This document shows, in pieces, positions 1 to 30,186 of a DNA stretch of 30,186 nt. A program made the translations under genes and the position numbers. Origin of the DNA: a virus; IMG/VR virus record IMGVR_UViG_3300028772_000056, positions 1-30,186 of that record. One strand, 5' to 3'. Positions within the stretch are counted from its first letter, which is position 1. Each line of letters opens with the position of its first letter. The notes under the pieces are model-generated. The model did not search any database, was not told the origin of the DNA, and worked only from the letters and a program-made list of their open reading frames with translations.

Positions 1-1856
1 TCATTGATCAAATTATTTATACTTTCGTTTAATGAGTTTCCGATTTTTTGTACTTTGCTTCCTAGTCTTGTGATTTTAGATTCATGTACTTCAACTGGTT
101 CTTCTTCAGTGTCCAATTGTATAACAACCATACCATTTTGTGGATTAGTTGCAAGTACTTCACCTGTTTTGTCACCTACTGCAATTGTTTCTCCTGGTGT
201 TGGTAATCCGCCTTCTTCAGTTTCACCTTGAACTGGTTCTTCAACTGTTGGTTCAATTGGTTCTTCTGTTGGTAGTTCACCTTCTACAGCTGGTTGAGCT
301 TCAACTTCTTCTCCTTCTCCTTCTACTTCTTCACCTTGTACTGGTCGAGTAATAGGCTGATCTGTCGTTGGTTGAGCAGGTTCTGCTGCTGGACCTTCCA
401 TTGTAGGAGCTTGATCTTCATAATATCCATTAATGTCAATATCTTTAGTATTTTCATCTTCTGTTATGAATTCAAAATTTTCAAGTACTTTACCAGTTTT
501 TAATTTTTCTGTAAGAAGTTTTGATTTTTCGATAGTTTTATCCAAACTTTCAGCGATGTAATTTGTATAAGCCATAGAATCATCAAGATTTTCAGCTATA
601 TATTCTGAATAAGATATGTTGTTATCTACGTGTTCAGCAATGTATTCTGAATATGCAATATTATTGTCAAGATTTTCAGCTACATATTCTGAATAAACAA
701 TAGAATTATCTAGATTTTCAGCTAAATATTCTGAATAAACAATAGAACTGTCAAGATTTTCAGCAATGTATTCTGAATAGTCAATAGATTTGTCAAGATT
801 TTCAGCAATGTATTCTGAATATTTGATATTTTTATCTACATGTTCGGCTATATATTCTGAGAAATCAATATTTTTATCTAAAGTTTCTGCAATATATTTA
901 CCATAATCAATAGATTTGTCAAGATTTTCAGCTAAATATTCTGAATAGTTTCCTATTTTTTCAATGTTTTCAGCAAGATAATCATTGTGTTTAATTAAAT
1001 CTGTTGTTGTTTTTTTCAATTGAACATTTTCATTTACAACAAATTGCATACTTTCTGCAAGATAATCTAAATATTTTACCATTTTTGATTGTTGTTCATG
1101 TAATTGTTCGTAATAATCAAGTACACTTTCTAATTTGGCAGGATCAAAATCGACATTTTTACCTTTAACCATGTCATTAATTTTCAATTTAAAGGTTTCA
1201 ATTTCTTCTGTTAAATAATTAGAATACTCTGTCATTTGTTTTTTTGTTACAAAGTCTTCGTTCATTTGGAATAATTCATTTATTTTTGACTCGTCGGATA
1301 AATCATATATCCTAAAGTAATCTTTGTCACTAAATCCATAACTTTCATTTAATGATTTGACTTCCATTCTAGCTGAACTGAAGCCTGGATCTGCAACTGC
1401 ATCATATGTAAATAATTTTTTAACTGTAACAGTACCATCTGATTCGGTGATGCCCGCGGCTCTGGATGATACGAAAATAGGACAACCATCATCAACAAGT
1501 GCTTTCGCTTCTTTACCCCAATGGGTATTTAACAATCTAATTTCTCCTTTTACAGAATTTGATGCTTTATCAAATACAGCATTTTCGATTGTGTGCGAAA
1601 CTCTTCCTAATGAAGTGTCAAAAACATCTGGGTGATCAAATTCACCATAAACTACTCCTAATTGATTTTTACGAGCTAAAAGTTCGTCAAGGTGAGGTAA
1701 GAATTTTTCAGCAGTATAAATTCTATCATTTCTATTCTTGATATTAAATTCTGTGAAAGTTCCACCTAAAATGTAATTACCTTTCTTTTGATCAGTTTGT
1801 TCATTTATTGGCTTTAGACCGTCCATACAATGTTCTACGATAAGAACTGGTTTCAT
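1..1856 (-). CDS. 21: Prohead protease fused to repeat-containing scaffold (T4 gp21-like), partial
   Basis: The gene starts with ATG at 1856 and is still open at the window edge, giving 618 residues. Residues 1-190 look like a phage prohead serine protease: YGEFDHP (His75), SLGRVSHTIE and VSSRAAG (Ser130/Ser131) match the family's GELDHP and S(S)RxxG blocks. T4 gp21 matures the prohead by cutting scaffold and internal proteins after Glu in (L/I)xE. Residues 190-290 are helical, 290-443 are eleven 14-residue repeats, 470-550 are acidic and Pro/Glu-rich, and 551-605 resemble a small SH3-like barrel. T4 gp21 is only about 212 residues and its scaffold gp22 is separate, so this appears to be a protease-scaffold fusion. 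It follows the portal, as in the T4 order 20-67-68-21. The protease call is firm; the scaffold role is inferred. Confidence 0.85.
   Translation of the reverse strand, partial: MKPVLIVEHCMDGLKPINEQTDQKKGNYILGGTFTEFNIKNRNDRIYTAEKFLPHLDELLARKNQLGVVYGEFDHPDVFDTSLGRVSHTIENAVFDKASNSVKGEIRLLNTHWGKEAKALVDDGCPIFVSSRAAGITESDGTVTVKKLFTYDAVADPGFSSARMEVKSLNESYGFSDKDYFRIYDLSDESKINELFQMNEDFVTKKQMTEYSNYLTEEIETFKLKINDMVKGKNVDFDPAKLESVLDYYEQLHEQQSKMVKYLDYLAESMQFVVNENVQLKKTTTDLIKHNDYLAENIEKIGNYSEYLAENLDKSIDYGKYIAETLDKNIDFSEYIAEHVDKNIKYSEYIAENLDKSIDYSEYIAENLDSSIVYSEYLAENLDNSIVYSEYVAENLDNNIAYSEYIAEHVDNNISYSEYIAENLDDSMAYTNYIAESLDKTIEKSKLLTEKLKTGKVLENFEFITEDENTKDIDINGYYEDQAPTMEGPAAEPAQPTTDQPITRPVQGEEVEGEGEEVEAQPAVEGELPTEEPIEPTVEEPVQGETEEGGLPTPGETIAVGDKTGEVLATNPQNGMVVIQLDTEEEPVEVHESKITRLGSKVQKIGNSLNESINNLIN
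528..989 (-). repeat. Eleven tandem 42-bp coding repeats in the scaffold part of the protease gene
   Basis: Read on the minus strand, these are eleven in-frame units of 14 residues with consensus YSEYIAENLDxxIx. They run from HNDYLAEN to YIAESLDKTIE with no insertion or deletion. Fourteen residues equals two heptads, with hydrophobic residues spaced for a continuous helix. Nearly every unit contains IAE, LAE or VAE, which fits the gp21 cleavage rule. Synonymous codon differences between units point to selection on the protein and not to a recent expansion. Confidence 0.9.
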
Positions 1857-1871
1857 ATTTCTTTTTTTCTT

Positions 1872-1880
1872 TTATATATT
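1872..1880 (-). promoter_or_regulatory. Candidate late promoter AATATATAA before the protease gene
   Basis: AATATATAA lies on the minus strand 15 bases before the start codon. The same word or a one-base variant (TATATATAA) stands 19-23 bases before several other putative late genes in the window. It resembles the T4 late element TATAAATA, which is read by gp55-RNA polymerase. In such an AT-rich genome the word alone is weak evidence; the constant spacing is the argument. Confidence 0.4.
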
Positions 1881-1931
1881 ACTTAAAAAATGTCATTTTT
1901 TTCTATTTTTCTATCTACTTGAATAAATAAA

Positions 1932-1962
1932 AAAAGCCAGATATAAAAAATATCTGGCTTTT
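1932..1962 (-). terminator. Rho-independent terminator after the 250-residue gene
   Basis: A perfect 13-bp stem (AAAAGCCAGATAT paired with ATATCTGGCTTTT) has a five-base loop and is followed on the minus strand by a run of seven T. It sits between the stop codon of the charged 250-residue gene and the start of the protease gene, so the protease probably has its own promoter. Confidence 0.85.
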
Positions 1963-1981
1963 AAAAAATTATTAGTTATAA

Positions 1982-2734
1982 TTAAATTGAATCTATATAT
2001 TCATCATCTTCTGATTTTTTAGATTTGCTTGATGATGATTTTTTTAAATCTTCTTTGTCTGATTCATCCTTTCTAGATTCTTTATCTGAATCAGCAGAAA
2101 AATATGTTTCAGTTTTTACTATTTTAGTAATAACTGAACTATTTTTTTTTGTGATATCTTTATTTGATTCATCTTTTTTGTTGTCAATCACATCTGTTGA
2201 TACTTTATTTAAATCATTCTTTATCTCTGATTCTTTAGTCGTTTTTACTTTCTCTACATTTTTATCTTCAACTTTTTCTACTTTTGCTTCTTCTATATTA
2301 GAAGTCGTTTCAGTTGTGGGTTTTAATTTTTCTTGATTAGGTTCTTTAATGATTCCTAACGAAATTTCACGTTTTTTTAAATCTTCAATTGATTTTTTTC
2401 TTTTTTCTAAATTGTCTGATAATGTTTTGCTGTGACTATTTTTTAGATTATCTGTTATTTTATTATTGTCCTCTTTATTTTTTTCTACACTTATTTTTAT
2501 TTTTTCTAATTCTTTTGATAAATCATCTTCATACTTAGATTCCTCAGTTATCATATTTATCATACCATCCACTTTTTCTATATATGAATGATCTGGAATT
2601 TTTAATTTTTCAATTTTTCCATCTATTTTAATCTCATAGTATCCATTATTTTCTCCTATAAAATCTTCTACCTTATCTATATCAGTTATTTTATTATAAT
2701 ATAGTATCGCTATTATTCCTCTATCTACTGGCAT
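1982..2734 (-). CDS. Charged coiled-coil protein in the T4 gp67/gp68 position
   Basis: This 250-residue protein is not recognised by sequence. Residues 1-60 look globular (IIAILYYNKITDIDKVEDF), residues 60-130 are a Lys/Glu-rich helix likely to form a coiled coil, and the rest is low-complexity and strongly charged with a Ser/Lys-rich stretch (KKSSSSKSKK) near the end. It lies between portal and protease genes. In T4 that position holds the small prohead core proteins gp67 and gp68, so a role in the prohead core is plausible but rests only on position and composition. A terminator follows it, and an AATATATAA element lies 20 bases before the start. Confidence 0.75.
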   Translation of the reverse strand: MPVDRGIIAILYYNKITDIDKVEDFIGENNGYYEIKIDGKIEKLKIPDHSYIEKVDGMINMITEESKYEDDLSKELEKIKISVEKNKEDNNKITDNLKNSHSKTLSDNLEKRKKSIEDLKKREISLGIIKEPNQEKLKPTTETTSNIEEAKVEKVEDKNVEKVKTTKESEIKNDLNKVSTDVIDNKKDESNKDITKKNSSVITKIVKTETYFSADSDKESRKDESDKEDLKKSSSSKSKKSEDDEYIDSI

Positions 2735-2754
2735 ATTTGTTGTTATTTTTTTAT

Positions 2755-2763
2755 TTATATATT
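2755..2763 (-). promoter_or_regulatory. Candidate late promoter before the charged core protein gene
   Basis: AATATATAA on the minus strand is followed directly by more A/T, so that TATAAATA, the exact T4 late consensus, is present at 2759-2752. The motif ends 20 bases before the ATG at 2734. It lies downstream of the portal gene's terminator, as expected for a new transcript. Confidence 0.5.
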
Positions 2764-2822
2764 AAATAATTATAGTTGTATTTTTTGATTGTGATTTAAA
2801 TAATGTTAATTTTTAATTATAA

Positions 2823-2865
2823 GAACAAAAAAAGAGATAACAATTTGTTATCTCTTTTTTTGTTC
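2823..2865 (-). terminator. Strong terminator after the portal gene
   Basis: A 21-base inverted repeat (2823-2843 with 2845-2865, core AGAGATAACAA/TTGTTATCTCT, flanked by runs of seven A and seven T) lies 12 bases past the portal stop codon. The repeat is nearly perfect, so it could act in both directions, but only the minus strand has a gene ending here. Confidence 0.85.
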
Positions 2866-2877
2866 ATTGTATATAAT

Positions 2878-4647
2878 TTAAAATTCTGCTTCACCTTGTG
2901 ATTGTCCGCCTCCTTGTGCTTGACCACCTCCTTGTGCTTGTCCGCCTCCTTGCGCTTGACCACCTCCTTGTGCTTGTCCGCCTCCTTGCGCTTGTCCGCC
3001 TCCTTGTGCTTGACCACCTCCGCCTTCTCCACCAGGAAATCCTGGTTCTCCGCCTGGAAATCCTCCCATGTCACCTCCGCCTCCGCCAGATGCTCCAGCT
3101 CCTTCTCCTGCTGTACCACTCATCATTTTGCATTTATTGTTTGATTCAATATCTTTATCAGTAAATTTCATAATATTTCTAACTATCCATTCAATTGATA
3201 AATATGGTTTTCCCTCTCCATCTTGTAGATTGCTGGATAATGTTGATGCGATTTCTGCTCTTTTTGCTAAATTGTTCAAATATTTCCATTCTTCAAATAA
3301 ATCATTAGAATTGAAATTTAATTTAATGTAACTTTCAAATATTCTATCACTGCTCAATTCTGGAAATTCTAATACCATCTGTATTTTTAATGGCTTAACT
3401 AATACCTCTTTGAATAATGTTCTTAATCTACTAACAAAATTTTTGAATCTTATTTCATCCATTGTAATTGATGCTGTATCATCATAAAAATTACCACCAC
3501 CCTGGTCTTCATCTAATCTAGAAAATGGCATTTTTGATGCTCTTTTAAATGATTTATAAAACCATTGTAATACTATATCTTCATTTAATTCTGCTTGTTG
3601 CGGTTGTAAAATTTCCATTTCTGGAGTACCTAATTCTGATGTTGGAAACCAATAATCTTTAGAATGAGGAATTTTAGTTGAGCCATTTATATATGGTATT
3701 CCTGTTGTATCATCCCATTCTATATCTTCATGATATTCACTCATCAACTGACTAATTTGCTGTTCAGCTTGTTGTCTAGTTAATCCATTTACAGGAATTA
3801 CAAATTTTTTATATATTGATGCCTGATTTAAATTATACATCAATTTTGTGAATTCTAACAACTTAAGTTGATTATAAGGTTTAATCAATCCTTCTACATA
3901 ACTTGTTTCATCATAGTCTAAATTATTTGAATATGAAATATAAATAATATTAGCATCTAATAAAACTCTTCTTAATTGTGGAACATCTGGATTTTGAATC
4001 CAAACAACAGTTCCAGTACCTGGTTCTGCAGCTACAATTAAAGTTAAAGGATCCAATAAATTTAATTCAATTATATTTTTTTGATCATCGTCATAAACAA
4101 TTTCAAATGATAAAAATCCATCAATTAAAAATGTTTTCATGTAATTCCAAGCTGTTAATCCATCATTAAAGTTAAATGCATTATAAATTTTTTTAAAATT
4201 TTCCTGATATTTTACTCTTATTGATTGATCATAAGTATCTGGTAAATCAGAAACAGTGCAAAAATAATTATCATCATCATAATTTATTGCTTCTTCTGCA
4301 ATTCTAGTTACGTAATCTTTAATTTCTTCCTTTATTGCGTACTGATGTAATATTTTTCTTTTGTCTAAATATCTACGATCTAAATAAGCAATAGATTTTT
4401 TTTCTAATATTTTAGAAATTATTTTTTTTGTGAATAAATCGTACATGTTTGTACCAGGTTCATAAAGCAAATTACTGGTATCTTGAAATGCGCCAATAGC
4501 CTGACTGTTTCTAACAACCATTTCTTGCTCGTCCATTCCAAAATTACTTAATTTTCTTAATATTTTATTTCCAAAGCTTTTTCCTACATTACCTCTACCA
4601 AAATCATACATGGAATTTGGCTGATTATATCTGTTATATGTTGCCAC
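2878..4647 (-). CDS. 20: Portal protein (T4 gp20-like)
   Basis: The portal forms the dodecameric ring at one capsid vertex for DNA packaging and tail attachment. At 589 residues it is somewhat longer than T4 gp20 (524). The block KMPFSRLDEDQGGGNFYDDTASITMDEIRFKNFV, cited here only by its key parts (PFSRLDEDQ, ITMDEIRFKNF, then LRTLFKEVLVKPLKIQM), is characteristic of gp20. The start is GTG at 4647 (MATYNRYNQ), with no in-frame ATG close by. The C-terminal 70 residues are Gly-rich and end in seven six-residue GGGQ(A/S)Q repeats not found in T4. An AATATATAA element lies 21 bases upstream. Confidence 0.95.
   Translation of the reverse strand: MATYNRYNQPNSMYDFGRGNVGKSFGNKILRKLSNFGMDEQEMVVRNSQAIGAFQDTSNLLYEPGTNMYDLFTKKIISKILEKKSIAYLDRRYLDKRKILHQYAIKEEIKDYVTRIAEEAINYDDDNYFCTVSDLPDTYDQSIRVKYQENFKKIYNAFNFNDGLTAWNYMKTFLIDGFLSFEIVYDDDQKNIIELNLLDPLTLIVAAEPGTGTVVWIQNPDVPQLRRVLLDANIIYISYSNNLDYDETSYVEGLIKPYNQLKLLEFTKLMYNLNQASIYKKFVIPVNGLTRQQAEQQISQLMSEYHEDIEWDDTTGIPYINGSTKIPHSKDYWFPTSELGTPEMEILQPQQAELNEDIVLQWFYKSFKRASKMPFSRLDEDQGGGNFYDDTASITMDEIRFKNFVSRLRTLFKEVLVKPLKIQMVLEFPELSSDRIFESYIKLNFNSNDLFEEWKYLNNLAKRAEIASTLSSNLQDGEGKPYLSIEWIVRNIMKFTDKDIESNNKCKMMSGTAGEGAGASGGGGGDMGGFPGGEPGFPGGEGGGGQAQGGGQAQGGGQAQGGGQAQGGGQAQGGGQAQGGGQSQGEAEF
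2896..3021 (-). repeat. Seven 18-bp repeats encoding GGGQAQ at the portal C-terminus
   Basis: Six GGGQAQ units and one final GGGQSQ unit are encoded in tandem on the minus strand, before the last residues GEAEF. The units differ by synonymous changes (CCG/CCA for Gly, TGC/CGC-type third-base swaps), so they have been kept as protein. The block is much richer in GC than the surrounding DNA because of the Gly codons. Confidence 0.9.
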
Positions 4648-4668
4648 TGTTTATTTATTAATTTTTTA

Positions 4669-4677
4669 TTATATATT
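4669..4677 (-). promoter_or_regulatory. Candidate late promoter before the portal gene
   Basis: AATATATAA followed by TAAAAAAT on the minus strand lies 21 bases before the GTG start. The downstream TAAAAAAT matches the continuation seen at 8643 and 28143 on the plus strand. Confidence 0.45.
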
Positions 4678-4718
4678 AAAATATATGTGTTCATTTAAAA
4701 TAAGAATATTAATATTTT

Positions 4719-5489
4719 TTATAAATTTTCAATTAATTTTAGATTTTTTTCAAAATTTTTTAATGATGTATAAAAATTCTCAATATCTTTTTCATAAAGT
4801 TTTAATATTTCTTCATATATTTTTATTTTATCTGAAAAATCTAATTTCAACTTATTATTCACTATATTGTTCAATGTGTCGTACATTAAACCATTATTTA
4901 TTTTGTATGTATCTAAAAAAACAAATCTTTGAAGAATTGTTGAAGATACTTGATATACGTTCTCAATTTTAGATATATCATATGCTGTTATTGAGTAATT
5001 CTTTTTTCCATTAATTTTTAAATATTGATAAATCCAATTTACATTAAAATTAAATTCATTATTTACAACATCACCTTTTGATATTTTATCGGAATTTTTA
5101 TCGTATCTATCTGGATTAGCCTGGATTATTGAATCAATTAATTGTGCTTTGTATAATACTGGTAAATAATCAAAATTTATAGCATATAAAATTTTTTTAA
5201 TGTTAACAATTTTTAATTGACTCTCTAAAATTCCAAGTTCATTTGAATTTTTTATGGGTGGTATGGTTAAAATTGGACACCATAATTTATTTCCATTATA
5301 ATTATATTTAATTATATAAAATTTACCAATTTGAATATTCGCTAATGTAGTTGATCTTATTTGCTTATTTGGATATCTAATGATATAATTAAATATCTCT
5401 TCTGTTGATTCTTTTCTAATCAAATTTATATTTTGATTGTATTGTCCAAATAATGCTTTGAGTTCATCAGTGAATGACATGTTATTCAT
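4719..5489 (-). CDS. Unrecognised protein between gp4 and portal genes
   Basis: This 256-residue protein overlaps the stop of the gp4 gene by four bases (ATGA) and is therefore probably translationally coupled to it. Residues 45-125 (IGKFYIIKYNYNGNKLWCPIL, then KILYAINFDYLPVLYKAQLID) suggest a beta-rich fold with a conserved NF(D/H)YLP block that I associate with conserved phage structural proteins. The C-terminal third is helical and Lys-rich. In T4 the gene after gp4 is the baseplate wedge gene 53, but I see no convincing similarity to gp53. A virion or assembly role is suggested by context only. Confidence 0.75.
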   Translation of the reverse strand: MNNMSFTDELKALFGQYNQNINLIRKESTEEIFNYIIRYPNKQIRSTTLANIQIGKFYIIKYNYNGNKLWCPILTIPPIKNSNELGILESQLKIVNIKKILYAINFDYLPVLYKAQLIDSIIQANPDRYDKNSDKISKGDVVNNEFNFNVNWIYQYLKINGKKNYSITAYDISKIENVYQVSSTILQRFVFLDTYKINNGLMYDTLNNIVNNKLKLDFSDKIKIYEEILKLYEKDIENFYTSLKNFEKNLKLIENL

Positions 5490-6013
5490 TTTATTATACC
5501 ATATTTTTTCAAATCATCTTCAGAAATTATTATAAATTTCAAATTATGTCTTTCACACCATTCTTTTGTGAAATGCCATTTATGTATATTTTTTTTGTAT
5601 GTATTTAAAGAATATTCATAATTTTCTAACATTTTTAATGTTTGCCTAGTAGGTGGTTTGGGAGGTTCAGTTTCATGTTTAGGTTTAACTTCAACTACAA
5701 GTCTATCATATCTTTCTTTGTCGTTATGATCAATCATTTCCAGATAGTAATCTGGATAATAACGATGAGTTTCTATCTGTCCTAACTTATTTTTGTATTG
5801 ATATGGAATCTCCAAACTTTCAGAACTCCATTTTAATACTTTATCATTTAAATCACAAAATCTACAAAATCCTAATTCCCATGAACTGAAATATTTTATA
5901 GGAAGAATTCCAATGTATTTTTCTTCATTTTCAAGATTATAAAAACCCTGATGATATTTATTTTTACCATTTTTATTCTTTCTATTTCCAAATGTTGCTT
6001 TATTTGCTCCCAT
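5486..6013 (-). CDS. 4: Head-completion protein (T4 gp4-like) with nuclease fold
   Basis: T4 gp4 acts late in head maturation, before tail joining. This 175-residue protein has the family blocks in order: NKYHQGFYN and KYIG near the N-terminus, SSWELGFCRFCD (Glu46), LKWSSE, HRYYPDYYLE (Asp88) and VVEVKP (Glu108, Lys110). These residues make an E...D...ExK arrangement like PD-(D/E)xK nucleases. T4 gp4 is about 150 residues with the same blocks. The start is ATG at 6013, three bases after the preceding gene. Confidence 0.9.
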   Translation of the reverse strand: MGANKATFGNRKNKNGKNKYHQGFYNLENEEKYIGILPIKYFSSWELGFCRFCDLNDKVLKWSSESLEIPYQYKNKLGQIETHRYYPDYYLEMIDHNDKERYDRLVVEVKPKHETEPPKPPTRQTLKMLENYEYSLNTYKKNIHKWHFTKEWCERHNLKFIIISEDDLKKYGIIK

Positions 6014-6016
6014 AAA

Positions 6017-6280
6017 TTAATATCTATTTCTCAATGAGTTTAAATTAGGTGGATCTTGAACAAGTTTAGTGTTGTCTGTTACATTTATGTAATTTCTACC
6101 ACCGTTTGCCTTTGCAACATCATACAATGTTGGAAAACTATTATGTGCTCCCGTTTGAATGTCTTGGTATTGAATATCTCTAACTAACATTATAAATTCT
6201 TCATCATTTCTATATGAATTTGATGTTCCTGGTATTGAATTAATTACTCCGTCATTTCTGACCCAATCTCTTAGTGCCAT
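6017..6280 (-). CDS. Small protein between sigma factor and gp4 genes
   Basis: The product has 87 residues and is not recognised. It starts MALRDWVRNDG and contains a globular middle with FPTLYDVAKANGGRNYINV and a basic end. It has no membrane segment, signal peptide or capsid-targeting-like start. Seventeen bases separate it from the sigma-factor gene and three from the gp4 gene, so it is part of the same transcript and probably late. Confidence 0.7.
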   Translation of the reverse strand: MALRDWVRNDGVINSIPGTSNSYRNDEEFIMLVRDIQYQDIQTGAHNSFPTLYDVAKANGGRNYINVTDNTKLVQDPPNLNSLRNRY

Positions 6281-6297
6281 ATTATATTTATTATTTT

Positions 6298-6672
6298 TTA
6301 GATATTATGAAGACCTTTACCATCATTTGCGCTACTTAAACTTATCATTTTTGGTATGTCTTGATTGTTTTTCTTTTGATAAATTACATTTAATCCGCCT
6401 GCAATACCACGTTTGCAAATTTCTGAAAAATATGGAAATGCAGATGAATATTTTTTTTCATTGAAGCCCTTCCAATTTTGAAGCATCATAAGAATTCCTT
6501 GTTGCATACAATCATATTTATCATCTGATGTTTTATATTTTCTTTCAAATTTTTTTATCATTTCTTCTCCAATTAGAATTATCATTTTTTCAGACTTTCT
6601 AGTTAATTTACCCTTACCTTTGCTAATTATGATTTCATAGTAAAAAGTTGTGTCATCAATATATCTTGCCAT
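6298..6672 (-). CDS. 55: Late-transcription sigma factor (T4 gp55-like)
   Basis: gp55 replaces the host sigma factor and directs RNA polymerase to TATAAATA-type late promoters. The 124-residue protein follows the gp55 family layout: FYYEIIISKGKGKLTRKSEKM, LIGEEMIKKFERKY, then CMQQGILMMLQNWKGFNEKK and SAFPYFSEICKRGI. The last part corresponds to the sigma region-2 core (T4: [25 protein letters not shown], key residues F, Y/F, P, Y/F). It is about 60 residues shorter than T4 gp55, ending soon after the region-2-like block. The missing end is where T4 gp55 contacts the polymerase flap, so that function may be carried by another protein. Confidence 0.82.
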   Translation of the reverse strand: MARYIDDTTFYYEIIISKGKGKLTRKSEKMIILIGEEMIKKFERKYKTSDDKYDCMQQGILMMLQNWKGFNEKKYSSAFPYFSEICKRGIAGGLNVIYQKKNNQDIPKMISLSSANDGKGLHNI

Positions 6673-6857
6673 TTTGTTTTTTGTTTTTTTGTTTTTTGTT
6701 TTTTTATTCTATTTTGCCTATTAAAATATATGATATGTTGATGATTATAAATGCCTTTTAATGTGTTGATTTATTGTGTTTATATATAAGTTAATTTTTA
6801 TAGATTTCTAATAATTAAAAGTTTAATAAAAGTTTAATAAAAATGATTATTAATTAA
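6673..6857 (-). other. Leader and promoter region of the sigma-factor operon
   Basis: No gene is visible here on either strand. Directly before the ATG at 6672 the minus strand has an A-rich leader built from AAAAAAC-type units over about 35 bases. Such purine-rich leaders without a Shine-Dalgarno sequence are usual for Bacteroidota genes. Further upstream the sequence is simple A/T with no clear promoter box. Confidence 0.5.
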
Positions 6858-6886
6858 AAAAGATATCACAAAATGTGATATCTTTT
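6858..6886 (-). terminator. Terminator after the 90-residue gene
   Basis: A 13-bp perfect stem (AAAAGATATCACA with TGTGATATCTTTT) has a three-base loop and is followed on the minus strand by T-rich DNA. It closes the transcript that contains the 428- and 90-residue genes. Confidence 0.8.
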
Positions 6887-6928
6887 CAATTTGCTCATTT
6901 ATAACATTATATAATCATTCTTTGATAT

Positions 6929-7201
6929 TTATCGTTCATTATCAAACTTGAAATTATCATTAGGTTGTTTATGATAATCATATCCACTATCTGCAATTCT
7001 TTGTAAATGTTCAATTACGCCCTGTGCTTGATCTATTCCAAATTGAGATAGATATGATAAAAAATCCTCAAAAATTCTTTCTGACATTTTTTTTGCTATT
7101 TTTCCTTTTTCTGTATCATAAAATGCAATAGGCTGACCTTCATCATCTGTATAATACACCGGTTTTTTTTGGTAATTTTCAAATTTCTTTAATTTTTCCA
7201 T
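6929..7201 (-). CDS. Small protein with MEKLKKFE start (possible packaged protein)
   Basis: This 90-residue protein begins MEKLKKFENYQKK, one of the recurrent N-terminal peptides in this window that resemble the T4 capsid-targeting sequence. The same first nine residues, MEKLKKFE and an aromatic position shortly after, begin the gene at 25602. The rest is a mixed helical domain (KKMSERIFEDFLSYLSQFGID) ending in FKFDNER. It follows the 428-residue gene by 14 bases and precedes a terminator. I do not recognise a function; packaging into the head is inferred from the leader peptide. Confidence 0.75.
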   Translation of the reverse strand: MEKLKKFENYQKKPVYYTDDEGQPIAFYDTEKGKIAKKMSERIFEDFLSYLSQFGIDQAQGVIEHLQRIADSGYDYHKQPNDNFKFDNER

Positions 7202-7215
7202 ATTTTAATTTTTTT

Positions 7216-8502
7216 TTATATAATCATTCTTTTTGCCTTAACTTTATCGTCTTTAACAGATTTCAAGTTTTCGTATAAATCATGTTTAGATACTAATAAT
7301 TGATTGAAAGTTTCTTTCAATGCTTTATCTTCATTTACTAATACTTCATTTTCTTTTAACAATTCTAATCCTTTGTCAATTTCTTTGATAGATTCTTTTA
7401 TTTCCATTTCTTTATCTTCTAATGTTCTCAAATGTTTTACTTCTTTTGAAAGTTTGTTTTCTAAGAATCCTGTTAAATCATAATCTAATTCTCTTTGAAC
7501 ATCATTAATTAAATCATTTGGTGAATTATATTCATAAAAAGCAGAACCTGTTCTAGTGTCATTGTTATAAGTATATAATTTATCTTTATAATTTATAACA
7601 TAAGACTCCAATTGTGGATGTAATACATTTTCTATTTTTAATGCAATATCTAAGTCAACAAATTTGTCCAAATTTTGTGCTGTTGTTGTTGATAGTACAT
7701 AAAAATCTTTTTTCAACCAAGGAATAATTTTTGAATTGAATAAGTTTTCTAATGTAGTTTCTTTATCTAATTTTTCTTCATTTAAAAATACATCTTTGTC
7801 TGATTTGGTTGATATGCTTAATACTAAATTTTCATCTAGTCTAAATGAAATTTTATCTTCATTTATATCTCCAATAGTCATAACTTTTTCTAGAATTCTA
7901 AATTCTCTTAATTTTTCAATATCTGTGATATGATTTTCTAAAAGTGTTTGTTTAATTTCATCTTGCCCGATTAAAAACCAACGGTCTTTCATAAATACTA
8001 AATTTCCTTCATTTGTTTTTTCTACTAATGTAAATACTTTTGATGCACTCCCTGAATTTACTAAATTTTGTCTTTGAATAGGATTATTCATATAACCAGA
8101 TAAGAACATTTTTACTTCAGGAATCCAATCATGAATAACCAATTCATTTAATATAGTACTCATTTTTGAATCATTATCTTGAATGTTTATAATATTAAGA
8201 ATAGAGTTCAAAGCTGGACGATACATTTGACCGTAATTTTTTCTTTCAATTTTTTTGTATAAATCTTTTAAATTGTAATTTATAGGCTCACTTTTTATTT
8301 CATCCTGTAAAGATTCTACTAATCTTTTAACTTTTGTGTCCCAAGCATATCCTGCTAAGTTTTCTTTTAAAGAACTTACTAGCTCTTTTTCAGAATAATT
8401 ATCATAATTGCTAATGTATCTCTCAACAATTATATTTAATTCATAATCTTCAATAGGTAATTCCTTTTTGAAATTAAACAAATCATACTTTAAATTTTTC
8501 AT
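7216..8502 (-). CDS. Unrecognised 428-residue protein with C-terminal coiled coil
   Basis: The protein begins MKNLKYDLFNFKKE, loosely like the tag peptides elsewhere in the window. Residues 15-140 are helical; 140-340 appear alpha/beta with blocks VFMKDRWFLIGQDEI and FDLDIAL-like segments; 345-428 is a Lys/Glu-rich coiled coil ending KVKAKRMII. There are no membrane segments or catalytic motifs that I recognise. Its size and place beside head and tail genes suggest a virion or internal protein. It is first in a two-gene transcript. Confidence 0.75.
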   Translation of the reverse strand: MKNLKYDLFNFKKELPIEDYELNIIVERYISNYDNYSEKELVSSLKENLAGYAWDTKVKRLVESLQDEIKSEPINYNLKDLYKKIERKNYGQMYRPALNSILNIINIQDNDSKMSTILNELVIHDWIPEVKMFLSGYMNNPIQRQNLVNSGSASKVFTLVEKTNEGNLVFMKDRWFLIGQDEIKQTLLENHITDIEKLREFRILEKVMTIGDINEDKISFRLDENLVLSISTKSDKDVFLNEEKLDKETTLENLFNSKIIPWLKKDFYVLSTTTAQNLDKFVDLDIALKIENVLHPQLESYVINYKDKLYTYNNDTRTGSAFYEYNSPNDLINDVQRELDYDLTGFLENKLSKEVKHLRTLEDKEMEIKESIKEIDKGLELLKENEVLVNEDKALKETFNQLLVSKHDLYENLKSVKDDKVKAKRMII

Positions 8503-8633
8503 ATTTTTTATTTTTTTTATTTTTTATTTTCTGCGTGTTGCATGTTTTACTTGTTTTATGATGTTCTCTGAGATTATATATTAAATTAAAAAACTCATTT
8601 TTCGATAAAAAACATTTTTTGTTAATATTATTT

Positions 8634-8642
8634 TATATATAA
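8634..8642 (+). promoter_or_regulatory. Candidate late promoter before the 70-residue gene
   Basis: TATATATAA lies 19 bases before the ATG at 8662. Twenty-two bases (8633-8654) are identical to those at 28133-28154, which stand at exactly the same distance from another plus-strand start. The match includes the TAAAAAATAAAT that follows the motif. Confidence 0.55.
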
Positions 8643-8661
8643 TAAAAAATAAATATATCTT

Positions 8662-8874
8662 ATGAAATTTATAAAGACATATGAGAATTATTCAAGCTTG
8701 AACGTATCTCTTGATGGTAAATCTAAAATGAGAATAAAAATAGGAGATGATATATTAGGTGGTAGATTTAAAAATAAAAAACTAAAAGTGAAATCTATAA
8801 ATATAAATCAGAAAGGTGATATAACAATTAATAATAAACCTTTTATAAAAATGAGAAAAACAAAAAAATCATAA
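8662..8874 (+). CDS. Small protein with MKFIKTYENY start and SH3-like domain
   Basis: The product has 70 residues. Residues 1-12 (MKFIKTYENYSS) match the recurring capsid-targeting-like leader. Residues 22-65 (MRIKIGDDILGGRFKNKKL and VKSININ) have the pattern IGDxxxxGRFKNKKxKVKxI...NxKPxIKMR. That pattern recurs in small conserved proteins of T4-like phages and probably forms a small beta barrel. It is a single-gene transcript: a promoter candidate lies upstream and a palindromic terminator overlaps the stop codon. Function is not known. Confidence 0.75.
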   Translation: MKFIKTYENYSSLNVSLDGKSKMRIKIGDDILGGRFKNKKLKVKSININQKGDITINNKPFIKMRKTKKS

Positions 8875-8894
8875 CTTATAAGTTATGATTTTTT
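8863..8894. terminator. Bidirectional terminator between convergent genes
   Basis: A perfect 32-base palindrome centred on CTTATAAG carries six A on one side and six T on the other. It overlaps the stop of the plus-strand 70-residue gene and lies four bases past the stop of the minus-strand gp15-like gene, so it serves both. Confidence 0.85.
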
Positions 8895-8897
8895 ATT

Positions 8898-9734
8898 TTA
8901 TTCAATATTATTTATTTCATTGTCTCTATTGTCTTCTTTTTCTTTAATTATTTCATCTTTTGTTCTATTATCAAGTAAATTATTATACCAATATGCTCTT
9001 TTCATTTCCTCTTTAGATTTACTATTTTTATTTGGTTTTTCAATTCCAAGAAAATCCCAATCTATTGAATCATCATTATCACATATTTCATAATCTTCTG
9101 TATTAACAGTGAATGCTGGATAGTAAGTTACTACCTCCAATGTAAATTTCATGCTTATTATGCTTGCATCAGTTCCAATACTACCATTTCTCGGAATATC
9201 AATACCTCCTTCAGAAGGTAATTTAAAAAACGAATCAATTTTCATTCCAAAATAACTTATATTAAAAAATCTATAGTTGTATAATACATCCAGCATTCTA
9301 GTATAACAAGTATCTAATTCCCATTCATTGTCCAAGGTAATACTTATTTCATAATTAAGAGAAATTGGAATAGCTTTTACTCTACTTATAACACTTCTTA
9401 ATTCATCATTGACTTTGCTTTCTTTAGATAAAAATTGGTTAGGATTTGCAAATTCATCATCTCTCTGAGAACCACCTTTGAACGTTATTGTACCTCTTTG
9501 TTTTTGATCTGTATTTAGTTCAACTCTGCTACCTACTACATCATCAACAAATGCATCTAACATAAATCTTTCTTGTCCTGCAAATGATGTATAAAATGGT
9601 ATTATTACTCTATGTTTTTTTCCATCACTATACCTATTTATCCATCTAATTTTAGTACCTAACGTTTTTGCTAATGCAATAGTAGTCATTCTTACAAAAT
9701 TATCATCATAATTGTATGCATCATCTATATTCAT
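8898..9734 (-). CDS. 15: Tail sheath stabiliser / tail completion protein (T4 gp15-like)
   Basis: T4 gp15 closes the tail tip next to the neck and stabilises the contracted sheath. This 278-residue protein has about the same length as gp15 (272). Matching features are an N-terminal helix with VRMTTIALAKTLGTKI, HRVIIPFYTSFAGQERFML (gp15: IRVPITYASKEHFM), KAIPISLNYEISI, YTRMLDVLYNYRFF, then MKFTLEVVTYYPA. The last 50 residues are a charged tail. The call rests on block order and length and was not confirmed by alignment. It is the only gene in its transcript and diverges from the replication genes. Confidence 0.65.
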   Translation of the reverse strand: MNIDDAYNYDDNFVRMTTIALAKTLGTKIRWINRYSDGKKHRVIIPFYTSFAGQERFMLDAFVDDVVGSRVELNTDQKQRGTITFKGGSQRDDEFANPNQFLSKESKVNDELRSVISRVKAIPISLNYEISITLDNEWELDTCYTRMLDVLYNYRFFNISYFGMKIDSFFKLPSEGGIDIPRNGSIGTDASIISMKFTLEVVTYYPAFTVNTEDYEICDNDDSIDWDFLGIEKPNKNSKSKEEMKRAYWYNNLLDNRTKDEIIKEKEDNRDNEINNIE

Positions 9735-9899
9735 ATATTATATATTATATTATTTTTATCTCAGTATATATAAAAAATGTTGTATTATAATTGAACATTC
9801 TATAAATATGTCAATATAATTTTTTAATTTTTTAATTGATTTTTCAAACCTTCAGTATATTTAATTCTACAATACTCATAAATTATAAATTATAAATAT
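9735..9899. other. Divergent intergenic region, gp15-like versus clamp-loader gene
   Basis: The region contains start-proximal AATATATAA on the minus strand (9746-9738), too close to the start at 9734 to act as its promoter, and another TTATATATAC-type element about 30 bases out. On the plus strand, three imperfect ATAAATT units precede the ATG at 9900 as an A-rich leader. I see no Bacteroidota -33/-7 pair and no gene. Confidence 0.4.
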
Positions 9900-10847
9900 A
9901 TGAAGAATGATATGTTCTGGTATAAGTACCAACCGAAAAGCTTAAAAACAATTATATTATTACCAAGAGTTAGAGAATTGATTCAGAATGGATTAATATC
10001 TAATATGATATTTTATAGTGATACTCCAGGTACAGGTAAAACTACATTAGCAAGAATATTATGTAAAGATACAGATAATATTGAATTCAATGCATCAAAA
10101 GATACAAGTGTCAATATTCTAAGAGATCAATTACAAAGTCATTGTAAAAGTTTGAATCCATTTATGGGTAAAGATGCTCAAAAAACTATATTTTTGGACG
10201 AATTTGATGGAGTATCACCTGAATATAAAAAAGCAATGAAAGGTTTTTCTGATACTTTTCAACATGTAAGATTCATACTTACAACTAATTATATTCAAGA
10301 TATTGATGATAAAATATTATCAAGATTTATGAAAGTAGATTTCAATCCTAAAAATAAAGAAGAAGAAGAATATTTACAAACAATGTATCTTAAATATCTT
10401 AAAGCAATATCGCAAAAAAATAAAATGACTATTTCTGATGATGAAATAAAGAAAATTATCATGATTAGTTTTCCAGATTTGAGAAGTGCTACACAAAAAC
10501 TTCAAGAAGTATTCATCACTAAAAATACAGATCAATTTAAATCAATAAGTTCATCTAGTTATGATGCTATTTTTGAATTTATTTTTGATGGTAGAAATAG
10601 TATTGAAGATAATTACAATTTTGTTATTAATAATTTTCAAGATAATCCGTTAGAATTGATGAAAGCTCTTGGAAGACCTCTTTTTAATAGATTGATGTCA
10701 AAGGATAATCCAAAAATAATAAAAATTGGTGCAACTCTTATAAATATTCAAAGATCTTATAATGAAAGATATACAGAAACAATTGATCCTATTATTCACT
10801 TAATCTCTTATGTCACTGATATAAAAGAAAATTTAAAAACTTCTTAA
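9900..10847 (+). CDS. 44: Sliding-clamp loader ATPase subunit (T4 gp44-like)
   Basis: gp44 is the AAA+ subunit that opens the sliding clamp and loads it at primer ends. The 315-residue protein (T4: 319) begins with FWYKYQPKSL, the usual clamp-loader start. It has a Walker A box SDTPGTGKTT (residues 40-49), a Walker B box IFLDEFD (Asp100, Glu101), a sensor-1 region ILTTNY and an arginine-finger region LSRFM. The Cys of the SRC motif is replaced by Phe, but the Arg is kept. Three bases separate it from the next gene, in the position of T4 gene 62. Confidence 0.93.
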   Translation: MKNDMFWYKYQPKSLKTIILLPRVRELIQNGLISNMIFYSDTPGTGKTTLARILCKDTDNIEFNASKDTSVNILRDQLQSHCKSLNPFMGKDAQKTIFLDEFDGVSPEYKKAMKGFSDTFQHVRFILTTNYIQDIDDKILSRFMKVDFNPKNKEEEEYLQTMYLKYLKAISQKNKMTISDDEIKKIIMISFPDLRSATQKLQEVFITKNTDQFKSISSSSYDAIFEFIFDGRNSIEDNYNFVINNFQDNPLELMKALGRPLFNRLMSKDNPKIIKIGATLINIQRSYNERYTETIDPIIHLISYVTDIKENLKTS

Positions 10848-10849
10848 TA

Positions 10850-11302
10850 ATGAGTTGGATTGTGAGTACAATTGATTCTATATCAAATAAGTGCTATTTA
10901 GACAATGAAAATTATCTAATAGAATCTAAGTATTATCTAGATTCTTATTTTTTGAAATCTTTACGTTATTTAATCAATAAAATGAATGAAACTTTTATTT
11001 ATGGAGAACTAATTGATAAAGATATTGCTGATCCTACAGTATCTTTATCTAATATATCTCATGTTATTGAATTTATAAATGTAAAATTATCAATTGATAG
11101 AGAATTTAAACTAAAAAAATTAAACGGAGAGAAAATAATTAATCCTTTTAATTGTATTATAAAAATCAGAATATTAGATACTAATAATGGAACTTTTATT
11201 AAAAACTTCATGGATAAAAATTGGAACATTAATACATATCTTATTTACATATTAGATGAAAAAGGAAATAAAAAAATAATAACAGAAAATATTGGATATT
11301 AA
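10850..11302 (+). CDS. Unrecognised protein after the clamp-loader gene
   Basis: This 150-residue protein begins MSWIVSTIDSISNK. It is rich in Ile, Asn and Lys and ends in a beta-rich part (NTYLIYILDEKGNKKII). In T4 the gene after 44 is 62, the small clamp-loader subunit of 187 residues. I see no clear similarity to gp62, although gp62 is a poorly conserved protein, so it remains a candidate by position. There are no membrane segments or nuclease motifs. Confidence 0.7.
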   Translation: MSWIVSTIDSISNKCYLDNENYLIESKYYLDSYFLKSLRYLINKMNETFIYGELIDKDIADPTVSLSNISHVIEFINVKLSIDREFKLKKLNGEKIINPFNCIIKIRILDTNNGTFIKNFMDKNWNINTYLIYILDEKGNKKIITENIGY

Positions 11303-11317
11303 AAAATATAAATTTAA

Positions 11318-11815
11318 ATGAGTGAAAAAGAAAATACATTAGAAAAATGGAATTTAGTAATGGGTAAAATGACTAATGACAATACTACTGATTTAGCTTC
11401 AGGTTATATTAAAAATACAGTTCAAGATGAACTTGATAATAGTGAATCTATTAGAACTGATTTTAGTGATATTATGTTTCCTATGGTCAGAAGAATATCA
11501 GCCTCTACTATTGGAGGTGGAGGTATGAGAAAATCAAATATACAGCAATTAAAAGAAAATAGAATAAATAAGATCAGATTACTTGAAGGAAAAATTCCTA
11601 ACATAGTATTACCAGATGATGAGCATTTTGGCGGATTAATCTCTGTTACTCCAATGTCATCTCCATCTGTATCACTGTTTTATATGGATTATTCATATGA
11701 TAGTTCAATAACAATACTTAAAAAGAATAGAATATCTAAGTTAGATAAAATAAATATTTCATTTAGAAGAGATAAATTGGAATATATAGAAAAAATAATT
11801 AAAAAACATGGATGA
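11318..11815 (+). CDS. Protein with major-capsid-like FPMVRR and PMSSP blocks
   Basis: The product has 165 residues. FSDIMFPMVRRISASTIG (residues 49-66) and GGLISVTPMSSPSVSLFYMDY (cited by its ends, 105-125) resemble the N-domain blocks of gp23-type major capsid proteins (FPLxRR...LVxVxPMxxPxGLxFxxxxxY). Between them lies a 39-residue basic insert not expected in gp23. The rest of a capsid protein is absent, so this cannot be the shell subunit. It may be a capsid-derived accessory protein or a coincidental resemblance. It follows the previous gene by 15 bases and overlaps the next by eight. Confidence 0.7.
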   Translation: MSEKENTLEKWNLVMGKMTNDNTTDLASGYIKNTVQDELDNSESIRTDFSDIMFPMVRRISASTIGGGGMRKSNIQQLKENRINKIRLLEGKIPNIVLPDDEHFGGLISVTPMSSPSVSLFYMDYSYDSSITILKKNRISKLDKINISFRRDKLEYIEKIIKKHG

Positions 11816-12089
11816 TATAAAAATATTTAAAGAAAAAATAATTAATGACTATATTTATAATAATATAGATTTGACTCATGCAGGATCAAAGGATATAAAA
11901 GTTGGATTAAAAACTGTATTAGGTGAGGAGCCAGCAGTTAAATTTTTATATAAAGAAAATATGCAAATTAATGAAGGAGGAAAAGTTGAAAGACTTCCAA
12001 ATGAATTAGAATCAATTGAAATATATTATACATATATTGGCTCTGATAATAATCCACATGCAGGACATATGAAATATATTGTCAACTAA
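11808..12089 (+). CDS. Unrecognised 93-residue protein
   Basis: The start codon lies inside the last codons of the preceding gene (eight-base overlap), so it is probably coupled to it. The sequence has an N-terminal helix (IKIFKEKIINDYIY), then mixed segments including LKTVLGEEPAVKFLY and a short end with PHAGHMKYIVN. Nothing identifies a function. The stop codon overlaps the first of three hairpins that end the transcript. Confidence 0.65.
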   Translation: MDDIKIFKEKIINDYIYNNIDLTHAGSKDIKVGLKTVLGEEPAVKFLYKENMQINEGGKVERLPNELESIEIYYTYIGSDNNPHAGHMKYIVN

Positions 12090-12111
12090 AAGTGCAATAT
12101 AACGCACTTTT
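12088..12111 (+). terminator. Terminator hairpin 1 of a three-hairpin array
   Basis: An eight-base stem (AAAAGTGC with GCACTTTT) has an eight-base loop AATATAAC and ends in T. It overlaps the stop codon of the 93-residue gene. Confidence 0.7.
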
Positions 12112-12170
12112 TCATATTTATTAAATAATTATTATCTAAAAATGACAGTTTTTTAATTATTTTTTTAAAT

Positions 12171-12188
12171 AGTGCTATATATTGCACT
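12171..12188 (+). other. Hairpin 2 of the array
   Basis: AGTGC and GCACT pair around the loop TATATATT and are followed by TTT. The stem and loop are close in sequence to hairpin 1 (AGTGC-AATATAAC-GCACT). With a five-base stem it is weak as a terminator. Confidence 0.45.
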
Positions 12189-12200
12189 TTTAAGTGTATA

Positions 12201-12228
12201 AAAAAGTGTAATTTATATTACACTTTTT
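12201..12228. terminator. Terminator hairpin 3 of the array
   Basis: A 12-bp stem (AAAAAGTGTAAT with ATTACACTTTTT) has the four-base loop TTAT. It is the strongest of the three and symmetric. It lies about 56 bases before the RNase H gene, which has its own promoter candidate after it. Confidence 0.75.
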
Positions 12229-12254
12229 TAATTTAAACAAATACTTATATATTC

Positions 12255-12263
12255 AATATATAA
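12255..12263 (+). promoter_or_regulatory. Candidate promoter AATATATAA before the RNase H gene
   Basis: AATATATAA ends 20 bases before the ATG at 12284 and lies downstream of the third terminator hairpin. T4 rnh is not a purely late gene, so this site tests whether the motif is really late-specific. Confidence 0.4.
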
Positions 12264-12283
12264 GATAAAAGAAAGTAAAAAAT

Positions 12284-13258
12284 ATGATTAAAATTTCATG
12301 TGTAATAGATGGAAATTATATGCTATATAGATCTGTATTTATATTACATAAATTAAAAACACTTTATGGAGATTTGGAAACACTTTTATTAAATGACTTT
12401 AACAATTTAGCAAATTCATATCATTTCAATAAAATATATTTTTTATCTGATAGTAAAAGAAGTTGGAGAAAAAATGTTTATCCTGAATATAAAGGCAAAA
12501 GAAAAAAAGATCTTGAAATTGATTGGGAATTTGTATTTGATACATTTGATAAATTTAAAGAGAGTATAAAAAATAGACATAATTGTCTTTTATATCAAAT
12601 AGATCCATTTGAGGGTGATGATTTGGTAGCCCATATTGTTACAGAAGGTAATAAAAAAGGAATATCAAGTTTAATGGTATCTAATGATGGTGACCTTCAT
12701 CAATTATTAAAATTTAGTACTTCTGATAATTATATAAACATGATGTATAATCATAAATTTCAAGATGAGAGATTATATGTTCCAATTAATTATAATATAT
12801 TTATGAAAAATCTTGAAGATACTACAGAAGGAGATATTTTTGATCTTAATGATGATCTTGATTTTATAAATTATTTTGATAAAATAACAAGTAAAGCTAA
12901 AATATCACCAGTAAATAAAGAAGAATCATATTTTAAAAAGGTGGTAGCAGGAGATGGAGGTGATAACATATTAAGTGTGGTTAAATTTAAAGAAGAGTCA
13001 AGAGGCATAGGTGATGCTGGATCAAAAACAGTTTATGCGATGTTTAAACAAAAATATCCTGATGATATTGATTTTGATTCTGATGAATTTGTAGAAAATC
13101 TTTGTGATATTCTTTATATTTATAGAAAAAACAAAGAAGTTGATTTTAAAGAAAGAGTAACTGAAAATATAATTTTTTCAAGAAAATTAACTAGATTGAG
13201 TAGTAATTATTTACCAGATGGATTTGAACAAATATTACTTGATAATATCAAAATTTAA
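12284..13258 (+). CDS. rnh: RNase H / 5'-3' exonuclease of the FEN family (T4 Rnh-like)
   Basis: The enzyme removes RNA primers from Okazaki fragments. The 324-residue protein (T4: 305) has VIDGNYMLYR (Asp9), FLSDSKRSWRKNVYPEYKG (residues 53-71), FEGDDLVA (Glu110, Asp112, Asp113) and VSNDGDLHQL (Asp135, Asp137). These are the acidic metal ligands of the FEN active site. VAGDGGDNI and RGIGDAGSKTV form the helix-three-turn-helix DNA-binding region. The gene has its own upstream promoter candidate and downstream terminator. Confidence 0.93.
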   Translation: MIKISCVIDGNYMLYRSVFILHKLKTLYGDLETLLLNDFNNLANSYHFNKIYFLSDSKRSWRKNVYPEYKGKRKKDLEIDWEFVFDTFDKFKESIKNRHNCLLYQIDPFEGDDLVAHIVTEGNKKGISSLMVSNDGDLHQLLKFSTSDNYINMMYNHKFQDERLYVPINYNIFMKNLEDTTEGDIFDLNDDLDFINYFDKITSKAKISPVNKEESYFKKVVAGDGGDNILSVVKFKEESRGIGDAGSKTVYAMFKQKYPDDIDFDSDEFVENLCDILYIYRKNKEVDFKERVTENIIFSRKLTRLSSNYLPDGFEQILLDNIKI

Positions 13259-13270
13259 TTTTTTTTTTAT

Positions 13271-13298
13271 AAAACCTTGAATGTAAATTCAAGGTTTT
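13271..13298 (+). terminator. Terminator after the RNase H gene
   Basis: AAAACCTTGAAT and ATTCAAGGTTTT form a 12-bp stem around GTAA, followed by TTATTTTAT. An alternative TTG start for the next gene at 13277 lies inside this hairpin, which argues against that start. Confidence 0.85.
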
Positions 13299-13305
13299 TA
13301 TTTTA

Positions 13306-13314
13306 TATATATAA
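13306..13314 (+). promoter_or_regulatory. Candidate late promoter before the first packaged-protein cluster
   Basis: TATATATAA, extended upstream by TA, ends 22 bases before the ATG at 13337 and directly follows the RNase H terminator. Confidence 0.4.
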
Positions 13315-13336
13315 TACACAAAAATTAATATCAATT

Positions 13337-13906
13337 ATGAAAGTTAAAAAGTTCAATGAAAGTTTTAGTATGGAAGTAGATGATGATTTTAAAATGATGA
13401 AGAAGTCATCAAAACTTACTAATGTAGTTAATGATTATATAATTGATTTCAATGAAAATACAGATAGTGGAATTATTAATTGGATTTCTGAAATGGCAGG
13501 TAAAAATGTTACTAAATTATCAGAATATAAAAATTTGTATACTGAACAAAAATTAATTGATTTTGGCTCTGATAAAAATTTAAAATCATTAATTCAATAT
13601 GGTGAAGTAAAATTAGAATGTTCTGATATTATTAATGAAATTGAATCTCTGGAAAGTAAAATAAAAAAATATGTGAATAAAAAACAGAAAATATTTACTG
13701 ATGCATCAAGTCAATTAATGTATAAATTTCAAGAAGACTTATTTCTAAAAGATTTTAATGGATTGTACAATCTTTTCATAATAGATTCTGTTGAAGATCA
13801 ACTTGATCCATTATCAGATATTCATCCTGATATAGTTACTAAATATGGAGACAAAATAATTGAAATTGTTAAACCTATAATATCATCAAAAAAATTTAAT
13901 ATATGA
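13337..13906 (+). CDS. MKVKKFNES-tagged protein, possible packaged protein
   Basis: I place the start at ATG 13337 (MKVKKFNESFSME), because an upstream TTG start would begin in the terminator. The 189-residue product opens with a capsid-targeting-like peptide containing FNE followed by Ser, a possible gp21 cut. The body is helical with SDIINEIESLESKIKKYVNK as a coiled coil. It ends KKFNI. The stop overlaps the next start (ATGA), and the DNA around the junction, 13888-13910, recurs exactly at 14208-14230. No known fold is recognised. Confidence 0.75.
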   Translation: MKVKKFNESFSMEVDDDFKMMKKSSKLTNVVNDYIIDFNENTDSGIINWISEMAGKNVTKLSEYKNLYTEQKLIDFGSDKNLKSLIQYGEVKLECSDIINEIESLESKIKKYVNKKQKIFTDASSQLMYKFQEDLFLKDFNGLYNLFIIDSVEDQLDPLSDIHPDIVTKYGDKIIEIVKPIISSKKFNI

Positions 13907-14226
13907 AAAAATTTGATGTTTTTGTTAATGAATCAAAAAAATCTTTCAATCAAAAAAGAGAAGAATTGGAAGAATATAAAAAAGGTTCTATTGTAGTATT
14001 TAAATCCGTGTATAAATCTGGTGTAGTACAAAAAAATATTTATGAAATAAGAGTAGGAGAAATAATTGGTTATAATTTTGATTATTCAGTATATATGTAT
14101 TTGATAGATGATATTATTGATAACGGACAATGGATGGTTCCAAAATCAAGAGTTAAAAGATTAGCAACTGATAGAGAAATTGAAAATTATAAAATGAAAG
14201 AGGAAGCAAAAAAATTTAATATATGA
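13903..14226 (+). CDS. MKKFDVFVNES-tagged protein, possible packaged protein
   Basis: The 107-residue product begins MKKFDVFVNESKKS. VNE followed by Ser fits the (L/I/V)xE rule for gp21 cleavage. Residues 27-85 are beta-rich (KGSIVVFKSVYKSGVVQ, IYEIRVGEIIGYN, QWMVPKSRVKRL) and look like a small SH3-type barrel. It ends KKFNI and overlaps both neighbours by four bases. T4 internal proteins have this plan of cleaved leader plus small basic domain, but no specific homologue is recognised. Confidence 0.75.
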   Translation: MKKFDVFVNESKKSFNQKREELEEYKKGSIVVFKSVYKSGVVQKNIYEIRVGEIIGYNFDYSVYMYLIDDIIDNGQWMVPKSRVKRLATDREIENYKMKEEAKKFNI

Positions 14227-14528
14227 AAAATTTTAAAGACTTTTTAGAAGGAACAGGTAAATATGTAAATGTAGATTATAAAATTATTATTAGAGATTTA
14301 AAAAATAATCCTACTACTTTGATTACAGATTTTAAAATAGTTAAATCTGAAGATAAAAAATTAGAAATAAAAGCAAGAGGTTATACAAAATCTACATTAA
14401 ATGGCTATACTGAAGGTAAGCCTAAAACTGCATGGACAGAATTTGATGATTTTCAAGATAATAAGACAAGAATTGTTTGGAATAAAAATTTTGAAAATGG
14501 AATTAAAAAAATAAAAGTATATTATTAA
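14223..14528 (+). CDS. MKNFKDFLEG-tagged protein, possible packaged protein
   Basis: The 101-residue product starts MKNFKDFLEGTGKY. The remainder is a basic, beta-rich domain (YKIIIRDLKNNPTTLITDFKI, cited by its ends, then KLEIKARGY and KTRIVWNKNF). It lacks the KFNI ending of its two upstream neighbours and ends IKKIKVYY. It overlaps the preceding gene by four bases at the repeated junction sequence. Function is not known. Confidence 0.7.
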   Translation: MKNFKDFLEGTGKYVNVDYKIIIRDLKNNPTTLITDFKIVKSEDKKLEIKARGYTKSTLNGYTEGKPKTAWTEFDDFQDNKTRIVWNKNFENGIKKIKVYY

Positions 14529-14535
14529 TATATAA
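14527..14535 (+). promoter_or_regulatory. Candidate late promoter before the Thr-rich protein gene
   Basis: AATATATAA begins inside the preceding stop codon and ends 23 bases before the ATG at 14559. It could add transcription to the last gene of the cluster. Confidence 0.4.
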
Positions 14536-14558
14536 TAACATAAAAAAAATTAAAAAAT

Positions 14559-15119
14559 ATGAAAAAATTAAAAGATTTTGTTGAATTTGTTAATGAAGCC
14601 TCAATACATGGAGGAACTAAAGAAGGTGGAGATAATTATCAATCTCCTGAAGAAAATAAAAAAATAGCAACAAATATCATTAATGCTATTCATCCAGCAT
14701 TAAACAATTCAGGATTTAAGGTCAATGTGGATATGAGTGGAAATGATCAAAACCCAAATTTGAATAAAATATTAGAATCAACAGATAAATTAGCACTTAT
14801 AACTACTAATTTTTCTATTGGTTGGGATGGTAAAAATAGAGCAGGCGGAATTCATGTTTATGTAAATAAAAATAATTTAGATTCATTGCGTGAAACTATA
14901 AAAAATATTGATCATCCATTTGTTAGAATGGAACAAAGAGCATGGATGATAAATACTACTGCAACTGTACCTTGCCTTATAATTTATGATGATGGAGTTG
15001 AAAATACTGTATCAACAACAGAAACCACAACAGTTCAGCCAACAACTACTACACAACAAACAACAACAGTTGCTCCAACAACTACTACACAACAAACCAC
15101 AGTTGCTCCAACTGTATAA
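14559..15119 (+). CDS. MKKLKDFVEFVNEAS-tagged protein with Thr-rich tail
   Basis: The 186-residue product begins MKKLKDFVEFVNEASIHGG. VNE followed by Ala is the clearest predicted gp21 site in this cluster. Residues 25-148 form an alpha/beta domain (IATNIINAIHPALNN, ALITTNFSIGWDG, GGIHVYVNK) that I do not recognise. Residues 152-186 are almost only Thr, Gln, Pro, Val and Ala, in two copies of PTTTTQQTT(T)VAP. Such a tail is probably unstructured. The gene ends at a terminator shared with the convergent adenylyltransferase gene. Confidence 0.75.
   Translation: MKKLKDFVEFVNEASIHGGTKEGGDNYQSPEENKKIATNIINAIHPALNNSGFKVNVDMSGNDQNPNLNKILESTDKLALITTNFSIGWDGKNRAGGIHVYVNKNNLDSLRETIKNIDHPFVRMEQRAWMINTTATVPCLIIYDDGVENTVSTTETTTVQPTTTTQQTTTVAPTTTTQQTTVAPTV
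15037..15116 (+). repeat. Direct repeat encoding the Thr-rich tail
   Basis: A 34-base unit with the core CCAACAACTACTACACAACA occurs twice, in frame, at the end of the tagged gene. The copies differ by a deleted codon and a C/A change. ACA/ACT repeats of this sort can change length by slippage. Confidence 0.7.
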
Positions 15120-15124
15120 AAAAT

Positions 15125-15155
15125 AAAAAAGCAGAAATTCAATTTCTGCTTTTTT
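15125..15155. terminator. Bidirectional terminator between convergent genes
   Basis: AAAAAAGCAGAAA and TTTCTGCTTTTTT form a 13-bp stem around TTCAA. It ends the tagged cluster on the plus strand and overlaps the last codons of the adenylyltransferase gene on the minus strand. Confidence 0.85.
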
Positions 15156-15627
15156 TTATGATATTAGTTGTTGAATATCCTTCTATCAAATCAATTATTT
15201 TTACTTCTCCTCCTATTTCTATTACAAAGTCATACCCAATAATATCTTCTTTTTTGTAATCTCCTCCTTTTACTAATATATCAGGTTTTATTATCTCTAT
15301 TAAATTTAGTGGAGTATCTTCATCAAAACATATAACAGCATCTACAAATAATAAAGATGATAAAAGAAGTGATCTAGAATTTTGGTTATTTATTGGTCTT
15401 GATTCTCCTTTTAATTTTTTGACTGATTTATCAGAATTTAATCCGATGATCAAAATATCTCCTAAATCTTTTGATTTTGCTAAGTATTCTACATGTCCTT
15501 TGTGTAATATATCAAAACATCCATTTGTGAATATAATTTTTTTGTTCTCTGAACTCCAAATATTCAATTGATTAATAATTGATTCTTTATTATAAAATTT
15601 GGATTTTATGTAATCAAGATTTGTCAT
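15139..15627 (-). CDS. RfaE/HldE-type nucleotidyltransferase
   Basis: The family joins a sugar phosphate (heptose-1-phosphate in bacterial HldE) to a nucleotide. The 162-residue protein matches the single C-terminal domain of HldE: FTNGCFDILHKGHVEYL (His42 and His45 of the HxGH signature), IIGLNSDKSVKKLKGESRPI, ADILVKGGDY-like IKPDILVKGGDY and EGYSTTNII near the end. The heptose kinase domain is absent. It lies downstream of a P-loop kinase gene in the same transcript. It could modify the host lipopolysaccharide precursor supply or make a nucleotide-sugar for a phage product. The substrate cannot be read from sequence. Confidence 0.88.
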   Translation of the reverse strand: MTNLDYIKSKFYNKESIINQLNIWSSENKKIIFTNGCFDILHKGHVEYLAKSKDLGDILIIGLNSDKSVKKLKGESRPINNQNSRSLLLSSLLFVDAVICFDEDTPLNLIEIIKPDILVKGGDYKKEDIIGYDFVIEIGGEVKIIDLIEGYSTTNIIKKSRN

Positions 15628-15643
15628 TTAAAAATAATTTTTA

Positions 15644-15871
15644 TTATATATTATTTAATTCAATCTCATTATTAATATTCAACAATTTAAATTTTCTTTC
15701 ATTTATAAAAAAATTCGGAAATTCATAGTATTCAAATGAGCAAGATAAATTATAATTATTCACTACATAAAAAAAATCTTTGTTATTAGAATGATAATAA
15801 TCATAAATATTACCTAACATATAATCCTCCCTAGGATATTTTGTAGTTTTTATACAAATTGCTTTCATCAT
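15644..15871 (-). CDS. Small unrecognised protein between kinase and nucleotidyltransferase
   Basis: The 75-residue product starts with two Met codons; the first overlaps the kinase stop codon (ATGA). KAICIKTTKYPREDYMLGNIYDYY is the kind of short beta-barrel start (cited in two parts: KAICIKTTKY and MLGNIYDYY) seen in small conserved phage proteins, and it resembles the start of the gene at 22137. The rest is rich in Asn, Phe and Tyr. It has no leader peptide or membrane segment. A function is not apparent. Confidence 0.7.
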   Translation of the reverse strand: MMKAICIKTTKYPREDYMLGNIYDYYHSNNKDFFYVVNNYNLSCSFEYYEFPNFFINERKFKLLNINNEIELNNI

Positions 15872-16344
15872 TTAATATATTGAACATCTGAAAAATTCTC
15901 TTCTTCTGATGGCTCTTCGTATTGACTTACCATCAATTCTAATAACTCAATAGGTATATATTTACCTGTTTTATCTTCACGTGTTTTTAATCTTATTACT
16001 AATTCATCGTAATTTACCAGAAACACTACAGCTTTTCTTGTATATATTTTTGGAATTCTACTCATTGTTTTTCTCCTTTGAGAAACATTAATATTTGACA
16101 TGTCAACAATGATATTTTTTTTATGTTTGATAGCTTCTGATATATTGTTTTGTAATATGTTATTTACATTTTTTTGGATTTCTTTATCATAAAATGAATC
16201 ACTGTAAGATAATCCTACTGATTCTATAATTTCGTTCCTAATATCATCCCTGGATATTATAACTTCATTAGTAGAATATTTATCTCTATATGTACTTTTA
16301 CCTGAAGCAGGAGGACCAATTAAAAATGTTATTGTTGGATTCAT
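15868..16344 (-). CDS. Polynucleotide-kinase-like P-loop kinase (T4 PseT kinase domain)
   Basis: The T4 enzyme phosphorylates 5' ends of nucleic acid and, with RNA ligase, repairs cut tRNA. This 158-residue protein has GPPASGKST (Walker A, residues 10-18), ISRDDIR (30-36) and IIVDMSNINVSQRR (84-97, the lid/catalytic Arg region). These match the kinase domain of T4 Pnk. The C-terminal phosphatase domain is absent. No RNA ligase is visible in the window. It is first in a three-gene transcript with a nucleotidyltransferase, so a small-molecule substrate is also possible. Confidence 0.82.
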   Translation of the reverse strand: MNPTITFLIGPPASGKSTYRDKYSTNEVIISRDDIRNEIIESVGLSYSDSFYDKEIQKNVNNILQNNISEAIKHKKNIIVDMSNINVSQRRKTMSRIPKIYTRKAVVFLVNYDELVIRLKTREDKTGKYIPIELLELMVSQYEEPSEEENFSDVQYIK

Positions 16345-16481
16345 AATTCAATAATTTATTTTATATACAAAAGTAACTATATTTTATCACAACACAATAA
16401 AATGAATATAAACTTATTATTAATTAATGATAATTAACTTCATATTTTATTAAATAGATTCTTTATATAAAAATATTGTAT

Positions 16482-16489
16482 TATCTTTG
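16482..16489 (+). promoter_or_regulatory. Candidate host-type promoter -7 box before the early gene run
   Basis: TATCTTTG fits the Bacteroidota -7 consensus TAnnTTTG and lies 23 bases before the ATG at 16513. A good -33 TTG is missing at 19-21 bases upstream, where ATTCTTT is found instead. It would drive the long plus-strand run of small genes. Confidence 0.45.
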
Positions 16490-16512
16490 TTGAACAATTT
16501 AAAATAAGAATA

Positions 16513-16839
16513 ATGACAAACAAAAAGGATATGATAGAAACAACTCATTTTTATTTCGATGTAGATGGCATAACAATATTAGAAGAAAAAATTGTAGTAG
16601 AGTACTTCCTATCTAAAATTATACGTAGTTTTGAAGATATGGTATCATCGTATAAAGAATTGTTGAAAGAATCCAGTATGGATAAAGAACATTATCCGCC
16701 TGAAAATGAGCTTGTCATATGGTATAAATCATCTCTAAGGGAAGGAAAAGCTGAATGTCAATCTATATTGAAAGATTTGGTAAAAGAGAAAGAATATGAA
16801 AATCAAGGATTAAATCCTCCTTTTTGCTACAAATATTAA
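16513..16839 (+). CDS. Unrecognised 108-residue protein, first of early-type run
   Basis: It begins MTNKKDMIETTHFYFDVDG and appears mostly helical after residue 25 (KIVVEYFLSKIIRSFEDMV, then ELVIWYKSSLREGKAECQSIL), ending PPFCYKY. The last part with a basic residue every few positions may bind nucleic acid, but no motif shows this. It lies just downstream of a Bacteroidota-like -7 box. Early phage genes of this size are often host-takeover proteins; here that is only context. Confidence 0.7.
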   Translation: MTNKKDMIETTHFYFDVDGITILEEKIVVEYFLSKIIRSFEDMVSSYKELLKESSMDKEHYPPENELVIWYKSSLREGKAECQSILKDLVKEKEYENQGLNPPFCYKY

Positions 16840-16847
16840 AAATAATT

Positions 16848-17042
16848 ATGAAAAAGGAACTAAAAATATCAGTAAATATTGATAAATTTGATTTTTCATC
16901 ATCAGCAGATTTAGATGATTGGAATAATGCATCAGAATTAGAAAGAGATAAATTTGTTTGTAATAAAGTTAAAAATTATTTAATTTCTAATATGGATGAA
17001 ATTATTTATGAATTGATAAAAAATAAAAAAATTATTTTTTAA
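16848..17042 (+). CDS. Small unrecognised protein (64 residues)
   Basis: I choose ATG 16848 (MKKELKISVNIDKFDF), nine bases after the preceding stop. An ATG at 16824 lies within the preceding gene and would add eight hydrophobic residues. The pattern of an initial beta strand, then LDDWNNASELERDKFVCNKVK and a C-terminal helix resembles a small alpha/beta protein. It is not recognised. Confidence 0.65.
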   Translation: MKKELKISVNIDKFDFSSSADLDDWNNASELERDKFVCNKVKNYLISNMDEIIYELIKNKKIIF

Positions 17043-17047
17043 TTATA

Positions 17048-17416
17048 ATGTTAATATTTAAAAGATTTATTAAATTAGTATATACAACAATTTTCACAAT
17101 AGATAAAAAAACTATAAATAATTGTAATGTATCTAATAGCAAGAAAGAACATATAAAAAGTAGATTATATATTTTTTTATTACTAATTCCTTTTGGTTAT
17201 ATTATATTTTTTGGTTATATTAGTGAATCTTTCAATCCTTTTAATATATTTAGAACTTTATTATTCATTCTTTTATTTAGATTAATAGCAAAAGATTTTA
17301 CTGATACTATTATTGTTATATTTTTCTATAAATCATCATATAAATATACACTAAAAGATATTAGAAAACGGAAAATTCGAAAATTGAATAAATTAAAATA
17401 TAGATTTTTAAAATGA
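17048..17416 (+). CDS. Small membrane protein
   Basis: The 122-residue product has two or three membrane segments: LYIFLLLIPFGYIIFFGYI (residues 39-57) and IFRTLLFILLFRLIA (67-81), with a further hydrophobic stretch TDTIIVIFFY (85-94). The N-terminal part (MLIFKRFIKLVYTTIF) is basic and hydrophobic. The C-terminus is strongly basic (RKRKIRKLNKLKYRFLK), which would be cytoplasmic by the positive-inside rule. It overlaps the next gene by four bases. Its role is unknown. Confidence 0.7.
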   Translation: MLIFKRFIKLVYTTIFTIDKKTINNCNVSNSKKEHIKSRLYIFLLLIPFGYIIFFGYISESFNPFNIFRTLLFILLFRLIAKDFTDTIIVIFFYKSSYKYTLKDIRKRKIRKLNKLKYRFLK

Positions 17417-17622
17417 TTAAATATGATATTTATGCATATGGTCACTTAGATGATTGCCAGCATTTAAAAGGAATTAATATTAGTAGTTCTTATTGTACAC
17501 AAGTTTGCAAGTATTGTTCAGATTTAATTAGTTCAGATAAAAGAAATTCATTCAATTGTAATTTTATAGAAATGTCAAGAAAAGAAAAATTGAAAAAATT
17601 GAAATCACATGAAAAAAGATAG
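17413..17622 (+). CDS. Small Cys-rich protein, possible zinc binder
   Basis: This 69-residue protein has Cys15-x-His17, Cys28-x3-Cys32-x2-Cys35 and Cys49 (DDCQHLKG, SYCTQVCKYCSDL, FNCNF). A single zinc site is plausible. Similar short proteins with a C..C..C...C pattern and surrounding Ile-x-Ser are common in phage early regions, without known function. It ends RKEKLKKLKSHEKR, a basic ending that recurs in several genes of this run. It overlaps both neighbours. Confidence 0.7.
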   Translation: MIKYDIYAYGHLDDCQHLKGINISSSYCTQVCKYCSDLISSDKRNSFNCNFIEMSRKEKLKKLKSHEKR

Positions 17623-17869
17623 AATAAAAGAATATCAAGACTTAGAAAATAAAAAAACAATAGATAAAACACATAAAAATTATTTTTCTGGTGATATACA
17701 GAAAAACGAAAAATATAAAAAAGTATTCATTGATCAAATTGTAATAACAGCTAATTGTAGCATAGTGTATAACAATTGTGATTTGAATGATTGGATCGAA
17801 AAATTTAAAGATGATAAAGAGGTTTTAGAAAAATTGAAAAATATAACTGTTATTTATAATGAGAGATAG
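17609..17869 (+). CDS. Unrecognised 86-residue protein
   Basis: The start overlaps the preceding gene by 14 bases. The product is charged at the N-terminus (MKKDRIKEYQDLENKK), followed by an alpha/beta segment (KKVFIDQIVITANCSIVYNNC, cited at its limit, then LNDWIEKFKDDKEVLEKLKN). It overlaps the next gene by 11 bases in another frame. I see no known domain. Confidence 0.65.
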   Translation: MKKDRIKEYQDLENKKTIDKTHKNYFSGDIQKNEKYKKVFIDQIVITANCSIVYNNCDLNDWIEKFKDDKEVLEKLKNITVIYNER

Positions 17870-18092
17870 TAATTTGGTATGGCGTACATCAGATGGAAGA
17901 GAAATAAAAATAATTGATATGGAAACTTCTCATTTGTACAATACATTGAATCATGTCAAAACTAATGAATGGAAGTTTAATAAAATGTATGGTAAAATAG
18001 AAGTAGATAAATATATATCTGCTTTTAATCAAGAAATAAGATACCGAAAATTAAATAGATTGAATAATGAAGATTCTGAAACTTTATTTTAA
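17859..18092 (+). CDS. Conserved small phage protein with DGREI and DMETSHL blocks
   Basis: The 77-residue product contains VWRTSDGREIKIIDMETSHLYN (cited by VWRTSDGREI and DMETSHLYNTL) and YISAFNQEIRYRK. The combination of (T)xDGREI, (D/E)MxTxHLxN and a final short helix with a glutamate and Arg pair defines a small family I recall from many phages, where it has no assigned function. It follows an 11-base overlap with the preceding gene. Confidence 0.72.
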   Translation: MRDSNLVWRTSDGREIKIIDMETSHLYNTLNHVKTNEWKFNKMYGKIEVDKYISAFNQEIRYRKLNRLNNEDSETLF

Positions 18093-18106
18093 AAATAAAA
18101 AAAATT

Positions 18107-18571
18107 ATGGCAAACTGGGAACACCGCAAAATGACTAATGATGAACTTAAGACACTAGTTAAAGATGTATTTGATTGTAAAGTATTTACATCACTTCAAT
18201 GTAGACCAAGTGAAGTGATGACTGTTTTTATGGCATCATTGTTTATTGGATCGTCACCTACTGCACCGAAAATTGTAGGAGAAATAAAAACTGACAGAAA
18301 AAATAAACTTAAATATATTGACGACCGCACAGAGTACAAAAATGATACTCCTAAACGTGAAGAATTTCTGAAAACAATAGGTATGTTTTATGAAAGATAT
18401 AGTGAAGCAGGACCAAGGTCTGTGAATGGTTATCCATGTTTTTTTAGTTGTAATATAGTTTCAATCGAAGATAAAAATAGATTTATCGAAATGTATGAAA
18501 AATATGAAAAAATGAGGACTCAATTTGAAAGTGAATGGGGAACTGAAGAAATAAAATCTGATGTAGTATGA
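18107..18571 (+). CDS. Conserved hypothetical phage protein (154 residues)
   Basis: It begins MANWEHRKMTNDELKTLVKDV, followed by VFTSLQCRPSEVMTVFMASLFIG, cited by its parts SLQCRP and TVFMASLFIG. The rest is alpha/beta with YERYSEAGPRSVNGYPCFFS. I recall similar proteins in unrelated phages, all uncharacterised. Arg codons CGC and CGT are used here beside AGA, whereas neighbouring small genes use AGA almost only, which hints at a different history. It overlaps the next gene by four bases. Confidence 0.75.
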   Translation: MANWEHRKMTNDELKTLVKDVFDCKVFTSLQCRPSEVMTVFMASLFIGSSPTAPKIVGEIKTDRKNKLKYIDDRTEYKNDTPKREEFLKTIGMFYERYSEAGPRSVNGYPCFFSCNIVSIEDKNRFIEMYEKYEKMRTQFESEWGTEEIKSDVV

Positions 18572-18813
18572 TAATAGAATACGGAATACCTTTATCAGGA
18601 AAAGAAAAAATTGCAATTGATTTTAAAGCTTACTATAAATATTTTAAATCATCTGATTTTACTGAGGAATATGACGACGGATTTATTTGTGTTATTGATG
18701 ATGATAAATTATCATTTAATGATTGGTACGGAACAGAAATTCACCAAACATGTATTAATACATTAATGAGAAAGAAAAAACTTGAAAAAATAAATAAAAA
18801 GGCTGATATTTAA
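18568..18813 (+). CDS. Unrecognised 81-residue protein
   Basis: The start overlaps the stop of the preceding gene (ATGA). The product starts MIIEYGIPLSGKEKIAIDFK, is rich in Asp, Tyr and Phe in the middle (EEYDDGFICVIDDDKLSF) and ends with MRKKKLEKINKKADI. It closes the first part of the early gene run; its stop lies inside the terminator shared with the convergent RHH gene. Confidence 0.65.
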   Translation: MIIEYGIPLSGKEKIAIDFKAYYKYFKSSDFTEEYDDGFICVIDDDKLSFNDWYGTEIHQTCINTLMRKKKLEKINKKADI

Positions 18814-18825
18814 TCAGCTTTTTTT
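18796..18825. terminator. Bidirectional terminator with one bulge
   Basis: AAAAAGGCTGAT and ATCAGCTTTTT pair around ATTTA with a single bulged G. It overlaps the end of the plus-strand 81-residue gene and the last codons of the minus-strand RHH gene. Confidence 0.75.
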
Positions 18826-18974
18826 ATATCTTTTTCTATTAAATATTCAATATATTCAGATTTGCTAATTTTTATTTCTTCTAAATATCTATCTAAACTT
18901 TTATTAATTTCTATGTCTAATGTGATACCAATTGATTTTTTGTTTGGTTTTATTTTAAATTTGTTTAATGACAT
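18810..18974 (-). CDS. Ribbon-helix-helix protein A (54 residues)
   Basis: This short gene runs from ATG at 18974 to TAA at 18810. The product starts MSLNKFKIKPNKK, then SIGITLDIEINKSLDRYLEE (the strand and first helix), then KISKSEYIEYLIEKDIKKAD (the turn and second helix). Alternating residues in the strand, followed by two helices separated by a short Ser-containing turn, are the Arc/MetJ/CopG pattern. Such dimers usually repress their own and nearby promoters. A 14-bp inverted repeat begins two bases upstream of its start and is a candidate operator. Confidence 0.78.
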   Translation of the reverse strand: MSLNKFKIKPNKKSIGITLDIEINKSLDRYLEEIKISKSEYIEYLIEKDIKKAD

Positions 18975-18976
18975 AT

Positions 18977-19006
18977 TAGATTTTTATTATTTATAATAAA
19001 AATCTA
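18977..19006. promoter_or_regulatory. Inverted repeat between divergent RHH genes, candidate operator
   Basis: TAGATTTTTATTAT and ATAATAAAAATCTA form a perfect 14-bp inverted repeat with a two-base spacer. It begins two bases before the start codon of RHH gene A. Paired sites of this kind are typical for dimeric RHH repressors. It might also fold as an RNA hairpin at the start of the minus-strand message. The following intergenic part to 19087 has no gene. Confidence 0.55.
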
Positions 19007-19087
19007 TTTTTTTGTTTGAAATAATTCATATAATATTAAAACATAACCTTATTTTTTTTATATATACCCTTAAAGAATAAATAAAAT

Positions 19088-19252
19088 ATGAAAAAAATAA
19101 TAACGAAAGAGAAATTGTCTGTATGCCTAAGTGAGGAAATCAGAGAATATTTGAACAATAATATAGTTAATACATCAAAATATATTGAGTATCTAATATA
19201 CTCAGATCTTATTTTACATAATTCTATTGAGAAAAAAAAATATTATGACTAA
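19088..19252 (+). CDS. Ribbon-helix-helix protein B (54 residues)
   Basis: The gene runs from ATG 19088 to TAA 19252. The product starts MKKIITKEKLSVCLSEEIRE, followed by YLNNNIVNTSKYIEYLIYSD and a basic Lys/Tyr end. KLSVCLSEEIREYL is the strand and first helix; TSKYIEYLI is the second helix. It has the same length as RHH protein A and shares (S/T)(E/K)YIEYLI with it, suggesting an old duplication. Its stop overlaps the first base of the endonuclease start (TAATG). Confidence 0.78.
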   Translation: MKKIITKEKLSVCLSEEIREYLNNNIVNTSKYIEYLIYSDLILHNSIEKKKYYD

Positions 19253-19947
19253 TGGGTGGTCGTAAAGCATATTTCAATGAGAATTATTTTGAAAATATAG
19301 ATTCAGAGGATAAAGCGTATTTTTTAGGATTTATAGCAGCAGATGGATGTGTTCTTGATAGAGGTATAAATTTTAAAGTTATGACAATAAAAATTAATAA
19401 AAAAGATATTGATATTTTAGAAAAATTTAAAAATAAAATAGAATTTTCAGGTAATATTACTATAAGCAAATGCAGACCTGATATGTGCTCTATTTATTGC
19501 ACATCAGTAAAAATGTTTAATGATTTATCTAAGTATTATATTACGCCTAGAAAAACAAATATTATAGAATTTCCATTAATTCCAGAAAAATTAATACATC
19601 ACTATATGAGAGGATATTTTGATGGTGATGGATGTGTTCATATACATAAAGACAAAAGAAGACCAGGTATTGTCAGAGGACAAATAAATATCATATCAGC
19701 ATCATATATTTATATCAAAAAATATGTGGATATATTAGTTGAATGTGCTAATGTTAAGAGAAATAATATTAGAGATAGAAAAACTAATGGAAGATATTAT
19801 GTTATAGATTGGGGTGGATTGTCTGATGTAGAAAACATTTACAATTTTTTATATAAAGATGCATACACTTATTTAGATAGAAAAAAGTTAAAATATGATG
19901 AAGTTATGTTAATAAATTCTTTGAAAACAAAATACAGAAAAAGATAA
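19252..19947 (+). CDS. LAGLIDADG homing endonuclease, free-standing
   Basis: The 231-residue protein has two LAGLIDADG helices: AYFLGFIAADGCV (catalytic Asp31) and HYMRGYFDGDGCV (Asp126). NENYFENIDSEDKAYFLGF at the start is typical for this family. Two motifs in one chain act as a monomer. The flanking genes are intact and it has no intron core sequences next to it, so it seems free-standing. Its target may be an allele without the insertion. Translation is coupled to RHH gene B by TAATG. Confidence 0.88.
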   Translation: MGGRKAYFNENYFENIDSEDKAYFLGFIAADGCVLDRGINFKVMTIKINKKDIDILEKFKNKIEFSGNITISKCRPDMCSIYCTSVKMFNDLSKYYITPRKTNIIEFPLIPEKLIHHYMRGYFDGDGCVHIHKDKRRPGIVRGQINIISASYIYIKKYVDILVECANVKRNNIRDRKTNGRYYVIDWGGLSDVENIYNFLYKDAYTYLDRKKLKYDEVMLINSLKTKYRKR

Positions 19948-19994
19948 ACAAAGTAAAAAAACACAACTAAATAAATAAAAATAATAACAAAATA

Positions 19995-21122
19995 ATGATT
20001 AGCTATTTCGGAGCAAAAAGCCGTATGTCTGGCTGGATTTATAACTATATTCCAAAAGACATAAAAACATATTCAGAACCATTTAGTGGAGCAATGTGGG
20101 TATATACTAGTCCTAAATTAGACTATTCTCATGTTGAAAATATAATTTATAATGACTATAATAAACATATGGCAAATTTATTTGCTTGCTTAAAAGATCA
20201 TAAAACATTTTTGACTTATATAGAGAATGAAATAAATAATGGATTTCTAAAAACGGATAAAACTGGAGAAGAATATAAGCAATTTCATAAAGATATATTT
20301 TATTCGTATAAACACGATAAGAGTGAAACTAATTTTTTAGACAATCCGCCAACAAATATTCCAGATTTTGATGCTGGTGTGAAGTATGCATTTTTGCTAA
20401 CATCAACATTTAATGGTGTATATCCAAGAAGTGGAGGATATAGCGGTATTGGAGGTACAAATAAAATTAAACTATATGCACTAATAAATAAATTAAAGAA
20501 AAAAGAATATCAAGAAAAACTATCTAAAATAACAAATGTTCATAGTTTAGATTTTGGAGAACTTATAAATATGTATGATTCAGAAGATACATTTTTTTAT
20601 TTAGACCCCCCATATTTCAGTAATGACGATAATGGTAATGATACGGGTAAAAGAGCATCATGGTATGGAGTAAAAGATAGTTTTAATCAAGAAACTCATA
20701 TTAGACTATTAAATTTAATTAAAAAATCTAAATCACGTTGGGCTTTGTCTTATTATGACTTTCCAGAATTATCTCAATATCTACCTAAAGATAAGTTTTT
20801 TTGGATGGAAAAAGAATTTTTCCGTTCATCTGCAAGTTTTTCTGAAACGAAAGACACAAAAGGCACAGAATTATTAATATTGAATTATGATCCAAAAACT
20901 TTTATTAAATATTCTGATGATGATATTGTTGAATATGACACAATTGAAAAAGAAATAATTGAAAATGATGATAAAAAAATTTCTGATGATGAGATAATTG
21001 AAGAAAGTATTGTACCAGAAATTATAGAAAAAGTAGAAAAACAAAAAATAGAAATTGTTGAATCAAAAGAAGAAATTAAAGAAGAAATTAAAGTAGAATC
21101 AGAAGATTATTGGAATTCATAA
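19995..21122 (+). CDS. dam: DNA N6-adenine methyltransferase (Dam / D12 class)
   Basis: The enzyme transfers a methyl group to adenine N6, which can protect phage DNA from restriction. The 375-residue protein starts MISYFGAKSRMSGWIYNYIP, has SEPFSGAMWVY (AdoMet site, residues 27-37) and FFYLDPPYF (catalytic DPPY at 204-207). T4 Dam is about 260 residues. The last 75 residues form an acidic, Lys/Glu-rich tail after LLILNYDPKTF that is absent from T4 Dam. No cognate endonuclease is visible. Arg codons CGT appear here more than in its neighbours. Confidence 0.88.
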   Translation: MISYFGAKSRMSGWIYNYIPKDIKTYSEPFSGAMWVYTSPKLDYSHVENIIYNDYNKHMANLFACLKDHKTFLTYIENEINNGFLKTDKTGEEYKQFHKDIFYSYKHDKSETNFLDNPPTNIPDFDAGVKYAFLLTSTFNGVYPRSGGYSGIGGTNKIKLYALINKLKKKEYQEKLSKITNVHSLDFGELINMYDSEDTFFYLDPPYFSNDDNGNDTGKRASWYGVKDSFNQETHIRLLNLIKKSKSRWALSYYDFPELSQYLPKDKFFWMEKEFFRSSASFSETKDTKGTELLILNYDPKTFIKYSDDDIVEYDTIEKEIIENDDKKISDDEIIEESIVPEIIEKVEKQKIEIVESKEEIKEEIKVESEDYWNS

Positions 21123-21124
21123 TT

Positions 21125-21583
21125 ATGAGAAAAGAATATGAAATATTTCTAGTGGATCAAATAACAATTTATCCGGATATTGAAAAAAAGTATATTGAAT
21201 ATTATCTAAATAAGATAACATATAAGAATGATGTCGAATATTGTGATATTAATGATGATGTTGTTTTGCAATGCTTAGCTCCAATAATATGCTGCATAGT
21301 AAGAAAATTAGTAAAACGAGATAATCCTTTTATAAATGATAATTTTGATTTGCTCATTAGAATGATCAATGTTGAAAAAATAACAAATAAATTTGTTAAA
21401 TATAGTTCAGAATTTATTCCAATTGCCGAAGTTTTTTTATCAAATCTTGATGCTCAAGCAGAACTAACATTATTATTTTGTAATAATTATGTTTGGGGAT
21501 TAGTTAATAGAATAGAAAAAGGAGATAAGAATATAGTTGAAAGAATGATAAAATTAAAATTATTAAATGAAGAAATATTTTAG
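21125..21583 (+). CDS. Unrecognised helical protein (152 residues)
   Basis: I choose ATG 21125 (MRKEYEIFLVDQ), three bases past the methylase stop, over an ATG at 21110 inside that gene. The product is helical, with VVLQCLAPIICCIVRKLVKR and LDLLIRMINVEKITNK-like segments, and LTLLFCNNYVWGLVN near the end. The hydrophobic parts contain charges and are unlikely to cross a membrane. It overlaps the next gene by 17 bases. No function is seen. Confidence 0.65.
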   Translation: MRKEYEIFLVDQITIYPDIEKKYIEYYLNKITYKNDVEYCDINDDVVLQCLAPIICCIVRKLVKRDNPFINDNFDLLIRMINVEKITNKFVKYSSEFIPIAEVFLSNLDAQAELTLLFCNNYVWGLVNRIEKGDKNIVERMIKLKLLNEEIF

Positions 21584-21848
21584 AAAAATTGTAGTTGATG
21601 ATAAAGAATATGAATGGCAATATAGAAAGATTTGTAATCTTTCATATGTTAGTTTATTTGAAGTTTATTATGACTACAATAAGAAAAAAGAGTCGGAAAT
21701 AAGAAAGAAAAAATTTATAAAAGATTTTGAATTAATTACTATTTCTGCAATTACTCCAATTCAAGTTAGAGAATTGATATTAAAAGGTACTTTACTATCA
21801 AATCAAACAGTTAGAAAATTAAAATTAAAATGCATAGAGATTTCATAA
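21567..21848 (+). CDS. Conserved small phage protein (IVVDDKEYEW, ITPIQVRELI)
   Basis: The 93-residue product starts MKKYFRKIVVDDKEYEWQYR and ends SAITPIQVRELILKG followed by a basic tail. IVVx(G/D)xEYxW near the start and ITPxxVxxxI near the end are the two hallmarks of a small family frequent in large phages, with no known function. It overlaps both neighbours by 17 and 19 bases. Confidence 0.7.
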   Translation: MKKYFRKIVVDDKEYEWQYRKICNLSYVSLFEVYYDYNKKKESEIRKKKFIKDFELITISAITPIQVRELILKGTLLSNQTVRKLKLKCIEIS

Positions 21849-22144
21849 CATTAGAAAGCTTGAATCTCACAGAGAATGATTTCAAATTCAAATTATTAAA
21901 AATTCATGATTATGAAGAATCATTTATAGGTTATAAGGTAGTGACTGTTTCAGTTAATGATTGTGAATTTTCATTTTCGTTTCACTCTACTATTGAACTT
22001 ATTCAAGATGTTCATTGTCATGGTTTTTATTTTTTTGATATTGTTGAGAATATAATAAAAACTGAATCTATTTTTAATTTTATTAATGATGTAAAAATAT
22101 CCAGGAGATCAAAATTAAAAAAATTGAATGATATTCATGATTGA
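21830..22144 (+). CDS. Unrecognised protein (104 residues)
   Basis: The product begins MHRDFITLESLNLTENDF and has a beta-rich middle (GYKVVTVSVNDCEFSFSFHS) before LIQDVHCHGFYFFDIVENII. It ends [13 protein letters not shown], one of the recurrent basic endings of this run. The start overlaps the previous gene by 19 bases. His and Cys residues in the middle (VHCHG) could bind metal, but the evidence is thin. Confidence 0.65.
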   Translation: MHRDFITLESLNLTENDFKFKLLKIHDYEESFIGYKVVTVSVNDCEFSFSFHSTIELIQDVHCHGFYFFDIVENIIKTESIFNFINDVKISRRSKLKKLNDIHD

Positions 22145-22418
22145 AGGAGATTATATTATAGCCATAAAAACTATAAGAGGTCAGTGCAAAATAGATAGAA
22201 GATATAAAATATTAGGCATTGATAAAAAAGGTTCAGATATTAGTTTTTTCACCGATTCTAAACTTATACTTGAAAATGACTATTATTATATTATTCATAA
22301 TAATAATTTTTCAATATCAAGCTCTGAAAATTTTAAATATGATTATGAATACAATAGAAAAATTAAATTAAAAAAATTAAAAAAATATGAAAATAGATAT
22401 AATAAACAAATCAAATAA
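22137..22418 (+). CDS. Small protein, SH3-like start and basic end
   Basis: Two starts are possible, ATG 22128 and ATG 22137; I choose the second ([20 protein letters not shown]), which overlaps less with the previous gene. [20 protein letters not shown] resembles the beginning of small barrel proteins of T4-like phages and the 75-residue gene at 15871. It ends [16 protein letters not shown]. The dUTPase start lies inside its last 32 bases. Confidence 0.62.
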
Positions 22419-22824
22419 CGAATTACCAAAATACGAGTCAATATTAGCTGCAGGAATGGATTTAAGAGCATTTATAGAAAATGATATAGTATTAGAATCA
22501 CTGGAAAGAAAAATGATACCAACAGGCTTATTTATTAAATTACCTGAAGGATATGAAGCACAAATCAGGCCAAGAAGCGGATTGGCTATTAAATTTGGTA
22601 TTACTGTCATTAACACTCCTGGTACAATTGATGCTGACTACATTGGAGAAATTTGCATTTTGATTGTCAATTTATCAAAAGATAATTTTACAATATCAAA
22701 TGGAGATAGAATTGCTCAAATGGTTATTGGTAAATTTGAAAAATGTGATGAATGGAATGAAGTTAATGTATTAGAAAAAACAGTACGTGGAGAAGGTGGA
22801 TTCTCATCTACAGGATTAAAATAA
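22387..22824 (+). CDS. dut: dUTPase
   Basis: The trimeric enzyme splits dUTP to dUMP and pyrophosphate, keeping uracil out of DNA. All five motifs are present in the 145-residue protein: AAGMDLRA (21-28), RPRSGLA (61-67), [14 protein letters not shown] (76-89), GDRIAQMV (106-113) and [10 protein letters not shown] (134-143). The catalytic Asp is in motif III (Asp84 region) and the aromatic lid residue Phe139 is in motif V. It starts within the preceding gene. Length and motifs are those of a normal active enzyme. Confidence 0.96.
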
Positions 22825-22828
22825 AATT

Positions 22829-23026
22829 ATGACAGAAAGAAAACAAATATTATCAGAATTACAAGATGTAATTTATAATAGCGAAGATTTGATAGATGGA
22901 GAATATAATAGTGAAGATGAAAAATTTAGTGATTTAACTGAAATTAATAATTCATATAATAAATTATTAATCGATATGAATAAAATAGTTGATTTGATTG
23001 ATATAGAATTGAGAAAAAATGAATAA
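22829..23026 (+). CDS. Small acidic protein (65 residues)
   Basis: It begins MTERKQILSELQDVIYNSED and seems to be two acidic helices, with YNSED(L/E) occurring twice (residues 16-20 and 26-30). It starts four bases after the dUTPase stop and overlaps the next gene by eight bases. A small acidic early protein could bind a host factor, but nothing specific shows this. Confidence 0.65.
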   Translation: MTERKQILSELQDVIYNSEDLIDGEYNSEDEKFSDLTEINNSYNKLLIDMNKIVDLIDIELRKNE

Positions 23027-23432
23027 TTTATATAAATATACAGCAAAAAATAAATCAGAAATAAAATTCATAGAAAGAATATTTTGTATATATTTTAAGG
23101 ATTATACTACTATATATTATTCTACTACTGATAAGATTTCACGTAAATTAAAAATATTATCAATTGATAATATAAAATTGTATAACAGAATTAACAAAAT
23201 TATTAATTCATCTTCAATATCAAATATTGAAGATGTTTTATGTTTACAATTAAGTTCAGAAATATCTTCAGGTATAGATAAATGTATATTTAGTGAATTA
23301 ATGAAAATGTTCAATCCTAGAAAACATCTCACAAAAAAACTAAGAAAATTCACATTCACACCTCATAAAATTAAAACTATTTATAATAATAGAAAATATA
23401 AAAAGCAAAAAAAGCCATCAATTAAAAATTGA
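23019..23432 (+). CDS. Unrecognised basic protein (137 residues)
   Basis: The product begins MNNLYKYTAKNKSEIKFIER and has Ile/Tyr-rich helices in the middle. The last 45 residues are strongly basic with FNPRKHLTKKLRKFTF and YNNRKYKKQKKP, suggesting nucleic-acid or membrane-surface contact. It is the last gene of the long plus-strand run, and its stop codon lies within the terminator. Confidence 0.65.
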   Translation: MNNLYKYTAKNKSEIKFIERIFCIYFKDYTTIYYSTTDKISRKLKILSIDNIKLYNRINKIINSSSISNIEDVLCLQLSSEISSGIDKCIFSELMKMFNPRKHLTKKLRKFTFTPHKIKTIYNNRKYKKQKKPSIKN

Positions 23433-23442
23433 TGGCTTTTTT
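23408..23442. terminator. Bidirectional terminator
   Basis: A 16-bp stem (core AAAAGCCATCAATT with AATTGATGGCTTTT) has a three-base loop and T/A runs on both sides. It ends the early run and lies 28 bases past the stop of the convergent membrane-protein gene. Confidence 0.85.
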
Positions 23443-23470
23443 ATTCTCAGCTATTGAATTTTATTATTTT

Positions 23471-23980
23471 TTATAAAGGTTGATCACCTTTTAAATCTAT
23501 ATTAGATTCATTGGTTTTTCTGTTGTGTTCAATAGTTTTATAAATAGCTGAATTTTCATCACTTACTCTTTTATCAAAACCATTAAATCTTAAATCCATT
23601 GTATTGTAAATAGATTTATTTTCACTGTCTATTTTATTTTCAAATTTATTAAATCTTGAATCTATTGTTCTATAAACATCATCATTCAATTTTTCAATAT
23701 TTTTGTTTAATTCATCTACATTTATTGAAATTTGATGATAAATTTCATTTAAATTCTCTCCTGTAGATTTTTCCATATTAGTAATATTGTGATATAAATC
23801 ACTAGTTTCAGTATCTATTCTAGTATACAATTGATTTGCACTATTATTCATACTTTCTTCTACTCCTACTACTTTCTTTTTCAATTTTATTACCTTGAAA
23901 AATGCAATCACACCCATTACAATCGCTGCAAAAACTATAACCGACATTATTCCTAAAATAAATGCTATTGTTGTACTCAT
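23471..23980 (-). CDS. Membrane-anchored coiled-coil protein, possible inner-membrane spanin
   Basis: The 169-residue product has a single N-terminal membrane segment (IAFILGIMSVIVFAAIVMGV and AFF, residues 5-29) followed by Lys-rich IKLKKKV and a long coiled coil. Two 22-residue units, VYRTIDSRFNKFENK... and IYNTMDLRFNGFDKR..., plus a third start IYKTIE lie near the end. An N-terminal anchor with an external coiled coil is the plan of inner-membrane spanins (Rz type). The gene for a very small lipoprotein lies just upstream on the same strand, which fits. It could instead be a generic membrane tether. Confidence 0.75.
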   Translation of the reverse strand: MSTTIAFILGIMSVIVFAAIVMGVIAFFKVIKLKKKVVGVEESMNNSANQLYTRIDTETSDLYHNITNMEKSTGENLNEIYHQISINVDELNKNIEKLNDDVYRTIDSRFNKFENKIDSENKSIYNTMDLRFNGFDKRVSDENSAIYKTIEHNRKTNESNIDLKGDQPL

Positions 23981-24062
23981 ATATATATTTTTCTCCTATA
24001 TATTCAATAACTGAGTTATTTTAATATAGAAGAAAAATTAGTGTAAGTTTATATAAATAAAA

Positions 24063-24089
24063 AAAATCTGTATTAAAAATACAGATTTT
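24063..24089 (-). terminator. Terminator after the lipoprotein gene
   Basis: AAAATCTGTATT and AATACAGATTTT form a 12-bp stem with a three-base loop, followed on the minus strand by a T run. It lies 27 bases past the stop of the lipoprotein gene. Confidence 0.85.
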
Positions 24090-24115
24090 ATTTTTTACAA
24101 GCTAATTACAGTTTG

Positions 24116-24277
24116 TTACTTTACTACTGTAGTATCAACTGCTACCGAATCAACACTAACTGTATCTACAGCTGTAATTGAATCATTACCAGTAGAAGTA
24201 GAGGTTGCACTTTTTGGTGTGCAAGAAGCAAATGTCAATGCAGAAATAACTGCAATCAATAAAATTACTTTTTTCAT
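24116..24277 (-). CDS. Small lipoprotein (53 residues), possible outer-membrane spanin
   Basis: The gene runs from ATG 24277 to TAA 24116. It encodes MKKVILLIAVISALTFASC, a classic lipoprotein signal with Cys19 as the predicted lipidated residue (FASC), and a 35-residue mature part rich in Ser, Thr, Val and Asp (TAVDTVSVDSVAVDTTVVK). Lipid anchoring with a tiny mature domain fits an Rz1-like outer-membrane spanin, or a lipoprotein that blocks superinfection. The leader is A-rich with repeated AATA. It precedes the membrane coiled-coil gene, with a terminator between them. Confidence 0.8.
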   Translation of the reverse strand: MKKVILLIAVISALTFASCTPKSATSTSTGNDSITAVDTVSVDSVAVDTTVVK

Positions 24278-24278
24278 C

Positions 24279-24323
24279 TTTATTTATTTATTTATTTATT
24301 GTAATCATAATTATTTATGATTG
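24279..24323. repeat. TTTA-repeat leader and small hairpin after tRNA-Met
   Basis: 24279-24300 consists of five TTTA units, giving an (AATA)n leader in front of the lipoprotein ATG on the minus strand. 24303-24322 contains AATCATAA and TTATGATT around TTAT, an eight-base stem directly past the 3' end of tRNA-Met. The stem may help end or process the tRNA transcript. Confidence 0.5.
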
Positions 24324-24397
24324 TGCTCCCTGGAGGAATTGAACCTTCGACCTCAACATTATGAGTGTTTTGCTCTAACCAACTGAGCTAAGGGAGC
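24324..24397 (-). tRNA. tRNA with CAT anticodon (Met, or Ile if lysidine-modified)
   Basis: The cloverleaf reads GCTCCCT (acceptor), TA, GCTC...GAGC (D arm), anticodon loop CTCATAA, T-loop TTCAATT, AGGGAGC and discriminator A. The seven acceptor pairs are perfect. The first pair of the anticodon stem (A-G) and one T-stem pair (A-C) are mismatched. CCA is not encoded, as usual in Bacteroidota. The first base pair is G-C, so it is not an initiator type. Confidence 0.88.
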
Positions 24398-24418
24398 GAT
24401 TAATTTTATTCTATTTTG

Positions 24419-24491
24419 CTCTCCCTCTTGGGTTTGAACCAAGGACACTTGCATTAACAGTGCAATGCTCTACCGACTGAGCTAAGGAAGA
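24419..24491 (-). tRNA. tRNA-Asn (GTT anticodon)
   Basis: Acceptor TCTTCCT pairs with AGGGAGA (one G-U pair); the D arm is GCTC...GAGC; anticodon stem TTGCA/TGCAA encloses CTGTTAA; T stem CTTGG/CCAAG encloses TTCAAAC. The discriminator is G and CCA is not encoded. Asn codons AAT are very frequent in the genes of this window, so the tRNA may support translation. It lies 21 bases upstream of tRNA-Met in the same transcript. Confidence 0.93.
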
Positions 24492-24543
24492 ATATAATTT
24501 GATTGTTATATGTTTAAAAACATGTTTTGTTTATTATTGAGTA

Positions 24544-24574
24544 CAAAGATAGTATTTATATTTGATATATCAAA
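24544..24574 (-). promoter_or_regulatory. Bacteroidota-type promoter for the tRNA genes
   Basis: On the minus strand TTTG (24574-24571), exactly 19 bases, then TATCTTTG (24551-24544) match the primary sigma consensus of Bacteroidota, TTTG-N19-TAnnTTTG. It lies about 50 bases before tRNA-Asn. The -33 box overlaps the stop region of the GIY-YIG gene. Confidence 0.8.
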
Positions 24575-24893
24575 ACATTTTTGAAATAAAATGATTATTT
24601 TTTAAATTATCAAAATTATTTTCTAATTTATCACATAAATCAATGAAATTGGTGATATCATTTAGTGATAATGAGAACCATTCACCAGTTAATCTACAGT
24701 GTGAGTATAAATTGTGCAGACTCTTTTCTAATCTTTGATTGTACTTAGTTTTATAGCTACACAATTCCTTTATTATATAAGGATTTCCTGTTTGTAATGA
24801 ACTTATCCTTTTTTTAATTGAATTTTTTGTGTAACCAATTTTGTAAATTGTACCATCATCATTAGATGATTCTAATAAATAAATATATCCCAT
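24570..24893 (-). CDS. GIY-YIG-superfamily protein (T5orf172/Mug113-like)
   Basis: The 107-residue protein starts MGYIYLLESSNDDGTIYKIG (the GIY and YIG equivalents are Y3-I-Y5 and Y17-KIG), with Arg29 in IKKRISSLQTGNP, Glu56 in RLEKSLHNLY and TGEWFSL near the end. That order is typical of the T5orf172-type GIY-YIG nuclease fold. These proteins are single-domain nucleases or DNA-binding modules in phages. It sits next to the tRNA genes, a usual place for mobile endonucleases. Catalytic Tyr, Arg and Glu appear to be present. Confidence 0.85.
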   Translation of the reverse strand: MGYIYLLESSNDDGTIYKIGYTKNSIKKRISSLQTGNPYIIKELCSYKTKYNQRLEKSLHNLYSHCRLTGEWFSLSLNDITNFIDLCDKLENNFDNLKNNHFISKMF

Positions 24894-24925
24894 GATGTTA
24901 TATATATATCATTTATAAGGTTCTA

Positions 24926-25204
24926 TTAATGAAAATCATTAAATTTTTTGACGTGATGTATAGATTTTTCAGGAAATTTAGGATCAACAATAACTTCTCC
25001 TCCTAATCTCATTTTTGCATTATACTCATCTGTCTTGCTTGGAGTTTCAATTATTATATCACCAGGTATTTGATTTAATTTACCTACTTTTGGCATATCA
25101 GAAACTTCTAATTCAGTTTCATCTATATTAATTTTAACGAAGCTATCTTCTAAATCTCCTACTGATTCAACAGTAAATGTATCAAAATTTTTTGTTCTTT
25201 TCAT
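24926..25204 (-). CDS. MKRTKNFDTFTVES-tagged protein, possible packaged protein
   Basis: The 92-residue product starts MKRTKNFDTFTVESVGD. TVE followed by Ser is a possible protease cut. The body is beta-rich (FVKINIDETELEVSDM, GDIIIETPSK, GGEVIVDPKF), and the end, HHVKKFNDFH, repeats the start-like KKFNDF. It is the last gene of the tagged cluster. I do not recognise the domain. Confidence 0.72.
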   Translation of the reverse strand: MKRTKNFDTFTVESVGDLEDSFVKINIDETELEVSDMPKVGKLNQIPGDIIIETPSKTDEYNAKMRLGGEVIVDPKFPEKSIHHVKKFNDFH

Positions 25205-25218
25205 TTTATTATTTGTTT

Positions 25219-25602
25219 TTATAAATTGTATTTGTGTGATGAACTACCTAATTTAGAAATATTAAAAGATGTTTCTGATTTTTCATTTTCTTTCCATTTA
25301 TTATTAAGATATTTATATATTTTCTTATTTAATAAATAAGAGCAATCCACATTTATTTCATTAATTTTAATTTTGTAACCAGGAATACCAAAAAACATAT
25401 CATCTCTGACTTCAACTGTACGGTCATCTAATTTATATCCAATAAATCCTTCATCTTTAAATGGGCTTCCAAATAAATTTTTTGAATCATAATTATCTTT
25501 AATTTCATTAAAAATACTTTTTATTTCTTCGTCAAAATCTGAAGTAAATATACCGCCTACCATGGTATCTTTAAAAGATTCAAACTTTTTTAATTTTTCC
25601 AT
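25219..25602 (-). CDS. MEKLKKFESF-tagged protein, possible packaged protein
   Basis: The product has 127 residues, starts MEKLKKFESFKDTMVGGIF and ends HKYNL, a variant of the KFN(I/L) ending. The first eight residues equal those of the 90-residue gene at 7201. Residues 20-100 are alpha/beta (FDEEIKSIFNEIKDNYDSK, FIGYKLDDRTVEVRDDMF). It starts three bases past the upstream gene. No function is recognised. Confidence 0.72.
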   Translation of the reverse strand: MEKLKKFESFKDTMVGGIFTSDFDEEIKSIFNEIKDNYDSKNLFGSPFKDEGFIGYKLDDRTVEVRDDMFFGIPGYKIKINEINVDCSYLLNKKIYKYLNNKWKENEKSETSFNISKLGSSSHKYNL

Positions 25603-25605
25603 TTG

Positions 25606-25920
25606 TTATTTGTTTTTATCTTCTTTTTCTACTTCTTTTTTACCATTTTTTAATTCTTCTGCATATTCTTCATCTATTTCTTTCAATAATGATTGAAATT
25701 CGCCGATATGGGTTTTTTCCTCTCTGGCTACATCTAGTAAAACATCTTTGATTTTTCTATCGTTAGCTTCGTCAGCCATTTGTTCGTATAAATTGATAGT
25801 ATCTAACTCAGCTAAAATTGCTGCTCTTAGAATCTGTTTATCTGATGATGTATTTTTTGAACCTGGTATAGATGACAATGTTTCATTTAAAAAATCGTCA
25901 AACCTTAAAGTTTTTTTCAT
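25606..25920 (-). CDS. Capsid-tagged ferritin-like protein (EncFtn-like)
   Basis: The 104-residue product starts MKKTLRFDDFLNETLSS. LNE followed by Thr fits gp21 cleavage. Residues 30-85 are two helices with ILAELDTINLYEQMADEAND and LLDVAREEKTHIGEFQSLL. Encapsulated ferritin (EncFtn, for example from Rhodospirillum rubrum) uses Glu32, Tyr39, Glu62 and His65. Here Glu38, Tyr45, Glu68 and His71 keep the same spacings (7, 30 and 33). EncFtn works as a two-helix half-ferritin whose dimer oxidises iron in an encapsulin shell. The C-terminal 15 residues are Lys/Glu-rich. Iron binding is inferred; a rubrerythrin-like fold is the alternative. Confidence 0.78.
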   Translation of the reverse strand: MKKTLRFDDFLNETLSSIPGSKNTSSDKQILRAAILAELDTINLYEQMADEANDRKIKDVLLDVAREEKTHIGEFQSLLKEIDEEYAEELKNGKKEVEKEDKNK

Positions 25921-25922
25921 TT

Positions 25923-26273
25923 TTATTTATCTTTTTTGTCTTTCTTATCGTCTTTATCTTTTTTATCTTTCTTTTCTTCTTTTTTATCATCTTTCTTATC
26001 GTCTTTATCATCGTCTTCTTTACCTTCTTCTTGTCCGCATTCACTTACAATTTTATAGTAATTATCCATTGATAATTTACCTTCTTTTTTTGAAATTTTA
26101 AGTGCAATTTCAGTTGCTTTATGCAAATCCATATCAGTTTTAGCATCTTCTTTTGCAAATTCTAGCATACGAATAAACAATGGTACATCCATTGTAATTG
26201 TATCAACAACATCTTCATTGTCATGATGTTTCTCAGTTATGAAATCATCAAAATTTAACGTTTTTTTATCCAT
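25923..26273 (-). CDS. MDKKTLNFDDFITEKHH-tagged protein with Lys/Asp tail
   Basis: The 116-residue product begins MDKKTLNFDDFITEKHHDNE; ITE is a possible cleavage site. Residues 24-75 (ITMDVPLFIRMLEFAKEDA, DMDLHKATEIALKISKKEG, LSMDNYYKIV) form a helical domain that I recall from conserved proteins of other large T4-like phages without known function. Residues 78-116 are a low-complexity Lys/Asp tail that could interact with packaged DNA. It starts nine bases past the preceding gene. Confidence 0.75.
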   Translation of the reverse strand: MDKKTLNFDDFITEKHHDNEDVVDTITMDVPLFIRMLEFAKEDAKTDMDLHKATEIALKISKKEGKLSMDNYYKIVSECGQEEGKEDDDKDDKKDDKKEEKKDKKDKDDKKDKKDK

Positions 26274-26282
26274 TGGGTTTAA

Positions 26283-26906
26283 TTATTTTTTTGAGAATGA
26301 TTCAAAATTTTTCATTCTTGATATATTAAATTTTATACTTTCTTTTTTTGGTTGAATAGGCTGTGAAACTTCTGATTGAGAACTATGAACTTTAACTTTA
26401 TCAGTTGTTTTAGGCTGATCTTGTGTATTAGGCTGAGCTTGCGCTGTTGCTACTTGTCGTGTGTTCTGTGCTAGATCTTCTTGTTTTTTTACTTGATATT
26501 CATCACCAGTATATTCTATTACATTTTTTGAAATTTCAACATCAATAAAATTTCCACCTCTTATTTCTCCTCCTTCTATTTTTCCTTTGAAAAAATTTCC
26601 TTTGTATATAATTCCTGATTTAAAAATTCCATTTCTCCATACTCCATTGTACCAAACACCATTTTGCCAATTTCCATATCTCCATTCTCCATCTCTCCAT
26701 ACACCAAAATACCAATCACCGTTGTACCAAATGCCAGCATTCCAAACTAATGTATCTTGAAAAATTTCAAGTCTAGCATTTTTTATTTCTGCATTAACCA
26801 TCCAATTAAATTTATTATCAATTAGAATCTCGTCAATTTTCCACTGTTCAGTGAAAATTTCACCATTAAACTTCAATTCAGAATACCTAAGCTCTTTACT
26901 TACCAT
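26283..26906 (-). CDS. Protein with WxNGxW pentapeptide solenoid and terminal tag remnant
   Basis: Residues 52-115 of this 207-residue protein are about thirteen five-residue units of the type (W/F/I)xxGx: VWNAGIWYNGDWYFGVW, then YGNWQNGVWYNGVWRNG, IFKSGIIYKGNFFKG. This suggests a tight beta-solenoid like MORN or pentapeptide proteins. Residues 130-190 are Gln/Thr/Pro-rich and unfolded. The end reads KFNISRMKNFESFSKK, which is the KFNI ending and MKNFESF start of the neighbouring gene family joined in one frame. A surface or head-interior fibre role is possible but not established. Confidence 0.75.
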   Translation of the reverse strand: MVSKELRYSELKFNGEIFTEQWKIDEILIDNKFNWMVNAEIKNARLEIFQDTLVWNAGIWYNGDWYFGVWRDGEWRYGNWQNGVWYNGVWRNGIFKSGIIYKGNFFKGKIEGGEIRGGNFIDVEISKNVIEYTGDEYQVKKQEDLAQNTRQVATAQAQPNTQDQPKTTDKVKVHSSQSEVSQPIQPKKESIKFNISRMKNFESFSKK

Positions 26907-26941
26907 TTTTTAATATTTTTTCTATGTCGTATATATAAAAA

Positions 26942-27376
26942 TTATATATTGAATTTATCAGAATCAACAAAAAACTTAAACTCTGGTATTGTTTCTAATT
27001 GATTTTTATAATTTATTACAAATCTAGCTTTCCAATATTCCATATTTTCTTTTTTGAAATCTTCACGAATTTTATTGTATAGTTTTTCACAAGTATCTTT
27101 ATGATTATTATAAAACTCAACTGGTGTCATAAAATTAATTTTATTCAATTCTTCTATTGTAATAGATAAACTATCGCCTACAGGATCAATAATATTTCCA
27201 TTTTTGTCAACATCAAAACATTCAAATTCTACATAAACCATAAAATTATCTTTGAAATCTATACGGTTACACAAAGCAATATACATATCAATATTTTCAT
27301 CTTCTGAATTAAAAAGACAAAACTTACCGACATAATCAGATTCATTATTATTCTCAAATTTTTTTATATATTTCAT
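26942..27376 (-). CDS. MKYIKKFENNNES-tagged protein, possible packaged protein
   Basis: The 144-residue product starts MKYIKKFENNNESDYVGKF and ends SDKFNI. The middle is beta-rich (GKFCLFNSEDENIDMYIALC and FMVYVEFECFDVDKNG), followed by a helical part with TCEKLYNKIREDFKKENM. The codon for Phe in KFNI is TTC here and TTT in its neighbours, and no gene start overlaps this end. It overlaps the upstream gene by four bases. Confidence 0.72.
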   Translation of the reverse strand: MKYIKKFENNNESDYVGKFCLFNSEDENIDMYIALCNRIDFKDNFMVYVEFECFDVDKNGNIIDPVGDSLSITIEELNKINFMTPVEFYNNHKDTCEKLYNKIREDFKKENMEYWKARFVINYKNQLETIPEFKFFVDSDKFNI

Positions 27377-27693
27377 AAATTAAATTTTTCTGTATTTTTT
27401 ATTATTTCATATTCTTCTAAACTCTGAGCAGTTGAAAAATTCTTAGAAACTTCTGAAGGATTGAAAAACAATTTGTGTTCATTATCATCAATAAATGATA
27501 TCATAAATGAACTTATATTTTTTATATCGTATAATTTACCAATTGTTAAGTCATATAAATCTTCTAATTCTCCTATGTGATTATCAATACACAACATTTT
27601 TTTAAGATTTCTATGTAATCTTCCATAAGGGTCACAATATATTTTTTCACGATTGTTATATACTCCTTCTTCAAACTTTTTTAAATATTTCAT
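27373..27693 (-). CDS. MKYLKKFEEG-tagged protein, possible packaged protein
   Basis: The 106-residue product starts MKYLKKFEEGVYNNREKI and ends NTEKFNL. It contains KMLCIDNHIGELEDLYDLTIG, cited by KMLCIDNHIGE and YDLTIGKLYDI, followed by the hydrophobic SSFMISFIDD. The stop overlaps the next start with the sequence AAATTTAATTTATGAAAT. The fold might be a small SH3-like barrel. No function is recognised. Confidence 0.72.
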   Translation of the reverse strand: MKYLKKFEEGVYNNREKIYCDPYGRLHRNLKKMLCIDNHIGELEDLYDLTIGKLYDIKNISSFMISFIDDNEHKLFFNPSEVSKNFSTAQSLEEYEIIKNTEKFNL

Positions 27694-27696
27694 TAA

Positions 27697-28092
27697 CTAT
27701 AAATTAAATTTTCTTGCATTTATAACGTTGTCAAACTCTCCTGTTTTCTCCATTGTTTCGAACATATCAATCAAATCATTAATTAAATTTTTATTAAATA
27801 TAAATTTCAAAGTTCCAAATGCAAGTACAAAATTTCTATATTCTATTTTTCTATTATCCAAATTTAATTTTATGAAATTTATCAAATCTTCATTTTTTTT
27901 ATAATTTTCAAAATTTATCATAATAACATCTTTCTTTGCTTCAATTTCAACTGTTATATTTAATGATGATAAAATTGTAAATAAATTATACATTTTTGTT
28001 TCTCCATAATAACGAGTTAGAAATTTTCTTATTGCTATTGTTAAAGGTTTTTTGAAATTTTTTATTGATTCAAACGTTTTTAAATATTTCAT
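27697..28092 (-). CDS. MKYLKTFESI-tagged protein, possible packaged protein
   Basis: The 131-residue product starts MKYLKTFESIKNFKKPLTIAI and ends NARKFNL. The body is helical and basic (KFLTRYYGETKMYNLFTILS), then DVIMINFENYKKNEDLINFI. It is first in the minus-strand tagged cluster, divergent from the 28162 gene. Its leader MKYLK(K/T)FE matches the downstream gene at 27693 closely, suggesting a common origin of the ends though the bodies differ. Confidence 0.72.
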   Translation of the reverse strand: MKYLKTFESIKNFKKPLTIAIRKFLTRYYGETKMYNLFTILSSLNITVEIEAKKDVIMINFENYKKNEDLINFIKLNLDNRKIEYRNFVLAFGTLKFIFNKNLINDLIDMFETMEKTGEFDNVINARKFNL

Positions 28093-28133
28093 ACTTTGTT
28101 TAAAACTTTTTTTTAATCGGTACTATAATTCAT

Positions 28134-28142
28134 TATATATAA
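28134..28142 (+). promoter_or_regulatory. Candidate late promoter before the 250-residue gene
   Basis: TATATATAA with flanks TT and TAAAAAATAAAT ends 19 bases before the ATG at 28162, an arrangement identical to that at 8634. The motif is nearly palindromic, so the minus-strand tagged cluster may also use it, at a larger distance of 40 bases. Confidence 0.55.
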
Positions 28143-28161
28143 TAAAAAATAAATTATTTTT

Positions 28162-28914
28162 ATGTCAAATAGTGTTTTTGTAAATAAACAAACAGGGGAG
28201 AAAGTTAGCATAGTAAAAGAAGATGTTAATTTTTATGTAATGAGTGATAACGTTAGTATTAAAAAGGATATATTAGCAAAAAAATATGATATGGTTGAAG
28301 AGTCTGTTAATCCTGATTCTTTTTTTCAAGCGCCATCAACTGATCCTTTGATGAATATGGCTCAACAGCTTAAAAATATGGACACTAGTAATTTAAAAGA
28401 TTCTCCAACAGCAGGTGCTCAAATAAAATTCATTGAAAACTCTGTTACGCTTTCTGATAACTCAATGTCTCAGTCTCCTATAAAACAGGAACAAGTAGAA
28501 GGAACTATCAGTTTAACTCCACAGGAAAAGAAAAAAATGATGGATGAATGGAGAACAAACATGCCAGGAGCTAATATACCAAGTGTTCAAGAAAAAAATT
28601 GGGAAGATGAAGATCAAAAATTATTAAATGGAGATAAACCAATTGAAATTAAAAAAGAAGTTCCTAAAGTTGATCCTATTAAAATGATGTTTAATATGTT
28701 CAAAAGTAATTATTCTGTGAAATTGAATATACCAATTGAAGAACTAATTCCAAATCCTAGTTTTATTGGAATGATTCAAGAAAATGTCGAAACTGATGCA
28801 GTAGAATATTATGCAAATTTAATATCAGAAAAAATGTTAAATGATCCAACTAAATTGAAAGAAGAGATATATAATCAATTGAAAACTATTATTGATGATG
28901 AACTTAAAAAATAA
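28162..28914 (+). CDS. Unrecognised 250-residue protein, virion-type context
   Basis: The N-terminus (MSNSVFVNKQTGEKVSIVKE) looks like a small beta domain. Residues 50-170 are unordered and rich in Pro, Gln and Met. Residues 180-250 carry VKLNIPIEELIPNPSFIGMI and AVEYYANLISEKMLNDP. A block of the type (I/V)xIxExIPxPxFIxMM is something I recall at the ends of proteins in T4-like marine phages. The gene starts a plus-strand run behind a promoter candidate. Its function is unknown. Confidence 0.72.
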   Translation: MSNSVFVNKQTGEKVSIVKEDVNFYVMSDNVSIKKDILAKKYDMVEESVNPDSFFQAPSTDPLMNMAQQLKNMDTSNLKDSPTAGAQIKFIENSVTLSDNSMSQSPIKQEQVEGTISLTPQEKKKMMDEWRTNMPGANIPSVQEKNWEDEDQKLLNGDKPIEIKKEVPKVDPIKMMFNMFKSNYSVKLNIPIEELIPNPSFIGMIQENVETDAVEYYANLISEKMLNDPTKLKEEIYNQLKTIIDDELKK

Positions 28915-28923
28915 ATAACACTA

Positions 28924-29328
28924 ATGACTAAAAATAACAAAAAATTAGATTCTGCTAGAAAATTGAAAGAATATGAAATGAAGATTATCAAAATGGCTGG
29001 ATATCTTTCTGATTATTATATAGATAGAGCGATAGAATTAGAAGATTTTTCTACCATATCAAGTTTTATGATTGATTATTTTTCTGGAACAATAGGAAAA
29101 ACTGTTGATGTTGGATATTTAATATCAAAATATAAAGAATATGGTTTGAATGATAGAATTGAAGATGTTGATTTTGATATTGATGAATGGTACAAAATAA
29201 AATATGAGATAGAAAATGAAATTTCTTCTGATATTATAATTTCAGAAGAAGAAAAAGAATTAACAAATTCTATGTCTGATGACGAGTATATTTTGTTTTT
29301 AGTAGAAAAAAGAAAATTAGAAAAATGA
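28924..29328 (+). CDS. Unrecognised protein (134 residues)
   Basis: It starts MTKNNKKLDSARKLKEYEMK, is helical up to residue 65 with MAGYLSDYYIDRAIELEDFS, and is strongly acidic from residue 80 to 120. It ends DEYILFLVEKRKLEK. It lies nine bases past the 250-residue gene and overlaps the next start by four bases. No known domain is seen. Confidence 0.68.
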   Translation: MTKNNKKLDSARKLKEYEMKIIKMAGYLSDYYIDRAIELEDFSTISSFMIDYFSGTIGKTVDVGYLISKYKEYGLNDRIEDVDFDIDEWYKIKYEIENEISSDIIISEEEKELTNSMSDDEYILFLVEKRKLEK

Positions 29329-29696
29329 TATCAGAGCAATATATTAATGAGGCAGTAAGAATAAGAAAATCATATCTTCAGAATATAAAGGAAATTATTG
29401 ATCAAGAGCCAATAATAATGAAAAAAAAGGAGTTATTTCAAAAAATTCAAGATGAAATGAAAACTATTGTTTATTCTGATGTTAATGATATTAGAAAAAC
29501 AATGGATTTGAATGAGAAATTGATATATTTGGAAAGAGAAATTAAATCTATTCAAAGTATAATCCAGCCTTATTATGAAAAAATTGAAAAATTGAAAGAT
29601 GATAGAGATAGATTATATTTATCTATTAAAGAAAAATATCCAAATATAACGACAGAAGAAATAAAAAATGATATAAGTTTAAATTTAATTGAATAA
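29325..29696 (+). CDS. Coiled-coil protein (123 residues)
   Basis: The protein is helical throughout: MISEQYINEAVRIRKSYLQN at the start, a gap at EPIIMKKKEL, then MDLNEKLIYLEREIKSIQSI and PYYEKIEKLKDDRDRLYLSI, which form a likely coiled coil. YIxEAVxIRKxYL is a start I recall from conserved proteins of large phages without a known job. It begins within the stop of the preceding gene (ATGA). Confidence 0.7.
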   Translation: MISEQYINEAVRIRKSYLQNIKEIIDQEPIIMKKKELFQKIQDEMKTIVYSDVNDIRKTMDLNEKLIYLEREIKSIQSIIQPYYEKIEKLKDDRDRLYLSIKEKYPNITTEEIKNDISLNLIE

Positions 29697-29697
29697 T

Positions 29698-29949
29698 ATG
29701 AAAACTGAAAAATTTAGTGTGCTAATAGAAAATAATGTCATATCATTATTTGCTATTGAGATGATAGGATTGAATAAGGGATCTATTTTTTTTAGAAGAA
29801 ATGAGAATAAAACAATTGATGTTCTACCAGAATTTGAAAATGATAAAAATCATATAAATAGTATAATTGAAAATTTTTCAAATGGTATTATTTATGATGA
29901 AAAATTGTTACATTCAAACATTCAAAATAACTATTGTATATTTACTTAA
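29698..29949 (+). CDS. Unrecognised 83-residue protein
   Basis: I choose ATG 29698 (MKTEKFSVLIENNVISLFAIE), one base after the preceding stop; a TTG nine bases earlier lies inside the previous gene. The start MKTEKFSVLIE is not a good match to the capsid-tag pattern. The body is mixed alpha/beta with KGSIFFRRNENKTIDVLPEF. It ends NNYCIFT. No function is recognised. Confidence 0.62.
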   Translation: MKTEKFSVLIENNVISLFAIEMIGLNKGSIFFRRNENKTIDVLPEFENDKNHINSIIENFSNGIIYDEKLLHSNIQNNYCIFT

Positions 29950-29960
29950 TACATATCATA

Positions 29961-30186
29961 ATGCTAACAATAGGACGTAAACAAACATTAATGAATAAAC
30001 TTAACTATATAAAAATGGATTATGTACGTAGTCAAAATTATAGTCAAGCATCAAGTATTAAAAATATCACAGATAAATTAAAAACTATTGATATTAGTGA
30101 TGAGTTAAAAATACAAAACTTTTTTATTGAAATTGAAAAAATGTTGAAAAATACTATATTTGATGAGTATTCAATAAAAATTATGA
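29961..30186 (+). CDS. Partial gene at the right edge
   Basis: An ATG at 29961 opens a frame of 75 codons that continues past the window. It starts MLTIGRKQTLMNKLNYIKMD and continues YVRSQNYSQASSIKNITDKL, then helical and Lys-rich sequence. It lies 11 bases after the preceding stop in the same direction. Its identity cannot be judged from this part. Confidence 0.55.
   Translation, partial: MLTIGRKQTLMNKLNYIKMDYVRSQNYSQASSIKNITDKLKTIDISDELKIQNFFIEIEKMLKNTIFDEYSIKIM

Follow-up and report, generated by a model that had tools for sequence, protein, structure and literature searches.

Four consecutive genes of a Mahaphage-type megaphage with probable T4-type capsid-targeting N-termini

The internal proteins Ip1-3 of bacteriophage T4 are injected and act against GmrSD nucleases, a different one being blocked by each (PMC12373910). 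IPIII has a capsid-targeting sequence that reads MKTYQEFIAE in the T4 genome, and its dissection with amber suppressors assigned positions 4 and 7 to targeting and positions 8 and 10 to processing (PMC9026906). In the giant phages phiKZ and SPN3US, many head ejection proteins are packed in the head and cut after Glu by a prohead protease; the phiKZ cleavage motif is S/A-x-E, and no comparable short shared N-terminal tag is described there for either phage (PMC9026906). A search of the full-text literature, with subscription papers outside its scope, returned work on T4, P1, phiKZ and SPN3US, and none of the titles and abstracts reports a tag of this kind for megaphages. The locus analysed here resembles T4 IPI-IPIII (MKTYQEFIAE/A; a slash marks a known or predicted cut throughout) in its N-terminal 8-13 residues, with an aromatic pair three apart and, in genes 2 and 4, a hydrophobic-x-Glu sequence, and in the presence of a gp21-type protease, unrelated small bodies and a variable gene content. 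The likeness to phiKZ and SPN3US would lie in the number of proteins packed in the head of a giant phage and cut after Glu.

The stretch of DNA analysed (hereafter the window; 30,186 nucleotides) comes from IMG/VR and represents a 30-kb piece of a Mahaphage-type megaphage, with a portal and protease near those of genomes of 634-735 kb. The portal has 63% (62.8%) identity to that of the 735-kb phage LR756501 and 48% to those of the 634-642 kb genomes, and the protease has 66% identity in the comparison with the 634-735 kb group. These genomes are the Mahaphages of Al-Shayeb et al., for which Bacteroidetes were predicted as hosts (PMC7162821). The head module and the cluster of interest are laid out as follows.

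3..1856, minus strand: T4 gp21-like prohead protease fused to a scaffold (phrog_207, E 1.2e-31; PF20034, PF03420)
1982..2734, minus strand: head-core-like protein between portal and protease, so called from its position only; family matches were not found in profile searches of the Pfam and PHROGs type
2878..4647, minus strand: T4 gp20-type portal protein (PF07230, E 5.6e-63)
12284-13258, plus strand: T4-rnh/5'-3' exonuclease-like gene (PF02739)
13271..13298, plus strand: intrinsic terminator with a 12-bp stem and T tail, after the exonuclease gene and before the cluster
13337..13906, plus strand: gene 1, 189 aa, start MKVKKFNESFS; tag MKVKKFNE/S at 13337-13360; C-terminal KFNI at 13892-13903
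13903..14226, plus strand: gene 2, 107 aa, start MKKFDVFVNESKK; tag MKKFDVFVNE/S at 13903-13932; C-terminal KFNI at 14212-14223
14223..14528, plus strand: gene 3, 101 aa, start MKNFKDFLEGTG; tag MKNFKDFLE/G at 14223-14249, then a beta-rich body
14559..15119, plus strand: gene 4, 186 aa, start MKKLKDFVEFVNEASI; tag MKKLKDFVEFVNE/A at 14559-14597; Thr-rich C-terminus

All four N-termini reported in the preliminary description (MKVKKFNES, MKKFDVFVNES, MKNFKDFLEG and MKKLKDFVEFVNEAS) are present on the plus strand at 13337-15119, in consecutive genes that have good coding scores and were called by a simple home-made procedure; genes 1/2 and genes 2/3 overlap by 4 bases. The location of the cluster between replication genes and a kinase operon was also borne out, with the exonuclease-like gene on one side and an RfaE-like nucleotidyltransferase and PNK-like kinase (minus strand) on the other, and the large tagged cluster (24926-28092) does lie on the opposite, minus, strand. 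VNE cleavage sites had been proposed for the whole group, and these are found in genes 2 and 4 only (VNE followed by S or A), whereas gene 1 has FNE-S and gene 3 FLE-G. The suggestion that the cluster has promoter candidates of its own fared worse: a consensus scan gave 16 sigma70-like sites against 19.9 in shuffles, and promoter scanning did not set tagged or structural genes apart from other genes. An AT-rich box (TATATAA-like) was found upstream of head and tagged genes, and also of about half of the others (7/13, 20/40, 73/160). The cluster probably needs its own promoter, because the strong terminator at 13271-13298 separates it from the exonuclease gene; four terminators were found against 0.3 expected.

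Tags were divided into class A, [FY]xx[FY][ILV]xE, and class B, a shorter [LIFYV]xx[FY]E near the N-terminus, and a strict motif was defined as [FY]xx[FY][ILMV]xE starting at residues 3-11. Gene 2 (MKKFDVFVNE) has F4, F7, V8 and E10, and hence all four functional positions of T4 IPIII. Gene 4 has L4, F7, F10, V11 and E13, of which V11 and E13 are the processing residues, and this format is the dominant one in a 462-kb relative (MKYIKEYEEFLLEA-like). F4 and F7 of gene 3 match the T4 targeting positions, with a processing half (LE) that is not of the strict form, and gene 1 has a shifted variant, with V3/F6 rather than aromatics at 4/7 and FNE as its processing half. Orthologues of the genes that lack a strict processing half show INE/N, IIE/Q and ILE/N. 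In the capsid-targeting reading, class A carries both a targeting and a cleavage half, and class B, as in gene 1, keeps the targeting half with the cleavage half altered.

The same motif is found in the scaffold. The protease-scaffold reading frame (3-1856) contains tandem 14-aa repeats of the tag motif at about 549-947, with more sites up to 1226; the repeat is YSEYIAENLDxxID, within which the motif [FY]xx[FY][ILMV]xE lies, and there are 12 copies of [YF]xx[YF][ILV]xE, mostly at exact 14-residue spacing (YSEYIAENLDKSID...), compared with 14 in LR756501. The reading frame likely has its own cleavage sites, PINE/Q and SLNE/S. Partial extra copies of the gp21-like protease domain were seen in the complete relative W01 at 11314, 240978 and 555792, and stand-alone small proteins with scaffold-like repeats (NYTSYIAENLDKNLKYAEYIAD...) at a locus designated L032 (about 1.2 kb beyond the point where the exonuclease match stops), in the complete relative W03 at 460435 and in W01 at 716346. 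A further W01 candidate at 21458 (1691 aa, with seven motif matches about 60 aa apart) was set aside as the domain repeat of a long protein.

The strict motif is N-terminal in 4/52 window genes compared with 0.11 in shuffles (Poisson about 6e-6). Among three complete relatives, in which 1-3 are expected, it was found in 51/951 in W01, where the test was not blind as the motif had been framed after the window and a looser first W01 list, and, with the motif fixed for these and the remaining genomes, in 22/894 in W03 and 22/626 in W04. The counts were 9/157 in G001, 9/130 in G002 and 3/100 in G003, which belong with the window to an AT-rich lineage, and 2/408 in Lak-C1, which is about chance; backgrounds were 0.1-2.3 for shuffled N-termini and 0-3 for internal slots of equal size. 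T4, as positive control, gave 3/246, namely IPII, IPIII and gp61.1. The last of these (T4 18966-19130; L200) is a 54-aa protein that starts MKTFKEFIKED and matches the capsid-tag motif, and it is possibly a further internal protein of T4. The class B motif is present in 10/52 window genes against about 1.4 per internal slot, and it is similarly over-represented in W03, W01 and G001 (119, 75 and 26, where a slot holds about 13, 14 and 3), with no enrichment in T4 or Lak. Repeat scaffold and tags occur together in W01, G002 and the window, the repeat of W04 is degenerate, and Lak is without either; the tag is thus not general to megaphages, as it is nearly absent in Lak.

Several properties that the motif definition does not force point in the same direction. 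Position P2, which is free in the motif, is Asn in 32/56 N-terminal matches of W01 compared with 3/55 internal ones (p 1e-9), and the preference has the same direction in W03 (p 2e-4) and W04 (p 6e-3). The major capsid proteins of W01, W03 and G003 have MNE/N or INE/N where T4 gp23 is cut, a position that was assigned by eye. When orthologues were taken as reciprocal best matches with the first 20 residues masked, W01 and W03 were found to share tag status, with 6/153 pairs tagged in both against about 1.2 expected (p 2.5e-4) and class A to class B swaps among the pairs; the more distant W01/W04 and W03/W04 pairs had 0 shared tags.

The description of these genes as capsid-tagged is well supported at the level of sequence, by the T4-type protease and portal in the window, the scaffold repeats that contain the tag motif, the match to the T4 residues, the capsid MNE/N and INE/N sites and the enrichment of the tag in relatives. 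That the four N-termini are T4-type capsid-targeting sequences is the best explanation, and we consider it probable. In the mechanism proposed, a protein would dock on the core of the scaffold while the prohead assembles, by way of its first 8-13 residues and the pair of aromatic or large hydrophobic residues that stand three apart in them; the scaffold is itself a tandem array of this motif (YSEYIAE). Then the gp21-like protease would cut after Glu ([ILVF]xE before S, A or N) and free the mature internal protein, which would be trapped in the head and delivered with the DNA into the next host. Docking, cutting, packaging, injection and early action are all predicted from the genes.

Elsewhere in the window, the two single tagged genes that had been noted at 6929 and 8662 were both found to be of class B, and the minus-strand cluster contains further tagged genes.

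6929..7201, minus strand: single tagged gene, MEKLKKFENYQKK, class B
8662..8874, plus strand: single tagged gene, MKFIKTYENYSS, class B; the orthologue in G001 and a tagged protein of W03 are reciprocal best matches
24926..25602, minus strand: two genes with N-terminal tags (MKRTKNFDTFTVE/S; MEKLKKFESF)
25606..25920, minus strand: ferritin-like protein, tag MKKTLRFDDFLNE/T, class A
25923..26273, minus strand: class A tagged protein, MDKKTLNFDDFITE/K
26283..26906, minus strand: gene with the C-terminal sequence KFNI-SR-MKNFESFSKK
26942..28092, minus strand: three class B genes in a row (MKYIKKFEN, MKYLKKFEE, MKYLKTFES), all ending KFN[IL]

A second peptide, K[FY]N[LIV], is found at the C-terminus of tagged small proteins of the AT-rich lineage (the window, G001, G002 and G003), with window sites that include 25219-28092. 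It ends 6/14 tagged proteins of the window against 0/38 untagged ones, and 14/34 against 3/96 in G002. As it is found before terminators and with synonymous codons, it is a C-terminal motif at the level of the protein, and its explanation as a mere 4-base overlap with the next ATG was ruled out on the same grounds. The gene at 26283..26906 has apparently lost its stop codon and been read into the remnant of a following tag. In LR756501 (L033-L069), DPYGEExW occurs 98 times in 84/951 proteins, in many cases 2 residues short of the C-terminus or more than once in one protein; it is enriched on tagged proteins of that phage (37/146 against 47/805, p 3e-11) and absent from all other genomes checked. 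A C-terminal LGI in W03 was considered as a tag partner and showed no link to tags (p 0.94). Rows of class B small proteins that share an IGDYV-type, beta-barrel-like start (IGDYVxxx...IGxI) were also seen, in arrays of G001 and G002 and at L032 and L180, and gene 2 of the window may belong to this group.

Searches of Pfam, PHROGs and PADLOC did not point to a function for any of the four cluster bodies, and PADLOC gave 0 matches for ten tagged window proteins. The AlphaFold model of gene 3 (pLDDT 73) has a beta-rich body from residue 13 and a tag (residues 1-11) of pLDDT <50, and a Foldseek search with it gave nothing below E 0.1; the model of gene 4 (pLDDT 47) was too poor to use. The tagged bodies of relatives include PPK2 (in both W01 and W03), a NUDIX hydrolase, a T4-Rnl1-type RNA ligase, a GH108 muramidase and a DUF2201 metallopeptidase. 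In W03 (448257-449573; L133:8257-9573) a tagged 2H phosphoesterase, with a weak Acb1 match and two HLT motifs, is joined to an RNase_T exonuclease, which makes it a candidate injected anti-CBASS protein. The ferritin-like protein of the window (25606-25920) has as best PDB matches 5n5e and 2e0z, the Pyrococcus virus-like particle/encapsulin-associated ferritin (E 6e-21), and its tag is kept in the loci L187, L189 and L192; searches of six complete relatives and of deposited phages did not recover the gene. The protein is thus homologous to ferritins that an HK97-fold shell holds as cargo. Loading in encapsulin systems depends on a peptide of their own, whereas the window ferritin carries the phage N-terminal tag, and this tag might put an iron-handling cargo in the phage head. 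For the four cluster bodies, the most likely roles are early ones, against host defence or in host takeover, as the T4 Ip1-3 proteins block GmrSD nucleases and the relatives carry tagged enzymes.

The tags could instead tie proteins to the scaffold as ordinary head-core or structural parts, degraded or kept in the head, rather than as effectors delivered to the host. This would agree with the identity of tag and scaffold-repeat motif, with the presence of tagged genes in the head operon (W01 62965 and 65144; G002 93065, between portal and protease) and with class B tags that have no clear cleavage site. However, the 56 class A tags of W01 stand on 44 unrelated body families (four class A proteins of the window fall in four), which, with PPK2 among them and NUDIX and RNA ligase in relatives, would be unexpected for a core; presence and absence also vary between close relatives, and T4 provides a precedent for injection (PMC12373910). 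We regard a purely structural role as unlikely.

It can also be asked whether the shared N-termini are an intracellular address of another kind, for example to a phage nucleus or replication compartment. Many tagged proteins of relatives are indeed nucleic-acid or nucleotide enzymes, and for some of them (RNA ligase, NUDIX) ordinary enzyme work inside the cell would be plausible too. A non-capsid address is nonetheless quite improbable, given that the clamp loader, exonuclease, kinase, dUTPase and Dam-like proteins of the window are untagged (by eye), that the motif is that of the scaffold repeat and of the residues mapped in T4, and that it is absent in Lak, where the scaffold has no repeats.

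The preliminary description had proposed repeated gain of such cassettes, and this holds for part of the cluster. The contig G002 has an exonuclease of 94% identity and cleanly lacks genes 1 and 2; the break falls at ATATGAAAAA, where the tag starts, and the terminator hairpin is kept. The small protein in slot 2 differs from relative to relative. Two foreign genes lie at the locus in the G001 lineage, in which the frame of gene 4 is lost just after an intact tag, the tag DNA being kept. By contrast, genes 1 and 3 are tagged and syntenic in five loci (L017, L030, L032, L180 and L181) in which the exonuclease is only about 70% identical, and there they remain between or beside the exonuclease and the nucleotidyltransferase, whereas gene 4 is confined to the nearest relatives. 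Cassettes therefore turn over, yet genes 1 and 3, half of the cluster, have long been resident. A tblastn search with the four bodies against stretches of the complete relatives gave 0 matches, and gene 4 against six whole records gave a single weak match (E 0.05).

Among orthologues the body is retained and the tag is rewritten. Gene 3 is present in 16 IMG/VR loci with one conserved body and with the tags MKNFKDFLEG, MKYIKKFNEG, MKTYNQFIEAS, MKNFSEFIIEQ, MKNYEQFILEE, MKKYLEFILEN and MITKFNIFEN. Gene 1 orthologues (MKIKKFNE/S, MKIDRFNE/S, MKIERFNNINE/N, MKIKKFNQINE/N) are conserved at both ends with a body identity of 30-43%, and in those of gene 4 the residues L4, F7, F10, V11 and E13 are invariant, positions 8, 9, 12 and 14 vary and the linker after the tag is variable. 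The clean break at the tag start where genes 1 and 2 are missing, the tag remnant fused to 26283-26906 and the variable slot 2 might together be taken to mean that the shared tag start lets selfish or recombination-prone cassettes spread, the tag being mainly a hitchhiking recombination handle; this is highly unlikely, as the tag residues known from T4 genetics mostly stay across gene 1, 3 and 4 orthologues while the rest drifts. At the motif positions the choice of codons for Phe, Tyr and Glu is that of the genome as a whole (TTT for F, 0.66 against 0.67), with Ile, for which ATA is over-used, as the exception, and because these codons mostly match genome usage it is the peptide and not the DNA that is conserved. 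A DNA-level signal, such as an AT-rich translation-initiation region or a recombination junction around ATGAAA, could draw on that ATA excess, on gene overlaps at AAATTTAATATATGAAAAA and on the deletion breakpoint of genes 1 and 2 at this junction, but is very improbable in view of the codon usage, the extension of the motif to residues 10-13, the other genes with similar start regions and no motif, and the fact that P2 Asn and P1 Glu are amino-acid features.

In the capsid-targeting reading, what is new here compared with T4 is that the same logic is applied far more widely and with a scaffold made of repeats. T4 has few tags, whereas the megaphages have tens per genome over many loci, some on large enzymes; their scaffold is a tandem motif array fused to the protease, and they have a shortened class B tag and private second peptides. 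We put forward, as a tentative extension that may well prove too broad, a megaphage lineage with general address-coded delivery, in which the tandem-motif scaffold would load of the order of a hundred tagged proteins (effectors, enzymes and even a ferritin) per capsid, each lineage adding a private second peptide, K[FY]N[LIV] at the C-terminus here and DPYGEExW in the 735-kb phage.

In the largest known phages a role has yet to be assigned to the majority of genes. With an N-terminal label that can be read, dozens of 'hypothetical' genes in each genome would become candidate injected proteins, so that the label may reveal which proteins megaphages inject into their hosts. The T4 capsid-targeting idea would be extended from a few genes to a genome-wide system, and the repeat scaffold could explain how so many cargoes are docked. 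Candidates for early anti-defence cargo would include the Acb1-like 2H protein, the RNA ligase and the NUDIX hydrolase, and a ferritin may ride in the phage head.

Follow-up and report, generated by a model that had tools for sequence, protein, structure and literature searches.

HK97-type phage capsids are the presumed ancestors of encapsulins, whose commonest cargo proteins include those of the EncFtn type. In R. rubrum EncFtn two irons are bound by Glu32, Glu62 and His65 of two chains, with Tyr39 sitting close to the site (PMC5012862), and replacement of Glu62 by Ala abolishes activity (PMC11202242). EncFtn forms a decamer 7-8 nm wide (PMC11202242) and fails to mineralise iron on its own, the shell being needed (PMC5012862). 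EncFtn of R. rubrum and EncB and EncC of M. xanthus enter the encapsulin via C-terminal peptides, and the P. furiosus domain (PFC_05175; PDB entries 5n5e and 2e0z) is fused to its cellular encapsulin shell.

The internal proteins (IPs) of phage T4 are the other described system of relevance. IPI is an antirestriction protein and, to our knowledge, no enzymatic activity is known for IPII and IPIII, whose genes (ipII and ipIII) both start with MKTYQEFIAE. The first ten residues of IPIII are enough for packaging, residues 4 and 7 acting in targeting and residues 8 and 10 in processing, and the T4 prohead protease cuts after L/I-x-E (PMC9026906).

The window analysed here (the whole stretch of 30,186 nt, IMG/VR record IMGVR_UViG_3300028772_000056) contains an open reading frame whose coordinates, strand (minus) and length (104 aa) were confirmed, and whose product had been described in the original prediction as a capsid-targeting-like leader joined to a two-helix EncFtn-like domain. 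Its features are the following:

25606..25920, minus strand: gene of 104 aa with leader and EncFtn domain (ATG start; stop codon within the coordinates)
25882..25920, minus strand: capsid-targeting-like leader, residues 1-13 (MKKTLRFDDFLNE), predicted cleavage after E13
25606..25881, minus strand: predicted mature protein, residues 14-104 (91 aa, 10.4 kDa, pI 4.75; cleavage inferred)
25807..25809, minus strand: codon of Glu38 (EncFtn Glu32), from sequence, invariant in 32 phage domains
25786..25788, minus strand: codon of Tyr45 (EncFtn Tyr39), from sequence, invariant in 32 phage domains
25717..25719, minus strand: codon of Glu68 (EncFtn Glu62, bridging ligand), from sequence, invariant in 32 phage domains
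25708..25710, minus strand: codon of His71 (EncFtn His65), from sequence, invariant in 32 phage domains

The reading preferred here, to which a probability of roughly 0.7 was assigned, is that a T4-type capsid-targeting sequence (CTS) directs packaging of the protein, which is trimmed after Glu13 and works in the head as a ferroxidase; its packaging, its cleavage and its iron chemistry are all inferred.

The body of the protein is an EncFtn domain, based on sequence, predicted fold and invariant ligands. In phmmer searches against the PDB the best match was the P. furiosus EncFtn domain (5n5e; residues 28-98, E=6.2e-21), together with the version of this domain that is linked to the encapsulin shell (2e0z, E=4.5e-20), both well outside what chance would give; the next matches were EncC and EncB of M. 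xanthus and EncFtn of R. rubrum. The Pfam family EncFtn-like (PF22277) was barely above its cut-off (E=2.7e-6; 27.5 bits vs. 27) and was outscored by Rubrerythrin (PF02915; 6e-8, 33.6 bits), which was also above its own cut-off. The single-chain AF2 model (27 sequences in the alignment; pLDDT 86 overall and 97-99 in the helical pair) consisted of two long antiparallel helices and a short C-terminal helix, the EncFtn helices of the mature protein being predicted at residues 27-51 and 55-82 and the C-terminal one at 84-102. Among the Foldseek matches listed, all were EncFtn-type structures, and 5n5e ranked first in VIA-align (Z 11.0, rmsd 3.5 over 92 residues). Unrelated helical bundles and hairpins also scored Z near 9, so that the case for EncFtn rests on sequence and ligands rather than on Z.

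About half of residues 28-98 were identical to the P. furiosus domain (46-53% in structural alignments), with ligands, spacing and predicted helices shared, while the R. rubrum and M. xanthus proteins have the same half-ferritin fold and iron site at 20-33% identity. The P. furiosus domain sits inside an HK97-fold shell, as is inferred for the phage protein, but it is fused to the shell protein, whereas the phage protein has its own gene and an N-terminal leader that looks cleavable, without any encapsulin, and lacks the C-terminal peptide of the R. rubrum and M. xanthus proteins. The gene, leader and domain included, was kept in three relatives (L001, L003 and L006), and comparison of four related phages indicated purifying selection, with dN/dS of 0.03-0.10 for the domain and higher values, 0.11-0.24, for the leader. 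No family was found in PHROGs for the 104-aa protein, no relative was retrieved from INPHARED when it was used as query, and no BFVD entry matched at E<=0.001, the top one being a protein with a rubrerythrin domain from Pyrobaculum filamentous virus 1. The latter (A0A140F3M3) is short and has a similar predicted fold, so half-ferritins may also exist in non-tailed archaeal viruses.

The iron-site residues singled out in the original prediction (Glu38, Tyr45, Glu68 and His71) stood at EncFtn spacings, all four at +6 relative to R. rubrum numbering, the same offset with which query residues 31-91 aligned to residues 25-85 of Rru_A0973 in phmmer. Across 32 phage domains, with identities down to about 30%, eight columns were invariant: Glu38, Tyr45, Glu67, Glu68, Lys69, His71, Asp83 and Glu96. 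Since the search seeds covered the regions of Tyr45 and Glu67-69, invariance there was partly selected; Glu38 and His71 lay outside the seeds. This pattern bears on whether the protein could be a structural component of the core, its ring shape being what counts and its iron site not. IPIII does affect T4 head assembly (PMC9026906) and EncFtn does form rings (PMC5012862), but such a role was judged very improbable, given that the ferroxidase residues are nearly the sole invariant positions among phage copies that are only about 30-50% identical.

The leader agrees with the capsid-targeting sequence of T4 at each of the four positions whose function has been tested, as residues F7, F10, L11 and E13 of MKKTLRFDDFLNE correspond to Y4, F7, I8 and E10 of IPIII at identical spacing, and it carries an L/I-x-E prohead protease site at L11-N12-E13; that it directs packaging is inferred. 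Further points shared with IPII and IPIII are the small size of the protein, the N-terminal position and length of the leader (10-19 residues) and the presence of a T4-type protease in the same phage, which, with the aromatic residues at 4 and 7, Ile/Leu at 8 and Glu at 10, supported the capsid-targeting character originally ascribed to the leader. Unlike the T4 internal proteins, the body of the phage protein is a metal-site enzyme domain (iron chemistry and packaging inferred), and the mature form is acidic (pI 4.75) whereas the T4 proteins are basic (PMC9026906).

The motif [FYW]xx[FYW][ILV]xE, built solely from the tested IPIII positions, picked out only ipII and ipIII among 81 T4 ORFs. 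Relative to expected counts taken from internal stretches, it was in excess at N-termini in the window (4 vs. 0.78 expected), in G001 (9 vs. 0.27) and in G002 (6 vs. 0.07), as well as in L040 (5 of 12 ORFs; 0.10 expected), L042 (8 of 24; 0.00) and L063 (5 of 13; 0.43). In addition to the EncFtn gene, leaders of this type were found in the window at:

13903..14226, plus strand: ORF with CTS-type leader MKKFDVFVNE
14559..15119, plus strand: ORF with CTS-type leader MKKLKDFVEFVNE
25923..26273, minus strand: neighbour with the same leader as the EncFtn gene (MDKKTLNFDDFITE) and an unrelated body

The neighbour at 25923-26273 is a probable second head cargo. The leader it has in common with the EncFtn gene was supported by best-match permutation (p=0.0005); tested one by one, leader sharing was significant in 3 of 19 loci (the window phage, L006 and L052), with a combined p of 0.001 over all loci tested, and was thus taken as supporting evidence only. 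The leader was present in all close relatives.

Runs of unrelated genes with common MKFKEYLNE or MRFKQYLTE leaders, some with P-loop-like bodies, were also observed in L042 (4000-11200), L039, L040 and L063, and suggest that T4-like phages package extensive sets of enzymes in their heads. In L052, a virus record of 411 kb, the leader MNPRKAFEQALAK or one near to it was present on three ORFs in a row (7582-8737), of which the middle one encodes EncFtn; this leader is a candidate for a different kind of head-targeting signal.

The T4-type identity of the window phage was supported by head genes at the opposite end of the window:

1..1856, minus strand: T4-type prohead protease fused to a repeat scaffold (PF03420, E=1.8e-7; cut off by the window end)
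2878..4647, minus strand: T4-type portal protein (phrog_213, E=1.1e-58)
5486..6013, minus strand: head closure protein (phrog_218, E=3.7e-36)

Further genes of the window encode a clamp loader, an exonuclease and a dUTPase, with a weak late-sigma match. A gp23-type capsid protein (PF07068, E=2e-24) was encoded in near-identical contigs, namely the close relatives G002 and G005, and not in the window fragment itself. The EncFtn gene lies among orphan genes and not among head genes; T4 ip genes are likewise apart from the head cluster. An alternative would be that the contig was misclassified as viral and that the protein is an ordinary cargo of encapsulin, to which its closest solved relative, an encapsulin-fused domain, could point. 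This is barely tenable in view of the window genes for portal, prohead protease, head closure, clamp loader and a late sigma-like protein, and of the gp23-like capsid protein of near-identical contigs. Moreover, no encapsulin gene (PF04454) was detected in 25 phage records (several of them fragments) or in the Ammonifex genome, three controls being positive, and the C-terminus (EVEKEDKNK) had no encapsulin targeting peptide and no fused shell domain.

The protease-scaffold at 1..1856 holds many [FYLV][ILVM][ATN]E sites, and its full-length copy in L026 had 20, vs. 0.87 in shuffles. The same motif occurred within the first 25 residues of 5 window ORFs (0.60 expected; p=4e-4), with no significant N-terminal excess in G001 or G002. 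The scaffold (window 1-1856 and L026 13911-16256) was also seen to be made of a 14-residue repeat with a Y-[ILV]-A-E site in each unit, apparently made for being cut up. The idea that the leader mimics these repeats was discarded (score of 20, matched by 2112 of 5000 shuffles), as was a late-promoter clue, TATAAATA, which was only slightly more frequent than expected in the AT-rich window (24 vs. 15), with no occurrence clearly marking the gene.

Profile scans of IMG/VR detected the EncFtn domain in about 25 distinct phage lineages, many of them unrelated tailed phages, and the arrangement of leader and ferritin recurred in other phages. Leaders preceding EncFtn included MKFQDYINE (L038), MSKFKDYITE (L040), MVNFKDYLTE (L063), MGKFKNYLVE (L041) and MKGFGNFIDE (L037). 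With one representative per phage lineage, [ILVM][TNSAGV]E was found before the domain in 16 of 21 lineages, whereas only 3 of 30 proteins of cellular origin had it (p=3e-6); shuffling of the phage leaders gave a mean of 4.5 and a maximum of 11. A CTS-type leader was found in 6 of 21 vs. 0 of 30. No obvious protease motif was seen in the leaders of the phage copies L068 and L052. Cellular relatives start where the phage leader ends (MMSRLPLDL in Ammonifex, L018; LSKIPVNI in L107), the phage counterparts at the same point being ..MLSE followed by LLSKIPLD in L014 and MKNFYEFMKINE followed by LLATTPVDL in L062. Judging from these alignments, cleavage at the leader site would recreate a native cellular-type start.

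These comparisons also bear on whether the protein is instead a ferroxidase that is produced late in infection and stays in the cytoplasm without ever being packaged, the leader being a coincidence or serving some other use. Stand-alone cellular relatives (L018 and L107), the absence of an encapsulin gene from the Ammonifex genome and phage copies without a clear protease site such as L068 would suit that explanation, which nevertheless appears unlikely: it cannot account for the fusions to portal and head protease described below, and against it stand the agreement of the leader with IPIII at the four tested positions, its recurrence on unrelated proteins of the same phage and the sharp difference between phage leaders and cellular N-termini.

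Gene context in the other phages, assigned by phmmer to T4 proteins, was one of head, neck and tail genes. In L040, L041, L060 and L063 the EncFtn gene had the gp13 neck gene as its neighbour, and the gene for the terminase large subunit was immediately upstream; it followed the gp13 neck and terminase large subunit genes and preceded gp15 in L053/L054, and followed gp14-gp15-gp16 in L037. In L036 it was located between gp53 and a gp5-like hub, in L014 after a gp4-like gene, and in L058 a terminase gene was close downstream. Independent fusions were also found: portal-EncFtn in L050, portal-EncFtn-topoisomerase IB as a single open frame of 902 aa within the head module in L045 (5929-8634), EncFtn with a DUF2213 head maturation protease in L015, and NUDIX-EncFtn proteins within the head module in L049/L051. 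As far as can be inferred from gene fusions, other phages would thus place EncFtn in the head by other routes, through the portal or the head protease. L045 and L050 fit the description of polyvalent virion proteins, which are head-delivered and multi-domain, some of them fused to portal or MuF, and in the survey of which ferritin-like domains go unmentioned (PMC5512222).

The sole INPHARED isolate with a detectable relative was Eggerthella phage LE2-3 (LE23_74, MW679026), found by querying with other phage copies and the P. furiosus domain. Its gene lies between the portal and capsid genes, as a member of the head cluster, and the E, Y, E and H residues are kept; the protein differs in its length (948 aa), in its distant domain (39% identical to P. 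furiosus) and in having no T4-type leader.

Under the preferred reading, the gene product would belong to the internal head proteins of a T4-like phage. Residues 1-13 would serve as the capsid-targeting sequence and carry the protein into the core of the prohead, and the T4-type prohead protease of the phage would then cut after Glu13 (L-N-E) and release a 91-residue EncFtn starting about as its cellular relatives do. Two paired chains, an assembly that is itself inferred, would build the di-iron site from Glu38, Glu68 and His71 of each, with Tyr45 nearby, so that Fe(II) could be oxidised inside an HK97-fold head as it is by EncFtn in an encapsulin. The shell that EncFtn needs would then be the phage head, and the main job of the protein may be to hold Fe(II) and peroxide chemistry away from packaged or entering DNA. 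The iron handling, DNA protection and delivery to the host listed in the original prediction remain possibilities.

As to where the protein would act, the head was given slightly better than even odds, the host after ejection a sizeable minority share, and any other site little weight. The protein might be packaged via the same leader and act only after ejection, oxidising or withholding host iron as T4 IPI or Alt act in their host, with the effect of blunting iron-dependent oxidative damage or defence in the new host. T4 IPs and Alt are indeed ejected and have their effect in the host cell (PMC9026906). Other phages have the domain on one chain with modules that are delivered by the virion, as in the portal-EncFtn-topoisomerase IB protein of L045, and the 948-aa protein of LE2-3 adjoins an ArdA antirestriction gene. 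A folded decamer of 7-8 nm is too wide for the tail tube, however, so monomers or dimers would be required, and there are no delivery data; action after ejection was considered possible but less likely than not. That such a ring cannot cross the tube intact speaks for a protein that either works inside the head or is ejected in smaller units. EncFtn decamers may also be awkward in a DNA-filled head, which counts against the preferred reading.

In a tree of 67 rows and 64 columns, with cellular sampling mostly from Bacillota, phage copies mostly grouped with P. furiosus and the Ammonifex group, and at least three changes between phage and cell were required. The portal and protease fusions formed a clade of their own, apart from the leader type. 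Given the few columns and the mostly Bacillota sampling, the direction of transfer could not be resolved. It is conceivable, on evidence that falls short of making it probable, that EncFtn has a second natural compartment of the HK97 fold in the heads of tailed phages, which several phage lineages load independently by T4-type leaders, portal fusion or head-protease fusion, and that encapsulin and phage systems share one EncFtn pool; with a shared pool, encapsulin cargo may have its source in phage heads, or phage cargo in encapsulins. No report of EncFtn in phage heads was found in the open-access literature (subscription papers and preprints were outside the search). The main encapsulin survey deliberately excluded phage neighbourhoods (PMC8346489), so that cases of this kind would be missed. 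Each part of the proposal was already known, and the combination is new. If true, EncFtn in the phage's own HK97-fold head would be the missing parallel to encapsulin and would bear on encapsulin origin, and T4-type internal proteins, whose roles are mostly unknown, would gain a concrete chemistry open to testing, the oxidation of iron next to packaged DNA.

Many of the small orphan proteins that have leaders of the MKxxKxFE type were also observed to terminate in [FY]-N-[IL]-stop, usually after K. Such endings numbered 6 in the window (0.11 expected; ORFs 13337-13906, 13903-14226, 25219-25602, 26942-27376, 27373-27693 and 27697-28092) and 15 in G001 (0.41 expected), and there were none in T4. 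The combination of leader and C-terminal signature, of unknown meaning, was also present in G001, G002 and L006. A GxWxxGxW repeat protein was encoded at 26283-26906 of the window, and another at 8625-9047 of L067, near EncFtn in an unrelated phage.
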